DNA of 64,000 bases from assembly GCF_041080675.1 (NCBI RefSeq), contig NZ_CP163520.1, forward strand, positions 4,340,001-4,404,000, written 5' to 3'. Both the position numbers and the translations under genes were made by a program. The notes under the pieces are model-generated. The model was given only the letters and a program-made list of their open reading frames with translations. It searched no databases and was not told the origin of the DNA. Origin of the DNA: Streptomyces sp. cg36. Lineage in GTDB: Bacteria; Actinomycetota; Actinomycetes; Streptomycetales; Streptomycetaceae. The number at the start of each line of letters is the position of its first letter. Within the stretch, counting starts at the first letter, position 1. Shown piece after piece: positions 1 through 64,000 of this stretch.

Positions 1-718
1 TCAGGGGCCAGTCCGGCGCCAGGTCCCGCACCGCCCGCATCCAGCGCTGCCGCGCGCCGAGCGAGGCGTACGGCGCCGCCGCGGCCCACGCCCGGTCGAA
101 GTCGCGCAGGAAGGCGTGCACGGGCTCGCCCGGCACATTGCGGTGGATCAGCGCCTTCGGCAGCCGTTCGGCCAGGTCGGAGGGGCGGTCCAGGGAGCCG
201 AGGCGGGTCGCGAAGGTCACCGTGCGCGGCCCCGAGCGGTCCAGCGCGACCCAGACGTGCCGCCGCCCGATCTCGTCGCACGTCCCCTCGACCAGCAGTC
301 CGCCCTCCGCGAGGCGGGCGCACAGCCGCTCCCAGACCGCCGCGACCTCGCCCTCGTCGTACTGGCGCAGCACGTTCGCCGCCCGGATCAGCAGCGGCGG
401 CCGGGGCAGCGGCACCTCGAAGCCGCCGTGCACGAACGCGAGGCCCTCCCGCTCGTACGGCTTCGCCGCCGCCACCCGGGCCGGCTCGATCTCGATCCCC
501 ACCACGGAGACGGCGGGCGCGGCGGTGCGCAGCCGGGTGAGCAGCTCGACGGCGGTCCAGGGCGCAGCCCCGTACCCCAGGTCCACCGCGACCGGCGCCT
601 CGGCGCGGCGCAGCGCGGGCCCGTGCGCGTCGGCGATCCAGCGGTCCATGCGGCGCAGCCGGTTCGGGTTGGTGGTGCCGCGCGTGACGGTGCCGACGGG
701 TCGCTTGGGTGGAGCCAT
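1..718 (-). CDS. class I SAM-dependent methyltransferase, 3' end cut by window edge
   Basis: A Rossmann-fold methyltransferase of unknown substrate. The SAM-binding motif I reads VDLGYGAAPWT near residue 45, followed by an acidic motif II (VVGIEIEPARV). The reading frame is open to the first base of the window, so the C-terminus is missing; at least 239 residues are present. The ATG at 718 follows MAPPKRPVGT; a TACCCT hexamer (725-730, minus strand) lies 6 bases before it and no Shine-Dalgarno is visible, so a leaderless mRNA is likely. It is divergent from mshA and in Streptomyces commonly sits beside it, but a role in mycothiol synthesis is not shown by the sequence. Confidence 0.85.
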   Translation of the reverse strand, partial: MAPPKRPVGTVTRGTTNPNRLRRMDRWIADAHGPALRRAEAPVAVDLGYGAAPWTAVELLTRLRTAAPAVSVVGIEIEPARVAAAKPYEREGLAFVHGGFEVPLPRPPLLIRAANVLRQYDEGEVAAVWERLCARLAEGGLLVEGTCDEIGRRHVWVALDRSGPRTVTFATRLGSLDRPSDLAERLPKALIHRNVPGEPVHAFLRDFDRAWAAAAPYASLGARQRWMRAVRDLAPDWPL

Positions 719-914
719 GCATCGAGGGTAGACGTCGCAGGTGAGAGGGGTCGGTCCGCGCCGGACGGACAAGTTTCGGCAAAAGTGCCGGGAAGCGGAA
801 ATGAAAGGAAGGGTTCCGGTGGTTACCGGTCATTGAGGGCGCGTACGTGCCCTCCGCCCGCATGCCCCGCCCCACAGCGCCACCCGCCTTGCCCCCGGTC
901 GAGAGGACGTCGAC

Positions 915-2258
915 GTGAGCCAGTACGTGTCCCGGTTCACCGGCACCCTGGCGGGGCCGCCCCGGCTCCGGCTGCCCGGCGGCCACCGCAGGCCGCGCCG
1001 GATCGCGATGCTCAGCGTCCACACCTCCCCGCTGCACCAGCCGGGCACCGGCGACGCGGGCGGCATGAACGTCTACATCGTGGAGCTGGCCAAGCGGCTG
1101 GCCGCGATCAACATCGAGGTCGAGATCTTCACCCGGGCCACCACCGGGGGCCTGGCGCCCACCGTCGAGATGGCGCCCGGCGTGCTCGTCCGGCACGTGG
1201 ACGCGGGCCCGTACGAGGGCCTGGCCAAGGAGGAGCTGCCGGCCCAGCTCTGTGCCTTCACCCACGGCGTGATGCAGGCGTGGGCCGGTCACCGGCCCGG
1301 CCACTACGACCTGGTCCACTCGCACTACTGGCTCTCCGGCCACGTCGGCTGGCTGGCCGCCCAGCGCTGGGGCGTACCGCTGGTGCACGCCATGCACACC
1401 ATGGCCAAGGTCAAGAACGCGGCGCTCGCCGACGGCGACACGCCCGAGCCCGCCGCGCGCGTGATCGGCGAGACGCAGATCGTGGACGCGGCGGACCGGC
1501 TGATCGCCAACACCGCCGAGGAGGCCGACGAGCTCGTCCGCTTCTACGCGGCCGACCCCGGCAAGGTGGCGGTCGTCCACCCCGGGGTGAACCTGGAGCG
1601 GTTCCGCCCCGGCGACGGCCGGGCGGCGGCGCGGGCCCGGCTCGGTCTGCCGCAGGACGCCCTCGTCCCGCTCTTCGCGGGCCGCATCCAGCCGCTGAAG
1701 GCCCCGGACGTCCTGCTGCGGGCGGTGGCGGTGCTGCTCACCGAGAACCCGTCGCTGCGCTCGCGCCTGGTGGTGCCGGTGATAGGCGGGCCGTCGGGCA
1801 GCGGGCTCGCCAAGCCGGAGGGGCTGCACAAGCTGGCGGCCCGGCTCGGCATCTCGGACGTGGTGCGGTTCCACCCGCCGGTGGGCCAGGACCGGCTCGC
1901 GGACTGGTTCCGGGCGGCGTCCGTGCTGGTCATGCCCTCGTACAGCGAGTCCTTCGGGCTGGTGGCGATCGAGGCGCAGGCGGCGGGCACGCCCGTGGTG
2001 GCGGCGGCGGTCGGCGGGCTGCCGGTGGCGGTGCGGGACGGCGGTACGGGCTTCCTGGTGAGCGGCCACGACCCGATCGACTACGCGCGCGCCCTGCGCC
2101 GCTTCGCGGACGACCCGGCGCTGGTGGACCGGATGGGCGCGGCGGCGGCCCGGCACGCCCAGTCCTTCGGCTGGGACACGGCGGCCTCGGCCACGGCCGA
2201 CGTCTACACCGCCGCGATGCACGAACACCGCCGTCGCGTACGCTCGCACCATGGCTGA
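915..2258 (+). CDS. mshA: D-inositol-3-phosphate glycosyltransferase MshA
   Basis: Cytoplasmic GT4-family retaining glycosyltransferase for the first step of mycothiol synthesis: it joins GlcNAc from UDP-GlcNAc to 1-L-myo-inositol-1-phosphate. The 447-residue product carries the MshA signature [15 protein letters not shown] (residues 40-54) in the N-terminal Rossmann domain. The nucleotide-sugar motif with the E-x7-E pair (E345 and E353, in [14 protein letters not shown]) lies in the C-terminal domain. The GTG start at 915 has a GAGAGGA Shine-Dalgarno about 7 bases upstream; ATG at residue 32 is a less likely later start. The last 8 bases overlap the next gene, suggesting coupling. Other mycothiol genes are not in the window. 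Confidence 0.95.
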
Positions 2259-2742
2259 CGCACGGGCTGTGATCGAGGCGTACCTCAAGGACTCCGAGCT
2301 GGAGTGGGAGTCCCCCGAACCGGGCTCGTACGTGGTGAAGCTCCCCGGCACGCGCAAGCTCTCCACCACCTGCTCGCTGCGGCTCGGCCGGCACTCGCTG
2401 TCGGTGAACGCGTTCGTGGTCCGCCACCCCGACGAGAACGCGGCGGGCGTGCACCGCTGGCTTCTGGAGCGCAACCTGCGGCTGTACGGGGTGGGTTACG
2501 CGATCGACGGCCTCGGCGACGTCTACCTCGCGGGCAAGCTGCCGTTGGCCTCGGTCTCCCCGGACGAGCTCGACCGGCTGCTCGGGACGGTGCTGGAGGA
2601 GGCGGACGGCTCCTTCAACACCCTGCTGGAGCTGGGCTTCGCGACCGCGATCCGGCGCGAGTACGAGTGGCGGGTGTCCCGGGGCGAGTCGACCCGGAAC
2701 CTGGACGCGTTCACGAATCTGATCCAGCGTCCGACGAGCTGA
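2251..2742 (+). CDS. YbjN domain-containing protein
   Basis: A 163-residue cytosolic protein of the YbjN family (type III secretion chaperone-like fold), function unknown. The central part, with [18 protein letters not shown] and the [19 protein letters not shown] stretch, is typical of actinobacterial YbjN proteins that follow mshA. The ATG overlaps the end of mshA by 8 bases. A TACGCT hexamer at 2239-2244 lies 6 bases before the ATG, inside the mshA coding end, so the gene may also be read from its own leaderless transcript. The link to mycothiol is positional only. Confidence 0.85.
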
Positions 2743-2928
2743 GGGGCCGGGCCGGGCGCACCCCCGCGTCGGCCCCGGTTCCCCCCTGGGCCGAACCCGG
2801 CTCAGGATTCGCCCGGCACGACTTCTTCCACCGCCCCTTCCCGGGCTCCCTCCGGCATGCCATGCTCACCTCCAGCGTGCACGCACACCTGAACTCTGTC
2901 CATGTATGTGGCTGACGGAGGCGAGCTC

Positions 2929-4608
2929 ATGAGCACCGGCGTACCGGACATCGGCAGACGCGCACTACTCGGCGGCGCCCTCGCCGCCACCGCGGCCACG
3001 GCCCTGGGCCCGGCCCCCGCACGGGCGGCCGAGCCCGACCCGCCTTCTCTGTGGCGGGAGTTCACGCGCGACCCCTTCACCCACCCGCAGATCCCCTACG
3101 TCGCCCGCGCGGGCCGCCACGGCGGCGACCACCGCCCGGCGCGGCCCCGCGGGGTCGTCCGCCTCGCCCCGGACCCCGCCGCCGACGCGGCCCCCGCCAT
3201 CAACCGCGCCCTGGCGGCGGCGGGCCGGGCGGGCGGCGGCGAAGTGGTCCTGCCGCCGGGCACCTTCCGCATCGACGGCCTCGTCCGCATCGCCCACAGC
3301 GGCGTCACCCTGCGCGGCGCGGGCAGTGGCCGCACCACGCTGTACGCCACCCGGAACCTCACCGAGCTGATCGGCCCGTACGGCTCCCGGTACGGCGGCG
3401 ACAAGTCGTCCTGGTCCTGGGCGGGCGGCCTCATCTGGCTGGCCCCGCAGGCCCGTTGGGACGCGCTGACCGCCGCCATCCGCGCCCGGACGTGGCCTTT
3501 CGAGGGCTGGACCGGCAACCGGCGGGACGAGTGGGAGACCCTCGCCGCCGTCGCCGCGCCCGCCCGGCGCGGCTCGTGGTCGGTGCGGGTCGCCGACGCC
3601 TCCCGGCTGCGCCCCGGCGACCTGGTGCTGCTGCGGCTGGCCGACGACGACCGGCACACCCTGCTCCAGCACATGGCGGGCGACGGCCCCGGCCCGGCCG
3701 CCTACTCCTGGGCCGACAAGACCAAGCTCACCTCGTACGTCCCCTACGAATGGCCCGTACGCATCGCGCGCGTCGAGGCTCGCGCGGGCGGCCACCGGGT
3801 CACCTTCGAGCGGCCCCTGCCGCTGGACGTGCGGCCCGAGTGGGACCCCCGGATCACCACGCACGTCCCCGCGCTGACCGACTCCGGGGTGGCGGGACTG
3901 ACCCTGGAGGCGGTCGAGACACCGCAGGCGCCGCACCTGCTGGACAAGGGGTACAACGGCGTCACCTTCCAGTGCGCCTACGACTGCTGGGCCGACGACG
4001 TGGTCGTGCGCCACGTCGACAACGGCTTCGGCCTGGTCGCCGCCTCCGCCTGCACCCTGCGGCGCACCCGGGTCGAGGGGCGCGGCTCGCACCACCCGTA
4101 CTTCTGCCGCGAGGGCTCCCACGACAACCTGGTCGAGGACTTCACGATCGCGCGGCGCACGGTCCCGGCGCGCCCCGACACCCAGGTGCACGGCATCAAC
4201 GTGGAGGGCCTGTCCAGCCACAACGTCTGGTCGCGCGGGCACATGGAGACGGGCACGTTCGACTCGCACCGGGGGCTGCCGTTCGCCAACGTGCGCACCG
4301 AGATCGTCGTCGAGAACGACGGCCGCCACGGCGGCGACGCCTCGGCGGGCCCCCTGTTCGGGGCCCGCTTCACCCACTGGAACATCACGGTCACCAACCA
4401 CCGCGCGGGCCTGGTGAGGCTCGACGGCCTCGCGCCGTACAGCGCGACGGTCGGCATCAGCGAGGTCCACGAGTTCGACCAGGTGGACGTGCCGGACTTC
4501 GCCGGCCCCCTGCACGCCCGTCTGGAGGCGTACGGGGCGCCGGAGTCGGTCAGACCGCGGAATCTGTACGCGGGGCAGCGGGCCCGGGTGCCGCGGCCCC
4601 GGCCGTGA
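2929..4608 (+). CDS. secreted right-handed beta-helix (pectate-lyase-like) protein, Tat signal
   Basis: An exported 559-residue protein. The N-terminus MSTGVPDIGRRALLGGALA has a twin-arginine motif, and a hydrophobic segment ends at ARA-AEP, a likely cleavage site. The mature part has the pectate-lyase/beta-helix pattern: VLPPGTFRIDGLVRIAHSGV, then repeated GLTL/VVVRHVDN/VEDFTIARR turns to about residue 520. It is probably a polysaccharide-active or surface protein; substrate and catalytic residues cannot be named. I chose the ATG at 2929 because GGAGG at 2917-2921 lies 7 bases upstream and the Tat signal then starts the protein; an ATG at 2902 in frame would spoil it. Its last 59 bases overlap the convergent MFS gene. 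Confidence 0.75.
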   Translation: MSTGVPDIGRRALLGGALAATAATALGPAPARAAEPDPPSLWREFTRDPFTHPQIPYVARAGRHGGDHRPARPRGVVRLAPDPAADAAPAINRALAAAGRAGGGEVVLPPGTFRIDGLVRIAHSGVTLRGAGSGRTTLYATRNLTELIGPYGSRYGGDKSSWSWAGGLIWLAPQARWDALTAAIRARTWPFEGWTGNRRDEWETLAAVAAPARRGSWSVRVADASRLRPGDLVLLRLADDDRHTLLQHMAGDGPGPAAYSWADKTKLTSYVPYEWPVRIARVEARAGGHRVTFERPLPLDVRPEWDPRITTHVPALTDSGVAGLTLEAVETPQAPHLLDKGYNGVTFQCAYDCWADDVVVRHVDNGFGLVAASACTLRRTRVEGRGSHHPYFCREGSHDNLVEDFTIARRTVPARPDTQVHGINVEGLSSHNVWSRGHMETGTFDSHRGLPFANVRTEIVVENDGRHGGDASAGPLFGARFTHWNITVTNHRAGLVRLDGLAPYSATVGISEVHEFDQVDVPDFAGPLHARLEAYGAPESVRPRNLYAGQRARVPRPRP

Positions 4609-5893
4609 CGGGCGCGGGCACGGTGACCGGCGCGGGCCGCTCGGCCTCGGCCCCGGGCTCGGCGGCGGTCTTGGCGGGGAGCGGCGCGTCGTCCGTCGCC
4701 AGGCCCCGCATCAGCGCCCAGTAGCCGAACGCCGCCACCGTGCCCAGCACCGCGCAGGTGGCCCAGAGCCAGCCGGCCCCGAAGTGGTCGATCACGAAGC
4801 CGGAGAGCAGGGGGGCGACCAGGGCCGCCACCGACCACGACATCGTGTAGACGCCCTGGTAGCGGCCCCGGCCGTGGACGGGGGAGAGGCGGACCACCAG
4901 GCCGGTCTGGGTGGGCGAGTTGACGATCTCGGCCAGGGTCCAGACGCAGATCGTCAGCGCGTACACCACCACCGAACCGGCGAACGCGGTCAGCCCGAAG
5001 CCGTACCCCGCGAGCAGCGCCGAGACGATCAGCAGGCTGCGCGGGTCGCGGTGCTCGATGTAGCGCGTGACCGGGATCTGGAGGGCGACGATCAGCACGC
5101 CGTTGACCGCGATCGCCATGCCGAAGTCGGAGCTGGAGAAGCCGTCGGTGCCCATGGCGACCGGCAGGCCCACGTAACCCTGCTGGAAGATCAGGGAGAT
5201 GAGGAAGGAGAGCCCGACCACGCTCATGTAGCGCCCGTCGCGGAAGACCGTGCCCAGGCTGACCTCGGGCTCGGCCGCCTTCTCCTTCTCGGTGCGCTCC
5301 GGGCGCGACTCGGGCAGCCGCAGGAAGACCAGCACCGCGCAGACCAGGGTGAGGGCGGCCTCGCCGAGGAACCCGGCGAGATAGCTGTACTCGGCGACGA
5401 GCCCGGCCCCGGCCGAGGAGATCGCGAACCCGAGGTTGATCGCCCAGTAGTTGAGGGAGAACGCCCGCAGCCGGTCCTCCGGCTTCACGATGTCCGCCAT
5501 CATCGCCTGCACCGCCGGGCGCGAGGCGTTGGAGGCCATGCCGACGAGGAAGGCCACCCCGGCGATCGAGACCGGGTCCGTCATGAACCCGAGCAGCGCG
5601 ACCGACAGCGCGGTCGCCGTCTGGGCGATCATCATGGTGGGCCGCCGCCCGAGCCGGTCGGTGAGCACGCCCGCGCCGATGGAGGAGACGACCCCGCCGA
5701 GCCCGTGGAGCGAGGCGACCAGACCCGCGTACGAGGCGGAGTAGCCCCGGTCGAGGGTGAGATAGAGCGCCATGAAGGTGGCGACGAACGCGCCGAGCCG
5801 GTTGACCAGGGTGCTGGTCCACAGCCACCAGAACTCCCGGGGCAGACCCGAGACGCTCTCTCGTGCGGCGCGTCTGAGACTGGCGACGGACAT
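4550..5893 (-). CDS. MFS transporter (MdtH-like drug/H+ antiporter family)
   Basis: An integral membrane permease of 447 residues. It starts MSVASLRRAARESVSGLP and then has about 12 hydrophobic segments beginning LWTSTLVNRLGAFVATFMALYL. The loop 2-3 motif GVLTDRLGRRPTMM (G-x-L-x-D-R-x-G-R-R type) is the MFS signature. The family exports small molecules by proton exchange; the substrate is unknown. The C-terminal 50 residues are an Ala/Pro-rich cytoplasmic tail, and the last 59 bases of the gene overlap the convergent beta-helix gene. The intergenic region to gpmA (5894-6079) holds divergent promoters. Confidence 0.88.
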   Translation of the reverse strand: MSVASLRRAARESVSGLPREFWWLWTSTLVNRLGAFVATFMALYLTLDRGYSASYAGLVASLHGLGGVVSSIGAGVLTDRLGRRPTMMIAQTATALSVALLGFMTDPVSIAGVAFLVGMASNASRPAVQAMMADIVKPEDRLRAFSLNYWAINLGFAISSAGAGLVAEYSYLAGFLGEAALTLVCAVLVFLRLPESRPERTEKEKAAEPEVSLGTVFRDGRYMSVVGLSFLISLIFQQGYVGLPVAMGTDGFSSSDFGMAIAVNGVLIVALQIPVTRYIEHRDPRSLLIVSALLAGYGFGLTAFAGSVVVYALTICVWTLAEIVNSPTQTGLVVRLSPVHGRGRYQGVYTMSWSVAALVAPLLSGFVIDHFGAGWLWATCAVLGTVAAFGYWALMRGLATDDAPLPAKTAAEPGAEAERPAPVTVPAPVTAGAAAPGPAAPRTDSAV

Positions 5894-6079
5894 CGTTTTC
5901 CCCCGAGTGATGTAAGTGGCGCAAGCGATGAACGCAAATTACGACGTGGGGGCCGGGCCCCGCCACTGAATTGACGCTTCCCGTCAATCGTCGGCGCCGC
6001 CGTCCACGGTGCGAGACGGTGCGGGGACCTGGTCGCCCGCGCGCGCGGGGGCGCGCCCGCGTCGATTACGCTCGGACGC

Positions 6080-6841
6080 ATGGCCGACGCACCGTACAAG
6101 CTGATCCTCCTCCGCCACGGCGAGAGCGAATGGAACGAGAAGAACCTGTTCACCGGCTGGGTGGACGTCAACCTGACCGCGAAGGGCGAGAAGGAGGCGG
6201 CGCGCGGCGGTGAGCTGCTGAAGGACGCCGGCCTGCTCCCCGACGTGCTGCACACCTCCCTCCAGAAGCGCGCCATCCGCACCGCCCAGCTCGCGCTGGA
6301 GTCCGCGGACCGCCACTGGATCCCGGTCCACCGCAGCTGGCGGCTGAACGAGCGCCACTACGGCGCGCTCCAGGGCAAGGACAAGGCGCAGACGCTCGCC
6401 GAGTTCGGCGAGGAGCAGTTCATGCTGTGGCGCCGCTCGTACGACACCCCGCCGCCGGCCCTGGAGGACGGCACGGAGTTCTCGCAGAGCGACGACGCCC
6501 GTTACGCGACGATCCCGCCGGAGCTGCGCCCGCGGACCGAGTGCCTCAAGGACGTCGTCGCGCGCATGCTGCCGTACTGGTACGACGGCATCGTCCCGGA
6601 CCTGCTCGACGGCAGGACCGTCCTGGTCGCGGCCCACGGCAACTCGCTGCGCGCCCTGGTCAAGCACCTGGACGGCGTCTCCGACGCCGACATCGCGAGC
6701 CTGAACATCCCGACCGGCATCCCGCTCGTCTACGAGCTCGACGCCGACTTCAAGCCGGTCAAGCCCGGTGGCACCTACCTCGACCCGGACGCCGCCGCGG
6801 CGGCCATCGAGGCGGTCAAGAACCAGGGCAAGAAGAAGTAG
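6080..6841 (+). CDS. gpmA: 2,3-bisphosphoglycerate-dependent phosphoglycerate mutase
   Basis: Glycolytic enzyme interconverting 3- and 2-phosphoglycerate in the cytosol. The 253-residue product has the phosphohistidine motif [11 protein letters not shown] (H13), the [14 protein letters not shown] segment with the general acid region, and the second active-site histidine in [11 protein letters not shown]. Length and motifs are those of full-size dPGM. A TACGCT hexamer at 6067-6072 ends 7 bases before the ATG and no Shine-Dalgarno is visible, suggesting a leaderless mRNA. The gene is followed at once by a strong hairpin. Confidence 0.97.
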
Positions 6842-6861
6842 GCACCGCGAGCAGCACGATC

Positions 6862-6900
6862 ACGCCTCCCGGCCGCGCGAAGGGCGCGGCCGGGAGGCGT
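6862..6900 (+). terminator. intrinsic terminator after gpmA
   Basis: A 17-base perfect inverted repeat (6862-6878 with 6884-6900) around a 5-base GAAGG loop, 20 bases past the gpmA stop. There is no long T run, as is usual in Streptomyces. Confidence 0.85.
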
Positions 6901-7021
6901 TCTCGTGTCCCGGGGCCCGCGTGTCCCCATACCCCGGGCGTTCGAGGCGTTCGGATGAACGTGCGCCCCGGGGCGGGTGTTGCGCTGCGGGCGGCGGAGC
7001 GTACGGGGCTATTCAGGACGT

Positions 7022-8224
7022 ATGTATATCCGAACGGGCAGAAACGCCCTGATGCGCCTCGCGACGGCCGTTTCCGCCTGTGTGGCGGTCCTCCTGTCCG
7101 TGATCGCCGGTCCGGCGGCGGCAGCGGCCCCCGGCGCGCCCGCCGCCGCACCGGCCCCCGCCGCAGCGCCGCCGTCCTGGACCGCGGCCCAGCTCGACCG
7201 GGTGATCCGGCGGGCCGCCGCCGACGCCGGGGTCCCGGGCGTGATCGTGGGCGTCTGGCAGCCCGGACGGCCGGGCTATGTGCGGGCCTTCGGCGTCGCC
7301 GACAAGAAGCACCGCACCCCGATGCGGCCCGGCCTGAACATGCGCATCGGCAGCGAGACCAAGACCTTCACCGTCACCGCGCTGCTCCAGCTCGCCGACC
7401 GCGGCGAGGTCGGCCTGGACGACCCCGTCTCCCGGTACGTCCCCGGCGTGCCCGACGGGCGGCACATCACCCTGCGCCAGCTCGCGCAGATGCGCAGCGG
7501 CCTCTTCCCGTACAGCAAGGACGCGGGCTTCCAGCACCTGCTGGCGACCAGGCCGCACCGCCAGTGGACCCCGGCGGAGCTGCTGCGGATCGCGTTCCGG
7601 CACGCCAACCAGTTCCCGCCCGGCACGAAGTTCGACTACTCCAACACCAACACCGTGCTGCTCGGCCTGGTCGTCGAGAAGGTCACCCACTGCACCCTGC
7701 GGGAGGCGATCCAGCGGATGATCACCCGGCCGGGCCACCTGGACCGCACCTTCCTGCCGAAGGCGGCCGAGTTCCCGAGGCCGCACGCCCACGGCTACAC
7801 CGACTTCACGCCGGACGGCTCGGTGGCCGACGCGACCGACTTCAACCCGAGCTGGGGCTGGGCGGCCGGCGCGATGATCTCGGACCTCGCCGACCTGCGC
7901 TCCTGGGCGGTGAACGTCGCGACCGGCCGCCTCCTGAGCCCGCGCACCCAGGCACAGCGCCTGGCCGCGCACCCCACGGGCGCGCCGGGCGACTCCTACG
8001 GGCTGGGCATCGACATCAACCACGGGTGGATCGGCCACGCGGGCTCGCTGCCCGGCTACCAGAGCCTGACGGTGTACCTGCCCGCGCAGAAGGCGACCAT
8101 GGTGATCCTGCTCAACACCGACATCGCCGCGCACGGCGAGAACCCGAGCACCCTGCTGGGCCGGGCCATCACTCAGGTGATCAGCCCCGGCAACGTCTAC
8201 GGCGACGCGTCCGACCAGAACTGA
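7022..8224 (+). CDS. secreted serine hydrolase (class C beta-lactamase / D-Ala-D-Ala carboxypeptidase family S12)
   Basis: An exported penicillin-recognising enzyme of 400 residues. The signal peptide is MYIRTGRNALMRLATAVSAC with a hydrophobic core ending at AAAA. The three active-site boxes are all present: SxxK as SETK (S111, K114), YxN as YSN (Y206-S207-N208) and HxG as HAG (H339). It probably hydrolyses a D-Ala peptide or an ester; a beta-lactamase role cannot be excluded. The frame is open further upstream to 6977, but the ATG at 7022 gives a proper signal peptide; ATG at 7052 is an alternative. A hairpin ends the transcript at 8288-8320. Confidence 0.85.
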   Translation: MYIRTGRNALMRLATAVSACVAVLLSVIAGPAAAAAPGAPAAAPAPAAAPPSWTAAQLDRVIRRAAADAGVPGVIVGVWQPGRPGYVRAFGVADKKHRTPMRPGLNMRIGSETKTFTVTALLQLADRGEVGLDDPVSRYVPGVPDGRHITLRQLAQMRSGLFPYSKDAGFQHLLATRPHRQWTPAELLRIAFRHANQFPPGTKFDYSNTNTVLLGLVVEKVTHCTLREAIQRMITRPGHLDRTFLPKAAEFPRPHAHGYTDFTPDGSVADATDFNPSWGWAAGAMISDLADLRSWAVNVATGRLLSPRTQAQRLAAHPTGAPGDSYGLGIDINHGWIGHAGSLPGYQSLTVYLPAQKATMVILLNTDIAAHGENPSTLLGRAITQVISPGNVYGDASDQN

Positions 8225-8287
8225 CTGACGGGTCCGCGACCGGCGCGTCCGGCCGGGACCCGCGTCCGCATCCGGCGCCGCGCGCAC

Positions 8288-8320
8288 GAAGGGCCCCGTC
8301 CGAAGCGGACGGGGCCCTTC
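8288..8320. terminator. bidirectional intrinsic terminator
   Basis: Perfect 14-base stem (8288-8301 with 8307-8320), 5-base loop GAAGC, lying between two convergent genes: the serine hydrolase and the 36-residue cysteine-rich peptide. Confidence 0.85.
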
Positions 8321-8333
8321 TCGTACCGCTCGC

Positions 8334-8444
8334 TCAGCAGCCGCCGCCGCACTGGCACGGGCCGCCGGACTGGCAGCCGCACTGGCAGCCCGGGCCGCAC
8401 GAGCAGCCGGAGGCTTCGGGGGCAGGGGTCGGGGTCTCGGTCAT
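8334..8444 (-). CDS. 36-residue cysteine-rich peptide, metallothionein-like
   Basis: A very small gene. The N-terminal half MTETPTPAPEASG is acidic and Pro-rich. The C-terminal half has 8 cysteines in 23 residues (positions 14, 16, 20, 22, 24, 30, 32, 36) in CxC, CxxxC and CxCxC spacings with glycines and glutamines. This spacing is what is expected of a metal-thiolate cluster or thiol buffer. The ATG at 8444 is preceded by GGAGGG, and the gene is bounded by a hairpin on its 3' side. It lies 129 bases downstream of the phoU stop on the same strand. Function is inferred from composition only; it could also be the precursor of a small modified peptide. Confidence 0.7.
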   Translation of the reverse strand: MTETPTPAPEASGCSCGPGCQCGCQSGGPCQCGGGC

Positions 8445-8573
8445 GGTCCCTCCGAGGGTTGGGGGTACGCGCACCTCACCCCATTGGATGCCCACCGGGG
8501 CAGGCGCATCAACGGCGCGCGCACCATGAGCTCGCGCGCCGGTGTGTGCCCCCGACCGCCTCCCGGGCCGCCG

Positions 8574-9257
8574 CTACGCCCCTTCCACCGGCGCGGGCGT
8601 CGACTGCTGGAGCTCGTCCGCGTGCTCGCCCGTCACCAGGTAGACGACGCGCTTGGCGACCGAGACCGCGTGGTCGGCGAAGCGCTCGTAGTAGCGGCCG
8701 AGCAGCGTCACGTCCACGGCCGTCTCGATGCCGTGCTTCCAGCGGTCGTCCATCAGGTGCTGGAAGAGCGTGCGGTGCAGGAGGTCCATCTCGTCGTCGT
8801 CCTGCTCCAGCTGGAGCGCCAGGTCGACGTCCTTGGTGATGATCACCTCGGCGGCCTTCGCCATCAGGCGCTGGGCCAGCTGCCCCATCTCCAGGATGGT
8901 GGCGTGCAGGTCGCGCGGGACCGCCCGCTCCGGGTAGCGCAGCCGGGTGAGCTTGGCCACGTGCTGGGCCAGGTCGCCCGAGCGCTCCAGGTCGGCGCTC
9001 ATCCGCAGCGACGTCACGACGATGCGCAGGTCGGTGGCGACCGGCTGCTGGCGGGCCAGCAGGGCTATCGCCCGCGCCTCCAGGTCGTGCTGGAGGTCGT
9101 CGACCTTCTGGTCGGCGGCGATCACGCTCTCGGCGAGTTTCAGGTCGGCGTCGAGCATGGCCGTGGTGGCGCGCCCGATCGCGGACCCGACGAGACGGGC
9201 CATCTCGACCAGGCCCTCGCCGATCGAGTCCAGTTCCTCGTGGTACGCGTCCCGCAT
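8574..9257 (-). CDS. phoU: phosphate signalling complex protein PhoU
   Basis: Cytoplasmic helical-bundle regulator that couples the Pst phosphate transporter to the PhoR sensor. The 227-residue protein starts MRDAYHEELDSIGEGL and contains the PhoU repeats with the E/DxxxD metal-binding pattern in LRMSADLERSGDLAQHVAKL and LLGRYYERFADHAVSVAKRVVYL. I chose the ATG at 9257 (AGAGGGACATTC just upstream) rather than upstream in-frame codons that would translate the regulatory region. It is divergent from phoR-phoP; the intervening region has PHO boxes. Confidence 0.95.
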   Translation of the reverse strand: MRDAYHEELDSIGEGLVEMARLVGSAIGRATTAMLDADLKLAESVIAADQKVDDLQHDLEARAIALLARQQPVATDLRIVVTSLRMSADLERSGDLAQHVAKLTRLRYPERAVPRDLHATILEMGQLAQRLMAKAAEVIITKDVDLALQLEQDDDEMDLLHRTLFQHLMDDRWKHGIETAVDVTLLGRYYERFADHAVSVAKRVVYLVTGEHADELQQSTPAPVEGA

Positions 9258-9357
9258 GAATGTCCCTCTTTCGATAACTCCGGCTTGCGACGGGGGCCAG
9301 GGGATCTCCGACCCCCACGGTCCCACGGTCCGGCGGTAACGCGTCCGATTCGGCCAC

Positions 9358-9390
9358 ACCAAGTGAACCAGCACTATCACCATGGTGAAC
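9358..9390 (-). promoter_or_regulatory. PHO box (PhoP operator) between phoU and phoR
   Basis: Three consecutive 11-base units on the minus strand: GTTCACCATGG (9380-9390), TGATAGTGCTG (9369-9379) and GTTCACTTGGT (9358-9368). The outer two begin with GTTCAC, the hallmark of Streptomyces PhoP direct-repeat units. The position, 100-130 bases before phoU and 75-105 before phoR, fits control of both directions. Confidence 0.8.
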
Positions 9391-9463
9391 TCTGGGCGAC
9401 GAACGTTCGAGCAGACACCCGGATGGCTGGGAGAGTGTCGGCGGCCCCGCATAACCTGGATGC

Positions 9464-10747
9464 ATGGACGTGAACGCGGCGGTCGCCGCAGCGGCAGCGA
9501 TCGCCGGGTTGTGCACCGGTGTCATCGCCATGCTGGCGTTCCGCTGGAGCGAGCGCGACCAGGCGCGGCCCACCCGGACCTCCCTGCACACGGACGCGGT
9601 GCTGCCGCCCGGCGTGGACACCGTTCTCTCGGTGCTCCGCTCCTCGGCGGTGGTGCTCGACGAGAGCGACTCGGTGGTCAAGGCCAGCTCCGCGGCGTAC
9701 GCACTGGGGCTGGTCAGGGGCGGGAAGCTGGCGGTGGAGCCGATGCTCCACATGGCCCGCGACACCCGCCGCGACGGCGAGATACGCCAGGTGGAACTGG
9801 ACCTTCCGCGCCGTGGCACCGGCCGCGGCGAGGCCCTCGCGGTCTCCGCGCGGGTGGCGCCGCTGGGCTCCCGGCTGGTGCTGCTCCTGGTCGAGGACCT
9901 CACCGAGGCCCGGCGCATCGAGGCGGTCCGGCGCGACTTCGTCGCCAACGTCAGCCATGAGCTCAAGACCCCGGTCGGCGCGCTCTCCCTGCTCTCCGAG
10001 GCCGTCATGGACGCCTCGGACGACCCCGAGGCCATCACGCGCTTCGCGGGCCGGATGCAGATCGAGGCCAACCGGCTGACCAACCTGGTCCAGGAGCTCA
10101 TCGACCTCTCCCGGGTGCAGAACGACGACCCGCTGGAGGACTCCGAGCCGGTCCGCGTCGACGAGCTGGTCGCCGAGGCCATCGACCGCTCCCGCCACCC
10201 CGCGTCCACCAAGCAGATCACCATGGCCGCCGGCGGCACGGCCGATCTGTACGTCTGGGGCAACCGCGGCCAGCTCGCCGCCGCCCTGGGCAACCTCGTG
10301 GAGAACGCCGTCAACTACTCCCCGGCCAGGACCAGGGTCGGCATCGCGGGCCGCCGCGTCGCCGCGCCCGGCGGGGACCTGATCGAGATAGCCGTGACCG
10401 ACCAGGGCATCGGCATCTCGGAGAAGGACCGGGAGCGCGTCTTCGAGCGCTTCTACCGCGTCGACCCGGCCCGCTCCCGCGCCACCGGTGGTACGGGTCT
10501 GGGCCTGGCCATCGTCAAACACGTGGCCGCCTCGCACGGCGGGGAGGTCACGGTGTGGAGCTCCGAGGGACAGGGCTCCACCTTCACCCTACGGCTGCCG
10601 GAGGCCGGCGCGGTCCGGGACCGCGCCTCCTCCTCCCACGACACCGCAGGCCCGGACGACGACGCCGTCGACGAGCCGTACGACACCTTCCCCCCTGCCG
10701 CGCACGACCCACACACTGTGCTCCCTGCCCCGGAGGTCCTTCCGTGA
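9464..10747 (+). CDS. phoR: sensor histidine kinase PhoR (SenX3 type) of the phosphate regulon
   Basis: A 427-residue membrane sensor. One N-terminal membrane helix (about residues 4-24) is followed by a PAS-like region (to about 140), the HisKA box VSHELKTPVGALS with the phospho-accepting H165, and an HATPase domain with N, G1 (DQGIGI), F and G2 (GGTGLGLAIV) boxes ending near residue 385. The C-terminal 40 residues are acidic and Ser/Asp/Pro-rich. It senses phosphate limitation together with PhoU/Pst and phosphorylates PhoP, whose gene overlaps by 4 bases (GTGA). A TAACCT hexamer (9452-9457) ends 6 bases before the ATG, consistent with a leaderless transcript. Confidence 0.95.
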   Translation: MDVNAAVAAAAAIAGLCTGVIAMLAFRWSERDQARPTRTSLHTDAVLPPGVDTVLSVLRSSAVVLDESDSVVKASSAAYALGLVRGGKLAVEPMLHMARDTRRDGEIRQVELDLPRRGTGRGEALAVSARVAPLGSRLVLLLVEDLTEARRIEAVRRDFVANVSHELKTPVGALSLLSEAVMDASDDPEAITRFAGRMQIEANRLTNLVQELIDLSRVQNDDPLEDSEPVRVDELVAEAIDRSRHPASTKQITMAAGGTADLYVWGNRGQLAAALGNLVENAVNYSPARTRVGIAGRRVAAPGGDLIEIAVTDQGIGISEKDRERVFERFYRVDPARSRATGGTGLGLAIVKHVAASHGGEVTVWSSEGQGSTFTLRLPEAGAVRDRASSSHDTAGPDDDAVDEPYDTFPPAAHDPHTVLPAPEVLP

Positions 10748-11424
10748 CCCGAGTGCTCGTCGTCGAGGACGAGGAATCGTTCAGCGACGCCCTGTCCTAC
10801 ATGCTCCGCAAAGAGGGCTTCGAGGTCGCCGTCGCGGCCACCGGGCCCGACGGGCTGGACGAGTTCGAGCGCAACGGCGCCGACCTCGTCCTGCTCGACC
10901 TGATGCTGCCGGGGCTGCCCGGCACGGAGGTCTGCCGCCAGCTGCGCGGTCGCTCCAACGTCCCGGTGATCATGGTCACCGCCAAGGACAGCGAGATCGA
11001 CAAGGTCGTGGGCCTCGAAATAGGAGCCGACGACTACGTCACCAAGCCCTTCTCCTCCCGTGAGCTCGTCGCCCGCATCCGCGCGGTGCTGCGCCGCCGC
11101 GGCGAGCCGGAGGAGGTCACCCCGGCGGCCCTGGAGGCCGGCCCGGTCCGCATGGACGTGGACCGCCACGTGGTCACCGTCTCCGGCGGCAAGGTCGACC
11201 TGCCGCTGAAGGAGTTCGACCTCCTGGAGATGCTGCTGCGCAACGCGGGCCGCGTCCTGACCCGCATGCAGCTGATCGACAGAGTCTGGGGCGCGGACTA
11301 CGTCGGCGACACCAAGACCCTCGACGTCCACGTCAAGCGCCTCCGGGCCAAGATCGAGCCGGACCCGGGCGCGCCGAGGTACCTGGTGACGGTCCGCGGC
11401 CTGGGCTACAAGTTCGAGCCGTAG
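10744..11424 (+). CDS. phoP: response regulator PhoP (RegX3 type), OmpR family
   Basis: DNA-binding master regulator of phosphate starvation; in Streptomyces it also affects nitrogen and secondary metabolism. The 226-residue protein has a receiver domain (TRVLVVEDEESF, phospho-acceptor D52 in LLDLMLPG, K in YVTKPFS) and a winged-helix DNA-binding domain from about residue 130 (LPLKEFDLLEMLLRNAGRVLTRMQL). The GTG start at 10744 overlaps the phoR stop. A long hairpin ends the operon. Confidence 0.96.
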   Translation: MTRVLVVEDEESFSDALSYMLRKEGFEVAVAATGPDGLDEFERNGADLVLLDLMLPGLPGTEVCRQLRGRSNVPVIMVTAKDSEIDKVVGLEIGADDYVTKPFSSRELVARIRAVLRRRGEPEEVTPAALEAGPVRMDVDRHVVTVSGGKVDLPLKEFDLLEMLLRNAGRVLTRMQLIDRVWGADYVGDTKTLDVHVKRLRAKIEPDPGAPRYLVTVRGLGYKFEP

Positions 11425-11462
11425 GCCGTAGGCCACCGGCTCCGCCCCCGTGGGCGGACATA

Positions 11463-11503
11463 CGAGGAGGGGCCCCGGACGTGTTGTCCGGGGCCCCTCC
11501 TCG
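11463..11503. terminator. bidirectional intrinsic terminator after phoP
   Basis: Perfect 18-base stem (11463-11480 with 11486-11503), loop GTGTT, between phoP and the convergent lipoprotein gene. Confidence 0.88.
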
Positions 11504-11526
11504 TGTGCGCGGTCACGCGCCGGGCG

Positions 11527-12219
11527 TCAGTGGCCCGTGCCCGGGCTCGTGGTGCCCGAGGGCTTGGCGCCCTTGCTCGGGTTGTTCGACGGGGTGCCCG
11601 GCTTGCCCGCGGGCTTGCCGCCGGACGTCTTGCCGGCGTCGGGGGTGCCCGGCGCCGTCGTGGAGGTGGCGCCCGGGGCGCCCGGCGTGGCCGCCGGGGG
11701 CTTGGGGAGCTCGCTCGGGCCGTAGCCCTCGAAGAAGCTGGTGGCCGGGACCACGAAGGCGCGCAGGGTCACGTCGCCCGCCTTGCTCAGCTGGAAGGTG
11801 ACCGGCTGGGCGTCGCCGTTCTTGGCGGCCTCCTTGCCGTTCTCGATCACGGCGGAGGCGTTGTCCTTGCCGCCGAGCAGCAGCGAGCCGTGCGCGGGCA
11901 CGGTGAGGCCGCCCTGGCCCTTGCCCGGCGTCAGCTTCACCACGGCGCCCGAGGCCAGCTTGATCGCGTCGAGGGTCTGCGCCTTGTCGCCGTTGTTGAA
12001 GATCGTGCCGGTGATCACGGCGGGCCCGGGCGCGTCGGCCTTGGGCTGCGTCAGCACGGTGGCGTTCTGGATCTTGATGTCGCCGACCTTGACGGCGGCG
12101 TTGTCCGGCTTCACTTCGAGCGTCTGCGCGTCGTTGCCGGCCGAGCAGGCGGCGAGGGAGGCGAGCGAGAACGCGATGGCAGAGGCGGCGAGGGCGCCGC
12201 GTCGAAGGCTGCGGCTCAC
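11527..12219 (-). CDS. lipoprotein, DUF461 / PCu(A)C-like
   Basis: An exported lipid-anchored protein of 230 residues. The signal peptide MSRSLRRGALAASAIAFSLA ends in the lipobox LAAC with lipidated Cys25. Residues about 35-175 form a beta-rich domain (GDIKIQNATVLTQP, AVITGTIFNNGDKAQTLDAI, LTVPAHGSLLLGG, VTFQLSKAGDVTLRAFV) resembling the PCu(A)C copper-chaperone fold. I do not see the Met/His copper ligands, so metal binding is doubtful. The last 50 residues are a Gly/Pro/Thr/Lys-rich tail of the kind that spans the cell wall. Confidence 0.75.
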   Translation of the reverse strand: MSRSLRRGALAASAIAFSLASLAACSAGNDAQTLEVKPDNAAVKVGDIKIQNATVLTQPKADAPGPAVITGTIFNNGDKAQTLDAIKLASGAVVKLTPGKGQGGLTVPAHGSLLLGGKDNASAVIENGKEAAKNGDAQPVTFQLSKAGDVTLRAFVVPATSFFEGYGPSELPKPPAATPGAPGATSTTAPGTPDAGKTSGGKPAGKPGTPSNNPSKGAKPSGTTSPGTGH

Positions 12220-12917
12220 GGCGGCGGCAACTCCTTGGACGTAAGGACATCTAAAGGACAGCTAAGTCTGTGTCAGCTGGCTTAGGTTACCGAGCCGCCC
12301 CCCGGGACCCGCACCCGACCCGCCCCCTGGCGGAGGCCGTGCCGCGACCGGGCCCGGAAGCGGGCGCCTGAGGGGGCCCGCGGAAGCGGCGGCGCGGCTC
12401 CCGGAGCGTACGGAGGGAATCGCGCGGGGGCGTCCGCCGGACCGCCGCGGGGGTGCTCCGGGAGCCCCCGGATGCTCCCCGCACCCATCCTGATCTCGCC
12501 GTTTCGTGTCGCGTTCACATATCCCGGGTGATCAATTCTCCGGACCGCCACGTATTCCTTACCGAAAACCCCGTGAGTACCTCCCGCCCCGATCCGGGTG
12601 ATCAATTTCGCGAAAAAATCACGGTCCCCCCGAACGAGTGACCGATCACCGAACGGAGCAGTGGAAGTTCGGCGCCTGGAACCAGACAAAACGGGACGTT
12701 CGGAGCCGCAGAAGGGGGTTGCGAAGTGTGTGGCGGGCATGTTTCCCTGCCCCCGAACAGCCGCTCCGACCTGCGAATACCCCCTCCCGTGAGCCCTCCG
12801 CAGCACGTTCCTGTTGCTGTTGTCAAGCCCCGAGATATGCCCTGACCTGCGAAAACGCCATTCAGAACAGGCTGTTCTCGTGTTACCCTGGATAGCCACG
12901 GAAGGGGTACCTGTCAC
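12220..12917. promoter_or_regulatory. long non-coding region upstream of carD
   Basis: About 700 bases with no supported gene. The first 260 bases are GC-rich. From 12481 the composition becomes less GC-rich than the surrounding coding DNA. Visible structure: two copies of CCGGGTGATCAATT exactly 70 bases apart (12524 and 12594), a GACCTGCGAA repeat (12768 and 12844), and a palindrome AGAACAG-G-CTGTTCT at 12864-12878. A candidate -10 TACCCT at 12884-12889 has TTCAGA 17 bases before it, so the palindrome would overlap the -35 region. Short open frames here lack codon bias and start signals. Confidence 0.6.
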
Positions 12918-13400
12918 ATGACGTTCAAGGTTGGCGACACCGTGGTCTATCCCCATCACGGGGCCGCGCTGATCGAGGCCATCGAAACTCGCCAGATCAA
13001 AGGCGTGGACAAGACCTACTTGGTGCTCAAGGTCGCCCAGGGCGACTTGACGGTGCGCGTACCCGCGGACAATGCGGAGTTCGTAGGCGTGCGCGATGTG
13101 GTCGGTCAGGACGGGCTGGACCGGGTCTTCGAGGTGCTGCGCGCACCGTACGCGGAGGAGCCCACCAACTGGTCCCGTCGCTACAAGGCAAATCTGGAGA
13201 AGCTCGCTTCCGGCGATGTCATCAAGGTCGCCGAAGTGGTGCGCGACCTGTGGCGCCGTGAGCGCGAGCGCGGACTCTCCGCAGGTGAGAAGCGCATGCT
13301 CGCCAAGGCTCGCCAGATCCTGGTGAGCGAGCTGGCCCTCGCTGAGAACACCAACGAAGACAAGGCCGAGGCCCTCCTCGACGAGGTCCTCGCGTCCTGA
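12918..13400 (+). CDS. carD: CarD-family RNA polymerase-binding transcription regulator (CdnL)
   Basis: A 160-residue global regulator that binds the RNA polymerase beta subunit and stabilises open complexes at promoters such as those for rRNA. The N-terminal Tudor-like RNAP-interaction domain ([20 protein letters not shown], residues 1-60) and the C-terminal helical DNA-binding domain ([25 protein letters not shown]) are intact, and the length matches Streptomyces CdnL. The ATG follows GGAAGGGG at a normal distance. The long upstream region suggests elaborate control. A hairpin with a T run follows. Confidence 0.95.
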
Positions 13401-13709
13401 CGCCTGGGAGTCCGGGGGCGCAGCCCCTCGGAGAACCGGCTTTTTGCCGCGGTGCCCGCTGACCAGCAGTGACCATACTGCTGTGTCGCCGGGCGCTGCG
13501 GCATGTTCGGACTCGGCGCTCGGACGCGAGCGGACATCCCTGCCCGCGAGCCGTCCGTGCCGCCCCTGAAGCGGTGCGCCGGGCACGGGTCCGGCCCCGG
13601 ACCGGCTCGTCACGGAAGGGGCCGGTCAGGGCGGAGCGCCCGGCATCCCCGGCTCGCCGAGCCGGAGGCACCCCCCAGGCCATACCCATGTCGCCGGAGG
13701 ACACAAACC
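13401..13709 (+). other. intergenic region carD-ispD
   Basis: 309 bases. The first 45 hold the carD terminator: a hairpin at 13411-13432 (TCCGGGGGC pairing with GCCCCTCGGA, one wobble) followed by a T5 run at 13441-13445. The rest shows no convincing gene; the ispD Shine-Dalgarno GGAGG lies at 13696-13700. Confidence 0.6.
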
Positions 13710-14453
13710 TTGTCTGAGGAAACGCGCGCATTCCGCACCGCGGCGGTGATTCCCGCCGCCGGCCGCGGCGTGCGGCTCGGCCCGGGCGCCCCCAAGGCGC
13801 TCCGGGCGCTGAACGGCACGCCCATGCTCATCCACGCCGTCCGGGCCATGGCCGCCTCCCGCGCGGTCTCGCTCGTCGTCGTCGTGGCCCCGCCGGACGG
13901 CGCCACCGAGGTGAAGAACCTGCTCGCCGAGCACGCCCTGCCCGAGCGGACCGACTTCCTGGTGGTGCCCGGCGGCGAGAGCCGCCAGGAGTCCGTGCGG
14001 CTCGGCCTGGACGCGCTGCCGCCCGGCATCGACGTGGTGCTGGTCCACGACGCGGCCCGCCCGCTGGTGCCGGTCGACACGGTCGACGCGGTCATCGAGG
14101 CCGTACGGGACGGGGCCCCGGCCGTGGTCCCGGCGCTGCCGCTGGCCGACACCGTCAAGGAGGTCGAGCCGCACACCGCAGGACCGGCCGCCCCCGAGCC
14201 GGTCCTCGCCACGCCCGACCGGTCCCGGCTGCGCGCGGTGCAGACCCCGCAGGGCTTCGACCACGCCACCCTCGTACGGGCCCACGAGAGCGTCACCGGC
14301 GACGTCACGGACGACGCCTCGATGGTCGAGCGGCTCGGGCTGCCGGTCGTGGTCGTGCCCGGCCACGAGGAGGCGTTCAAGGTGACCCGCCCGCTCGACC
14401 TCGTCCTGGCCGAGGCCGTGCTCGCCCGCCGGAGGGCCAACGATGGCTTCTGA
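13710..14453 (+). CDS. ispD: 2-C-methyl-D-erythritol 4-phosphate cytidylyltransferase
   Basis: MEP-pathway enzyme forming CDP-methylerythritol from MEP and CTP. The 247-residue protein has the nucleotide-binding motif [23 protein letters not shown] (residues 11-33), the VHDAARPLV motif and the late RAVQTPQGF and VTDDASMVE motifs of IspD. I chose the TTG at 13710: GGAGG at 13696-13700 is 9 bases upstream, and the following [17 protein letters not shown] aligns with the family start. A longer open frame from 13503 is non-coding. It overlaps ispF by 11 bases, so the two are co-translated. Confidence 0.93.
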
Positions 14454-14955
14454 GCAGACTCCGGCCCCGGCCGGTCCGGTCATTCCGCAGGTCGGCATCG
14501 GCACCGACATCCACGCCTTCGAGGAGGGCCGCGAGCTGTGGTGCGCGGGGCTGCTCTGGGAGGGCGAGGGCCCCGGCCTCGCGGGCCACTCCGACGCGGA
14601 CGTCGTCGCGCACGCCGCCTGCAACGCGCTGTTCTCGGCGGCGGGCCTCGGCGACCTCGGCGCCCACTTCGGCACCGGCCGCCCCGAGTGGTCCGGCGCC
14701 TCCGGCGTCACGCTGCTGACCGAGGCGGCCCGGATCGTGCGGGCCGGGGGCTTCGGGATCGGCAATGTGGCCGTCCAGGTCGTCGGCCCCCGCCCGAAGA
14801 TCGGCAAGCGGCGCGAAGAAGCGCAGAAGGTGCTCTCGGACGCGGTGGGCGCCCCCGTCTCGGTCTCCGGCGCCACCACCGACGGCCTGGGCTTCCCCGG
14901 CCGCGGCGACGGCCTCGCGGCGATCGCGACCGCGCTGGTGTACCGGACCGGATGA
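14443..14955 (+). CDS. ispF: 2-C-methyl-D-erythritol 2,4-cyclodiphosphate synthase
   Basis: MEP-pathway enzyme cyclising CDP-ME 2-phosphate. The 170-residue product has the zinc motif GIGTDIHAF (D and H ligands), the [18 protein letters not shown] motif and the C-terminal [21 protein letters not shown]. The ATG overlaps the end of ispD by 11 bases. A 10-residue Ala/Pro N-terminal extension precedes the conserved part. The trimeric enzyme works directly after IspE, which is not in the window. Confidence 0.96.
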
Positions 14956-14958
14956 AGT

Positions 14959-14993
14959 CGTTCCGGCGGCCGTCCCGGACGGCCGCCGGAACG
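14959..14993 (+). terminator. intrinsic terminator after ispF
   Basis: A 17-base inverted repeat (14959-14975 with 14977-14993) starting 3 bases after the ispF stop; the real loop must be at least 3 bases, so the top pair stays open. Confidence 0.8.
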
Positions 14994-15090
14994 CGCCCGC
15001 CGCGGGCCCCCGGAAAAGCTTCTGTCACACTTCGGTGCCCCGTGGTCCAAGGGTCGCGGGGCACTGCTACGGGCCCACTACCCTGGTGTG

Positions 15091-16488
15091 GTGACTATTC
15101 GCCTGTACGACACCAGCGCCCGGCAGATCCGCGACTTCACCCCGCTCGTGCCGGGCTGTGTCTCGATCTACCTCTGTGGTGCGACCGTCCAGGCGCCGCC
15201 GCACATCGGGCACGTCCGCTCCTACCTCAACTTCGACATGCTGCGCCGCTGGTTCACCCACCGCGGCTACGACGTGACGTTCGTGCGGAACGTGACGGAC
15301 ATCGACGACAAGATCATCCGCAAGTCGGCCGACCAGGGCCGCCCGTGGTGGTCCATCGGGTACGAGAACGAGCGCGCCTTCAACGACGGCTACGACGCGC
15401 TGGGTTGCCTGCCGCCCACCTACGAGCCGCGCGCCACCGGGCACGTCACCGAGATGATCGAGATGATGCGCGGTCTGATCGAGCGCGGCCACGCCTACGA
15501 GGCCGACGGCAGCGTCTACTTCGACGTCCGCTCCTTCCCGGAGTACCTGTCGCTCTCCAACCAGGAGCTCGACAACCTCCAGCAGCCCGCCGAGGAAGGC
15601 ATCACCGGCAAGCGCGACCCCCGCGACTTCGCCATGTGGAAGGCCACCAAGCCCGGCGAGCCCGACTGGGAGACGCCCTGGGGCCGCGGCCGTCCGGGCT
15701 GGCACCTGGAGTGCTCGGCCATGGCGCACAAGTACCTGGGCGAGGCGTTCGACATCCACGGCGGCGGGCTCGACCTGATCTTCCCGCACCACGAGAACGA
15801 GATCGCCCAGGCGAAGGCGTTCGGCGACGCCTTCGCCTCGTACTGGATGCACAACGCCTGGGTGACCCTGTCCGGCGAGAAGATGTCCAAGTCGCTCGGT
15901 AACTCGGTGCTGGTCGGCGAGATGGTCAAGCGCTGGCGGCCGATCGTGCTGCGCTACTACCTCGGCACCCCGCACTACCGCTCGATGATCGAGTACAGCG
16001 AAGAGGCGCTGCGCGAGGCCGAGTCCGCCTTCGCCCGCATCGAGGGCTTCTGCCAGCGCGTGGTGGAGAAGGCCGGTCCGGTCGAGCCCGCCGCCGAGGT
16101 CCCGCCCGCGTTCGCCGAGGCGATGGACGACGACCTGGGCGTCCCGCAGGCGCTCGCCATCGTCCACACCACGGTCCGCCAGGGCAACAGCGCGCTGGCC
16201 GCCGACGACAAGGAGGCGGCGGTCGCCCGCCTTGCCGAGGTCCGGGCGATGCTCGGGGTCCTCGGGCTCGACCCGCTGGACCCCCAGTGGGCGGGCGAGG
16301 CCGACCGCGGCGAGGACCTGCACGGGGCCGTCGACACGCTCGTACGCCTGGTGCTCGAACAGCGCGAGGCGGCCCGCGCCCGCAAGGACTGGGCCACCGC
16401 CGACGCCATCCGCGACCAGCTGACCCAGTCCGGCCTGGTCATCGAGGACAGCCCCAGCGGCCCTCGCTGGACCCTCGGCCCCCGCTGA
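15091..16488 (+). CDS. cysS: cysteinyl-tRNA synthetase
   Basis: Class I aminoacyl-tRNA synthetase of 465 residues. The HIGH box is intact (HIGH, 38-41), the KMSKS loop is KMSKS at 264-268, and the zinc ligands include the Cys in YLCGATVQ and the GWHLECSAM segment. The GTG at 15091 (MTIRLYDTSARQIRDF) fits the family; GTG at 15088 is one codon longer. A TACCCT hexamer at 15079-15084 ends 6 bases before 15091 and there is no Shine-Dalgarno, so the mRNA is probably leaderless. A hairpin follows. Confidence 0.96.
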   Translation: MTIRLYDTSARQIRDFTPLVPGCVSIYLCGATVQAPPHIGHVRSYLNFDMLRRWFTHRGYDVTFVRNVTDIDDKIIRKSADQGRPWWSIGYENERAFNDGYDALGCLPPTYEPRATGHVTEMIEMMRGLIERGHAYEADGSVYFDVRSFPEYLSLSNQELDNLQQPAEEGITGKRDPRDFAMWKATKPGEPDWETPWGRGRPGWHLECSAMAHKYLGEAFDIHGGGLDLIFPHHENEIAQAKAFGDAFASYWMHNAWVTLSGEKMSKSLGNSVLVGEMVKRWRPIVLRYYLGTPHYRSMIEYSEEALREAESAFARIEGFCQRVVEKAGPVEPAAEVPPAFAEAMDDDLGVPQALAIVHTTVRQGNSALAADDKEAAVARLAEVRAMLGVLGLDPLDPQWAGEADRGEDLHGAVDTLVRLVLEQREAARARKDWATADAIRDQLTQSGLVIEDSPSGPRWTLGPR

Positions 16489-16501
16489 CGGGGCAGCGCG
16501 A

Positions 16502-16529
16502 TGTGCCGCCCGGGCGACCGGGCGGCACA
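16502..16529 (+). terminator. intrinsic terminator after cysS
   Basis: 12-base perfect stem (16502-16513 with 16518-16529), GCGA tetraloop, followed by an AT-rich ACTTCATATACGTATG stretch that may hold the rlmB promoter. Confidence 0.82.
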
Positions 16530-16607
16530 CTTCATATACGTATGTACGCAGGACCCACGGACGCAGCGACGGCCCGTAGGTCGCTCAACCACGGAAACAG
16601 GTAGGTC

Positions 16608-17570
16608 ATGGCCGGGAACAGCCAGCGCAGGAACCGCCGCACGTCCAACAAGAAGGGCGCGACGGTCGGCAGCGGTGGCCAGCGGCGCAAGGGTCTGGAG
16701 GGCAAGGGCCCCACGCCCAAGGCCGAGGACCGCAAGAAGCACAAGAAGAACCGCATCGCCACGGCCAAGGCCAGGCAGGCCGCGACCCGCCGTCCCGCCC
16801 CGCGCCGCGGCGGCCCCAAGGGCACGTCGGAGATGGTCGTCGGCCGCAACCCGGTCTTCGAGGCCCTGCGCGACGGCGTCCCGGCGACCACGCTGTACGT
16901 GCAGCAGTACATCGAGAACGACGAGCGGGTGCGCGACGCGCTCCAGCTCGCGGGCGAGCGCGGCAACATCAACCTGATGGAGGCCCCGCGCGCCGAGCTC
17001 GACCGGATGACCAACGGGCTCAACCACCAGGGCCTGGTCCTCCAGGTCCCGCCGTACGAGTACGCGCACCCGCAGGACCTCCTGGAGGCCGCGTACGACA
17101 ACCACGACCAGCCGCTGATCGTGGCCCTCGACGGTGTCACCGACCCGCGCAACCTCGGCGCGATCGTCCGCTCCACCTCCGCCTTCGGCGGCCACGGCGT
17201 GGTCGTGCCCGAGCGCCGCGCGGCCGGGATGACGGCCGGTGCCTGGAAGTCCTCGGCGGGCACCGCGGCCCGTACGCCGGTCTCCCGCGTCACCAACCTG
17301 ACCCGGGCGCTGGAGGACTACAAGAAGGCCGGTGTCACGGTCGTCGGCCTGGCGGCGGACGGCGAGCACACGGTCGAGGAGCTGGAGGCGCTCGGCGGCC
17401 CCGTCGTCATCGTCATCGGCAGCGAGGGCAAGGGCCTGGGCCGGCTGGTCGGCGAGACCTGCGACTACCGGGTGCGCATCTCGATGCCGGGCGGCGCCGA
17501 GTCGCTGAACGCCGGTGTCGCGGCGGGCATCGTGCTGTACGAGGCGGCGCGCCGGCGCGGGCGCCGCTGA
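16608..17570 (+). CDS. rlmB: 23S rRNA (guanosine-2'-O)-methyltransferase RlmB, SpoU family
   Basis: A 320-residue SPOUT methyltransferase that 2'-O-methylates 23S rRNA. The first 75 residues are a Lys/Arg-rich RNA-binding extension (NRRTSNKKGATVGSGGQRRK). Next comes the SpoU substrate-binding domain starting EMVVGRNPVFEALRDG, then the catalytic knot with motif 1 (DGVTDPRNLGAIVRSTSAFG), motif 2 (VIGSEGKGLGRLV) and motif 3 (ISMPGGAESLNAGVAAGIVLYE). Pairing with cysS is the usual actinobacterial order. Confidence 0.93.
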   Translation: MAGNSQRRNRRTSNKKGATVGSGGQRRKGLEGKGPTPKAEDRKKHKKNRIATAKARQAATRRPAPRRGGPKGTSEMVVGRNPVFEALRDGVPATTLYVQQYIENDERVRDALQLAGERGNINLMEAPRAELDRMTNGLNHQGLVLQVPPYEYAHPQDLLEAAYDNHDQPLIVALDGVTDPRNLGAIVRSTSAFGGHGVVVPERRAAGMTAGAWKSSAGTAARTPVSRVTNLTRALEDYKKAGVTVVGLAADGEHTVEELEALGGPVVIVIGSEGKGLGRLVGETCDYRVRISMPGGAESLNAGVAAGIVLYEAARRRGRR

Positions 17571-17699
17571 CCCCGCCCGGGGTGACCCGGGGCCCGTCCA
17601 CCGTTCGTCCGGCGCCCGTCCGGCGTAGGTGATCTTGACGGGCCTCGGACAGATCCCATCCCGTCAAGGCAGTGTCCTAAAGGTCCATCACTCGGTTAG

Positions 17700-19241
17700 A
17701 TGAGTGTGGACACCAGAACGCCCCGGCCCGGGTTCGACGATCAGCCTGCCCTGAGTATGGTCAAGGTGGACGCCGACCCCGCGCAGGTCATCGTCAACCA
17801 CGCCAGTTTCCGGGTGCATTTCGCCCCGAAGGCCCAGCCGAGGCGCAGTCTGGCGGATCCGGCACGGGTGCCGGCCGCCGGCGGCGCGGCCCGCCGCCGC
17901 GCCCCCGTGGTGTGGAGCGGCAAGGCGGCCCCCGGGGCGACCGGGCTGCTCCAGGCGGTGCGCGGCCTCGACACGGCCGGCGCGTCGCTGGACGCGGGCG
18001 CCACCCAGGTCATCCCGCGCATCGACGACACCGTGCCCACTCCGGTGGTCGTCGGCCCGCGCGCGCCGCTGGGCGACTCCGGCGAGCCCACCGCGCTCCT
18101 CCAGGCGGTCCGCCCCGGCCCCTCCTCGTACGGCCAGGGGCCCTACACGGACCGGGAGTTGGACGCGCTCGACGAGTTCACCGAGGCGGCCGGCTCGGAG
18201 GAGGCGCGCGGCCAGCGGCACGGGTCGGACGCGGTGCGGCACGCGTACTACCCCGGCCGCCGGATGAACCTCGGCGTGGTGCTGCTCCCGCTCCGCGTCT
18301 TCCTCGGCTTCATCTCCGTGTACGCGGGCATGGGCAAGCTCTGCGACCCCGTCTACTTCGACGGCGGCGAGCGCGGCTCGATGATGAAGTGGCTCAACTC
18401 GCTGCACCCCTGGGCCCTCGCCGAGCCGCTGCGCGACTTCGCGATCCAGCACCCCGTCGGGGCCGGGCTGTCCGTCGCCTTCATCCAGATCGTGGTCGGC
18501 GTCCTGACCATGCTCGGCCTGTGGCAGCGGGTCGCGGCGGTGTTCGGGGCGCTGCTGTCGGCGGCGCTGCTGGTCACGGTGAGCTGGCAGACGGTCCCGG
18601 CGTACGACGCGCCGGACTTCATCTACCTCGCCGCCTGGTCCCCGCTGATCACCGCGGGCGCGCCCGTCTACTCGCTGGACGCGCGGCTCTCCGGCGAGGC
18701 GTGGCGGCGGCTCGGGCCGCGCTCCACGCTCTGGGAGCTGCGGCGGCGGGTGCTGCGGCGGGGGACCGTGATGGCGACCGTGGTCGTCGGGCTCACCCTG
18801 CTGATCGGGTCGCTGCTCGGCGGCGCCGTCCGGTCCACCGAGATGGTGACCGTGCCCGGGCCCAACACCGACCCCACCAACTACCTGCCCGGTACGCCGC
18901 TGGCGCCCGAGCCGCACGCGCCCGTGGTGCGGCGGCCGTCCGCGCCCAGGCCGTCCGTCAGCGGGTCGGCCAAGCCGTCCGCCAAGGCGTCGAAGAAGGC
19001 GGGGGCGAAGAAGGGGGTGCCCGCGGGCGGGGTCGTCGGGGGGGTGCCGTCCCAGACGTCCCAGGGGGTCGTGGGGCACAAGCCGTCCGGGGCGGCTCGG
19101 CGCCAGGCGCCGGCGGCCGTGCCGCCGGCCACCAGCTCCGGGCCGACGTCCTCGGGCGGGTCGTCGGCCCCGGCCGGGTCGGGGGCCGGGTCCGGGCGCG
19201 GGGCGGGCAACCGGAATCCGATCGGTGGGCTTCTGGGCTGA
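17700..19241 (+). CDS. DoxX family membrane protein with long Pro/Ser/Lys-rich C-terminal tail
   Basis: A 513-residue membrane protein. The first 180 residues are soluble and Ala/Arg-rich. A DoxX-type bundle of about four membrane helices follows: GVVLLPLRVFLGFISVYAGMGK, GLSVAFIQIVVGVLTMLGL, VFGALLSAALLVTVSW, and a last helix VMATVVVGLTLLIGSLLGGA. Residues 385-513 are a low-complexity tail (KPSAKASKKAGAKKG and GPTSSGGSSAPAGSGAGSG). DoxX proteins take part in quinone-linked or thiol redox processes, but the role here is unknown. An inverted repeat TTGACGGG/CCCGTCAA lies 33-66 bases upstream of the ATG. Confidence 0.8.
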   Translation: MSVDTRTPRPGFDDQPALSMVKVDADPAQVIVNHASFRVHFAPKAQPRRSLADPARVPAAGGAARRRAPVVWSGKAAPGATGLLQAVRGLDTAGASLDAGATQVIPRIDDTVPTPVVVGPRAPLGDSGEPTALLQAVRPGPSSYGQGPYTDRELDALDEFTEAAGSEEARGQRHGSDAVRHAYYPGRRMNLGVVLLPLRVFLGFISVYAGMGKLCDPVYFDGGERGSMMKWLNSLHPWALAEPLRDFAIQHPVGAGLSVAFIQIVVGVLTMLGLWQRVAAVFGALLSAALLVTVSWQTVPAYDAPDFIYLAAWSPLITAGAPVYSLDARLSGEAWRRLGPRSTLWELRRRVLRRGTVMATVVVGLTLLIGSLLGGAVRSTEMVTVPGPNTDPTNYLPGTPLAPEPHAPVVRRPSAPRPSVSGSAKPSAKASKKAGAKKGVPAGGVVGGVPSQTSQGVVGHKPSGAARRQAPAAVPPATSSGPTSSGGSSAPAGSGAGSGRGAGNRNPIGGLLG

Positions 19242-19299
19242 CGGGAGTCGGCCCCACCCCGCCCCTTCCCCAAACCCTCCGGGGGCGGGGGAGGGGCGG

Positions 19300-19500
19300 G
19301 GTTCGTTCGTCCGCGGGCCGTGCGGGCTCGCTCGCGCGGTTCCCCGCGCCCCTGTTTTTGTCCGCGGACCGTGCTGGGCTGGTCGCGCAGTTCCCCGCGC
19401 CCCTTTCGGGGCCGGTTCTCGGCTGCGGATCGTGGTCGCTTCTCGCGCCGTTCCCCGCGCCCCTGTTCGGGCCCGCAGGCAAGGTCACCCGGTGTGGGCG
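19300..19500. repeat. GC-rich dispersed repeat cluster A (3 units) between convergent genes
   Basis: Three imperfect units of roughly 50-60 bases. Each carries GTCCGCGGxCCGTG (or a variant), then CTCGCGC, then GTTCCCCGCGCCCCT. The core is CGCGCAGTTCCCCGCGCCCC, also found in clusters at 24.7-25.1 kb and 50.4-50.8 kb. The cluster fills the gap between the DoxX gene and the convergent nucleotidyltransferase gene. Confidence 0.85.
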
Positions 19501-19507
19501 GGGGCGG

Positions 19508-20239
19508 TCAGGCGGGGTGGTTCTGGAGTTCCTTGGCCGCTTCCGTCAGGTCCTTCGCCGTGTCGATCGCCCGCCAGTACGCCCCGTGCGGCAGCGGATA
19601 GCCGGCCAGCCGGCGCTCGCGTGCCAGGCGGGGGAACGTGGTGCGCTCGTGGTCGCCCCGGTCGGGCAGCAGCGTGGTGAAGGCCGACGAGAACACGTAC
19701 ACGCCCGCGTTGATCAGGTACGGGGACGGCGGCGACTCGATGAAGTCGGTGATGTGGCCGAACGCGTCCGTCTCCACCGCGCCCCACGGGATCCGGGGGC
19801 GGGCCAGCGCCAGGGTGGCCGTCGCGTCGCGCTCGCCGTGGAAGGACGCCATCTCGCGCAGGGAGAAGCGCGTCCAGATGTCGCCGTTGGTGGCGTACCA
19901 CGGCTGGTCGGGGTGGGGCAGGTGCGCGGCGGCGTACTTGAGGCCGCCGCCCCGCCCGAGCGGCTCGCTCTCGACGACCGTGGTGACGCGCAGCGGGAGG
20001 TCCGCCGAGTCCAGCCACTCCTGCAGCACACCCGCGAGATGGCCGCAGGAGATCACGGCGTCGGTGACGCCCTCCGCGGCCAGCCAGGCGAGCTGGTGGC
20101 CGATGATCGGGGTCCCGGTGCCGGGGATCTCGACCATCGGCTTGGGGCGGTCGTCGGTGTAGGGGCGCAGTCGTGAGCCCTGGCCGCCCGCCAGGACCAC
20201 GGCCTGCGTCGGGAAGGTGGCAGTCGTGCTCGCAGTCAT
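19508..20239 (-). CDS. sugar-phosphate nucleotidyltransferase (NTP-transferase family)
   Basis: A 243-residue GT-A fold nucleotidyltransferase. The N-terminal signature AVVLAGGQGSRLRPYTDDRP with KPM binds the NTP, and the TNGDIW motif supplies the Mg-binding aspartate. It resembles glucose-1-phosphate thymidylyl/mannose-1-phosphate guanylyltransferases but is short and lacks the left-handed beta-helix, so the sugar is not defined. The ATG at 20239 has TAGGGT (20247-20252, minus strand) 7 bases upstream and no Shine-Dalgarno, so it is probably leaderless. Its 3' end faces repeat cluster A. Confidence 0.88.
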   Translation of the reverse strand: MTASTTATFPTQAVVLAGGQGSRLRPYTDDRPKPMVEIPGTGTPIIGHQLAWLAAEGVTDAVISCGHLAGVLQEWLDSADLPLRVTTVVESEPLGRGGGLKYAAAHLPHPDQPWYATNGDIWTRFSLREMASFHGERDATATLALARPRIPWGAVETDAFGHITDFIESPPSPYLINAGVYVFSSAFTTLLPDRGDHERTTFPRLARERRLAGYPLPHGAYWRAIDTAKDLTEAAKELQNHPA

Positions 20240-20321
20240 GCGGTGAACCCTATGCCGTGGGCCCCGTGCCGTGGACGGTGCGCCGTGGACCGTGTGCGGG
20301 ACGGCCCCGGCGGGCGGGCTC

Positions 20322-20732
20322 TCAGGACTCCTGGGCGACGCCGGAGGCGAACGAGGTGTCGCAGACGGGCCGGGAGAACGACTGGGCCTTCACGGGGCCG
20401 TACTGCTCCACCGCGGCCCGGCCGAGCGCCCGCGCGATCGCCATGCAGTGCTGGGCGAGCGAGGGGCGGTGCTCCACCTCGCGCTGGAGGTGGGTGAGGG
20501 CGGTGCCGGGGTCCTTCTCCTGGAGCTCGACGAGCAGCGCGTCGCGCAGGACGTCCTGCGGGGCGCGGGACTTCGCGCGGACGGAGACGTCCTGGGAGGA
20601 GGCGGTCAGCAGCTGAGAGTCGCTGGTCCCGGCCCAGTTGACCCGGGTGACCGCCAGCGTCCCGGAGAGGACCAGGACGACGGGCAGGACGAGAGCTAGG
20701 GTGCGGCCGATGCGGCGGGCTGTGTGCGTCAC
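20322..20732 (-). CDS. hypothetical exported or membrane-anchored protein
   Basis: A 136-residue protein I do not recognise. The N-terminus (MTHTARRIGRTLALVLPVVL and onward) is a signal peptide or anchor helix. The rest is hydrophilic and helical, with two cysteines (in AQHCMAIARALG and RPVCDTSF) that could form a disulfide outside the cell. The GTG start at 20732 is preceded by TACGCT 7 bases upstream with no Shine-Dalgarno (leaderless type). It lies upstream of the nucleotidyltransferase on the same strand, with an 82-base gap. Confidence 0.7.
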   Translation of the reverse strand: MTHTARRIGRTLALVLPVVLVLSGTLAVTRVNWAGTSDSQLLTASSQDVSVRAKSRAPQDVLRDALLVELQEKDPGTALTHLQREVEHRPSLAQHCMAIARALGRAAVEQYGPVKAQSFSRPVCDTSFASGVAQES

Positions 20733-20899
20733 GGAGGCGAGCGTAGCGGGGGGTAATGATTTGGCGACATTTAGTCACCCGGTCGGGGGATGGTTCGAGC
20801 CGTCGTTTCGAATCCCGTGTTGACGAACGGGGCTCGAAATGGGCGATGTGCCGGGGTATTCGTGCACAAGGACAGACCAATTGCGCGGAAATGCGAAGA

Positions 20900-20929
20900 G
20901 CCCCGCACCCAGGTAGGCGGGTGCGGGGC
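20900..20929 (-). terminator. intrinsic terminator after msiK
   Basis: 11-base perfect stem (20900-20910 with 20919-20929), loop AGGTAGGC, 21 bases beyond the msiK stop. Confidence 0.85.
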
Positions 20930-20950
20930 CGGCTGACGTGCCGCCGTACG

Positions 20951-22087
<1,137 letters not shown>

Positions 22088-22143
22088 GGGAGACCTGTCC
22101 CTTCACCGGCAGGAACGTGCCGGACGATCCGAGTAGAGGGAGA

Positions 22144-22159
22144 AGTGGTGTAGTCCACC
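22144..22159 (-). promoter_or_regulatory. dre-like operator (DasR site) upstream of msiK
   Basis: AGTGGTGTAGTCCACC fits the DasR consensus A(G/T)TGGTCTAGACCA(G/C)T at about 13 of 16 positions, with near-perfect dyad symmetry (GTGG/CCAC arms). It lies 57 bases before the msiK start. Confidence 0.65.
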
Positions 22160-22226
22160 TGGGTGGGCTGCACGAGACGCTACCCGGCGATGTCCGATCT
22201 GTCAGTAGCCGCGGGGCGGGAACTTC

Positions 22227-22257
22227 TTGGATCGCGCGATCGTGCTCTGTGTAGAGT
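22227..22257 (+). promoter_or_regulatory. candidate promoter of the tRNA-Thr gene
   Basis: TTGGAT at 22227-22232 and TAGAGT at 22252-22257, separated by 19 bases, lie 38 bases before the mature tRNA. The spacing is a little long. Confidence 0.45.
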
Positions 22258-22295
22258 GTGGGAGCCCTCGCGTACGGGCGCTGACCGCGCGCGAT

Positions 22296-22372
22296 GCCGC
22301 CTTAGCTCAGTTGGCTAGAGCGCTTGACTTGTAATCTTGAGGTCGTCGGTTCGATTCCGACAGGCGGCTCCA
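22296..22372 (+). tRNA. tRNA-Thr (anticodon TGT)
   Basis: A cloverleaf with a 7-bp acceptor stem (GCCGCCT with AGGCGGC), D arm GCTC/GAGC, anticodon loop CTTGTAA giving TGT, 5-base variable loop, T arm GTCGG-TTCGATT-CCGAC, discriminator T and an encoded CCA (22370-22372). It should read ACA (and ACG by wobble). The anticodon stem is odd: the 5' strand CTTGA faces TCTTG, so the two middle positions are U-U mismatches where TCAAG would be complementary. Confidence 0.93.
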
Positions 22373-22496
22373 CCGCTCCACATCGCACCACTCCGTCCCG
22401 GGCCTTCCAGGTCCGGGACAATTGTTTTTCCGGGGGCACGGTGCGGTGCGCGCGGAGCAAGGGGCACGAGGTGGGCATGAGGGGGCCGGAGTCGTC

Positions 22497-24635
22497 ATGA
22501 GTCGTCGTTCCAGCGGGCTGATCGGGGTGTGGGCCGAGGCGCAGCGCCAGCAGCAGCGCCAGCAGGAGGCCCAGCGCCGGGCGTCCGTGCAGCAGCAGCG
22601 CCAGAGCGAGCGCCGGCAGCGGGAGTACGAGCGGGACATCGCGCGGCTGGACCGCGAGCGGCAGGCCGCCTACCGGCAGAGCAGGGAGGCGGACGCCCGG
22701 GCCCGCTCCCAGGAGCTGGACGCGCGCGTGGAGACGCTGACCGGGCTGCTGGCGGCGGGCTGTGCGGCGCCGCCGTTCCGCACCGGCTCGCTCGGCCGGG
22801 ACGCGGACGTGCCGCCGCCGTTCGACCCGGGCCCGCTCGCCCAGCCGATCGCGATGCCCGACCCGTCCCGCTACCAGGCCCAGGGCGGCTGGACGGCGGG
22901 CCGCCGGGCACAGGCCCAGCAGGACGCGCAGACCCGCTACCAGCGCGACCTGGACGCGGCCCGGCGGGCCGAGGCCGACCGGCTGCGGCAGCTGGCCGAG
23001 CAGCGCGCTGGGTACGAGAGCTGGGCGGCCGGCCAGCTGGCGCAGGCGCGCGCGCACAACGCGGGCGTGGGCGAGCTGGCCGCGGGGCTGCGGACGGGTG
23101 AGCCGGGCGCGGTGGTGGAGTACTTCTCGGCGGCGCTGTACGCGGCGTCGGCGTGGCCGGAGGGCTTTCCGCGGCAGCTGTCCTGCTCGTACGACCGGGG
23201 CGCGCGGCAGCTGGTGCTGGACTGGGAGCTGCCCGGCTTCGACGTCGTCCCGGCCGCCAAGTCCGTACGGTACGTGGCCAGTACGGACGAGGAGCGCGAG
23301 TCGCCCCGGCCGGTGGCCCAGCGCCGGGCGCTGTACCGGGACACGCTGGCGCAGAGCATGCTGCTGGTGGTGCGGGACCTGTTCGCGGCGGACGAGTTCG
23401 GCGTGCTGGAGTCGGTGGCGCTCAACGGGTTCGTGGACGACGTGGACCCGGCGACCGGGCGCCGCGCGGAGATCTTCCTGGCCACCGTGATGGTGGACCG
23501 TACGACGTTCCGCGCGTTGAACCTGGCGCAGGTCAGCGCGGTGGACTGCCTGGTGGACGCGGTGCGCGGGCAGCTCTCGGCCCGGCCCGACCAGCGCGCC
23601 GCCGTCCGGCCCGCCCGGCGCCCCGAGGACCTCGGCGACGGGGTCGTCTCGCACGACGACGGCGACGAGCCGGACCTGTTCGTGATGGACCCGATCGAAT
23701 TCGAGGTGCTGGTCGCGGAGTTGTTCCGGTCGCGCGGGATGCGGGCGGTGACCACGCAGCGCTCCAACGACGGCGGGGTGGACGTCGAGGCGCTCGACCC
23801 CGACCCGATCAGCGGCGGCCGGATCATCGTCCAGGTCAAGCGGTACCGCAACACGGTCCCGCCGACGGCCGTGCGCGATCTGTACGGGACGGTGCAGGGG
23901 GCCGGGGCCAACAAGGGCGTCCTGGTGACGACTTCGGGCTTCGGGCCCGGCTCGTACGCCTTCGCGCAGGGCAAGCCGCTGACGCTGGTGTCCGGCACCG
24001 AGCTGGTGGAACTGCTGCACCAGCACGGGCTGCGCGGGCGGCTCGGCGAGCGGTCGGCGCCGGTCGCGCCGGTGGTGCCCACGCCCACGCTGGTGGACCT
24101 GCCCGCGCCGGTGCCCGAGGTGGAGGACGAGGACGGTGCCGGTGACGGCGACGACTTCAACGTGCTCGGCATGACCTGGGCCGGGCCGGTCGTCCTGGAC
24201 GTGTGCGCGCTGGTGTGCGCGGGGGCGCGGGTCCTCGACGACGACCACTTCGTGTTCTTCAACAACCGTGAGGTGCCGGGGGGTTCGGTGCGGATGGTGC
24301 CGGGGGCGGCGGGGGACCGGGCGGCGGTCCGGGTGGCCTTCGACGCGCTGCCGCCGCGGGCGGACCGGCTGGTCCTGGTCGCCTCGGTGGACCCCGAGGC
24401 CAACCCCGAGGCGGACCTCTCCGGCTTCACGGACGCGGGCATCCGCCTGCGCGACGGGGCGGGCGCGGAGCTGGACCGGCTGGAGGTGTCGGACGGCCGT
24501 GCGGGGGAGACGGCGCTGGTACTGGGGTCGTTCCGGCGGCGGGCCGGGGGGGACTGGGACTTCGTGGTCGGGGGGAAGGGGTATCGGGGTGGGTTGGAGG
24601 AACTGGTGGGGGACTTCGGGATAGAGGTGGAGTAG
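22497..24635 (+). CDS. coiled-coil / Mrr-type restriction endonuclease domain / TerD domain fusion
   Basis: A 712-residue multidomain protein. Residues about 10-85 form a Gln/Arg/Glu-rich coiled coil (RQQQRQQEAQRRASVQQQRQ), with a second short helical segment at 140-180. Residues about 200-370 are an unassigned alpha/beta region. Residues 397-515 are a PD-(D/E)xK nuclease of the Mrr/restriction-endonuclease-like family: MDPIEFEVLVAELFRSRG, N-D425-GG-V-D429, and Q446-V-K448, so the catalytic residues look intact. Residues 553-712 are a TerD domain (tellurite/stress, Ca-binding fold) with DDDHFVFFNNRE and FTDAGIRL. ATG 22497 has GGAG five bases upstream. The gene begins 125 bases after a tRNA and has normal Streptomyces codon use. 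A role in DNA damage or phage defence is inferred from the domains. Confidence 0.85.
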   Translation: MSRRSSGLIGVWAEAQRQQQRQQEAQRRASVQQQRQSERRQREYERDIARLDRERQAAYRQSREADARARSQELDARVETLTGLLAAGCAAPPFRTGSLGRDADVPPPFDPGPLAQPIAMPDPSRYQAQGGWTAGRRAQAQQDAQTRYQRDLDAARRAEADRLRQLAEQRAGYESWAAGQLAQARAHNAGVGELAAGLRTGEPGAVVEYFSAALYAASAWPEGFPRQLSCSYDRGARQLVLDWELPGFDVVPAAKSVRYVASTDEERESPRPVAQRRALYRDTLAQSMLLVVRDLFAADEFGVLESVALNGFVDDVDPATGRRAEIFLATVMVDRTTFRALNLAQVSAVDCLVDAVRGQLSARPDQRAAVRPARRPEDLGDGVVSHDDGDEPDLFVMDPIEFEVLVAELFRSRGMRAVTTQRSNDGGVDVEALDPDPISGGRIIVQVKRYRNTVPPTAVRDLYGTVQGAGANKGVLVTTSGFGPGSYAFAQGKPLTLVSGTELVELLHQHGLRGRLGERSAPVAPVVPTPTLVDLPAPVPEVEDEDGAGDGDDFNVLGMTWAGPVVLDVCALVCAGARVLDDDHFVFFNNREVPGGSVRMVPGAAGDRAAVRVAFDALPPRADRLVLVASVDPEANPEADLSGFTDAGIRLRDGAGAELDRLEVSDGRAGETALVLGSFRRRAGGDWDFVVGGKGYRGGLEELVGDFGIEVE

Positions 24636-24659
24636 GGGCGGCGGGCCTTCGCCCGCGGC

Positions 24660-25080
24660 CCTTTTGGGCGGGGTGTTCGTCCGTGGACCGTGCGTGGCTT
24701 TTTGGGCCGGGGTGTTCGTCTGCGGACCGTGGCGGGTTGCTCGCGCCGTTCCTCGCGCCCCTGAAAAGCCTCGTTCGTCTGCGGGCCGGTGGTGGGCTGG
24801 TCGCGCCGTTCCCCGCGCCCCTGGAAAGCCTCGTTCGTCCGCGGGCCGTGCTCGCCTCTCGCGCAGTTCCCCGCGCCCCTTTGAAACCCGTCTTCGTCCG
24901 CGGACCGTGCTGGGTTGCTCGCGCAGTTCCCCGCGCCCCTGAACGCCTGGGGCTGAGCTGAGTTCTCCGGCTGGCGGTACCCCCTAGGGGCGCGGGGAAC
25001 TGCGCGAGGAGCGACCACCGGGCCGCAGGCAAAGTCCCGGCCCGATAGGGGCGCGGGGAACTGCGCGGTCGCCCCCCCAC
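24660..25080. repeat. GC-rich dispersed repeat cluster B (about 5 direct plus 2 inverted units)
   Basis: The same family as clusters A and C. Direct units with TTCGTC(C/T)GCGG(A/G)CCG and GTTCC(C/T)CGCGCCCCT run from about 24670 to 24950. Two units in inverted orientation (GGGGCGCGGGGAACTGCGCG) follow at 24986-25080, so the region can form long hairpins. It fills the gap between the Mrr-TerD gene and the convergent oxidoreductase gene. Confidence 0.85.
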
Positions 25081-25092
25081 CGGCCCCCGGGG

Positions 25093-26490
25093 TCAGTGGC
25101 GGCCCGACAGTGTGTCGGAGAGTTTGGCTATCCGGTTCGTGCGGGCCGCGTTCGTGGACTGTTCGCGGCGGTCCGCCTCGCGGTACGCCGCGTACATGCC
25201 CCGTACCCCCAGCCACCGCAACGGCTCCGGCTCCCAGCGGCGGACCTTGTGGTTGACCCACGGCAGGGCCGTGAGGTCGGTGGGGCCGCCCTGGCCGGAG
25301 TCCTGCTGGACCAGGTCGCGCAGGGTGCGGGCGGCCAGGTTGGCGGTGGCCACGCCCGAGCCGACGTAGCCGCCCGCCCAGCCGAGCCCGGTCGTCCGGT
25401 CCAGGGTGACCGTGGCGCACCAGTCGCGCGGCACCCCCAGCACCCCGGACCAGGCGTGCGTCACCGCGACCCCGGCCAGCTGCGGGAAGAGCTGGACGAG
25501 GATCTCGCGCAGGGCCTCGACGGTGGCGGGCTGGGTGCGCCCGTCGTTGTCCGTACGCGACCCGAACCGGTACGGGACCCCGCGTCCGCCAAGCGCGATC
25601 CGGTCGTCGGCGGTGCGCTGCGCGTACATGTACGCGTGCGCCATGTCGCCGAGCGTCTCGCGCCCCGCCCAGCCGATGGTCTCCCACAGCTCGGGCGGGA
25701 GCGGCTCGGTGGCGATCATCGAGGAGTTCATGGGGAGCCAGTCGCGCCGGTGGCCCTTGAGGGAGGCGGTGAACCCCTCCGTGCAGCGCAGGACGTAGGG
25801 CGCGCGGACCGTGCCGTACGGCGTGACGGCGTGCCCCTGCCGTATCTCGGTCACCGGCGTCGACTCGTACACGGTGACGCCCAGCGCCTCCACGGCCGCC
25901 GCGAGCCCCTTGACGAGCTTGACGGGGTGGACGCGGGCGCCGTGCGGGGTCCAGGCGGCGCCGACGGCCCCGGCGACCCGGACGCGCGCGGCGCTCTCGC
26001 GGGCCCCGAGCAGCAGCCGGTCCTTCTCGCCGAACGCCAGCTCCGCCTCGTGGAACGCCTTGAGGCGGGCCAACTGGGCCGGGGTGTAGGCGACTTCGAG
26101 CACCCCGCCCCGGTGGACGTCGGCGTCGATGGACTCCTCGGCGGCGGCCCGTACGACCTCGTCGACCGTGTCGTTCATGGCGCGCTGGAGGCGGACGGCG
26201 GCCTCGTGGCCGTGCAGCTTCGCGTACCGGTCGCGGCCCGCGATCCCGTTGTAGAGCCAGCCGCCGTTGCGGCCGGAGGCGCCGTAGCCGCAGAACCGGG
26301 CCTCCAGGACGGTGATGTTGAGGAAGGGCACGGCCTTCTTCAGGTAGTACGCGGTCCACAGGCCCGTGTAGCCGCCGCCCACGACGACGACGTCGGCGGT
26401 GGCGTCGCCGGTCAGGGGCTCGCGGGGGGCGGGCACGCCGTCCTGCGCGTACCAGAAGGAGATGCCGCCGTTGATCGTGCGCGTACTCAT
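25093..26490 (-). CDS. FAD-dependent amine/amino-acid oxidoreductase (DAO family, PuuB-like)
   Basis: A 465-residue cytosolic flavoprotein. The FAD-binding Rossmann motif is DVVVVGGGYTGLWTAYYL (about 33-50), followed by the second glycine-rich stretch GYGASGRNGGWLYNG typical of gamma-glutamylputrescine oxidase/DadA relatives. The C-terminal GLGWAGGYVGSGVATANLAARTL closes the FAD site. It probably oxidises an amine or amino acid to an imine; the substrate is unknown. ATG at 26490. It is divergent from the DsbA-like lipoprotein gene. Confidence 0.87.
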   Translation of the reverse strand: MSTRTINGGISFWYAQDGVPAPREPLTGDATADVVVVGGGYTGLWTAYYLKKAVPFLNITVLEARFCGYGASGRNGGWLYNGIAGRDRYAKLHGHEAAVRLQRAMNDTVDEVVRAAAEESIDADVHRGGVLEVAYTPAQLARLKAFHEAELAFGEKDRLLLGARESAARVRVAGAVGAAWTPHGARVHPVKLVKGLAAAVEALGVTVYESTPVTEIRQGHAVTPYGTVRAPYVLRCTEGFTASLKGHRRDWLPMNSSMIATEPLPPELWETIGWAGRETLGDMAHAYMYAQRTADDRIALGGRGVPYRFGSRTDNDGRTQPATVEALREILVQLFPQLAGVAVTHAWSGVLGVPRDWCATVTLDRTTGLGWAGGYVGSGVATANLAARTLRDLVQQDSGQGGPTDLTALPWVNHKVRRWEPEPLRWLGVRGMYAAYREADRREQSTNAARTNRIAKLSDTLSGRH

Positions 26491-26625
26491 GGAGGTTGTT
26501 GGTACACCGCCGGACGGAGGCTGTCCAGAGGCGGAATCCGCAGGTGCGGAATCCGTGGGACCTTCGGCCCCGGGGGTCGGGACCTTCGGCGGGGCGGGCC
26601 CGCGGGCCGGGCGATTAGCGTCGCT

Positions 26626-26670
26626 ATGAGCAGGTTCAGGACGGCATTTTGGGAGAGTTGGCGCGTATGA
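26626..26670 (+). CDS. 14-codon leader ORF overlapping the DsbA-like gene
   Basis: ATG at 26626 opens a 14-codon frame (MSRFRTAFWESWRV) whose TGA at 26668-26670 overlaps the next ATG as ATGA. A TAGCGT hexamer (26616-26621) stands 4 bases before it, so the transcript may begin at or next to this ATG. It could be a translated leader that couples translation of the lipoprotein. No family is recognisable and it may be chance. Confidence 0.35.
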   Translation: MSRFRTAFWESWRV

Positions 26671-27449
26671 CGACCGGACGCACGCCCGTACGCAGGTCGA
26701 CCGGCGGACCGGGGCGCGGGATGCGCCGCGGGGTGCTGGCCCTGGCCGTCGCGGGGGCGCTCGGCGCCTCGGCCGTCGCCTGCTCGTCCGGCTCCTCCGG
26801 CGGCTCGGGCGCGGATTCCGGCGGCTCCGACGCCGCCGATCTGGTGGTGAAGACGTCGCCGCACGCGGCGCGGCTGGCCAAGCTCCCGGCGAAGGCGGAA
26901 GGTGCGGAAATCGTCGTGGGCAGCCCGTCGGCGCCCCACACCGTGCAGGTCTACGAGGACCCGCGCTGCCCGTACTGCGCCAAGTTCGAGTCCTCGGGCG
27001 CGGTCGCGCTGAACGACCTCGCGGCCCGGGGCAAGGTCAAGATCCGCTACACGGTCGCCTCCTTCCTCGACCGCAACCTGGGCGGCGGGGGCTCCGCGCG
27101 TGCGGCGGGCGCGCTGCGGGCGGCGGTGGACGCGGGCAGGTTCGCCGAGTACCACGCGGCCGTCTTCGCCAGTCAGCCCGAGGACGAGGCCACCGACGGC
27201 TACACCGCCGACAACCTGCTGAGGATCGCCGACAAGGTGTCCGGGCTGCGCGGCGCGGCCTTCGACCGGGCGGTGCGCGAGGACACGTACAAGAGCTGGG
27301 TGAAGTCCGCCGAGAAGGCGTTCGAGGACTCCGGGGTGAACTCCAGCCCGACCGTCCTGATCGACGGCAAGCGCCCCCCGGGCGACGGCTCGGCGATCCT
27401 CGACGCGGACGCCTTCGCCAAGGTGCTCAAGGACGCCGGAATCTCCTGA
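26667..27449 (+). CDS. DsbA-like thioredoxin-fold lipoprotein
   Basis: A 260-residue exported disulfide oxidoreductase candidate. The signal peptide ends at a lipobox-like ASAVAC (Cys39), followed by a Ser/Gly linker. The DsbA-type thioredoxin fold runs from about residue 75, with the active site CPYC in EDPRCPYCAKFE and the cis-Pro region NSSPTVLIDGK near the C-terminus. I chose ATG 26667 because GGAGAG (26652-26657) lies 9 bases upstream; a TTG at 26649 is the first codon of the open frame but less likely. The 3' end overlaps the convergent rhomboid-like gene by 23 bases. Confidence 0.88.
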   Translation: MTTGRTPVRRSTGGPGRGMRRGVLALAVAGALGASAVACSSGSSGGSGADSGGSDAADLVVKTSPHAARLAKLPAKAEGAEIVVGSPSAPHTVQVYEDPRCPYCAKFESSGAVALNDLAARGKVKIRYTVASFLDRNLGGGGSARAAGALRAAVDAGRFAEYHAAVFASQPEDEATDGYTADNLLRIADKVSGLRGAAFDRAVREDTYKSWVKSAEKAFEDSGVNSSPTVLIDGKRPPGDGSAILDADAFAKVLKDAGIS

Positions 27450-28113
27450 CGGCCGCCCTGGCCGACGCCGCCGGGTCCCAGGTCCCGCCCCGCCCGCGGA
27501 CGAGCGGGTAGCAGGCGAGGCCGACGACGACGGACGTGAAGTGGCCGAGGTCGGTGAAGGTGCGGCCGGTGATCAGCGGGGGCGCGTACACGGCGAGCAC
27601 GACGGCCAGGTACCCGTACCGCCAGGGCGCCGCGATCCGGTAGGTGAGGACCGCGACGACCCCGGCGAGGGCGTAACTGACGCCCACGTCCAGGGTGTAG
27701 AGCGAGGAGCGGGGCGCGACGCCGTGCCGGATCGCCCACAGCAGGGCGCCCTCGCTGATGTAGGTGGCCAGGACGTGGGCGAGGGCGGCGACGGCGAGCC
27801 AGCGGCGGGTGCCGAGCCAGCGTTCGGCCTGGGCGTGGAAGACGGTGTAGAGGACGGCGTACGGGTACCAGTACCCGCCGTCGATCCACAGCGCGCTGGT
27901 GATGAGCACCCGCACCGGATTGTCGGACAGCTCGTGGAGGTTGGTGGAGCGCTGGCGCAGGAACTCCTCCTCGAACTCCGCCGACATGTGGTGCACGGCG
28001 ACCGTCGTCACGAAGAGGATGCCCAGCCAGACGTAGGTGCCGGGGGCGCTGCGGACGTACCGGCGCACCGGGGCGAGGGAGCGGGCGAGGGACCGCCGGG
28101 AGGAAAACCGCAT
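27427..28113 (-). CDS. rhomboid-like integral membrane protein
   Basis: A 228-residue polytopic protein with about six membrane helices (for example GTYVWLGILFVTTVAVHH and GYLAVVLAVYAPPLI). It keeps features of rhomboid proteases: a serine in DVGVSYALAGV (GxSx) and a late histidine in DLGHFTSVVVGL, with the N-terminal loop HMSAEFEEEFLRQRSTN typical of the actinobacterial rhomboid-like group. Whether it is an active intramembrane protease is uncertain. It overlaps the convergent DsbA-like gene by 23 bases and is divergent from the phosphotransferase gene. Confidence 0.75.
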   Translation of the reverse strand: MRFSSRRSLARSLAPVRRYVRSAPGTYVWLGILFVTTVAVHHMSAEFEEEFLRQRSTNLHELSDNPVRVLITSALWIDGGYWYPYAVLYTVFHAQAERWLGTRRWLAVAALAHVLATYISEGALLWAIRHGVAPRSSLYTLDVGVSYALAGVVAVLTYRIAAPWRYGYLAVVLAVYAPPLITGRTFTDLGHFTSVVVGLACYPLVRGRGGTWDPAASARAAVRRFRRP

Positions 28114-28148
28114 GAGAACGATTCACCCATGTGCGTAGGGTCGGGCGG

Positions 28149-29036
28149 GTGATCGACATTCCGGACGCCCTGATCGCCACGCAGACGCGCTACCACGGGC
28201 CCGCGGGCCGCGCCTTCGTCGCGGGGCTGCCCCGCCTGGCGGCCGACTTCCTGGACCGGTGGCAGCTGCGGCTCGACGGGCCGTCGATGTACGGGATGTG
28301 CGCGCTGGTGCTCCCGGTCACCACCGGCGACGGCACCCCGGCCGTGCTCAAGCTCCAGCTGCTCGACGAGGAGAGCGTGGGCGAGCCGGTCGCGCTGCGC
28401 GCGTGGGACGGCGTGGGCGCGGTGCGGCTGTTGCGGCACGACGCGGAGACCGGCACCATGCTGCTCGAACGCCTGGACTCCAGCCGCCTGTTGGCCTCGG
28501 TCGCCGACGCGCGCGAGGCGGTGCTGGTGATCGGCGGGCTGCTGTCCCGGCTGACCGCCGTGCAGGCCCCGCCGGAGCTGCGGCGGCTGGGGGACGTGGC
28601 GGCGCGGATGCTCGACGACACCCCGGCCGCGGCCCGCACCCTCACCGACCCCGTCGAACGGCGTCTGCTGCTGGACTGCGCGGCGGCGGTCCGCGAGGTC
28701 GCCGACCGGCCCGGCGACCGGCTGCTCCACTGGGACCTGCACTACGAGAACGTGGTGGCCGCCGACCGCGAGCCCTGGCTGGCCATCGACCCCACCCCGC
28801 TCGCGGGCGACCCCGCCTTCGAGCTCCTCCCGGCCCTCGACAACCGCTACGACCCGGCGGAGCTGCGCTGGCGCTTCGACGCCCTGACCGAGGTGATGGA
28901 CCTGGACCGCGAACGGGCCCGGGCCTGGACGCTGGGCCGGGTGCTGCAGAACTGCCTCTGGGAGATCGAGGACGGGGAGCCGCTGGAGGAGGAGCAGGTG
29001 GAGGTGGGCGAGGCGGTACGGGCCTGGAAGTTCTAG
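28149..29036 (+). CDS. aminoglycoside/hydroxyurea-type phosphotransferase (APH family)
   Basis: A 295-residue kinase-fold enzyme. The catalytic loop is LLHWDLHYENVV (HxDxxxxN) and the metal-binding loop is AIDPTPLAGDPAFELLP, both typical of APH(6)/streptomycin-type phosphotransferases. The natural substrate may be a small metabolite; resistance is not shown. The GTG at 28149 is chosen because TAGGGT (28136-28141) ends 7 bases upstream and no Shine-Dalgarno exists; GTG at 28131 is an in-frame alternative. Confidence 0.83.
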   Translation: MIDIPDALIATQTRYHGPAGRAFVAGLPRLAADFLDRWQLRLDGPSMYGMCALVLPVTTGDGTPAVLKLQLLDEESVGEPVALRAWDGVGAVRLLRHDAETGTMLLERLDSSRLLASVADAREAVLVIGGLLSRLTAVQAPPELRRLGDVAARMLDDTPAAARTLTDPVERRLLLDCAAAVREVADRPGDRLLHWDLHYENVVAADREPWLAIDPTPLAGDPAFELLPALDNRYDPAELRWRFDALTEVMDLDRERARAWTLGRVLQNCLWEIEDGEPLEEEQVEVGEAVRAWKF

Positions 29037-29107
29037 GGCCGGGGGTCCCTGTCCCGGTGAGCGGAATGCCCACGACCGGTCGCCCCGCGTCCGGTTACTC
29101 TGCGGCC

Positions 29108-29584
29108 ATGATTCGTACCGCGACGCCCGCAGACGTTCCCGTCATCCACGCCATGGTCCGCGAACTGGCCGAGTACGAGAAGTGCTTGGAGGACGCGAAG
29201 GCCACCGAGGAGCAGTTGCGCGAGGCGCTGTTCGGCGAGCACCCGGCGGCGTTCGCGCACATCGCCGAGACGCCCGGCGGCGAGCCGGCCGGCTTCGCCC
29301 TGTGGTTCCTCAACTTCTCGACGTGGCGCGGGGTCCACGGCATCTACCTGGAGGACCTGTACGTACGCCCCGCCCAGCGCGGCGGCGGCCACGGCAAGGC
29401 CCTCCTGACGGAACTGGCCCGCATCTGCGTGGAGCGCGGCTACGGCCGCCTGGAGTGGTCGGTCCTCAACTGGAACACCCCGTCGATCGCCTTCTACGAG
29501 TCGCTGGGCGCCCGCCCGCAGGACGAGTGGACGGTGTACCGGCTGGCGGACGGGGCGCTGGCGGAGCTGGGCGGGGGCGCGTAG
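29108..29584 (+). CDS. GNAT family N-acetyltransferase (diamine/thialysine type)
   Basis: A 158-residue acetyl-CoA-dependent acetyltransferase. The protein starts IRTATPADVPVIHAMVRELA. The central beta strands GFALWFLNFSTWRGVHGIYLEDLYV and the acetyl-CoA loop RGGGHGKALL are followed by YGRLEWSVLNWNTPSIAFYESLGA, a pattern of the spermidine/diamine/thialysine acetyltransferase group. TACTCT (29096-29101) ends 6 bases before the ATG, so it probably has its own leaderless promoter despite following the phosphotransferase gene. Confidence 0.9.
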   Translation: MIRTATPADVPVIHAMVRELAEYEKCLEDAKATEEQLREALFGEHPAAFAHIAETPGGEPAGFALWFLNFSTWRGVHGIYLEDLYVRPAQRGGGHGKALLTELARICVERGYGRLEWSVLNWNTPSIAFYESLGARPQDEWTVYRLADGALAELGGGA

Positions 29585-29673
29585 CCGACGGCGGGGCGGC
29601 TCCCGCCGGAACTCCCGTACGGTGTCGGCCCGGGCGTGCAGGGGCGCTCCCGAGGGTGTGGACGGTGTGGGGC

Positions 29674-29727
29674 GCCCCGTACCGGGGTGCGTGCCGTCCC
29701 CCGTGCGGCACGCACCCCGTACGGGGC
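29674..29727. terminator. large bidirectional hairpin terminator
   Basis: A 22-bp stem with one bulged C (29674-29696 with 29706-29727) and a 9-base loop, between the acetyltransferase and the convergent oxidoreductase. Confidence 0.85.
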
Positions 29728-29743
29728 ACTGGTCGCCACCCTC

Positions 29744-29767
29744 TGACCTCAAGCGAACTTGAGGTCA
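29744..29767 (-). promoter_or_regulatory. SoxR/MerR-type operator without an adjacent gene
   Basis: A perfect 10-base inverted repeat: arms TGACCTCAAG and CTTGAGGTCA separated by CGAA. This matches the SoxR-box pattern CCTCAAG-N4-CTTGAGG. On the minus strand TTGACC and GAGGGT are 19 bases apart around it, the stretched spacing typical of MerR-family promoters. Neither direction leads into a gene start: leftward it meets the terminator and the 3' end of the acetyltransferase, rightward the 3' end of an antisense gene. Confidence 0.7.
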
Positions 29768-29854
29768 AGTCCCTTCGCTCTCTTCGGTCCCGTCAGTCCC
29801 TCCGGCCCCTCCGGTCGCAGCCCGTATGCGGGCCGGTGCGGCCGGCCCGGTGCG

Positions 29855-31012
29855 TCAGGCCCGGGCCAGGTGCAGGCTCCGGACCGCCTGGGAGCCCGCC
29901 TCGATGCCGCTCGCGAACGCCACCTCCGAGAGCACGCCCGGGGCCGCCACCTGGTCGCCCGCCAGGAACACGCCGTGGCCCCGGTCGATCGCCGGACGGT
30001 CGCGCCAGGTGGTGCCCGGCAGGTCGACCGCGCCCGTCCGCCCCGCCGCCAGCGCGTCGCGGCGCCAGGTCACCCGCTGGCGCCACCCCGCGTACGCGGC
30101 GTCCAGCAGCCGCTCGCCGCGCGCGACGCCGTCCGCCTTGGACTCGTGCGGGGCGATCGGGAACTGCGCCTGGAGCAGCTGGTGCCCGGCCGGGGCCAGG
30201 GTGCGGCCGGTCGCCGTGAACCGTTCGATCCAGCCGGGCCGGTCCAGGTCGGAGACGACGAAGGGGTCGCCGCGCCGCGCCGTGAGCCCCAGGTCCAGCA
30301 GGACCGTACGGCCGCTCGTCCAGCGCAGCGAGTCGTCCCCGAGCAGCCGCCGGGCCGCCTCCAGCGAGGTGGCGATCACGACCGGGCCGTGGTCGTCGGG
30401 GAGCGCGTCCACGCGCGCGGTGGTCTCCACGTGCACCCCCAGCTCCCACGCGCGCGTGGCCATCCGCTCGACCAGCGCGCCCCACCCGCCCACCGGATAG
30501 CGCGCCTCGGGCGGCAGCGCGGCGGCCCGGTGCAGCCGCTCCTGCACGAACGCGGCGGAGAGCGAGCCCGGGTCGTGGTGGAAGAGCGCCACCGCCGCGT
30601 AGTGGGCCGCCGCGCGCGCCGCCTTCGGGCCGACCAGCCCGGCCGCCCAGGAGGCGAAGTCGAGGTCCGCGGGGGCGGTTTCCGGACTCTGCCGGGCGAG
30701 CCTGAGCAGGGCCAGCGGCGGGGTGTGGCGCAGCGAGCCGTCCCAGTGGAAGCGGAACCGGGCGGCCTCCAGCGGCGGTACGGAGGCGACGGGGCCGAGC
30801 AGACCGCGCCGTTTGAGCCACGCCCAGTGCGGACCTCCGTTGTAGAGGACGTGCGGACCGTCATTGGTGAGGTACGGGCCCTCGGCCGTGCGCGCGCGTC
30901 CGCCCAGCGTGTGGTGCGACTCGTACAGGTTCACCCGCGCGCCGGACTCGGCCGCGGTGATCGCCGCGGTGAGCCCGGCGAGGCCGCCGCCGATGACGGT
31001 GATCCGGTCCAT
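29855..31012 (-). CDS. NAD(P)/FAD-dependent oxidoreductase (phytoene-desaturase-like)
   Basis: A 385-residue flavoprotein. The N-terminal dinucleotide motif is DRITVIGGGLAGLTAAITAA, followed by the RxGGRxxT-type segment ESHHTLGGRARTAEGP found in the phytoene desaturase/monoamine oxidase superfamily. A second FAD motif GVFLAGDQVAAPGVLSEVAFASG lies near the C-terminus. The substrate is unknown. ATG 31012 follows AGGAGAGCAGC; codons upstream are in frame but lack a ribosome site. No carotenoid genes are nearby. Confidence 0.85.
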   Translation of the reverse strand: MDRITVIGGGLAGLTAAITAAESGARVNLYESHHTLGGRARTAEGPYLTNDGPHVLYNGGPHWAWLKRRGLLGPVASVPPLEAARFRFHWDGSLRHTPPLALLRLARQSPETAPADLDFASWAAGLVGPKAARAAAHYAAVALFHHDPGSLSAAFVQERLHRAAALPPEARYPVGGWGALVERMATRAWELGVHVETTARVDALPDDHGPVVIATSLEAARRLLGDDSLRWTSGRTVLLDLGLTARRGDPFVVSDLDRPGWIERFTATGRTLAPAGHQLLQAQFPIAPHESKADGVARGERLLDAAYAGWRQRVTWRRDALAAGRTGAVDLPGTTWRDRPAIDRGHGVFLAGDQVAAPGVLSEVAFASGIEAGSQAVRSLHLARA

Positions 31013-31124
31013 GCTGCTCTCCTGTCGCTGTGCGGGCACTCACTGTTAGAGACGGAGGAAGCGGGGTGGAATGTGACAGGTAAGGGGTGGGGCGGTTGTC
31101 AGTGGCGTGGTCCAGCATGGAGTC

Positions 31125-31793
31125 ATGGCGAAGAGCGCGAGGGAAGTGACGGCGGTGCGGCGGCCCGAGGTGCGGCTCCCGCCCCTGGCACCGCACGGTC
31201 CGGCGGATCTGGAACCGGAAGGGGACTACGACGGTCTGGAGTTCCGCAATCTGGACCTGTCCGGCCAGGAGGGCATGGGCGCCCGCTTCATGGACTGCGG
31301 GATGTACGGCTGCGCGCTCGACGGGACCCGGCTGCGCGGTGCCCGGTTCATAGACTCCGTCCTCTCCGGGGTCCGGGGCGTGGGCACGGACCTGTCCCGC
31401 GGATCCCTGCGCGACGTGGAGATCCACGACGTGCGGATGGGCGGGGTCCAGCTGCACGGCGGTGTGCTCGAACGGGTCCTGATCCGCGGCGGCAAGATCG
31501 ACTACCTCAATCTGCGGGACACGGAGCTGCGGGACGTGGCCTTCGAGAACTGCGTCCTCGTCGAGCCGGACTTCGCCGCGGCCCGGCTCGAGCGGGTCGC
31601 GTTCGCGGGCTGCGAGCTGCGGCGCGCGGACTTCACGGGCGCGCGGATGAAGGACGTGGACCTGCGCGGGGCGGCGCTCCTGGACATCGCGCGCGGGGTC
31701 GACCGGCTGGCGGGGGCGGTCATCACCCCGTCCCAACTGGTCGACCTGGCACCGGCGTTCGCGGCGCAGGTGGGGGTGCGGGTGGTGGGCTGA
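31125..31793 (+). CDS. pentapeptide-repeat protein
   Basis: A 222-residue protein. From about residue 35 to 195 it consists of A(D/N)LxG-like five-residue repeats (LEFRNLDLSGQEGMGARFMD, then LDGTRLRGARFIDSVLSGV, later ADFTGARMKDVDLRGAALLD), giving a right-handed quadrilateral beta-helix. Some members mimic DNA and protect gyrase; the role here is not known. ATG 31125 is preferred; GTG 31107 is in frame. A weak CAGCAT hexamer 6 bases before the ATG could be a leaderless -10. Confidence 0.85.
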   Translation: MAKSAREVTAVRRPEVRLPPLAPHGPADLEPEGDYDGLEFRNLDLSGQEGMGARFMDCGMYGCALDGTRLRGARFIDSVLSGVRGVGTDLSRGSLRDVEIHDVRMGGVQLHGGVLERVLIRGGKIDYLNLRDTELRDVAFENCVLVEPDFAAARLERVAFAGCELRRADFTGARMKDVDLRGAALLDIARGVDRLAGAVITPSQLVDLAPAFAAQVGVRVVG

Positions 31794-31816
31794 CCGGGGG
31801 CTCCGGCCCGCCCCGG

Positions 31817-32320
31817 CTACGCGCCGACGCGCGGGAAGCGGGACTGGAGCGTCCAGATCACCGGGTTGTCGGCGAGGTCGTCGTGCATGTCCGTGAGGTC
31901 CGCGATCACATCGTGCAGGAAGTCGCGGGCCTCGCGGCGCAGCAGGCGGTGGCTGAAGGTGAGGGGGGCCTCCTCGGCCGGCATCCAGTCCGCCTCGACG
32001 TCCACCCAGCCGAAGCGGCGGGCGAAGAGCATGCGGTCGGTGGACTCGGTGAAGTCGATCTCCGCGTACTGGGTACGGGAGGAGCGGCTGCCCCTCGGGT
32101 CCTTGTCCAGCGCCTCCACGGTGTCGCAGAGCGCCCAGGCGAAGTCGAGCACCGGCACCCATCCCCAGGCTGTGGACACCTCGCGGTCCGCCTTGGTGTC
32201 GGCGAGGTAGACGTCACCGCAGAAGAGGTCGTGGCGCAGGGCGTGGACGTCCGCGCTGCGGTAGTCGGTCTGCGGGGAGTCGGGGAAGCGGGGGGAGAGG
32301 GAGTAGCCGATGTCGAGCAC
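31817..32320 (-). CDS. conserved hypothetical protein
   Basis: A 167-residue soluble protein, family not recognised with certainty. It starts VLDIGYSLSPRFPDSPQTDY and includes RHDLFCGDVYLADTKADREV and LTFSHRLLRREARDFLHDVIADL, a compact alpha/beta protein without signal peptide or membrane helix. The start is uncertain: GTG 32320 is chosen, GTG 32335 gives five more residues (VGPFG). The frame stays open through the upstream 60-base repeats, but those are not believed to be coding. Convergent with the pentapeptide gene, 23 bases apart. Confidence 0.65.
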   Translation of the reverse strand: MLDIGYSLSPRFPDSPQTDYRSADVHALRHDLFCGDVYLADTKADREVSTAWGWVPVLDFAWALCDTVEALDKDPRGSRSSRTQYAEIDFTESTDRMLFARRFGWVDVEADWMPAEEAPLTFSHRLLRREARDFLHDVIADLTDMHDDLADNPVIWTLQSRFPRVGA

Positions 32321-32395
32321 GCCAAATGGTCCCACGGCGGGGGGCCGGGGGCCTGCGGGGGCCCTGGGGGGCGTCCGCCCCGGCGGACGGTGCGG

Positions 32396-32740
32396 GGCTG
32401 CTCGCGCCCCGCGCGAGGGAGCGGCACCGCCGACGCCGCGGGCAACAGTCACCCCTCGGCTGCTTGCGCGCCCGCGCGGGGGAGCGGACGGCCCCATGAG
32501 GCGTACGAGGCAGAGTACGAAGCTGCTCGCGTCCGCGCGGGGGAGCGGCACAGCCATGTGGCTGCGTCGGCCGCCACGGGGGGTGCTCGTGTCCGTGTGG
32601 GGGAGCGGCACAGCCACGTGGCTCCTTCGGCCGCCGCGACGGGTGCTCGCGTCCGTGCGGGGGAGTGGCACAGCCACGTGGCTCCTTCGGCCGCCGCGAC
32701 GGGTGCTCGCGTCCGTGCGGGGGAGCCGCACGGCGTCACC
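32396..32740. repeat. 60-base tandem repeat array
   Basis: Three complete 60-base units at 32521-32580, 32581-32640 and 32641-32700, with a partial one at 32701-32740. Each contains GTGCTCGCGTCCGTGCGG, GGGAGCGGCACAGCCACGTG and GGCTCCTTCGGCCGCCGCGA or near variants. The last two full units differ at only a few positions; two decayed units lie at about 32396 and 32459. The array lies between the conserved hypothetical gene and the 3' end of senR. Because 60 is divisible by three it stays open as a 20-residue repeat, but there is no start signal. Confidence 0.85.
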
Positions 32741-32791
32741 GCCCCGCGTGCCCCGCCCGGACGGGGGGGCACGCCCGTGCCCGTACGGCCC

Positions 32792-33424
32792 CTACGGCAG
32801 CAGGCGGCGTTCCTTCGCCACCGATACCGCTCCCGCCCTCGTGTCCACCCCCAACTTCTCGTAGATCCGGCCCAGATGGGTCTTCACCGTCGCCTCGCTG
32901 ATGAACAGCGCACGCGCGATGTCACGGTTGGCCAGGCCCTGCGAGAGCTGGGCCAGGATGTCCAGCTCGCGGGGGGTGAGCGAAGGGGTCGTGCCCCGCA
33001 TGCGTTCCATCACCCGGCTCGCCACCGGCGCGGACAGCGCCGTCCGGCCCTGCGCGGCGGCCCGGATCGCCGCGAACAGCTCCTCGGGGCGCTCGGCCTT
33101 GAGCAGATAGCCCGTCGCCCCGGCCGCGATCGCCCGGGTGATGTCCGCGTCGGTGTCGTACGTGGTGAGGACGAGCACCCGCACCCCCGTCCCCGCGATC
33201 CGGCGCGTCGCCTCGACCCCGTCGATGCCCGGCCCGAGCTGGAGGTCCATGAGGACGACGTCGGGGCGTACCTTGGCTGCCGCCGCCACGGCCTCCTCGC
33301 CCGTGCCGGCCTCCCCGACCACCTCGATGTCGGGCTCGCTGCCGAGCAGGGCGAGCAGCCCGGCCCGTACGACGGCGTGGTCGTCGCACAACAGGATCCG
33401 CACCACCGGCTGCTCCGCGCTCAC
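32792..33424 (-). CDS. senR: response regulator SenR (NarL/LuxR family)
   Basis: A 210-residue DNA-binding regulator: receiver domain (VRILLCDDHAVVRAGLLALL, phospho-acceptor Asp in VLMDLQLGPG, Lys in YLLKAERPEE) and a LuxR-type helix-turn-helix near the C-terminus (SLTPRELDILAQLSQGLANR and then DIARALFISEATVKTHLGRI). The GTG start overlaps the kinase stop as GTGA, so the two are co-translated. The name follows the neighbouring hbpS gene, since in S. reticuli and S. coelicolor SenS-SenR is the partner of HbpS and answers redox/heme/iron stress. Confidence 0.87.
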   Translation of the reverse strand: MSAEQPVVRILLCDDHAVVRAGLLALLGSEPDIEVVGEAGTGEEAVAAAAKVRPDVVLMDLQLGPGIDGVEATRRIAGTGVRVLVLTTYDTDADITRAIAAGATGYLLKAERPEELFAAIRAAAQGRTALSAPVASRVMERMRGTTPSLTPRELDILAQLSQGLANRDIARALFISEATVKTHLGRIYEKLGVDTRAGAVSVAKERRLLP

Positions 33425-35127
33425 CGCTCCTCCAAGGGGTCCGTGTCCGGGGGGTCCATGTCCACGGGGGTCATGTCCACGGGGTTCATGTCCGCGTCCG
33501 AGGGGGCCGTGTCCGGCGGGCCCGGAGCCCGAGCCGGCCCCGTGGTCAGGGGGACGGCCGCCGACAGGACCGTTCCCTCGCCCGGTGCCGACTCCACCGT
33601 CAGCGCGCCGCCGAGCTGGCGCAGCCGGGCCCGCATCGCGGGCAGCCCGTGGCCCCGGCCGGCGCGGTCGCCGGTGCCGTCCGTGAACCCGCCGCCGTCG
33701 TCGGCCACGTCCAGCACGATCTGATCGTCCAGATAGGTGAGGGTGAGGGCGGCGGCCCGCGCGCCCGCGTGTTCGCGTACGTTCGCCAGCGCCCCCTGCG
33801 CGATCCGCAGCAGCGCCGACTCCACCCGGTCGGGGAGCGGTACGGGCACCCCGTCGACGTGCAGCCGCACCTCCGTCGCCCCGCCCTCGGTCTCCCGCGC
33901 GGCCAGGGCCCGCAGGGCCTCCGGGAGGCTGCCGTGCGCCACCAGGTCGGCGGGGGCGAGGTCGTGGACGAAGCGGCGGGCCTCGGCGAGGTTGCGTTCG
34001 GCGATGGACCCGGCGGTGCGGACGTGGCGGCGGGCCGTCGCCGGGTCGGACTCCCAGAGGCGCTCGGACGCCTGGAGCAGCATCTGCTGGCTGGACAGGC
34101 CCTGGGCGAGGGTGTCGTGGATCTCCATGGACAGCCGCTGGCGCTCGGCGAGGGTGCCTTCGCGGCGCTCGGTGGCGGCCAGCTCGCGCCGGGTGCGCAG
34201 CAGGTCGTCGATGAGCTCCCGCTGCCGGTCCGCCTGGCGCTGCATGTGGACGAAGACGGCGGTGGCGACGGCGGCGACGGCGGGCGGTGCCAGCACCAGG
34301 TTCGGGTCGAAGCCCTCGGCGAGCATCAGCTGCGCGGTGACCACGAACGCGGTCAGCAGCGCCACCAGCACGAGTGCGCCCCGGGTCGGCAGGGTGCGCA
34401 GCCCGGCGTAGAACAGCGGCACCGCGCACCAGGCGAAGCTCGGCGCGAGCAGCACCAGCACCATCCACACGGCCACGACGACACCGAGCCACCCGGGCCC
34501 CCGGGCCAGCGAACGGACCGCCCGGACCGGTCCGAGGGCCGGGCCGCACACGTACAGCAGGGCGAGCGCGGCGGACAGGGCGACGATCCAGGGGGTGCGG
34601 CCGTCGCCGGGATGCCGGATCAGGAACCGCGCGAGCGAGGCACCGAGGAGGAGGAAGAAGGCGGCGTGCATGACGAGCGGCAGCCAACGCTCGTCGACGG
34701 GCGGCCGGTCGTGCGGGGCGCCGGGGGGCTGGTCGTGCCGGGCGGCGGGCGGTCGGTTGCGCTGGGCGCCGGGCCGCCCGTCGGCGGGCAGCCGCTCGCG
34801 CGCGCCGGTGGGCAGCCCGTCAGTGGGGTGCCGCTCGCGCCCGTCGTTGGACGGCCGGTCGTCTCCCTCGGCGGCCCGCCGCTCGCGCCCGGCGCGGGAC
34901 GGCCGGTCGTCTCCCTGGGCGGATGGCCGGTCGTGTGCGGCGCCGGGTGGCTGGTCGTGCGTGTCGGTGGGCCGCCCGTCCCCGGGTAGTTGATCGCGTT
35001 CGTTGGCGGTCGATCGGTCGTGCCGGGCGGCGGGCCGCCGGTCCCGCCCGTCCCCGGGCGTCCGCTCGCGCCCCCCGCCCGGTCGCCGCTCAGGCCCCTC
35101 GCCGAGGCGCCGGTCGCGCTCGTCCAC
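33421..35127 (-). CDS. senS: sensor histidine kinase SenS with long disordered N-terminus
   Basis: A 568-residue HisKA_3 kinase. Residues about 1-150 are a charged, low-complexity region repeating HDRPP, GDDRPS and GRER-like elements. Five or so membrane helices follow (LPLVMHAAFFLLLGASLARF to VLVALLTAFVVTAQLML). The dimerisation/phospho-acceptor helix has RQRLSMEIHDTLAQGLSSQQ, and the HATPase domain ends with VADDGGGF and GHGLPAMRARL. The C-terminal 40 residues repeat DMxPVDM. The GTG at 35127 is supported by GGGGAGG six bases upstream. Divergent from hbpS; its extracellular partner is expected to be HbpS. The N-terminal extension is unusual. Confidence 0.85.
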   Translation of the reverse strand: MDERDRRLGEGPERRPGGGRERTPGDGRDRRPAARHDRSTANERDQLPGDGRPTDTHDQPPGAAHDRPSAQGDDRPSRAGRERRAAEGDDRPSNDGRERHPTDGLPTGARERLPADGRPGAQRNRPPAARHDQPPGAPHDRPPVDERWLPLVMHAAFFLLLGASLARFLIRHPGDGRTPWIVALSAALALLYVCGPALGPVRAVRSLARGPGWLGVVVAVWMVLVLLAPSFAWCAVPLFYAGLRTLPTRGALVLVALLTAFVVTAQLMLAEGFDPNLVLAPPAVAAVATAVFVHMQRQADRQRELIDDLLRTRRELAATERREGTLAERQRLSMEIHDTLAQGLSSQQMLLQASERLWESDPATARRHVRTAGSIAERNLAEARRFVHDLAPADLVAHGSLPEALRALAARETEGGATEVRLHVDGVPVPLPDRVESALLRIAQGALANVREHAGARAAALTLTYLDDQIVLDVADDGGGFTDGTGDRAGRGHGLPAMRARLRQLGGALTVESAPGEGTVLSAAVPLTTGPARAPGPPDTAPSDADMNPVDMTPVDMDPPDTDPLEER

Positions 35128-35358
35128 GTTCCGCCTCCCCGGTTCCTTCCAGCAGCCCGGCCGCCCGGCCGGCCTCTCCTCCGTCCGCGCTGACCTGCGC
35201 GGACGCGCCTCGTGGGCGCGGTGCTCCGCCCCCATCCTCACCCGGTCCGGCCACCCCCGCATCAACCGAACGGCTGACGGGCGGGTCCTTCGGGCGGGGT
35301 GCGGGGACGAGCCGGTACGCCGACCGGGGGGCGGGGGCGGCGCGGCCAGCATGGAGGC

Positions 35359-35949
35359 ATGGACACCAACACGACGCAGCCCGCCCACCGCGGCCCCAAG
35401 TCCCGCGGCAAGAAGATCCTCGTCGGCGCCCTCGCCGCCGCCGCGCTCGGCGCCGGTACGTTCGGCGCGGTCAGCGCCAACGCCGCGGCCCCGGCGGCCC
35501 CGGCCGCCCCCGCCGCGAGCACCTCCGGTCCGGCCGCCCGCGACCTCACCCACTCCACGCACCTCTCGGTCTCCGCCGCGACCCGGGCCGCCAGTGCCGT
35601 CCTGGACGCCGCCCGCAAGGAGAACCAGCGCGTCTCGGTCGCCGTCGTCGACCGCAACGGCAACACCATCGTCACCCTGCGCGGCGACGGCGCGGGCCCG
35701 CAGTCCCCCGAGTCGGCCGAGCGCAAGGCGTACACGGCCGTCTCCTGGAACGCCACCACCTCGGTCCTGGCGGGCCGGCTGGCGCAGACGCCCAACCTGA
35801 AGGACATCCCCGGCACGCTCTTCCTCGCGGGCGGCGCCCCCGTCCAGGCGCAGGGCGCCCCGATCGCGGGCATCGGCGTGGCCGGGGCCCCGAGCGGCGA
35901 CCTCGACGAGAAGTTCGCCCAGGCGGGCGTCGCGGCGCTGGCCAAGTAG
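35359..35949 (+). CDS. hbpS: extracellular heme-binding protein HbpS (GlcG/DUF336 family)
   Basis: A 196-residue secreted protein. The signal peptide (KKILVGALAAAALGAGTFGA core) ends near SANA-AAP. The mature GlcG/HbpS fold begins after a Pro/Ala linker at DLTHSTHLSVSAATRAASAV and contains VSVAVVDRNGNTIVTLRGD and the ESAERKAY segment with an ExxE pair, which may match the iron-binding DxxE motif known in S. reticuli HbpS. HbpS binds heme or iron outside the cell and modulates SenS. It is divergent from senS with 231 bases between, room for shared control. Start ATG 35359. Confidence 0.88.
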   Translation: MDTNTTQPAHRGPKSRGKKILVGALAAAALGAGTFGAVSANAAAPAAPAAPAASTSGPAARDLTHSTHLSVSAATRAASAVLDAARKENQRVSVAVVDRNGNTIVTLRGDGAGPQSPESAERKAYTAVSWNATTSVLAGRLAQTPNLKDIPGTLFLAGGAPVQAQGAPIAGIGVAGAPSGDLDEKFAQAGVAALAK

Positions 35950-35962
35950 TCCCCGTACGGCG

Positions 35963-36000
35963 GCCCCGCCCGCACCCGTACCGGCGGGTGCGGGCGGGGC
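35963..36000 (+). terminator. intrinsic terminator after hbpS
   Basis: Perfect 16-base stem (35963-35978 with 35985-36000), loop TACCGG, 13 bases after the hbpS stop. Confidence 0.87.
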
Positions 36001-36020
36001 GCCGAACGTAGGATCGCCCT

Positions 36021-37415
36021 GTGGATCACCGCAGCGCGATACGCCGGCTCGCCCTCCCGGGCGCCGTCCTGCTCGCCCTCGGCGGCTGCACGGGCGGCGT
36101 GGCGGGCAAGCCGGGGGCGGCCGGGCTGCGCGACGGGCTCTTCCCCAAGCTGGGCAACGGCGGGTACGACGCCGACCACTACAGCCTCGTCCTCGACTAC
36201 GACCCGGCGCGCGCCCACCTCACCGGCAGCATGACCATGGACGCCCGCGCCACCCAGGACCTCAGCGCGTTCAACCTGGACTTCGCGGGGATGGAGGTGA
36301 CGGGCGCGACCGTCGACGGCCGCCGGGCGGACGCCAACCGGGCGGGCACCGAGCTGACCCTGCGCCCGGCCGAGGACCTCGACGAGGGCGCCCGGTTCCG
36401 CGCCACCGTCACCTACTCCGGCACCCCGAAGACCCTCACCGACCAGGACGGTTCGCACGAGGGCTGGCTGCGCACCGCCGACGGCGCCCTGGCGCTGGGC
36501 GAGCCGACGGGGTCGATGGCCTGGTTCCCCTCCAACAACCACCCGAGCGACAAGGCCACGTACGACATCGCGGTGACCGTGCCCCGGGGGCTGCGGGCCG
36601 TCTCCAACGGCGAGTTGACCTCCTCGGTGACCAACGGCGGGCGCACCACGTACACCTGGCGCACCCGGGAGCCGATGGCGAGCTATCTGGCCACGGTCGC
36701 GATCGGCGCGTACGACGTGACGGAGGGCCGCACCAGGTCCGGGATCCCGTTCTACGACGCGGTGGCGCCGGCGGCGCGGAAGGAGACGGCGGACGTCGTC
36801 GGCCGGCTCCCGGAGATCGTGGAGTGGGAGCGGGAGAAGTTCGGGCCGTACCCGTTCTCCTCGACCGGGGTGATCGTGGCCCCCGAGGGCTCCGCCGAGT
36901 ACGCGCTGGAGACCCAGAACCGGCCGGTGGTCCCGGCGGACCAGCTGGACACCGAGACCCTGGCGCACGAGCTCGCCCACCAGTGGTTCGGCGACTCGGT
37001 GACGCCCGAGCGGTGGCGGGACATGTGGCTCAACGAGGGCTTCGCCACGTACGCGGAGTGGCTGTGGAGCGAGGACCACGGCGGCGATTCGGCGCAGGAG
37101 CACTTCGACGAGGAGTACGCGAAGGACGGCTCGGACGCCATCTGGGCGTTCCCGCCCGCCGCGCCCCCGTCGGCCGCGCGCGTCTCGGACCAGCCGGTGT
37201 ACGTGCGCGGCGCGATGGTGGTGCACCAGTTGCGCCGGGCGCTGGGCGACGACGCGTTCTTCGCGCTGGTGCGGGGCTGGACGAAGGACCGGGCGCACGC
37301 CAACGCGTCCACCGAGGAATTCGTCCGGTTCGTGGACGAGAGGTCGTCCGGCAAGGACCTGGACGACCTGTGGGACTCCTGGCTCTACGGGGACGGGAAG
37401 CCCGATTCCCCGTAG
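36021..37415 (+). CDS. M1 family zinc metallopeptidase, lipoprotein
   Basis: A 464-residue surface aminopeptidase-like enzyme. The signal peptide ends in the lipobox LGGC (Cys23). The N-terminal beta domain (YDADHYSLVLDYDPARAHLT) precedes the gluzincin catalytic domain: GxMEN-like GSAEYALETQ, the zinc motif HELAHQWFGDSV (H316, E317, H320) and the third ligand in NEGFATYAEWLW. It is shorter than full M1 enzymes, lacking the C-terminal HEAT-like domain. GTG 36021: the TAGGAT at 36009-36014 can be read either as a -10 box for a leaderless mRNA or as an AGGA ribosome site. Confidence 0.92.
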   Translation: MDHRSAIRRLALPGAVLLALGGCTGGVAGKPGAAGLRDGLFPKLGNGGYDADHYSLVLDYDPARAHLTGSMTMDARATQDLSAFNLDFAGMEVTGATVDGRRADANRAGTELTLRPAEDLDEGARFRATVTYSGTPKTLTDQDGSHEGWLRTADGALALGEPTGSMAWFPSNNHPSDKATYDIAVTVPRGLRAVSNGELTSSVTNGGRTTYTWRTREPMASYLATVAIGAYDVTEGRTRSGIPFYDAVAPAARKETADVVGRLPEIVEWEREKFGPYPFSSTGVIVAPEGSAEYALETQNRPVVPADQLDTETLAHELAHQWFGDSVTPERWRDMWLNEGFATYAEWLWSEDHGGDSAQEHFDEEYAKDGSDAIWAFPPAAPPSAARVSDQPVYVRGAMVVHQLRRALGDDAFFALVRGWTKDRAHANASTEEFVRFVDERSSGKDLDDLWDSWLYGDGKPDSP

Positions 37416-37422
37416 AGCCAGG
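37378..37422. terminator. terminator hairpin embedded in the end of the M1 peptidase gene
   Basis: 15-base perfect stem (37378-37392 with 37408-37422), 15-base loop. The stop codon at 37413-37415 lies in the 3' arm. The convergent M4 peptidase gene ends 24 bases further on. Confidence 0.7.
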
Positions 37423-37445
37423 CCAGTTGCGGCCCCTCGGTCGCG

Positions 37446-38996
37446 TTACTTCACGTTGACGGCGGTCCACGCCGCCGCGACCGTCTTGTACTCGGTGCTG
37501 CTCGCCCCGTACAGGTCGGACGCGGCCTGGAGGGTCGTGGTGCGCGCCTTGGCGTAGTTGGTCGTCGACGTCATGTACGTGGAGAGCGCCTTGTACCAGA
37601 TCTTGTACGCCTTGGTCCGCCCGATGCCGGTGACCTTGGAGCCGTCGGACGTCGGGGAGTTGTAGCTGACGCCGTTGATCACCTTCGCGCCGCTGCCCTC
37701 GGACAGCAGGTAGAAGAAGTGGTTGGCGACGCCGGACGAGTAGTGCACGTCCTTGTTGCCGACCGTGCTCGACCAGTAGTCGGCCGACTGGCCGTCCTTG
37801 CTGGGCTTGTCCATGTAGCGCAGCGGGGTCCCGTTGCCATTGATGTTGATCTTCTCGCCGATGAGGTAGTCACCCGGGTCGGACGAGTTGTTGGCGAAGA
37901 ACTCCACCGACGTGCCGAAGATGTCGCTGGTGCCCTCGTTGAGCCCGCCGGACTCCTTGCTGTAGTTGAGCTTGGCGGTGGCGGCGGTGAGGCCGTGGCT
38001 CATCTCGTGGCCCGCGACGTCGAGCGCGGTGAGCGGCTTGGTGTTGCCCTGGCCGTCGCCGTACGTCATGCAGAAGCAGCTGTCGTCCCAGAACGCGTTG
38101 ACGTACGCGTTGCCGTAGTGGACCCGGGAGTAGGCGGCCTTGCCGTTGCCCGCGATGCCGTTGCGGTTGAGCTCGGCCTTGTAGAAGTCCCAGGTCACCG
38201 CGGCGCCGTAGTGGGCGTCCACGGCGGCGGTCTCGCGGTTCTGCGGAGTGCCGTTGCCCCAGGCGTCGGTGGACTTGGTGAACAGGGTGCCGGTGCCGGA
38301 GGAACCGCCCTTGAGGTCGTACGTCTTGTGGCCGCCGCGACCGCCGTCGGTCAGGCTGTACGTGGAGCCGGACTTGGTCGTCCCGAGGGTGACGTTGCCC
38401 GAGTACATGCTGGTGCCGGTGCCGGTCTCGATGGCCTCGTACGAGAACAGCTGGGCGCCGGTGGCGGCGTCGGTGATGACGTGGCGGCGGCTGGGCGTGC
38501 CGTCGCGCTGGGTGCCGGTGATGACGGCCTCGTACGCCAGGACGGGCTTGCCGCTGCCCGCCCAGACGACCTTGCGGGCGCCGGCCGGCGCGGCCTTGAG
38601 GGAGACGCCGCCGGTGGCGACGGCTATGCGCGCGTCGGTCGCCTTGCTGACGCTCTTGACGGCGCCGTCCTTCTTGCTGTGGACGACGAGGTCGCCACCG
38701 AGGACGGGCAGGCCGTCGTACGTACGCTCGTACCGGGTGTGGACGGTGCCGTCCACGTCCTTGATGACGTCACGTACGACCAGCGCCTCCTTGGCGCCGA
38801 GGCCGATCTGGCGGGCGGCTGCGGGCGCGGCGTCCTGGGCGGCCTGGAGGGCGCTCGCACGCTCGGCCACACCGAGCGTGCGGGCGCTCGCTCCCGCCTC
38901 GCGGTCGGCGGCACCGGCGCTGGTCCCGGACTGGACTCCGACGACGACCATGGCGGCGGTGGCGGCAAGGGCGGCGGCGCGCAGGGAAGTTCTCAC
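37446..38996 (-). CDS. secreted M4 family (thermolysin-like) metallopeptidase
   Basis: A 516-residue zymogen of a neutral protease. Signal peptide (VRTSLRAAALAATAAMVVVG) is followed by an FTP/PepSY-type propeptide to about residue 200, then the catalytic domain with the zinc site HEMSH (H330, E331, H334), GGLNEGTSDIFG supplying the third ligand, and the active-site His region VHYSSGVANHFFYLLSEG. It degrades extracellular protein. I chose GTG 38996: AAGGAG lies 9 bases upstream and the signal peptide starts there; ATG 39014 (MKETHP) would use the ribosome site itself as codons. Confidence 0.93.
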   Translation of the reverse strand: MRTSLRAAALAATAAMVVVGVQSGTSAGAADREAGASARTLGVAERASALQAAQDAAPAAARQIGLGAKEALVVRDVIKDVDGTVHTRYERTYDGLPVLGGDLVVHSKKDGAVKSVSKATDARIAVATGGVSLKAAPAGARKVVWAGSGKPVLAYEAVITGTQRDGTPSRRHVITDAATGAQLFSYEAIETGTGTSMYSGNVTLGTTKSGSTYSLTDGGRGGHKTYDLKGGSSGTGTLFTKSTDAWGNGTPQNRETAAVDAHYGAAVTWDFYKAELNRNGIAGNGKAAYSRVHYGNAYVNAFWDDSCFCMTYGDGQGNTKPLTALDVAGHEMSHGLTAATAKLNYSKESGGLNEGTSDIFGTSVEFFANNSSDPGDYLIGEKININGNGTPLRYMDKPSKDGQSADYWSSTVGNKDVHYSSGVANHFFYLLSEGSGAKVINGVSYNSPTSDGSKVTGIGRTKAYKIWYKALSTYMTSTTNYAKARTTTLQAASDLYGASSTEYKTVAAAWTAVNVK

Positions 38997-39265
38997 TGGA
39001 TGGGTCTCCTTCACTCGATCCGTGGTGCGGTGGGGGGTGGTGCGAGTGGATGTAGCCCGGCCACATGCGGGTGCTGCGGTTGCATGTGGTGCTCGTGGGA
39101 GCGTGCCAGCAGACGACTACTTTTTGACAGAGGCCCGACAATTATTTGACCGGAACGTGTCCGTCAGGTGGTGCACAGTGTCCGGTAACCGATGTGTTTC
39201 GGCCGTGGGGCGACCGCAGTTGACGGTATGTCGACAGGCGCGGCGGACCGGGGGGCGGGCATGCC
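38997..39265 (-). promoter_or_regulatory. upstream region of the M4 peptidase
   Basis: About 270 bases without a gene and less GC-rich than coding DNA. It holds an inverted repeat CCACATGC/GCATGTGG (39061-39068 and 39082-39089) 65-93 bases before the start, and AT-rich stretches (TTTTTGACAG and ACAATTATTTGACC near 39120-39150). No promoter is assigned with confidence. Confidence 0.45.
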
Positions 39266-39298
39266 GAAGGGGCCGGATCCGATGGATCCGGCCCCTTC
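39266..39298 (-). terminator. intrinsic terminator after terD
   Basis: Perfect 15-base stem (39266-39280 with 39284-39298) with a GAT loop, 47 bases beyond the terD stop. Confidence 0.82.
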
Positions 39299-39344
39299 CT
39301 GGTTCAGGACACCCGGCGGCCCAGGGGGCCGCGCGTCAGCCGTC

Positions 39345-39920
39345 TCAGACGTTGACGCCGAAGTCCTGGGCGATGCCGACGAGGCCCGAGGCGTACCCCT
39401 GGCCGACCGCGCGGAACTTCCACTCCGCGCCGTTGCGGTACAGCTCGCCGAAGACCATCGCGGTCTCGGTGGCGGCGTCCTCGCTCAGGTCGTAGCGCGC
39501 GATCTCGGCGCCGCCGGCCTGGTTGACGATGCGGATGTACGCGTTGCGGACCTGGCCGAAGTTCTGCGAGCGGTTCTCCGCGTCGTAGATCGAGACCGGG
39601 AAGACGATCTTGTCGACGTCGGCGGGGAGGCCCGCCAGGTTGACGTTGATCGCCTCGTCGTCGCCCTCGCCCTGGCCGGTGGTGTTGTCACCGGTGTGCA
39701 CGATGGTCTGGTCCGGCGTCGACTTGTTGTTGAAGAAGACGAAGTGGGCGTCCGAGTAGACCTTGCCCGTGGCGTTGACCGCGATCGCCGAGGCGTCGAG
39801 GTCGAAGTCGGTGCCGGTGGTCGTGCGGACGTCCCAGCCGAGGCCCACCGTGACGGCGGTCAGGCCCGGGGCCTCCTTGGTGAGCGAGACGTTGCCGCCC
39901 TTGGACAGGCTTACAGCCAT
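39345..39920 (-). CDS. terD: TerD family tellurium/stress resistance protein
   Basis: A 191-residue cytosolic protein made of one TerD domain. It starts [20 protein letters not shown] and has the family blocks [35 protein letters not shown] and [18 protein letters not shown], whose acidic residues bind calcium in characterised members. TerD proteins are linked to tellurite resistance, oxidative and phage stress, and in Streptomyces to development. The same fold is fused to an Mrr nuclease at 24153-24635. Followed by a terminator. Confidence 0.93.
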
Positions 39921-40126
39921 GGGGTGTCCCCTTCGTCGTGATGTGCGGGCTCGGCCGTTCCCGAAGCTACCGTCACCCCTCTTAACGTCGGCAGGGGAGG
40001 CTGGGGTTCCAGCTCGCTTTACTTTCTTTGCCCGGCCCCGCTTTTTTGCCGGGCCCTTGACGCGGGAGTCCGGGCCGGACGCAAAAAGGGGTGACGGCGC
40101 CCGCCGGGCGGGGGACCATGGAGCCC

Positions 40127-40552
40127 ATGTCCGGGCCCTATCCCATCCGCGGCTCCGTCTCCCTGCCGGAGGCCGAGCTCATGTGGCGTTTCTCGCGGTC
40201 CTCCGGGCCCGGCGGGCAGCACGTCAACACCAGCGACTCGCAGGTGGAGCTCCGCTTCGACCTCGGGCGCACCGAGTCCCTGCCCGAGGTGTGGAAGGCG
40301 CGGGCGCTGGAGCGGCTGGCGTCGCGCCTGGTGGGCGGGGTCGTGACCGTACGGGCCTCCGAGCACCGCTCGCAGTGGCGCAACCGGGAGACCGCGGCCG
40401 TGCGGCTCGCGGCGCTGCTGGCGGAGGCGACCGCGCCGCCGCCCAGGCCGCGGCGGGCGACGAAGATCCCGCGGGGCATCAACGAGCGGCGGCTGCGGGA
40501 GAAGAAGGCCCGGGGCCAGACGAAGCGGGGCCGCACCGGCCAGGACTGGTGA
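40127..40552 (+). CDS. arfB: alternative ribosome-rescue factor ArfB (peptidyl-tRNA hydrolase)
   Basis: A 141-residue release-factor-like protein that frees stalled non-stop ribosomes. The GGQ catalytic motif is in [18 protein letters not shown] (G29-G30-Q31), and the basic C-terminal tail ([19 protein letters not shown]) is the part that enters the empty mRNA channel. ATG 40127 ([18 protein letters not shown]) fits the family; ATG 40118 adds MEP and has GGGGGA nearby. Convergent with the flavin reductase gene. Confidence 0.92.
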
Positions 40553-40635
40553 GCCGCCGGTGAGCCCCCGGGGCGCGTCCGGCACCGCCCGCCGCGGCCG
40601 GTCGGCCCGCCCGGCACGCGCGCGCCGCGCCCCGG

Positions 40636-41202
40636 TCAGCCCAGCTGCCGGTAGCGCCCCCGGAAGTAGGAGAGCGGGCCGCCCTCCGCGCTCGGCAGGT
40701 CGACGCCCAGCACGCGCGCGATGACCAGGGTGTGGTCGCCCGCCTCCACCCGCTGCTCCGTGCGGCACTCCAGCGTCGAGAGCGCGCCGCCCACCAGCGG
40801 GGCGCCGCTGAGCGGTCCCCTCTTGTAGGGGATGTCGTCGAAGAGGAGGCGGTCGCTGATGCGGCCCTTCATCGCGAAGCGGCCGGCGACGTGGCGCTGG
40901 CTCTCGGAGAGCACCGAGACCGCCCACAGCGGCTGCTCGGCCAGCAGGTCGTCCATGCGGGAGCCGTTCCGTACGCTCACCAGCACCAGTGGCGGGTCGA
41001 TCGAGACCGACAGGAATGCCGTGGCCGTCATTCCGACGTCCTCGCCGCGCGGGCCCGCGTCCTCGTCGTGGGCGGTCACGAGGACCACCCCGCCCGCCAG
41101 CCGGGACATCGCGGCGCGGAATTCGTCATTGCTCACCCCCTCAGCATGGGGGTTCTGCGACGGCAGGGAAGGGAGAGCCTGGAGAACGTCTGTCTGCAAC
41201 AC
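40636..41202 (-). CDS. flavin reductase family protein (FMN-binding, HpaC-like)
   Basis: A 188-residue split-barrel flavoprotein: FRAAMSRLAGGVVLVTAHDE, the flavin-binding GMTATAFLSVSIDPPLVLVS, and the DHTLVIARVLGVDL strand near the C-terminus. Such proteins supply reduced flavin to monooxygenases using NAD(P)H. The start is uncertain: GTG 41202 is chosen because TAGCGT ends 7 bases upstream (leaderless type); GTG 41136 (SNDEFRAAMSRL) would remove a poorly conserved N-terminus and ATG 41238 would lengthen it. Confidence 0.83.
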   Translation of the reverse strand: MLQTDVLQALPSLPSQNPHAEGVSNDEFRAAMSRLAGGVVLVTAHDEDAGPRGEDVGMTATAFLSVSIDPPLVLVSVRNGSRMDDLLAEQPLWAVSVLSESQRHVAGRFAMKGRISDRLLFDDIPYKRGPLSGAPLVGGALSTLECRTEQRVEAGDHTLVIARVLGVDLPSAEGGPLSYFRGRYRQLG

Positions 41203-41666
41203 GCACTGAACGCTAGTCTCCGCTCCGGCGCCGCACATCGGGCCCTGGGACCAGAAGTGCCCCGAAAGGGACCTAGGACCGCCCGGGACCAGGGATTCCG
41301 GTCCGGGCCGGCCCCGGCCGGGCCCCGCCCGTACCGTCCCCGCTCCTCCCGCCGGGCCGCCCGCAGTGCAAACTCGGCCGTCCGGGCGCCCTCTCCCCGG
41401 ACCGAAAAACCGGCATTACTGCCCGTTTGCATTCCGGAATTTCGCGGAGCGCTCCCACCCCTCCGGGGCCGCCTCTCATTACCCCATGTGACTTGAGTCA
41501 CAGAGCGCAGTAATTGTTGACCCTGTGTACCGAGTGAGCAGCTCGCTGTGATTCAGTGACGGGGACACTGCACGAAAAGCATCCACGGGGAAGTCCGGAA
41601 ACCAGAGAAGAAGCGCGCCGAATCAGAATCCTGGAGTTGCTGTCGAGGTCTCGGGGAGAGCGAACA
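41203..41666 (+). promoter_or_regulatory. regulatory region upstream of cdgB
   Basis: About 460 bases without a gene. The part from 41400 is relatively AT-rich. It holds a palindrome with arms TGTGACT/AGTCACA (41487-41502), a BldD-like site (41517-41531) and a further TGATTCAGTGA. The likely ribosome site GGGGAG is at 41653-41658. An in-frame ATG-less extension to 41556 exists but is not believed to be translated. Confidence 0.55.
41517..41531 (+). promoter_or_regulatory. BldD-like operator upstream of cdgB
   Basis: TTGACCCTGTGTACC matches the BldD consensus nTnACnC(A/T)GnGTnAn at 8 of 9 fixed positions (the final A is C). The S. coelicolor cdgB gene is a known BldD target, which supports the reading. 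Confidence 0.6.
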
Positions 41667-43337
41667 ATGGAGACCGAGTCGGAGCCGTACGTCCGCCTTG
41701 CGACCCTGCGGCAGCTGCATCAGGTGGTCACCGACCTGAACACGGCCCGCAGCCTGGCGGACACGCTGCAGACCGTCGCCGACGGCGTCATCGCCGGGCT
41801 CGGATATGAGCTGGCCTGCGTGAACCTCGTACGCCCCGACGGAGACCTCGTCGTCGCCGCCTTCGCCGGAAACGCCGCGGCCGAGGCCCTGATCACCGGC
41901 CGCGTCGGCTCCCGGGCCTCCTGGGAGCGCCGGCTGACCATGGGCGAGAGCTGGGGCGACCTGCGGTTCATACCGCACACCGAGGGCTGGGTGCTCCTGG
42001 AGGACGACGTCCCGCAGTGGTACACCGAGGGGCCCGAGCCCCGCTTCGAGGACGAGTGGCACCCCCAGGACCGGCTCTACGCCCCGATGTACGCCTCGGG
42101 CGGCGGGGGCGAGCTGCTCGGCGTCATTTCCGTCGACAAGCCGCGCAACGGGCGGCGCCCCGGCGCCTGGGGACGCGAAGCGCTCCAGATGTACGCCTCG
42201 CAGTCCGCCATTGCGATCAGCAACGCCCGACTTCGCGCAAACATGCAGCGCGCACTGGTCCGCCTGGAGCGCGAGCAGCAGGCGCTGCGGGCCAGCGAGG
42301 AGAGCTTCCGGCAGGCGTTCGAGTACGCCCCGTCCGGGATGGCGATCGCCGAGATGGGCGGTGACCAGCACGGACGTCTGCTGCGCACCAATGACGCGCT
42401 CTGCCGCCTCCTTGGCCGGCCCGCCGCGGTGATGCGGCGCTACTCGTTCGCCGACCTCGTCCACCCCGAGGACATCGGTCTGCTGCTGCGGACCTCGGCC
42501 GAGGGCGGGCGCGCCGAGCTGCGGCTGGGCCGCCGCGACGGCACCTACGTCTGGGTGTCGCTGCGCAACTCGGTCGTCGCCGATACCGCCGACGGTCCCC
42601 GTTTCCTGCTCACCCACGTCGAGGACATCGAGGAGCGCAAGCGGCACGAGCTCCAGCTCGCCCACCGCGCCTCGCACGACTCCCTCACCGGCCTGCCCAA
42701 CAGCGCCGAACTGCGCGCCCGCCTCTCCGCCCGCCTCTGCCAGCGGCCCTACGCGGTGGGCGCGACGGCGGTCGAGGTGCTGGACGCGGCGTACGGGGCG
42801 GCGTACGACGGGCGCGGCGAGACCCCCGGGCACGCGGTGTGCGCCCCCGGCGGCTTCGACTTCGAGCCGGTCCCGGGCGGCGGCCCCTTCGACCACCACG
42901 TCCACACGGTGGCGCCCGAGGGCGACGAGGACGACGGCACCAAGGGCCTGGCGGTCCTCTTCTGCGACCTCGACGGCTTCAAGTCCATCAACGACCGGTT
43001 CGGCCACAACACCGGCGACGCCGTCCTCATCGAGGTCGCCCGCCGCCTCACCACCGGGGTGCGGGACGGGGACACGGTCGCCCGGCTCGGCGGCGACGAG
43101 TTCGTGGTCCTCGCCGACGGCCTGGGCGCGGCCGACGCGGCCGACCTCGCGGTGCGGCTGCGCAACGCGATCATCCCCCCCATCCGGGTGGACGGCCGCG
43201 CGGTCCGGGTGGGGGCGAGCTTCGGCATCGGCTGGGCCAGCTGCGGCATGTCGGTGGAAGAGGTGCTGCGCTCCGCCGACCAGCGGATGTACATCGAGAA
43301 GCGGTCGCGCGCCAAGGTCCACCGGCGGGCCGGCTGA
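41667..43337 (+). CDS. cdgB: diguanylate cyclase CdgB (GAF-PAS-GGDEF)
   Basis: A 556-residue cytosolic cyclic-di-GMP synthase. A GAF domain (about 25-185) and a PAS/PAC domain (about 205-320, ending HVEDIEERKRHELQLAHRAS) precede the GGDEF domain. The active site GGDEF (475-479) is intact and an RxxD inhibitory site (RDGD, 466-469) sits at the proper five-residue distance. A poorly conserved insertion of about 70 residues splits the first GGDEF helix from the LFCDLDGFKSIND strand. In S. coelicolor CdgB controls development through BldD and c-di-GMP. ATG 41667 has GGGGAG eight bases upstream. Confidence 0.92.
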   Translation: METESEPYVRLATLRQLHQVVTDLNTARSLADTLQTVADGVIAGLGYELACVNLVRPDGDLVVAAFAGNAAAEALITGRVGSRASWERRLTMGESWGDLRFIPHTEGWVLLEDDVPQWYTEGPEPRFEDEWHPQDRLYAPMYASGGGGELLGVISVDKPRNGRRPGAWGREALQMYASQSAIAISNARLRANMQRALVRLEREQQALRASEESFRQAFEYAPSGMAIAEMGGDQHGRLLRTNDALCRLLGRPAAVMRRYSFADLVHPEDIGLLLRTSAEGGRAELRLGRRDGTYVWVSLRNSVVADTADGPRFLLTHVEDIEERKRHELQLAHRASHDSLTGLPNSAELRARLSARLCQRPYAVGATAVEVLDAAYGAAYDGRGETPGHAVCAPGGFDFEPVPGGGPFDHHVHTVAPEGDEDDGTKGLAVLFCDLDGFKSINDRFGHNTGDAVLIEVARRLTTGVRDGDTVARLGGDEFVVLADGLGAADAADLAVRLRNAIIPPIRVDGRAVRVGASFGIGWASCGMSVEEVLRSADQRMYIEKRSRAKVHRRAG

Positions 43338-43467
43338 CCCCCGCCGCGCCGCCGCGCGCCCCGGCCGCCGGCGCCGCCCGCCGACGAGGTCACAGCCATG
43401 GGGTCGGCCGTTCGGGGTAGGCTCGGCCGGTCGGCGACGGCTGGCGAACAGTGAGGAGTGACCCCGG

Positions 43468-44472
43468 ATGACGCCCGGCAACAACGGCGCGAGCACGCCC
43501 GAGGACGACGATCCGTTCGGCTATCTGTACGCGGACGGGCAGGCATCCGGTGCCACCCCGCCCCGCACCGGTGGCTACGGCTACCCGGGCCCGGCCGCCC
43601 CCCAGCAGCCCGGCGTGCCCAGAACCTCGTACAACCAGGTGCGCACGGTCGGGGAGCGCCAGTACGGGCAGGTCCCGCAGCAGCCCTACGGGCAGCCCCA
43701 GCAGCCCCAGCAGCCCTACGGGCAGCCGCCGCAGCAGTACGGCCAGCAGCCGTACGGGCAGCCCACCGCGCAGTACGCGGCGCCCGAGACGTACCCCGGC
43801 GGTGCCCCCTCCCGTCCGGCGCCCCCCGCCGACGGCGGGCGCGGCGGGCGCGGGCCCAACACCAAGGGCCTGCTGATCGGCGCGGTCGCGGTGGTCGCGG
43901 CGGTCGTCATCGGCATCGGCGTGGCGCTGCTCAGCAACAGCGACGGCGACAAGAAGGACGACACGGCGAAGCCCCCGGCGGGCGGCGGCTCCGCCGGCAC
44001 CTCCCAGCAGCCCTCCACCCCGCCCACCAACTCGGCCTCCGCGCCCGCGGACCTGCCCAAGCAGGACGCGGCGACGCTGAAGCTGACCGGTGGCGCGGCC
44101 CTGGGCAAGGACGTGCCGGGCGCGGTCGGCGCGGGCGGCAACTACGTGACGCTGAACACCGCCGGGGCCGCGGCGACCTGGACGTTCGACGTGCCGCAGA
44201 GCGGCGCGTACACCATGTTCATCAACTACGGCGTGCCCGGCAAGGACGCCAAGACGACCCTCGTCGTCAACGGCAATCCGCCCACGAAGATAAACATGGC
44301 CAACTTCGCGAAGGCCCAGCCGGGGGCGTGGGACAAGGGCTGGACCCACACCTACTCGTGGATCAACCTCAACAAGGGGTCGAACACGATCAAGATCTCC
44401 TGCGAGCAGGGCGACCAGTGCGAGACCAATCTCGACCAGGTGTCGCTGAAGGCCGGCCAGGTCCGGAACTGA
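43468..44472 (+). CDS. membrane-anchored protein with C-terminal carbohydrate-binding (CBM35-like) domain
   Basis: A 334-residue protein. The cytosolic N-terminus (1-125) is rich in Pro, Gln, Tyr and Gly with QQPYGQP repeats. One membrane helix (about 131-153, GLLIGAVAVVAAVVIGIGVALL) leads to a Gly/Ser/Pro linker. The domain from about 200 to 334 has the CBM35 pattern: TLKLTGGAALG, YVTLNTAGAAATWTFDVPQS, YTMFINYGVPG, and CEQGDQCETNLDQVSL, whose two cysteines may form a disulfide. It likely binds cell-wall or extracellular glycans and lies 130 bases after cdgB. Confidence 0.8.
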   Translation: MTPGNNGASTPEDDDPFGYLYADGQASGATPPRTGGYGYPGPAAPQQPGVPRTSYNQVRTVGERQYGQVPQQPYGQPQQPQQPYGQPPQQYGQQPYGQPTAQYAAPETYPGGAPSRPAPPADGGRGGRGPNTKGLLIGAVAVVAAVVIGIGVALLSNSDGDKKDDTAKPPAGGGSAGTSQQPSTPPTNSASAPADLPKQDAATLKLTGGAALGKDVPGAVGAGGNYVTLNTAGAAATWTFDVPQSGAYTMFINYGVPGKDAKTTLVVNGNPPTKINMANFAKAQPGAWDKGWTHTYSWINLNKGSNTIKISCEQGDQCETNLDQVSLKAGQVRN

Positions 44473-44496
44473 CGAGCGGGACCCGCAGTGGGCCAG

Positions 44497-44525
44497 GGGC
44501 CGTCGACACCAGGTGTCGGCGGCCC
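44497..44525. terminator. bidirectional hairpin between the CBM35 gene and pfkB
   Basis: Imperfect 11-12 bp stem (GGGCCGTCGACACC against GGTGTCGGCGGCCC, one G-T pair) in the gap between two convergent genes. Confidence 0.75.
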
Positions 44526-44532
44526 TTCGCCG

Positions 44533-45453
44533 TCAGGCCGGGTGCTCGCTCACCCGCACCCCGGGCAGCAGCTCCTCGTAGGCGGCCGGATCGAACTCCC
44601 CGGCCGCCGGTGCCAGGACCGTCGCCGTCGACAGGGCCACCGCCCGGGTCAGCCGGGCCGGCCAGGGCAGCCCCTCCACCAGGGAGGAGAGCAGGGCCGC
44701 CACCGCCGAGTCGCCCGCGCCCGTCGGATTGCCCCGGACCGGGGCGGGCGGGACCGCCTGCCAGACGCCCTCCGGGGTGACCGCGAGCAGGCCCTCGGGG
44801 CCGAGCGAGGCGACCACGGTGCGCGCGCCCCGGCGGCGGGCGTCGCGGGCCGCGCGCAGCGGCTCGCGGGAGCCGGTGAGCCGGGCCAGCTCGTCCAGGT
44901 TCGGCTTGATCAGGTCGGGCCGGGCGGCGAGGCCGCGGCGCAGCGGTTCGCCGCTGGTGTCCAGGAGGACCGGGACGGCGGCGGCGCGGGCCCGGCGGAT
45001 CAGATCGGCGTAGGCGCCGACCGGGACCCCGGGCGGCAGGCTGCCGCAGAGGGCCACCGCGTCCGCCCCGCGCAGCAGCGGCTCGTACGCCGCCAGGAAC
45101 GCCTCCCACTCCTCGGCCGTGATGTGCGGGCCGGGCTCGTTGAGCTGGGTGGTGTCGCCGGTGGCCGCGTCGACCACGGCGATGGTGCGGCGGGTGGTGC
45201 CGGCGACCGGGACCAGCGCGTCGACCGGGGCCAGCGGGGCGAGCAGCTCGCGCAGCACCTCGCCGGTGCGGCCCCCGGCGAAGCCGGTGACGACCGTGGA
45301 GTGGCCGAGCGCGGCCAGTACCCGGGCGACGTTGACGCCCTTGCCGCCGGGCCGCTCGGTGACCTCCTCCACATGGTGCGCGGCGTGCGGGACCAGGGCG
45401 GGCACCCGGTAGGTGAGGTCGAGCGCGGTGTTCAGCGTGACGGTGAGGATCAC
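44533..45453 (-). CDS. 1-phosphofructokinase-family hexose kinase (PfkB)
   Basis: A 306-residue ribokinase-fold sugar kinase. The N-terminal RPGGKGVNVARVLAALG signature and the C-terminal PVRGNPTGAGDSAVAALLSS, with the catalytic Asp in GAGDS, mark the PfkB/FruK/LacC group. It probably phosphorylates fructose-1-phosphate or a hexose-6-phosphate such as tagatose-6-phosphate. It lies downstream of nagK-nagA on the same strand, so it may process hexose phosphates made from amino sugars, but a hairpin at 45474-45518 separates them. GTG 45453. Confidence 0.88.
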   Translation of the reverse strand: MILTVTLNTALDLTYRVPALVPHAAHHVEEVTERPGGKGVNVARVLAALGHSTVVTGFAGGRTGEVLRELLAPLAPVDALVPVAGTTRRTIAVVDAATGDTTQLNEPGPHITAEEWEAFLAAYEPLLRGADAVALCGSLPPGVPVGAYADLIRRARAAAVPVLLDTSGEPLRRGLAARPDLIKPNLDELARLTGSREPLRAARDARRRGARTVVASLGPEGLLAVTPEGVWQAVPPAPVRGNPTGAGDSAVAALLSSLVEGLPWPARLTRAVALSTATVLAPAAGEFDPAAYEELLPGVRVSEHPA

Positions 45454-45473
45454 GAGGTGATCATGCCAAAAGG

Positions 45474-45518
45474 ACGGTGACCGGCCCAGACCCCGCGGGG
45501 CCCGGATCCGGTCACCGT
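45474..45518 (-). terminator. terminator after nagA
   Basis: 11-base arms ACGGTGACCGG (45474-45484) and CCGGTCACCGT (45508-45518) with an inner GGCCC-type stem, 24 bases beyond the nagA stop. Confidence 0.75.
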
Positions 45519-45541
45519 GTGCCGTGCGCGTGCGAAACGGC

Positions 45542-46687
45542 TCAGCCCAGGGCGGGCGCGACCACCCATGCGCCGCGCCGCATCACGCCCTTGAGCGCGA
45601 AGTCCTCGCCCAGGACCACCAGGTCGGCGTGTTTGCCGGGCTCCAGGGAGCCGACCGTGTCGTAGACGCCGAGCAGCCGCGCGGGATTGGCCGAGATCGC
45701 GCGGACGGTGTCCTCCACGGAGAGGCCGTCCACGGTCACCGCGCGCTGGAAGGCCCGGTCCAGGGTGAGCGTGGAGCCCGCGATGGAGCCGCCCTCGACC
45801 AGCCGGGCCACGCCCTCCTTGACCTCGACCTCCAGCGGCCCCAGGTGGTAGAGCCCGTCGCCGAACCCGGCCGCGTCCATGGCGTCGGTGATGAACGCGA
45901 CCCGCCCGCCGCCCTTGTGGTGGAAGGCGAGTTCCAGGGAGGCGGGGTGCAGGTGCGTGCCGTCGTTGATCAGCTCGACGGTGATCCGCTCGTCCTCCAG
46001 GAGCGCGGCGATCGGGCCGGGCGCGCGGTGGCCGAGCGCGGGCATCGCGTTGTAGAGGTGGGTGGCGACGGTGGCGCCCGCGTCGATCGCCTCGACCGTC
46101 TGCTCGTACGTGGCGTCGGTGTGCCCGATGGCGGCGATCACGCCGTGCTCGGCGAGCAGCCGCACCGAGTCCAGGCCGCCGGGCAGCTCGGTGGCGAGCG
46201 TGAACATCTTGGCGGTGCCCCGGGCCGCGTCCATCAGCTTGCGCACCTCGGCCGGGTCCGGGTGGCGCAGCAGGTCCTCGCTGTGCGCGCCCTTGCGGCA
46301 CGGCGAGATGAACGGGCCCTCGAAGTGGATGCCCGCCAGGTCGCCCTGCTCCACCAGCTCGGAGAGGAGCCCGGCCCGCTGGGCCAGGAAGTCCATCTCG
46401 CCGGTGACGGTGGAGGCCACCAGGGTGGTGGTGCCGTGCAGCCGGTGGGTGTGGACGCCCTTGAGGACGTCCTCGACGGTGCCGTTGGTGAAGGAGGCGC
46501 CGCCGCCGCCGTGCACGTGCATGTCGACGAAGCCGGGGACCACCCAGTGGCCCGTGAGGTCGACGCGGTCGGCGCCCTCCGGCGCGCTTCCGGCGATCTT
46601 CCCGCCCTCGACGATCACGCGTCCGTTCTCGACGACGCCGGTCGGCAGGACGACACGGGCGCCGGAGAGAACCTTGCTGGTGGCCAT
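45542..46687 (-). CDS. nagA: N-acetylglucosamine-6-phosphate deacetylase
   Basis: A 381-residue amidohydrolase converting GlcNAc-6-phosphate to GlcN-6-phosphate plus acetate. The metal site starts with PGFVDMHVHGGGG, followed by GIHFEGPFISP (metal-binding Glu), IGHTDATYEQTVEAIDAGAT, HLYNAMPALGHRAPG and ELINDGTHLHP; the catalytic Asp is in FITDAMDAAG. The ATG overlaps the nagK stop by one base (TGATG), so the pair is translationally coupled. Part of the DasR regulon in S. coelicolor. Confidence 0.96.
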   Translation of the reverse strand: MATSKVLSGARVVLPTGVVENGRVIVEGGKIAGSAPEGADRVDLTGHWVVPGFVDMHVHGGGGASFTNGTVEDVLKGVHTHRLHGTTTLVASTVTGEMDFLAQRAGLLSELVEQGDLAGIHFEGPFISPCRKGAHSEDLLRHPDPAEVRKLMDAARGTAKMFTLATELPGGLDSVRLLAEHGVIAAIGHTDATYEQTVEAIDAGATVATHLYNAMPALGHRAPGPIAALLEDERITVELINDGTHLHPASLELAFHHKGGGRVAFITDAMDAAGFGDGLYHLGPLEVEVKEGVARLVEGGSIAGSTLTLDRAFQRAVTVDGLSVEDTVRAISANPARLLGVYDTVGSLEPGKHADLVVLGEDFALKGVMRRGAWVVAPALG

Positions 46688-47634
46688 CAGGCGGTTACCT
46701 CCGCGGAGTCGGTGGAGTCGGTGAGCAGGTCCCAGGCGAGCAGGCCCGCGCCCAGGCAGCCCGCGGTGTCGCCGAGGGCGGCCGGAACGATGGCGGGCAG
46801 CTTCTGGAACGTCACGCGCTCCTCCACGGCCGCCCGCAGCGGTACGAACAAGGTTTCCCCGGCTTCGGCCAGCCCGCCACCGATGATCAGGGTGCGGGGG
46901 TCGAGCAGGGTGAGGGCGGTGACCAGGCCGTCGGCGAGCGCGTCGACCGCGCCCTGCCACACGGCGAGCGCCGCCGGGTCGCCGGACTCGACGGCCTTGG
47001 CGCAGTCCGCCGCGTCCGCGTCCGGGTCGCCGCTGGCCTCGGCCCACGCCTGGGTGACGGCGGAGGCGGAGGCGAGCCGCTCCAGGCAGCCGCGCTGGCC
47101 GCAGCCGCACGGGACGCCGCCGGGGCGCACCACGATGTGGCCGATCTCGCCCGCGTAGCCGTGGGCGCCGGGTTCGATGCGGCCGTCGATGCCGATGGCC
47201 CCGGCGATGCCGGTGCCGAGCGGGATGAAGAGGAAGCGGTCGGCGCCCTTGCCGGCGCCGATCCGGCCCTCGGCGAGGCCGCCGGTGCGCACGTCGTGGC
47301 CGAGGGCGACCGGTACGCCGTCGAGCCGCTCGCTCAGCAGCCGCCGCATCGGGACGTCGCGCCAGCCCAGGTTGGCCGCGTAGACCGCGATGCCGTTCTC
47401 GGCGTCGACGATGCCGGGCACGGCGACGCCGGCCGCCCGCGCGCTCTCGCCGAAGTGCTCCTCGCCGTAGGTGCGCAGCTCGGCGGCGAAGTCGAGGATC
47501 GACTCGACCACGGCCTCGGCGCCGCGCTCGCGGCCGGTGGGCCTGCGCGCCTCGTGGAGCAGGCCGCCGTCCGCCCCGATGAGGGCGGCCTTCATGCCGG
47601 TGCCGCCCACATCCAGGGCGATGACGTGTCTCAC
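46687..47634 (-). CDS. nagK: N-acetylglucosamine kinase NagK, ROK family
   Basis: A 315-residue ROK sugar kinase. ATP-binding motif IALDVGGTGMKAALI opens the protein, the catalytic Asp is in ALGHDVRTGGLAEG, and the structural zinc motif is CGCGQRGCLE. Phosphorylates GlcNAc coming from chitin or wall turnover, feeding NagA. GTG 47634 (VRHVIALD) is chosen; ATG 47661 is in frame but directly abuts the dre-like operator and has no ribosome site. With TAGACC and TCAGAC spaced 17 bases, the transcript could begin close to GTG 47634. Confidence 0.9.
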   Translation of the reverse strand: MRHVIALDVGGTGMKAALIGADGGLLHEARRPTGRERGAEAVVESILDFAAELRTYGEEHFGESARAAGVAVPGIVDAENGIAVYAANLGWRDVPMRRLLSERLDGVPVALGHDVRTGGLAEGRIGAGKGADRFLFIPLGTGIAGAIGIDGRIEPGAHGYAGEIGHIVVRPGGVPCGCGQRGCLERLASASAVTQAWAEASGDPDADAADCAKAVESGDPAALAVWQGAVDALADGLVTALTLLDPRTLIIGGGLAEAGETLFVPLRAAVEERVTFQKLPAIVPAALGDTAGCLGAGLLAWDLLTDSTDSAEVTA

Positions 47635-47662
47635 GGGGGACAGTCTGACCCGTTCACCCATG

Positions 47663-47678
47663 AAAGGTCTAGTCCACT
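47663..47678 (-). promoter_or_regulatory. dre-like operator (DasR site) upstream of nagK
   Basis: AAAGGTCTAGTCCACT fits the dre consensus at about 13 of 16 positions and overlaps the likely -35 region of nagK-nagA, a known DasR target operon in S. coelicolor. Confidence 0.75.
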
Positions 47679-47772
47679 CACCGTGTGCCGGGTAAGCGTT
47701 TTCCCAAGTGCCCCCGGGATTACGGCCGTACGAGGACGCCTGGAGCGGCAGAAGTTGCGGAAGTGAGACCCG

Positions 47773-47788
47773 ATTGGTGTAGACCTCA
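47773..47788 (+). promoter_or_regulatory. second dre-like operator upstream of the solute-binding protein
   Basis: ATTGGTGTAGACCTCA fits the dre consensus at about 12 of 16 positions, 102 bases before the GTG of the binding-protein gene and 95 bases from the nagK site. Confidence 0.55.
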
Positions 47789-47889
47789 ACCCCGGCCGCA
47801 CGAGAGGATCGCAGCTCATGTAGACAGGACGTTGCTAACAGGACGTTCACCAGGAACCGACTGGCGAACAACGAGGGTGGGCAGGGCAC

Positions 47890-49155
47890 GTGCAGCGGCG
47901 CTTCATCAATCTGACGGCGGCTGTCGCCGCGCTCGGCATGACGGCGGGCCTGGCGGGCTGCGGCAGCGACAGCGGCTCCGGCGACGCCACCCTCAAGCTG
48001 GTCGTCGCGGACTACGACATCGCGGGCGGCGACAGCACCAAGACGTACTGGCACGACCTGGTCGCCGACTTCGAGAAGGCGAACCCGCGCATCAAGGTCG
48101 AGGTCTCCGTCTACTCCTGGGACGTCGTCGACGCCAAGGTCGCGGAGATGGTGAAGGCGGGCAAGGCCCCCGACATGGCGCAGATCGGCGCGTACTCCGA
48201 CTACGCCGCCGGCGGCAAGCTCTACTCCGTCGACCAGCTGCTCTCCATCCCCGTCCAGGCGAACTTCCTGGCGCCGCTGGCCGACGCGGGCGAGATGAAG
48301 CGGGTCCAGTACGGCATCCCCTTCGTCGCCTCCACCCGGCTGCTCTTCTACAACCAGACGCTCTTCGACAAGGCGCACATCAAGGCGCCCACGACCTGGG
48401 CGCAGCTGGAGGCCGACGCCAAGGCGCTCAGGGCCAAGGGGGTCAAGACCCCGTTCGCGCTGCCGCTCGGCAGCGAGGAGGCCCAGGCCGAGACGATGCA
48501 GTGGCTGCTCAGCGGCGGCGGCGGGTACGTCAACCAGACGACCGGGTACGACATCGACTCCCCGGACAACATCAAGACGTTCCAGTGGCTGAAGAAGAAC
48601 CTGGTCGAGGAGGGCCTCACCGGGCCCGTCGCGCCCGGCAAGCTCAACCGGCAGACCGCGTTCGACGCCTTCGCCAAGGGCGAGGTCGGCATGCTCAACG
48701 GGCACCCCTCGCTGATGCAGCAGGCCCGCAAGAAGGGCGTGAAGTTCGGGATGGTCCCGCTGCCCGGCACCGAGGGCAGGTCGAAGGCGACCATGGGCGT
48801 CGCCGACTGGATCATGGGCTTCAAGCAGAACGGCCACCGGGAGCAGATCGGCAAGTTCCTGGACTTCACGTTCAACGACAAGAACGTGCTGTCCTTCGCC
48901 GACAAGTACGACCTGCTGCCCGCCACCCGTACGGCGTCCCAGGCGATGCAGAACGACGGCAAGCACCAGGACCTCAACGAGTTCCTGGCCGCGCTGCCGA
49001 CCTCGGAGCTGCCGCCGGTCGGCAAGACGTCCTGGCCCAAGGTCAGCGAGACGATCAAGAAGCGGATCGGCGACGCGGTCTCCCCCAACGGCGACCCCAA
49101 GACGGTGCTGGAGCAGATCGCCAAGGTGGCCACCGAGGCGGAGAACGCGGAGTAG
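47890..49155 (+). CDS. ABC transporter sugar-binding lipoprotein (extracellular solute-binding family 1)
   Basis: A 421-residue lipid-anchored substrate-binding protein: signal peptide MQRRFINLTAAVAALGMTAG, lipobox LAGC, then two lobes (TLKLVVADYDIAGGDSTKTY; PDMAQIGAYSDYAAGGKLY; FGMVPLPGTEGRSKATMGVA) of the MalE/UgpB type. No permease genes follow, so it must work with components elsewhere and probably MsiK. A dre-like site and its position divergent from nagK-nagA suggest an amino-sugar ligand; this is inference. GTG 47890, with GGGTGGGCAGGG upstream. Confidence 0.9.
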   Translation: MQRRFINLTAAVAALGMTAGLAGCGSDSGSGDATLKLVVADYDIAGGDSTKTYWHDLVADFEKANPRIKVEVSVYSWDVVDAKVAEMVKAGKAPDMAQIGAYSDYAAGGKLYSVDQLLSIPVQANFLAPLADAGEMKRVQYGIPFVASTRLLFYNQTLFDKAHIKAPTTWAQLEADAKALRAKGVKTPFALPLGSEEAQAETMQWLLSGGGGYVNQTTGYDIDSPDNIKTFQWLKKNLVEEGLTGPVAPGKLNRQTAFDAFAKGEVGMLNGHPSLMQQARKKGVKFGMVPLPGTEGRSKATMGVADWIMGFKQNGHREQIGKFLDFTFNDKNVLSFADKYDLLPATRTASQAMQNDGKHQDLNEFLAALPTSELPPVGKTSWPKVSETIKKRIGDAVSPNGDPKTVLEQIAKVATEAENAE

Positions 49156-49206
49156 TGCGCACCGGGCGCCGGGCCGTTGTCGGACCCCGGCGCTACGTTG
49201 GACCGT

Positions 49207-49464
49207 ATGACTGACGACGACGACCGGGACGCGGCCGGCGGGCTCGGCGAGCGGGCCCGGGCCGTCCTCGCGCTGGAGCGGCGGTCCTGGGCCGGGCCCG
49301 GGGCCAAGGAGCGGGCCGTCCGCGAGCGGCTCGGCATCTCGCCGACCCACTACTACCAGCTCCTCAACGCCCTGCTGGACGACGAGCGCGCCCTCGCCCA
49401 CGACCCGGTCACCGTCAACCGCCTGCGCCGGATACGGGAGGGGCAGCGGGAGCGGCGGGGGTGA
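49207..49464 (+). CDS. DUF3263 domain-containing small protein
   Basis: An 85-residue protein with a probable helix-turn-helix: RARAVLALERRSWAGPGAKE is followed by the ERLGISPTHYYQLLNALLDD helix pair. The family is actinobacterial and of unknown function, possibly DNA-binding. ATG 49207: TACGTT (49194-49199) lies 7 bases upstream and there is no Shine-Dalgarno, so it is likely leaderless. Confidence 0.85.
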   Translation: MTDDDDRDAAGGLGERARAVLALERRSWAGPGAKERAVRERLGISPTHYYQLLNALLDDERALAHDPVTVNRLRRIREGQRERRG

Positions 49465-49531
49465 GCCGGTCCGCGGGTCCGCCCCCCGGTGCCATGGCTG
49501 CGGTCCGGCGTGCGCCGCTAGGGTCGTAGCC

Positions 49532-50374
49532 ATGGGCAGCCAACCGCACCCCCTGCCGACCCCCGCCACCGCCGCCGGACGTGAGGCGCTCGCCGCGATC
49601 GTGGCCGAGCCCGGGAGGGCCGTGGTCGCCCTCGACTTCGACGGCACCCTCGCCGAGATCGTCCCCGACCCGGAGCGGGCCCGCGCCCACCCCGGCGCCG
49701 TCCCCGCGCTGGCCGCGCTCGCCCCGAAGGTGGCCTCCATCGCGGTGATCACCGGCCGCCCGGCGGGCGTGGCCGTACGGTACGGGGGCTTCGCGGGCGT
49801 TCCCGGCCTCGAACACCTGGTGGTCCTCGGCCACTACGGGGCCGAGCGCTGGGACGCGGTCACCGGCACCGTCCGCGCCCCCGCCCCGCACCCCGGCGTC
49901 ACCGCGGCCAGGGCCGAGCTGCCCGGGGTGCTGGACGCGCACGGGGCGTGGCGCGGGACCTGGATCGAGGAGAAGGGGCAGGCCGTGGCGGTCCACACCC
50001 GCCGGGCCACCGACCCCCGGGCCGCCTACGCCGCGCTGCGCGACCCGCTGGCCGCGCTGGCCACCCGGCACGGCCTCGTCCTGGAGCCCGGCCGCCTGGT
50101 CCTGGAGCTGCGCCCGCCGGGCATGGACAAGGGGGTCGCGCTGGCGGAGTACCTGCGGGAGGTGGGCGCGGGTTCCGTCCTGTACGCCGGGGACGACCTG
50201 GGCGACCTCCCCGCGTTCGGCGCGGTGGAGAAGCTCCGCTCGGAGGGGGTCCCGGGCCTCCTGGTGTGCAGCGGCTCGACGGAAACCCCAGACCTGGCAG
50301 ACCGATCAGACCTCCTGCTCCCGGGCCCGGAATCAGTGGTCCAACTCCTGAAGACCCTGTCGGAGACCCTGTAG
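49532..50374 (+). CDS. otsB: trehalose-6-phosphate phosphatase
   Basis: A 280-residue HAD-superfamily phosphatase releasing trehalose. Motif I is ALDFDGTLAE (nucleophile D35, acid D37), motif II lies in IAVITGRPAG, the cap domain includes GTWIEEKGQAVAVHTR, and motif IV is VLYAGDDLGDLPAF. The partner otsA is nearby but convergent, an unusual split of the pair by a repeat cluster. TAGGGT (49519-49524) ends 7 bases before the ATG, suggesting a leaderless mRNA. Confidence 0.93.
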   Translation: MGSQPHPLPTPATAAGREALAAIVAEPGRAVVALDFDGTLAEIVPDPERARAHPGAVPALAALAPKVASIAVITGRPAGVAVRYGGFAGVPGLEHLVVLGHYGAERWDAVTGTVRAPAPHPGVTAARAELPGVLDAHGAWRGTWIEEKGQAVAVHTRRATDPRAAYAALRDPLAALATRHGLVLEPGRLVLELRPPGMDKGVALAEYLREVGAGSVLYAGDDLGDLPAFGAVEKLRSEGVPGLLVCSGSTETPDLADRSDLLLPGPESVVQLLKTLSETL

Positions 50375-50399
50375 CCCACAGCCCCGAAGGAACGCGCCC

Positions 50400-50760
50400 C
50401 GAAGGGGCGCGTGACAAGGGGCGCGGGGAACTGCGCGAGAAGCGAGCACGGCCCGCAGAAGAGGAACCGCCACAGGGGCGCGCCCCGAAGGGGCGCGGGG
50501 AACGGCGCGACCAGCCCCCACGGTCCGCAGCAAAACACCTGGGCAGCCCGCAGGGGCGCGTCCAGGGGGGCGCGGGGAACTGCGCGAGAAGCGAGCACGG
50601 CCCGCAGAAGAAGAACCGCCACAGGGGCGCGCCCCGAAGGGGCGCGGGGAACTGCGCGACCAGCCCCCACGGTCCGCAGCAAAACACCTGGGCAGCCCGC
50701 AGGGCGCGTCCAGGGGGCGCGGGCAACGGCGCGAGCAAGCCGGCACGGCCCGCAGCCACT
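50400..50760. repeat. GC-rich dispersed repeat cluster C with 149-base tandem duplication
   Basis: Five units of the family in cluster A, here in the orientation GGCGCGGGGAACTGCGCGA followed by GAAGCGAGCACGGCCCGCAG or CCAGCCCCCACGGTCCGCAG. Two adjacent units plus flanks are duplicated: the copies starting at 50421 and 50570 are nearly identical over about 149 bases. It lies between the otsB and otsA 3' ends. Confidence 0.88.
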
Positions 50761-50809
50761 CCCCGGCCGCCCGCCAGAGGGCTTAAGGGAACGGGCGGGG
50801 TGGGGAACC

Positions 50810-52198
50810 TCAGCCCCGCAGAGCCTCCAACTGCTCCAGGAACCACCGCTGCGGCGACAACGCACTCCCCGCAGCAGCGAGCCGCTTACTACGAGCCCCC
50901 CGCTCCTCCACCCCCATCGACAACGCCTCGTGCAACGCGGAAGCCGTCCCCGAAACGTCGTACGGATTCACCGACACCGCGTCCTCCCGCAGCTCCTCCC
51001 ACGCCCCCGCCTCCCGCGACAGCACCAGCGCACACCCGTCGTCGGAGACCACCGGCACCTCCTTGGCCACCAGGTTCATCCCGTCCCGGATGGGGTTGAC
51101 GAGGGCCACGTCCGCGAGCCGGTACGCCGCGAGGGAGCGGGCGAAGTCGTCCTCGACGTGGAGGATCACCGGAGTCCAGTCCGGCGTCCCGTACGCCGAG
51201 TTGACGGCCTCGGCGAGCCGGGACACCTCGGCCGTGTAGTCCCGGTACACCGCCAGGTCCTGCCGCGACGGATAGGCGAACGCCACGTGCACCACCCGCC
51301 CGCGCCACTCGGGCCGGTCGGCCAGCAGCTGGCGGTAGGCCAGCAGGCCCCGCACGATGTTCTTGGACAGCTCCGTGCGGTCCACCCGCACGATCGTCCG
51401 GCGGCCGGGCCCGATCTGCTTCCGCAGCGCCGCCATCCGCTCCTCGACGTCCGGCTCGTGGGCGCGCCGCCGCAGGAACTCCGCGTCCGCGCCGAGCCCG
51501 TGCACCCCGATCCGGGTGGCCCCGGTGCCGCCCAGCACGTCCGCGCAGCAGCGGCTGAACGCGTCGGCCCAGCGCCGGGTGAGGAAGCCCAGCCGGTCCG
51601 CGCCGAGCATCCCGCGCAGCAGCTGGGCGGCCACGTCGTCGGGGAGCATCCGGAAGTACTCCGGCGGCGCCCACGGGGTGTGCGAGAAGTGGCCGATCCG
51701 CAGGTCGGGGCGGAGTTCCCGGAGCATGCCGGGGACCAGGGCGAGGTGGTAGTCCTGGACGAGGACGGCCGCCCCGTCCGCCGCGTCCTCGGCCAGCGCC
51801 GCCGCGAACGCCCGGTTGTACGTCTCGTACGCGGCCCACCGCCGCCGGAACTCCGCGTCGAAGACCGGCTCCAGGGGCGTCTGGTACAGCATGTGGTGGA
51901 CGAACCACAGCACCGAATTGGCGATCCCGTTGTACGCGTCCGCGTGCACGTCCGCGTCGATGTCGAGCATCCGCACGCCCGCCTCGTCCGCGCTGCCGCG
52001 CCGCACGGCCTCCCGGTCGCCGTCGCCGAGCGCGGCGCACACCCACAGGGCGTCCGCCTCGCCGCCGATGGCGGACAGACCGGAGACCAGCCCGCCGCCG
52101 CCGCGCCGGGAGGAGAGCGTCCCGTCGGGTTCGAGGGCGTACGAGACGGGGCCGCGGTTGGACGCGACGAGAACCTGGGCAGCGCGCGCGGGGACCAT
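50810..52198 (-). CDS. otsA: alpha,alpha-trehalose-phosphate synthase (UDP/GDP-glucose)
   Basis: A 462-residue GT20 enzyme making trehalose-6-phosphate. Conserved elements: RGGGGLVSGLSAIG in the N-terminal Rossmann half, NGIANSVLWFVHHM, LVQDYHLALVPGMLRE, GHFSHTPWAPPEYFRMLP, VDRTELSKNIVRGLLAY and the C-terminal NPIRDGMNLVAKE. Makes the substrate of OtsB. ATG 52198 with TAGGTT (52206-52211) 7 bases upstream, leaderless type. The 3' end faces repeat cluster C. Confidence 0.95.
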   Translation of the reverse strand: MVPARAAQVLVASNRGPVSYALEPDGTLSSRRGGGGLVSGLSAIGGEADALWVCAALGDGDREAVRRGSADEAGVRMLDIDADVHADAYNGIANSVLWFVHHMLYQTPLEPVFDAEFRRRWAAYETYNRAFAAALAEDAADGAAVLVQDYHLALVPGMLRELRPDLRIGHFSHTPWAPPEYFRMLPDDVAAQLLRGMLGADRLGFLTRRWADAFSRCCADVLGGTGATRIGVHGLGADAEFLRRRAHEPDVEERMAALRKQIGPGRRTIVRVDRTELSKNIVRGLLAYRQLLADRPEWRGRVVHVAFAYPSRQDLAVYRDYTAEVSRLAEAVNSAYGTPDWTPVILHVEDDFARSLAAYRLADVALVNPIRDGMNLVAKEVPVVSDDGCALVLSREAGAWEELREDAVSVNPYDVSGTASALHEALSMGVEERGARSKRLAAAGSALSPQRWFLEQLEALRG

Positions 52199-52389
52199 GG
52201 AGACGAACCTAGCCCGTCCCCGAATGCCTCAAACGTGCGAAGCCCGGGACGGCCCCCGACGGCCACCGGCCGCTCAGCCGCCCGGCGCACGCCGTACGGG
52301 TCCGCGCCACCCGGCGCACGGCGTACCCGTACGCGCCCGCGCGGCGCACCTCGTACCGGTCCGCGCCACCCGGCGCCCCGCGCCCCCGA

Positions 52390-53376
52390 CTACGCCGCCC
52401 GGTGCACCGCGTACTCGTCGATCTCGCGCATCGGGGGCCGTTCCTCGGTGTCCACCGCGTACGTGCGCGGCACGAAGCCGTCCTCGCCGCGTTCGAACTG
52501 GGTCAGCGAGGGGCGGACCAAGTGGGCGCGGGAGAGCCGCAGTTGGGCCGTGCGGTAGATCGCCGCGGCCATCCGGCCGAGCGCCTGCCCGTCCTGGTGG
52601 CGGTGTTTGCGCACGCCCACGTCCACCTGGGCCAGCGCGTCCAGGCCCACCGTGTGCAGCGCGTCCACCAGCAGCCCCAGCTCCACTCCGTAACCGACGG
52701 GGAAGGGGAGCCGCTCCAGCAGCGTGCGGCGGGCCGCGTACTCGCCGCCGAGCGGCTGCACGAAGCCGGCCAGCTGCGGCCAGTGCAGATTGAGCAGCGG
52801 CCGGGCCACGAGTTCGGTGACCCGCCCGCCCTGACCGGGGGAGTCGCCGAACGGCCGGTCGTACATCGCCTTGACGAAGTCCACGTCCGGATCGGTCAGC
52901 AGCGGGCCGACGATCCCCGAGACGAAGCCGGGGTCGAAGTCCTTCAGGTCCGCGTCGATGAAGCAGACGACGTCACCCGTGGTGACCAGCAGCGACCGCC
53001 ACAGCACCTCGCCCTTGCCGGGCAGCGCGGGCAGCCGGGGCAGGATCGCGTCCCGGTGCACCACCCGGGCACCGGCCTTCTCGGCGACCTCGGCGGTGCG
53101 GTCGGTGGAGCCGGAGTCGACCACCACCAGCTCGTCCACCAGCGGCACGGCGTCGCTCATCAGCGCGCGCCGGATCGCGGCCACGATGTCACCGACCGTG
53201 GCCTCCTCGTCGAGCGCGGGCAGGACCACGCTGACCGTGGTGGCGGTACGGCGCTTGGCGGCCATGACCGCGTCCAGCGGACGGTCGGCGGCCGACCAGG
53301 AACGCCTGCTCAGCCAGCGCTCCACCTCTTCCAACACGGGCCCGGGCCTCCTCGTAGCGGTCCTGATGTGATCCAT
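52390..53376 (-). CDS. gpgS: glucosyl-3-phosphoglycerate synthase
   Basis: A 328-residue GT-A glycosyltransferase (GT81) joining glucose to 3-phosphoglycerate, the first step to glucosylglycerate, a compatible solute. VSVVLPALDEEATVGDIVAA binds the nucleotide sugar, the metal motif is CFIDADLKDFDP, and PFPVGYGVELGLLVDAL with VRKHRHQDGQALGRMA are family blocks. Next to otsA it forms an osmo/nitrogen-stress solute pair. ATG 53376; the divergent thrC leader begins 130 bases away. Confidence 0.88.
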   Translation of the reverse strand: MDHIRTATRRPGPVLEEVERWLSRRSWSAADRPLDAVMAAKRRTATTVSVVLPALDEEATVGDIVAAIRRALMSDAVPLVDELVVVDSGSTDRTAEVAEKAGARVVHRDAILPRLPALPGKGEVLWRSLLVTTGDVVCFIDADLKDFDPGFVSGIVGPLLTDPDVDFVKAMYDRPFGDSPGQGGRVTELVARPLLNLHWPQLAGFVQPLGGEYAARRTLLERLPFPVGYGVELGLLVDALHTVGLDALAQVDVGVRKHRHQDGQALGRMAAAIYRTAQLRLSRAHLVRPSLTQFERGEDGFVPRTYAVDTEERPPMREIDEYAVHRAA

Positions 53377-53505
53377 CTCGCGGTTCGGACGACTATCTCA
53401 ACCGTCCGCGCCTTCGGTTACAGTCTTGAACAACGCGGATGGCCGTCGCATGTCGGGGGTCGTCGCGCGAACAAACGCCTGGGTCCCGGACCCAGTGCCA
53501 CAGCG

Positions 53506-53629
53506 CTCATCCAGAGGGACTGAGGGAACGGCCCGTTGAAGTCCCGGCAACCCTCCTGCCGACCGCGAGGTATCGGTGGGGAAGGTGCCAATTCCGTCTC
53601 ATGGCGAAATGCGCCATGGGGAAGATGAG
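53506..53629 (+). ncRNA. SAM-I (S-box) riboswitch upstream of thrC
   Basis: All hallmarks of the S-box aptamer are visible. P1 arms are CTCATC (53506-53511) and GATGAG (53624-53629). P2 begins with the kink-turn bases CCAGAG..CTGAGGGA. GGCCCGTTGAAGTCCCGGCA and ACC form the conserved core and pseudoknot. GGTGCCAATTCC is the J/P3 core and CATGGCG/CGCCATG is P4. It ends 19 bases before the thrC ATG and its P1 3' strand abuts the ribosome site GGAG (53629-53632), so control of translation is likely. No U-run terminator follows. Confidence 0.93.
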
Positions 53630-53648
53630 GAGAAAGGGCCTCGCCATC

Positions 53649-54935
53649 ATGGCTGTGCACACCGTCAGCAACGCCACCACCACCGTGAATCTCGGTCCCG
53701 CCGTCGCGCTTTCCTGCCGGGAATGCGGCGAGCGGTTCGACCTCGGCCCGATCTTCGCCTGCGCCCTGTGTTTCGGCCCGCTCGAAGTCGCGTACGACCT
53801 TCCCACGGGTGACCCCGAGGCGCTCCGCAAGCGCATCGAAGCGGGCCCGGAGAACATCTGGCGCTATGCGCCCCTGCTGCCCGTTCCGGCCAATGTGGCT
53901 GAAAAGCCCAACCTGAATCCCGGATTCACCAAGCTCGTCAAGGCCGACAACCTCGCCCGCGAGCTGGGTGTCACCGGCGGCCTGTACGTGAAGGACGACT
54001 CCGGCAACCCGACGCACTCCTTCAAGGACCGCGTCGTCGCGATCGCCGTCGAGGCCGCCCGCGCCTTCGGCTTCACCACGCTCTCCTGCTCCTCCACCGG
54101 CAACCTCGCGGGCGCCGTCGGCGCCGCCGCCGCCCGCGCCGGCTTCCGCTCCTGCGTGTTCATCCCGCACGACCTGGAGCAGGGCAAGGTCGTCATGGCC
54201 GCGGTCTACGGCGGCGAGCTGGTCGGCATCGAGGGCAACTACGACGACGTCAACCGCTTCTGCTCGGAGCTCATCGGCGACCCGCTCGGCGAGGGCTGGG
54301 GCTTCGTCAACGTCAATCTGCGCCCGTACTACGGCGAGGGCTCCAAGACCCTGGCGTACGAGATCTGCGAGCAGCTCGGCTGGCGGCTGCCCGACCAGAT
54401 CGTCATCCCGATCGCCTCGGGCTCGCAGCTCACCAAGATCGACAAGGGTCTCCAGGAGCTCGTCAAGCTGGGTCTGGTCGAGGACAAGCCGTACAAGATC
54501 TTCGGCGCCCAGGCCGAGGGCTGCTCGCCGGTCTCCACCGCCTTCAAGGCCGGGCACGACGTGGTCCGCCCGCAGAAGCCGAACACCATCGCCAAGTCGC
54601 TGGCGATCGGGAACCCGGCGGACGGCCCGTACGTCCTGGACATCGCGCGGCGCACCGGCGGCGCGGTCGAGGACGTCGACGACGAGCAGGTCGTCGACGC
54701 GATCAAGCTGCTGGCCCGGACCGAGGGCATCTTCGCCGAGACGGCGGGCGGCGTGACCGTCGGCGTCACCCGGAAGCTCATCGAGAACGGCCTGCTCGAC
54801 CCGGCCCTGACCACCGTCGTCCTCAACACGGGCGACGGCCTCAAGACCCTCGACGCGGTGGCGCCGACCACTGGACCGACCGCGACCATCCGCCCGAGCC
54901 TGGACGCGTTCCGCGACGCCGGCCTGGCCGGCTGA
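53649..54935 (+). CDS. thrC: threonine synthase (PLP-dependent)
   Basis: A 428-residue fold-type II PLP enzyme forming threonine from O-phosphohomoserine. An N-terminal zinc-ribbon-like pair CxxC (C23/C26 and C38/C41) precedes the catalytic part; the PLP lysine is K126 in NPTHSFKDRVV; phosphate-binding and PLP loops are SSTGNLAGAVGAAAARAG and VIPIASGSQLTKI. ATG 53649 (MAVHTVSN) is chosen; the in-frame codons before it are riboswitch. It is followed after 33 bases by a CysO-like gene. SAM control of this branch-point enzyme is uncommon. Confidence 0.94.
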   Translation: MAVHTVSNATTTVNLGPAVALSCRECGERFDLGPIFACALCFGPLEVAYDLPTGDPEALRKRIEAGPENIWRYAPLLPVPANVAEKPNLNPGFTKLVKADNLARELGVTGGLYVKDDSGNPTHSFKDRVVAIAVEAARAFGFTTLSCSSTGNLAGAVGAAAARAGFRSCVFIPHDLEQGKVVMAAVYGGELVGIEGNYDDVNRFCSELIGDPLGEGWGFVNVNLRPYYGEGSKTLAYEICEQLGWRLPDQIVIPIASGSQLTKIDKGLQELVKLGLVEDKPYKIFGAQAEGCSPVSTAFKAGHDVVRPQKPNTIAKSLAIGNPADGPYVLDIARRTGGAVEDVDDEQVVDAIKLLARTEGIFAETAGGVTVGVTRKLIENGLLDPALTTVVLNTGDGLKTLDAVAPTTGPTATIRPSLDAFRDAGLAG

Positions 54936-54968
54936 CCCACCGCTCCGGAAGCACGGAAGGCAGAAGAC

Positions 54969-55244
54969 ATGAGCGTCAACGTCCGCATCCCCACCATCCT
55001 CCGTACGTACACCGGCGGCGCCGCCGAGGTCGCGGCCGAGGGGGCCACCCTCGCCGAGGTCATCGCCGACCTGGAGAAGAACCACACCGGCATCGCCGCC
55101 CGGGTCCTGGACGACCAGGGCAAGCTGCGCCGCTTCGTCAACGTGTACGTGAACGACGACGACGTCCGCTTCGAGCAGGGCCTGCAGACGGCCACGCCGG
55201 ACGGCGCCGGGGTCTCGATCATCCCGGCCGTCGCCGGCGGCTGA
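54969..55244 (+). CDS. MoaD/ThiS-family sulfur carrier, CysO-like
   Basis: A 91-residue ubiquitin-fold carrier ending in the di-glycine VAGG that is thiocarboxylated. The sequence VNVRIPTILRTYTGG, FVNVYVNDDDVRF and IIPAVAGG is very close to mycobacterial CysO, the sulfur donor for cysteine synthesis by CysM. No cysM or mec gene is adjacent. It lies 33 bases after thrC, inside the same riboswitch-controlled unit, giving that unit a sulfur-metabolism link. A role in molybdopterin or thiamin synthesis is less likely. Confidence 0.9.
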   Translation: MSVNVRIPTILRTYTGGAAEVAAEGATLAEVIADLEKNHTGIAARVLDDQGKLRRFVNVYVNDDDVRFEQGLQTATPDGAGVSIIPAVAGG

Positions 55245-55285
55245 TCCGACGCGCCCCAAGGGCCCCGGAAGATACGCTGCGTTAC

Positions 55286-55328
55286 CTGAATTGCCCCCTC
55301 CGCAAGCTAAGCGGAGGGGGCAATTCAG
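55286..55328 (+). terminator. strong intrinsic terminator after thrC-cysO
   Basis: 18-base perfect stem (55286-55303 with 55311-55328), loop AAGCTAA. Confidence 0.9.
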
Positions 55329-55679
55329 TGTGGTTGAGCGCGGTACAGTGGGGAAGTCCCCTTCGTTGTGCGTGCCGCATGCATATGAGAACGCGACGAA
55401 CCGGCGTCGAGAAGCAGTCAAAGTGTTCGAGCATATTGCGCCTTAAGTGCGCTTTGCCCGGCCCGACTTGCCCCGGAATGCTGAATTTCGCGGCATTCCG
55501 CTCTTCCCCCCTGCCCTGAATTCTCGTCCGATTGACCTGTTGCAGAGGGCAGTTGGGCAGATACATTCAGCCGCGGTCGACGCGTTCCGGCGCACACCCT
55601 CTCCTGTCGGAGGGTGGAGGTCTGACCCGGGTCCGCGAAGTGCGGCTCCGTGCAAGGGCCAGTAATAGGGGAGTTAGGC
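55329..55679 (+). promoter_or_regulatory. upstream region and leader of the cold shock gene
   Basis: 350 bases without a gene. A hairpin with arms CGGAATGC/GCATTCCG lies at 55474-55500. A candidate promoter is TTGCAG (55540-55545) and TACATT (55562-55567), 16 bases apart, which would give a 5' leader of about 105 bases before the cold shock ATG, as is common for csp genes. Confidence 0.55.
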
Positions 55680-55886
55680 ATGGCTCAGGGCACCGTCAAG
55701 TGGTTCAACGCGGAGAAGGGGTACGGCTTCATCGCGGTCGACGGTGGTGCGGATGTTTTCGTCCACTACAGCGCGATCCAGATGGACGGCTACCGCACCC
55801 TTGAAGAAGGTCAGCGAGTCGAGTTCGAGATCTCGCAGGGCCAGAAGGGTCCGCAGGCGGACATGGTCAAGCTCGCCGCAAGCTGA
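55680..55886 (+). CDS. cold shock protein (CspA/ScoF family)
   Basis: A 68-residue OB-fold nucleic-acid chaperone. RNP1 is [10 protein letters not shown] and RNP2 is DVFVHYSAI, with the leading [11 protein letters not shown]. It binds single-stranded RNA/DNA and acts as transcription antiterminator or translation helper. ATG 55680 with AGGGGAG upstream; an in-frame codon at 55650 would add ten residues not seen in the family. Followed by a strong terminator. Confidence 0.96.
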
Positions 55887-55918
55887 TCTCGGCGCGATCG
55901 ACCACCGACGCACTCACG

Positions 55919-55963
55919 CACGTGGGGCCCGCATCCTCTGTAAATGGATGCGGGCCCCACGTG
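55919..55963 (+). terminator. intrinsic terminator after the cold shock gene
   Basis: 18-base perfect stem (55919-55936 with 55946-55963), loop TCTGTAAAT. Confidence 0.9.
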
Positions 55964-56029
55964 TGTGTCCGGACCCCCGCCGACGGCCCCGCCGGGGCGT
56001 CCGGGACCCGGCCGGGTCGGTGGGACGGC

Positions 56030-56092
56030 CTTGCACTCTCCTGGGTCGAGTGCTAATCATTGGGCTTAGCACTCTCCGAGTGAGAGTGACAG
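56030..56092 (+). promoter_or_regulatory. two CIRCE (HrcA) elements upstream of groEL2
   Basis: Consensus TTAGCACTC-N9-GAGTGCTAA. Copy 1 (56030-56056) has a degenerate left arm (CTTGCACTC) and a perfect right arm GAGTGCTAA. Copy 2 (56066-56092) has a perfect left arm TTAGCACTC and a degenerate right arm (GAGTGACAG). Both have the exact 9-base spacing. HrcA repression of groEL2 is expected. Confidence 0.85.
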
Positions 56093-56112
56093 AACTTGGA
56101 TCGGGTCGGTGA

Positions 56113-57840
<1,728 letters not shown>

Positions 57841-57869
57841 GCCACGGCTCAGCGGTTCCAGGCTGTACG

Positions 57870-57908
57870 CCGAGGGCGGCACCCCCTGCACGGGGGTGCC
57901 GCCCTCGG
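57870..57908. terminator. bidirectional terminator after groEL2
   Basis: 17-base perfect stem (57870-57886 with 57892-57908), loop TGCAC, between groEL2 and the convergent protease gene. Confidence 0.88.
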
Positions 57909-57931
57909 GCGTTTCCGCCCGGCCCCGGCGG

Positions 57932-58717
57932 CTACTTGAGGCCGATCTCCGGGCCCACGGTGGCGACGTTGGTGAAGACCGAGACCGGGAACTCGGCGTT
58001 GCAGAACTTGTTGCCCGCCGAGACGATGCCGACGATCACGTCGCCCGCGACCAGCGGGCCGCCGGAGTCGCCCGAGCAGACGCTGTCGGTCCGGCCCTTG
58101 GTGGAGGTGCCGCACAGCTTCAGGGTGGGGTCGTCGGTCGCCATGAACGGGTCGCACGCGGCGGGCGCGGAGAGCGTCAGCGTGGCCTTCTTGAGCTTCT
58201 GGCCCAGGGTGTCGGTGGCGGTCAGGCCCCAGCCGTAGACGGTGGCGGTGCGGCCGTTCGCGTACAGCGCCGCGTCCTTCTTGGTCGCCACCCGCAGCGT
58301 CTTGTACGGGAGAGGCTTGTCGAGCGTGATGACGGCGGCGTCGTGCTCCAGGCTCCAGTTGTACTTGGGCGCCACCTTGGCCGACTTCACGTGCCGCACC
58401 TGCCCGGCCTTCGACTTCAGATCGGTGCGCCCGCCGATGACCAGGAGGCCCTTGGGGTCGGGCGAGTTCTTGACGCAGTGACCGGCCGTCAGCACCTTGT
58501 CCGGGGCGATGAGCGCGCCGCCGCACCACTGCGAGCCGTCCGGGTTCTCCAGGACGACCATGAACGGCGCGGCCTGCGTGGTGCTGCCCGAGCCGCCGTA
58601 CACGGCGCTGGCGGGGGTGGCGGCGACGGCCACGAGGGCGGCGGCGGTGGTGACCAGACCACCCGCGAACAGGCGGCGGCGGGTGGTCTTGGAGCGCGTG
58701 GGCAGGGTCGTGGACAT
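57932..58717 (-). CDS. secreted trypsin-like serine protease (family S1)
   Basis: A 261-residue exported protease. The N-terminus has a Tat-like TTRRRLFAGGLVTTAAALVA signal ending ASA-V. The chymotrypsin-fold catalytic triad is complete: H80 in LTAGHC, D126 in EHDAAVI and S218 in CSGDSGGP. Cys pairs C65-C81, C188/C202 and C214/C238 could form the usual disulfides. There is almost no propeptide. It degrades extracellular proteins; the specificity pocket was not deduced. The 180-base upstream gap holds the GACCTGCGAAAACG motif. Confidence 0.92.
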   Translation of the reverse strand: MSTTLPTRSKTTRRRLFAGGLVTTAAALVAVAATPASAVYGGSGSTTQAAPFMVVLENPDGSQWCGGALIAPDKVLTAGHCVKNSPDPKGLLVIGGRTDLKSKAGQVRHVKSAKVAPKYNWSLEHDAAVITLDKPLPYKTLRVATKKDAALYANGRTATVYGWGLTATDTLGQKLKKATLTLSAPAACDPFMATDDPTLKLCGTSTKGRTDSVCSGDSGGPLVAGDVIVGIVSAGNKFCNAEFPVSVFTNVATVGPEIGLK

Positions 58718-58897
58718 GGCTGTTCCCCGTGTTCTGGTGGGAGGTGGTGGGGGCCGGAGCGGCCGGTGCCCTCACTGTGCCGCCCGGCCCGGCCCGGCCG
58801 CCAGGGGCTCCGGATGATCAGGGACGCCGGAACGTTTCCACCCCTTTGACCTGCGAAAACGTCCAACCCTGGAACGCCGGGGTGGGACGGCAGCGGC

Positions 58898-59647
58898 CTA
58901 GTGGGAGGCCGCGTCGCAGCGGCCTTCCGAGACGTTGACGAAGAGGTGCACGTACGAGGAGCGGTATCCGGGGGGTGCGCCCGGCGGGGGCGCAGAGTCC
59001 ACCGGGACCTTCGAGATCCGCAGACAGAACGCGGCGTCGGTGCCCGGCCCGGTCACGGTGTAGTCGTCGGCGTCGGGACCGCCCGCGCGGGAGACCAGGG
59101 CGCCGGGCCCCTCGCCGGTGTCGTCGATGGCCTTGTCGATGTACATCTCCAGCCCCAGGAACCGGTCGTAGACGACCGGCTCCTCCTGGAGCGCCTCCGC
59201 GGCTTGGCGCACCGCGCTGCGCAGCTCGCCCGAGCTCCAGTTGGAGCTGTCGTGGAGCCACCAGAAGCCGATGACCACGGCGGCCAGCGAAACGAAGATC
59301 ATGGTGAGCCCGGCCGGGTTGCGCGGGTTGTAGGCCCGCCCCCCGCCCAGGCCCTTGCCCCAGCCGACCCGGATGAAGACGGGCTCCTCGCGGGGGTGGT
59401 CGCCGGGGTGGCCGGCGCGTCTGGCGGCGGGCCGGTCGGCGGGCTGGCCGACGGGTCGGTCACCGGGTTGGTCGTCGCCGGGTTGGCCACCGGGCCGGCC
59501 GGAGGGCCGGTCGCCCGGCTGTTCGGCGGCGCGGGCGGCAGATCGGTCGCCGGGCCGGTCGGCGGGCTGGCCGGCGGGTCGGTCGCCGGGGCTGTCGGCA
59601 GGTCGGTCGGCGGGGTGGCGGTCAGCTGGTGGGTCCGACTCGGTCAT
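58898..59647 (-). CDS. hypothetical single-pass membrane protein with Pro/Asp-rich repeats
   Basis: A 249-residue protein I do not recognise. Residues 1-85 are low complexity, built of repeated DRPAGQPADRP and GDRP-like pieces. One membrane helix (about 113-132, GLTMIFVSLAAVVIGFWWLH) precedes an extracytoplasmic alpha/beta domain of about 115 residues (ELRSAVRQAAEALQEEPVVY, VTGPGTDAAFCLRISKV, SYVHLFVNVSEGRC). ATG 59647 with TACGAT 7 bases upstream, leaderless type. Confidence 0.72.
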   Translation of the reverse strand: MTESDPPADRHPADRPADSPGDRPAGQPADRPGDRSAARAAEQPGDRPSGRPGGQPGDDQPGDRPVGQPADRPAARRAGHPGDHPREEPVFIRVGWGKGLGGGRAYNPRNPAGLTMIFVSLAAVVIGFWWLHDSSNWSSGELRSAVRQAAEALQEEPVVYDRFLGLEMYIDKAIDDTGEGPGALVSRAGGPDADDYTVTGPGTDAAFCLRISKVPVDSAPPPGAPPGYRSSYVHLFVNVSEGRCDAASH

Positions 59648-59741
59648 GACAAGGATCGTAGGACCGGCCGGGGCGCGCGGATCTTGTCCGTACGCTTCTG
59701 TGACAGCCCTGTGGCGGGCCGCGCCCCGGACCGGTCGCGGA

Positions 59742-60704
59742 TCAGCCGCCGGACCCCGGCCGCTCCCCGCCGGGCTTTTCGGCGGCCCGCTCCAGCGCCG
59801 CCCGCAGCCGGCCGTCCGACTCGGCGAGGAGCCGGGCCGCGGTGGCCGCGTCGACCTCGCCCAGGATCGTCAGGATCGCGTCCTTCACCTCGCCGCCGGT
59901 GGCCGCGAGGGCCGCCTCGATCGCGGGCTCGTCGGCGCCGGTGGCCAGCGCCACGATGTGCCGGGAGCGGGCGCGCAGCTTCTCGTTGGAGGCGCGCACG
60001 TCCACCATCAGGTTCCCGTACGTCTTGCCGAGCCGGATCATCGTGATCGTCGAGATCATGTTGAGGACGAGCTTCTGCGCGGTGCCGGACTTCAGCCGGG
60101 TCGAGCCGGTCAGCAGCTCGGGCCCCACCACCACCTCGATGCCGTGCTCGGCGGCGGCGGCGAGCGCCGAACCGGCGTTGCAGGAGAGCCCCACGGTCAG
60201 CGCCCCCCGCGCGCGGGCGTGCTCGACCGCGCCGACCGCGTACGGGGTGCGGCCCGAGGCCGAGACGCCGACGACGGTGTCCAGCTCGGTCAGCCCCAGC
60301 GCGTCCAGATCGGCCGCCGCCAGCTCCCGGGAGTCCTCGGCGCCCTCGACGGCCGAGGCGATCGCGGCCGGGCCGCCCGCGATCAGCCCGACGACCTGGG
60401 CGGGGTCGGTGTTGAAGGTGGGCGGGCACTCGCTGGCGTCCAGCACGCCGAGCCGCCCGGCGGTGCCCGCGCCCGCGTAGACGAGCCGGCCGCCGCGGGC
60501 CATCCGCTCGGCGGTGGCGTCGATGGCGGCGGCGATCTGCGGAAGGCGGTCGGCGACGGCGGCGGGTACCGTGGCGTCCTCGCCGTTCATGATCCGGGCG
60601 ATCTCGGCGGTCGGCAGCCGGTCGATCCCGGCGAGCTCGGGCCGGAACGCCTCGGTGGTCAACGCGGCCAGCTGGGCGCGGAGTTCCCCGTACGTGGAAG
60701 TCAT
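59742..60704 (-). CDS. murQ: N-acetylmuramic acid 6-phosphate etherase
   Basis: A 320-residue SIS-domain enzyme that cleaves D-lactate from MurNAc-6-phosphate giving GlcNAc-6-phosphate, in peptidoglycan recycling. RLVYAGAGTAGRLGVLDASE, with the catalytic Glu in ASECPPTF, and VVGVSASGRTPYAVGAV form the sugar-phosphate site. The tail SGTAQKLVLNMISTITMIRLGKTYGNLMVDV is MurQ-specific. The product feeds NagA, encoded 13 kb away. Preceded by murR on the same strand, 41 bases apart. Confidence 0.95.
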   Translation of the reverse strand: MTSTYGELRAQLAALTTEAFRPELAGIDRLPTAEIARIMNGEDATVPAAVADRLPQIAAAIDATAERMARGGRLVYAGAGTAGRLGVLDASECPPTFNTDPAQVVGLIAGGPAAIASAVEGAEDSRELAAADLDALGLTELDTVVGVSASGRTPYAVGAVEHARARGALTVGLSCNAGSALAAAAEHGIEVVVGPELLTGSTRLKSGTAQKLVLNMISTITMIRLGKTYGNLMVDVRASNEKLRARSRHIVALATGADEPAIEAALAATGGEVKDAILTILGEVDAATAARLLAESDGRLRAALERAAEKPGGERPGSGG

Positions 60705-60745
60705 GGGAGCGCTGCTCTTTCCGTACGTGTGCGAGGCACCCGGGG

Positions 60746-61666
60746 TCAGCGGGTGCGCGGGCTGTGGCGGTGGGCGAGGGCCTCGTAGGAGGCGGCGAGC
60801 GCGGGGGCGGCCGTCTCGTACGTGCGCTGGGCGATGCCGATGAAGAGGCAGTCCACGACGAGGAGCTGACTGGTCCGGGACGACATCGCGGCCGGGCGCA
60901 GCTCGCTCTCGCGGGCGGTCGACGTGGTCAGTACGTGGTCGGCGTACTGGGAGACGGGGCCGTCGGGGCGGCCGGTGATGGCGATGGTGGTGGCGCCCCG
61001 GTCGAAGGCCACCCGCAGCGGCTCGATGACGTCGCCGGTGGAGCCGGAGTGGGTGATGGCGACGGCCGCGTCCCCGGCCCGCAGCTGCACCGCGTTGGTG
61101 ACGGCGAGGTGCGGATCGGTGTGGGCGTGCGCGATCAGCCCGATCCGCAGCAGCTTCTGGGCGAGGTCCTGGCCCACCAGCGAGGAGGCCCCGACGCCGT
61201 AGATGTCGATGCGGCGGGCCTGGGCGAGGGTGGCGACGGCGGCGCCGAGCTGGACGGTGTCCAGGGCGGCGGCGGTGTCGGCGAGCGTCTGCTGCTCGTC
61301 GTGGGCGAGCTTGGCGACGACGTCCGCGATCGGGTCGTCCACCGCTATGTCGGCGGTGACGGCCGGGGCGCGCCCGGACTGCTGCTGGGCGGCGAGCCCG
61401 GCGAGCGCCAGGCGCAGATCGCGGTAGCCGGGGTAGCCGAGCAGCCGGGCGGTGCGGACCACGGTGGCCTCGCTGGTGCCGGTGCGCTCGGCGAGGCCCG
61501 TGACGGTGAGGGCGGCGCACCCGGCCGGGTCCTGGGCGACGGCCTCGGCGACGCGCTGCATGGAACGGGTCATGGAGGGCGCCAGGGTGCGCACCTTGGC
61601 CGCGAGCGCGGCGGGCGGGGGCGGCGCCTCGCGGCCGGTGAAGGTTTCCTTCACGTCATGGTTCAC
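60746..61666 (-). CDS. MurR/RpiR family transcription regulator
   Basis: A 306-residue regulator: an N-terminal RpiR helix-turn-helix (SMQRVAEAVAQDPAGCAALT and GTSEATVVRTARLLGYPGYR) and a C-terminal SIS domain (IDIYGVGASSLVGQDLAQKL, ITHSGSTGDVIEPLRVA) that would sense a sugar phosphate such as MurNAc-6-phosphate. It sits upstream of murQ and probably controls it. GTG 61666 is supported by TATCTT 6 bases upstream with no ribosome site; GTG 61654 is the alternative. A palindrome overlaps this -10. Confidence 0.9.
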   Translation of the reverse strand: MNHDVKETFTGREAPPPPAALAAKVRTLAPSMTRSMQRVAEAVAQDPAGCAALTVTGLAERTGTSEATVVRTARLLGYPGYRDLRLALAGLAAQQQSGRAPAVTADIAVDDPIADVVAKLAHDEQQTLADTAAALDTVQLGAAVATLAQARRIDIYGVGASSLVGQDLAQKLLRIGLIAHAHTDPHLAVTNAVQLRAGDAAVAITHSGSTGDVIEPLRVAFDRGATTIAITGRPDGPVSQYADHVLTTSTARESELRPAAMSSRTSQLLVVDCLFIGIAQRTYETAAPALAASYEALAHRHSPRTR

Positions 61667-61670
61667 CCTT

Positions 61671-61683
61671 GAAAGATATTTTC
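61671..61683 (-). promoter_or_regulatory. candidate MurR/RpiR operator
   Basis: GAAA-N5-TTTC palindrome (GAAAGATATTTTC) overlapping the proposed -10 (TATCTT on the minus strand) of murR-murQ. It is of the AT-rich kind bound by RpiR-family regulators. Confidence 0.45.
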
Positions 61684-61752
61684 GCAGGTGGGGCGGGGTC
61701 AACCCTCCGGGAGCGGGCGGGCGCGCGGGGCCACAGGGGTGACAATGGCTGC

Positions 61753-62124
61753 ATGGACGACGTCGACCCCCTGGAGCAGTCCCTGCACGCGGCCCGCGCA
61801 CTGGTGCTGGCGGACCTGGCCGCGCGCGAGGTGGCCTGGGCCGACGTGGTCTCGCTGGTCGAGGACGCGGTGACGCACCGCCGCTGGTGGGTGGAGCAGT
61901 GGCCGGACGGCGCGGCGTACGTGGCGGGGCTGGTCGCCCAGGACGTGCAGGACGCGCTCCTGGAGAAGTACGGCCGCTGGCCGATCTGCCCGGTGTGCGA
62001 CGCCGGTGACCCGCACGCGCTGGACGTGGAGCCCGAGCTCGGCCCCGACCCGCACTGGGTGTGCGGCAAGGCGGGCGTGACGGTGGCCCCGGTCGGCGGC
62101 CTCGGCGCGGGCCCGGCCGCATGA
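61753..62124 (+). CDS. hypothetical protein with C-terminal zinc-ribbon-like cysteines
   Basis: A 123-residue protein. The N-terminal half is helical (MDDVDPLEQSLHAARALVLA). The C-terminal part has WPICPVCDAGDPHALDVEPE and PHWVCGKAG, giving CxxC, a histidine and a further C that could bind zinc. Family not recognised. ATG 61753: GACAAT lies 6 bases upstream. The stop overlaps the next ATG (ATGA), so it is coupled to the DUF4031 gene. Confidence 0.75.
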   Translation: MDDVDPLEQSLHAARALVLADLAAREVAWADVVSLVEDAVTHRRWWVEQWPDGAAYVAGLVAQDVQDALLEKYGRWPICPVCDAGDPHALDVEPELGPDPHWVCGKAGVTVAPVGGLGAGPAA

Positions 62125-62390
62125 CGGTCTACATCGACCCCCCGACCTGGCCGGGCCACGGCCGCATGTGGTCGCACCTGGTCAGCGACGTCTCGTACGA
62201 GGAACTGCACACGTTCGCCGCGGCCATCGGCTGCCCGCCGCGCGCCTTCGAACGCGACCACTACGACGTCCCCGAGGCGCGCTACGCGGACGCGGTGCGG
62301 GCCGGGGCGGTGGAGATCGGCTCCAAGGAACTGGTGCGCCGCCTGACGACCGCGGGCCTGCGCCGGCCGAAGGGGCGGCCGGCGCGGTAA
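62121..62390 (+). CDS. DUF4031 domain-containing protein
   Basis: An 89-residue small protein, MTVYIDPPTWPGHGRMWSHL, with the conserved FERDHYDVPEARYADAVRAG block of the DUF4031 family. Function unknown. ATG overlaps the preceding stop by 4 bases. Convergent with the HD-domain gene, whose stop is 4 bases away. Confidence 0.85.
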   Translation: MTVYIDPPTWPGHGRMWSHLVSDVSYEELHTFAAAIGCPPRAFERDHYDVPEARYADAVRAGAVEIGSKELVRRLTTAGLRRPKGRPAR

Positions 62391-62394
62391 CGGC

Positions 62395-63036
62395 TCACCC
62401 CGTCAGCAGTGCCAGCTCCGTCGTCAGGTTCTCGCGTGCCCTCGCCTCCCACTCCCTCGTGCCGTGCGGGGTGCGGAACAGTCTCGGCAGGGACAGGAGC
62501 TGGCGCAGGACCGCGGCGCGGCCGGTGCGGAACGCCTCGTCGGGGACGAAGGCGTACTCCTCGCGCACGGCCGCCGCGTACGCCGCGTACGCCTCCTCGT
62601 CCCCGGCCAGCACCGCGAGGTCGGCGTCGCACAGGACCTCGCCGTCGGTGTCGCCCTCGTGCGGGTCGTGGGTGACGGTGAGGCGGACCAGGCGGGCGAC
62701 CTCGGCGGTGTCGGCCCGGCCCAACCCGGCCTCCGGCAGGGCCCGTTCGGCCTGTGCCGCGCTGCGCTCCTCGTTCTCGGAGCGGTCCGGGCGGTAGACG
62801 GCGTCGTGGAACCAGGCGGCCAGGCGCACGAGTTCGGGGGAGCCGGCGTGCCCGGCCAGGGTGTCGACGTGGCGCAGCACCGCCGCCAGGTGGTCGGCGG
62901 TGTGGTACGCGCGGTGCGGCTCGGTCCACTGGGCGAGCAGGCGGTCGGCGTACGGGTCCGGGTCCGGGCCGGGGCCGCCCCGGGCGGCGGTGAGGGTCCG
63001 GTTCCAGCGGGCGCGGAGGTCGTCGAGGTCGGCCAT
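62395..63036 (-). CDS. HD-superfamily metal-dependent phosphohydrolase
   Basis: A 213-residue cytosolic protein. The metal ligands are seen in YHTADHLAAVLRH (H), LAAWFHDAVY (HD) and LCDADLAVLAG (D), with EERSAAQAERALPEAGL and VTHDPHEGDTDG between, a pattern of the predicted HD phosphohydrolase family found near nucleotide metabolism. The substrate is unknown. ATG 63036; TACCCT (63044-63049, minus strand) 7 bases upstream, leaderless type. Confidence 0.87.
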   Translation of the reverse strand: MADLDDLRARWNRTLTAARGGPGPDPDPYADRLLAQWTEPHRAYHTADHLAAVLRHVDTLAGHAGSPELVRLAAWFHDAVYRPDRSENEERSAAQAERALPEAGLGRADTAEVARLVRLTVTHDPHEGDTDGEVLCDADLAVLAGDEEAYAAYAAAVREEYAFVPDEAFRTGRAAVLRQLLSLPRLFRTPHGTREWEARARENLTTELALLTG

Positions 63037-63154
63037 GGGTGCGAGGGTAGCCAGTGCCGCGCCCCGCGCCGCTTCGGACCCTCGGGGTAACCCCCCGGCC
63101 CGGCCGGGGGCGCGCCGGATGGGGCGGGGGGCCGTTCTCCGCGAGGGTGGAGCC

Positions 63155-64000
63155 ATGGATGCCTCGCTCTCCCGCCGTGGTCTGCTGTCCGTCGCCGCCC
63201 TCGCCGCCGCCGCTTCCGTGACCGGCCTGCCGCGCGCCGCCGCCGCGTCCGGCGCCGCGCCCGCCCGCCTGCGCCTCACCCTGCCCGCCCCGACCGGCCC
63301 GCACCCTGTCGGCACCGTCGCGCTGCGGCTGGTGGACCGGGCGCGGCGCGATCCCTGGGTGCCGTCGCGGGGCCGGCGGGAGCTGATGGTGAGCGTGCGG
63401 TACCCGGCGCGGGACGTGCGCGGGTACCCCCGGGCCCCGCAGATGGCGCCGGGCGAGGCCGCCGCGTACGACCTGGCCAGTGGCCTCGGCGAGGACCTGC
63501 CGCCGGGCCGCGTCGACTGGGCGGCGACCCTCAGCCACGCGCACACCGGCGCCCCCGCCGCCGGTGACCGCCTGCCCGTCGTCCTGTACTCGCCGGGCGC
63601 GGGCGACCCCCGCACGCTGGGCACCGACCTCTGCGACGAACTCGCCTCGCACGGCTACGCGGTGGTGATGGTCGACCACACCCATGACGCCGGGGCGGTG
63701 GAGTTCCCGAACGGCCGGGTGGAGCGGACGGTGCTGTTCGACGAGTACGCGCGGGCGCGCAAGAAGGGGCCGAAGGCGCTGGTCGCGTTCTTGAAGAAGG
63801 TCGCGGACGTACGGGTCGCGGACGCCCGTTTCGTACTGGACCGGCTCGGGGCGCTGCCCGGCGGCCTCGGGGCGCGGCTGGACCCGTGCGCGATCGGCAT
63901 GTTCGGCCAGTCGGCGGGCGGCTTCGCCGCCGCCCAGACCCTGCACGACGACCGCCGGGTGCGGGCCGCGCTCAACATGGACGGCGTGATGGGCTACACC
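63155..64000 (+). CDS. secreted alpha/beta hydrolase (PAF-acetylhydrolase-like), 3' end cut by window edge
   Basis: At least 282 residues. A Tat-type signal (MDASLSRRGLLSVAALAAAA) ends near AAA-S. The body follows the platelet-activating-factor acetylhydrolase/dienelactone pattern: RRELMVSVRYPARD, LPVVLYSPGAGDPRTLGTDL, HGYAVVMVDHTHDAG and the nucleophile elbow GMFGQSAGGFAAAQ (GxSxG). The acid and histidine of the triad should lie at or beyond the edge. Probable extracellular esterase or lipase. ATG 63155 with GGGTGGAG upstream. Confidence 0.85.
   Translation, partial: MDASLSRRGLLSVAALAAAASVTGLPRAAAASGAAPARLRLTLPAPTGPHPVGTVALRLVDRARRDPWVPSRGRRELMVSVRYPARDVRGYPRAPQMAPGEAAAYDLASGLGEDLPPGRVDWAATLSHAHTGAPAAGDRLPVVLYSPGAGDPRTLGTDLCDELASHGYAVVMVDHTHDAGAVEFPNGRVERTVLFDEYARARKKGPKALVAFLKKVADVRVADARFVLDRLGALPGGLGARLDPCAIGMFGQSAGGFAAAQTLHDDRRVRAALNMDGVMGYT

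Follow-up and report, generated by a model that had tools for sequence, protein, structure and literature searches.

The window, the whole 64-kb stretch of Streptomyces sp. cg36 DNA analysed here, carries a genuine SAM-I riboswitch, well conserved and of the kind already reported for the metM-metO operon. By analogy, the two genes behind it are the counterpart of metM-metO of Streptomyces albulus. This operon is probably under ordinary feedback by SAM, being switched off at the step of ribosome binding. A SAM riboswitch at metM-metO is thus known already; the identity of the genes is corrected here, and the comparison of leaders adds modestly to what was known.

The first-pass annotation had read a complete S-box aptamer directly before threonine synthase and had suggested a scan with RF00162. 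The scan of the 64-kb window finds this aptamer at 53504-53631 on the + strand, matched over the entire model (1-108 of 108) with 81.4 bits (E = 1.3e-17) against a cut-off of 44.4 bits. It is the sole RF00162 match over the cut-off within the window, and no further match is reported from the 9.0 Mb genome. In the model alignment, stem P1 is formed by CUCAUC (53506-53511) and GAUGAG (53624-53629), both on the + strand and found as CTCATC and GATGAGGA in all 70 leaders of the family set described below; the two outermost pairs of the model are non-standard at this aptamer. The aptamer is located upstream of metM on the same strand, where metM counts as a methionine gene by its homology to MetM. 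From this match, the aptamer is expected to bind SAM.

The ORF at 53649-54935 (+ strand, 428 aa) starts with ATG at 53649 and matches the PLP-enzyme family. Family models, a tree, and the literature together point to metM, a ThrC-like PLP enzyme and probable homocysteine synthase. Judged by family models alone it would be named ThrC, since the protein passes TIGR00260, the thrC equivalog, with 268 bits against a cut-off of 167.1; a score over this cut-off is thus no proof in itself of a ThrC identity. Threonine synthase (thrC) was also the first-pass assignment, which does not stand. A complete hom-thrC-thrB operon is found elsewhere in the genome (C1:2.61 Mb, hom and thrB recognised by eye), and its ThrC is 36% identical to the window MetM over the matched part. 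In a tree of 62 rows (30 MetM-type proteins, 31 ThrC-type proteins of which two are identical, and one outlier), the MetM-type and ThrC-type groups are separate with support of 99/98 and 98/96, where each label is that of the search that found the protein, both sets are best-scoring matches, and the hom-operon context is confirmed, among the ThrC-type proteins, for the ThrC of this genome only. The window protein does not cluster with the ThrC-type proteins, and it was rejected as a canonical ThrC. A separate ThrC match (1e-60) exists in 44 of the 46 metM genomes covered by both searches, being absent in G255 and G294. Among the matches listed, the best 80 named records are from Streptomyces (78) and Streptantibioticus (2) and are 87-93% identical to MetM.

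We take SCO4293-SCO4294 of Streptomyces coelicolor, from gene order, to be the same pair as that in the window. These genes are grouped with sulfate-assimilation genes in the available text of PMC2267785. ArgR binding and an ARG box are described at the start of SCO4293 in the available parts of PMC3293853 and PMC5839063, and therefore a second regulator may act near 53649. According to the available text of PMC12172450, Hasebe et al. (2024) identified the homocysteine synthase MetM in Streptomyces, which converts O-phosphohomoserine to homocysteine; the same text notes that metM of S. albulus is preceded by a SAM riboswitch, describes a putative sulfur-carrier gene as similar to the metO of that species, and states that a cyanobacterial homologue seemed not to act fully as MetM. 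The enzyme activity of the window MetM would by analogy follow the S. albulus work. S. albulus metM-metO, as described in that text, shares with the window the ThrC-like enzyme, the sulfur-carrier gene, the upstream SAM riboswitch, and the genus, whereas the window genome also carries a metY-metX-like pair. In Streptomyces lividans, RF00162 likewise stands before a two-gene unit, SLIV_16930-SLIV_16925, and differs in its label, having been filed under threonine biosynthesis in 2021 (PMC8079986, available text). It is reported there that 21 of the 22 S. lividans elements are highly transcribed.

The label in PMC8079986 would suit a second threonine synthase repressed by SAM, balancing the methionine and threonine branches. 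The TIGR00260 cut-off is passed, and the nearest solved structures to the window MetM are threonine synthases, as such a role would have it. The complete hom-thrC-thrB operon elsewhere, the separate protein group of MetM, the sulfur-carrier homologue that adjoins metM in nearly every locus, and the MetM activity reported for S. albulus (PMC12172450, available text) all argue against this role, making it very improbable. The correction matters because a riboswitch present in 197 of 199 genomes of the genus most likely serves a methionine enzyme and not the threonine pathway.

The second gene, metO, is located at 54969-55244 on the same (+) strand, 33 bases behind metM. From family models, it encodes a ThiS-family sulfur-carrier protein of 91 aa with a C-terminal GG (the product ends AVAGG). 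Its best NCBIfam match is SAMP1, with a score of 58 against a cut-off of 60. The window thus has both a ThrC-like enzyme distinct from the ThrC of its genome and an adjacent ThiS-family protein ending in GG. A metO homologue adjoins metM in 28 of 29 loci, and in 17 of 18 outside the genus; at L058, a metM locus with SAM-I, none is found within 1500 bases on each side. In S. albulus, thiocarboxylated MetO is reportedly the sulfur donor for MetM, in the 2024 work of Hasebe and co-workers. The first-pass annotation had called the second gene CysO-like, which is right as to a co-directional sulfur carrier and wrong as to context. We take CysO to be defined by the cluster mec-cysO-cysM, while metO is flanked by metM and a gene that looks cold-shock-like by eye; CysO was rejected as its identity. 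In CysO-CysM of Mycobacterium, a sulfur-carrier protein feeds a fold-type II PLP enzyme that makes cysteine from phosphoserine. The carrier and the type of enzyme are alike in the two systems; the product (cysteine) and the gene neighbours differ. A perfect inverted repeat of 17 pairs, read from the sequence at 55287-55327 (no strand assigned) after metO, may be the end of the transcript; it is missing from the list of the terminator scan, which requires a T tract.

SAM-I is found in 197 of 199 genomes of the genus and in 199 of 200 genomes of the family, a sample that overlaps that of the genus. Thirty of the 197 genus loci were read, and metM adjoins the aptamer in all 30. A metO match is seen in 28 of these; the exceptions are L021 and L023, both short stretches. 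At 1e-100, metM is matched in 137 of 396 genomes of the phylum, 12 of them in the genus with one copy each. Outside the genus, the upstream regions of 58 of 125 metM loci, chosen mostly by score order, were covered (1500 bases for 18 loci and about 400 for 40). SAM-I is found upstream in 41 of the 58, and neither SAM-I nor T-box is found over the cut-off in the upstream regions of 16. In one of the 58 (L127), a T-box (31-329, 102.9 bits) exists in place of SAM-I before metM, and it aligns with AUG (Met) at the presumed specifier. This site is taken as the specifier from T-box anatomy; an AUG specifier would fit methionine.

In the window leader, a probable Shine-Dalgarno stretch, AGAAAGG, is located at 53631-53637 (+ strand), 11 bases before the ATG. 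It gives the best pairing with the 3' end of 16S rRNA. The stretch begins two bases past the last P1 base, on the final base of the aptamer model, and so abuts the six P1 pairs while lying outside them; the first-pass statement that the P1 3' strand GATGAG abuts the ribosome site is confirmed. An alternative hairpin (53627-53642, + strand) can be formed by GAGG (53627-53630) and CCUC (53639-53642). It excludes P1, holds the Shine-Dalgarno stretch in its 8-base loop, and may optionally be extended by outer GAUG/CAUC pairs. No terminator-like hairpin is found on the + strand in 53370-55400, which includes the interval between aptamer and metM, and transcription termination was rejected for this leader; one terminator-like match occurs in this region on the - strand, within the shuffled expectation. 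In Bacillus, S-box (SAM-I) leaders act by transcription termination; the aptamer fold is common to both, and no terminator is found in the window leader. Plain folding of 53504-53690 forms P1 with z = -0.92 only, so the folding energy alone is not evidence. Since the predicted accessibility of the Shine-Dalgarno stretch changes by only -0.02 with P1, the folding of this leader alone is silent on the direction of control. No description of the expression platform of the metM leader was found in the literature searched, as far as its available texts go, most subscription papers being outside that search.

Leaders from Streptomycetaceae were compared as a set of 70, made of the 30 genus loci and 40 additional ones, 31 of which are from other genera; the pattern NTGGC served to place the start codons. 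P1 does not vary within the set, and because of this a count of covariation is uninformative. CCUC, the partner of GAGG, is present in 70/70 leaders as compared with 11% in shuffled spacers, and CAUC stands right before the start codon in 33/70. The first-pass annotation had drawn the alternative hairpin with its outer arm (53624-53630 with 53639-53648) and had proposed comparing both helices among leaders. The hairpin can be drawn as described and both P1 and the GAGG/CCUC core are kept throughout the family, whereas the outer CAUC is kept in fewer than half of the leaders. The P1 3' strand begins 21-27 bases ahead of the start codon. Relative to the last P1 base, the Shine-Dalgarno stretch starts at +2 in 46 leaders, 0 in 20, +4 in two, and -1 in one (69 of the 70). 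Note that these figures represent conservation, not 70 events, because the leaders are related. By folding prediction, the mean accessibility of the Shine-Dalgarno stretch in the 70 leaders is 0.65 with P1 forced and 0.79 with P1 blocked; it is lower with P1 in 56 leaders, higher in 13, and tied in one. This predicted shift would lend weak support to OFF control across the family.

With the same hairpin in view, the first-pass annotation had left two options, that SAM blocks translation or, unusually, that it turns the gene on, as it does for plant threonine synthase. In the second, GAUGAGG/CCU..CAUC would hide the ribosome site without SAM and P1 would free it. Universal CCUC whose pairing with GAGG excludes P1, an AGAAAGG outside the P1 pairs, and the 13 leaders with higher accessibility in the P1 state are what it would predict. 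Against it, that hairpin would carry the Shine-Dalgarno stretch in its loop, accessibility falls with P1 in 56 of the 70 leaders, many relatives have OFF architectures, and SAM would induce the pathway of its own precursor. SAM as an activator is thus very unlikely. Somewhat more room, though still well short of an even chance, is left for a hairpin at the start codon. With P1 formed, GGCC (53637-53640) would pair with GGCU (53651-53654) around the ATG; without SAM, the P1 3' strand would hold CCUC, so that control would be OFF and not exerted by P1 alone. GGCC is present in 67/70 leaders and the start codon is followed by GCN in 70/70, although the search pattern NTGGC itself demanded the GC. 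The pairing is short, however, an alanine in second position has other explanations, and the mean accessibility of the start codon is about equal in the two P1 states (0.47 and 0.48).

OFF control agrees with leaders outside the genus. By script, terminator-like hairpins exist in 15 of the 41 non-genus SAM-I metM leaders, two of which (L065 and L115) have hairpins that are doubtful. An antiterminator requires the P1 3' strand to be complementary to a terminator arm, and among 13 hairpins tested this is clear in 7 (equalled by no more than 4 of 300 shuffles), four of these seven being near-identical relatives. In the remaining six, three are equalled by 15-24 of 300 shuffles and three are no better than chance. 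Twelve other leaders without a terminator call were picked for a start close behind P1 (the start of L119 is unsure); the Shine-Dalgarno stretch starts at or before the last base of the model in 10 and 1-3 bases past it in two. By the same yardstick, that of the window leader begins on the last base. Fourteen of the 41 have neither the terminator nor the Shine-Dalgarno design by the criteria used. Both designs are OFF designs. The available text of PMC1262725 states that the base stems of riboswitches in Actinobacteria overlap the translation start directly; no conserved RNA structure had been seen before methionine operons in the genomes of 2005, according to the same text. It may tentatively be imagined, as a guess that is rather less than even, that, within Actinomycetota, a single SAM-I aptamer standing before one and the same operon has switched its output between termination and translation block, with a T-box replacement in L127. 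The CCUC of Streptomycetaceae would then be a surviving antiterminator arm, pairing with the P1 3' strand and leaving the Shine-Dalgarno stretch looped out at low SAM. These phylum-wide leaders are in any case a set for studying one aptamer coupled to different outputs.

Since no terminator is found in the leader and the Shine-Dalgarno stretch begins at +2 from the end of P1, control is probably translational and OFF. The OFF designs of relatives, the report on Actinobacteria (PMC1262725), and the logic of the pathway make OFF at translation the best reading. Against it stand the position of the Shine-Dalgarno stretch outside the P1 pairs, the small predicted change in its accessibility, the 14 distant leaders with neither design, and the 16 distant metM genes with neither SAM-I nor T-box upstream. 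From the identity of metM-metO, SAM most likely represses the synthesis of its own precursor. In the proposed scheme, MetM would draw O-phosphohomoserine off the threonine branch and, using sulfur from thiocarboxylated MetO, produce homocysteine, from which methionine and then SAM are made. At high levels, SAM would bind the aptamer and stabilise P1. The 3' strand of P1 stops just short of the Shine-Dalgarno stretch, so that ribosome binding would be hindered and the operon off. When SAM is scarce, P1 would open and its 3' strand could pair with CCUC, so that the Shine-Dalgarno stretch would be exposed in a loop. This would provide a simple feedback handle on the supply of methionine, and hence of SAM for methylation, in these antibiotic makers.

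MetM is perhaps not the sole route to homocysteine, since metY- and metX-like genes exist side by side at C1:50281-52697 (L008 and L013), close to an end of the chromosomal contig. This pair is a possible second route. The metX-like gene scores 445 bits where the curated cut-off is 500, a value that all 14 control genomes also fell short of. No Rfam match over the cut-off is found at L003, L004, L007, L008, and L013, which cover metY-metX, another PF01053 gene, thrC, and a third ThrC-like gene. The last encodes a distant ThrC-like protein (C1:2921321-2922358, L004:1333-2550) with paired cysteines near its start.

Other features are seen within the window. The divergent neighbour at 52390-53376 matches glucosyl-3-phosphoglycerate synthase (PRK13915, 440 against 262 bits). 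The Rfam scan also finds an msiK RNA at 22091-22149 on the - strand and a tRNA at 22296-22369 on the + strand. Two neighbouring repeats with imperfect arms (TTAGCACTC/GAGTGCTAA) at 56030-56092, before a groEL-like ORF recognised by eye (56218-57840), resemble CIRCE.
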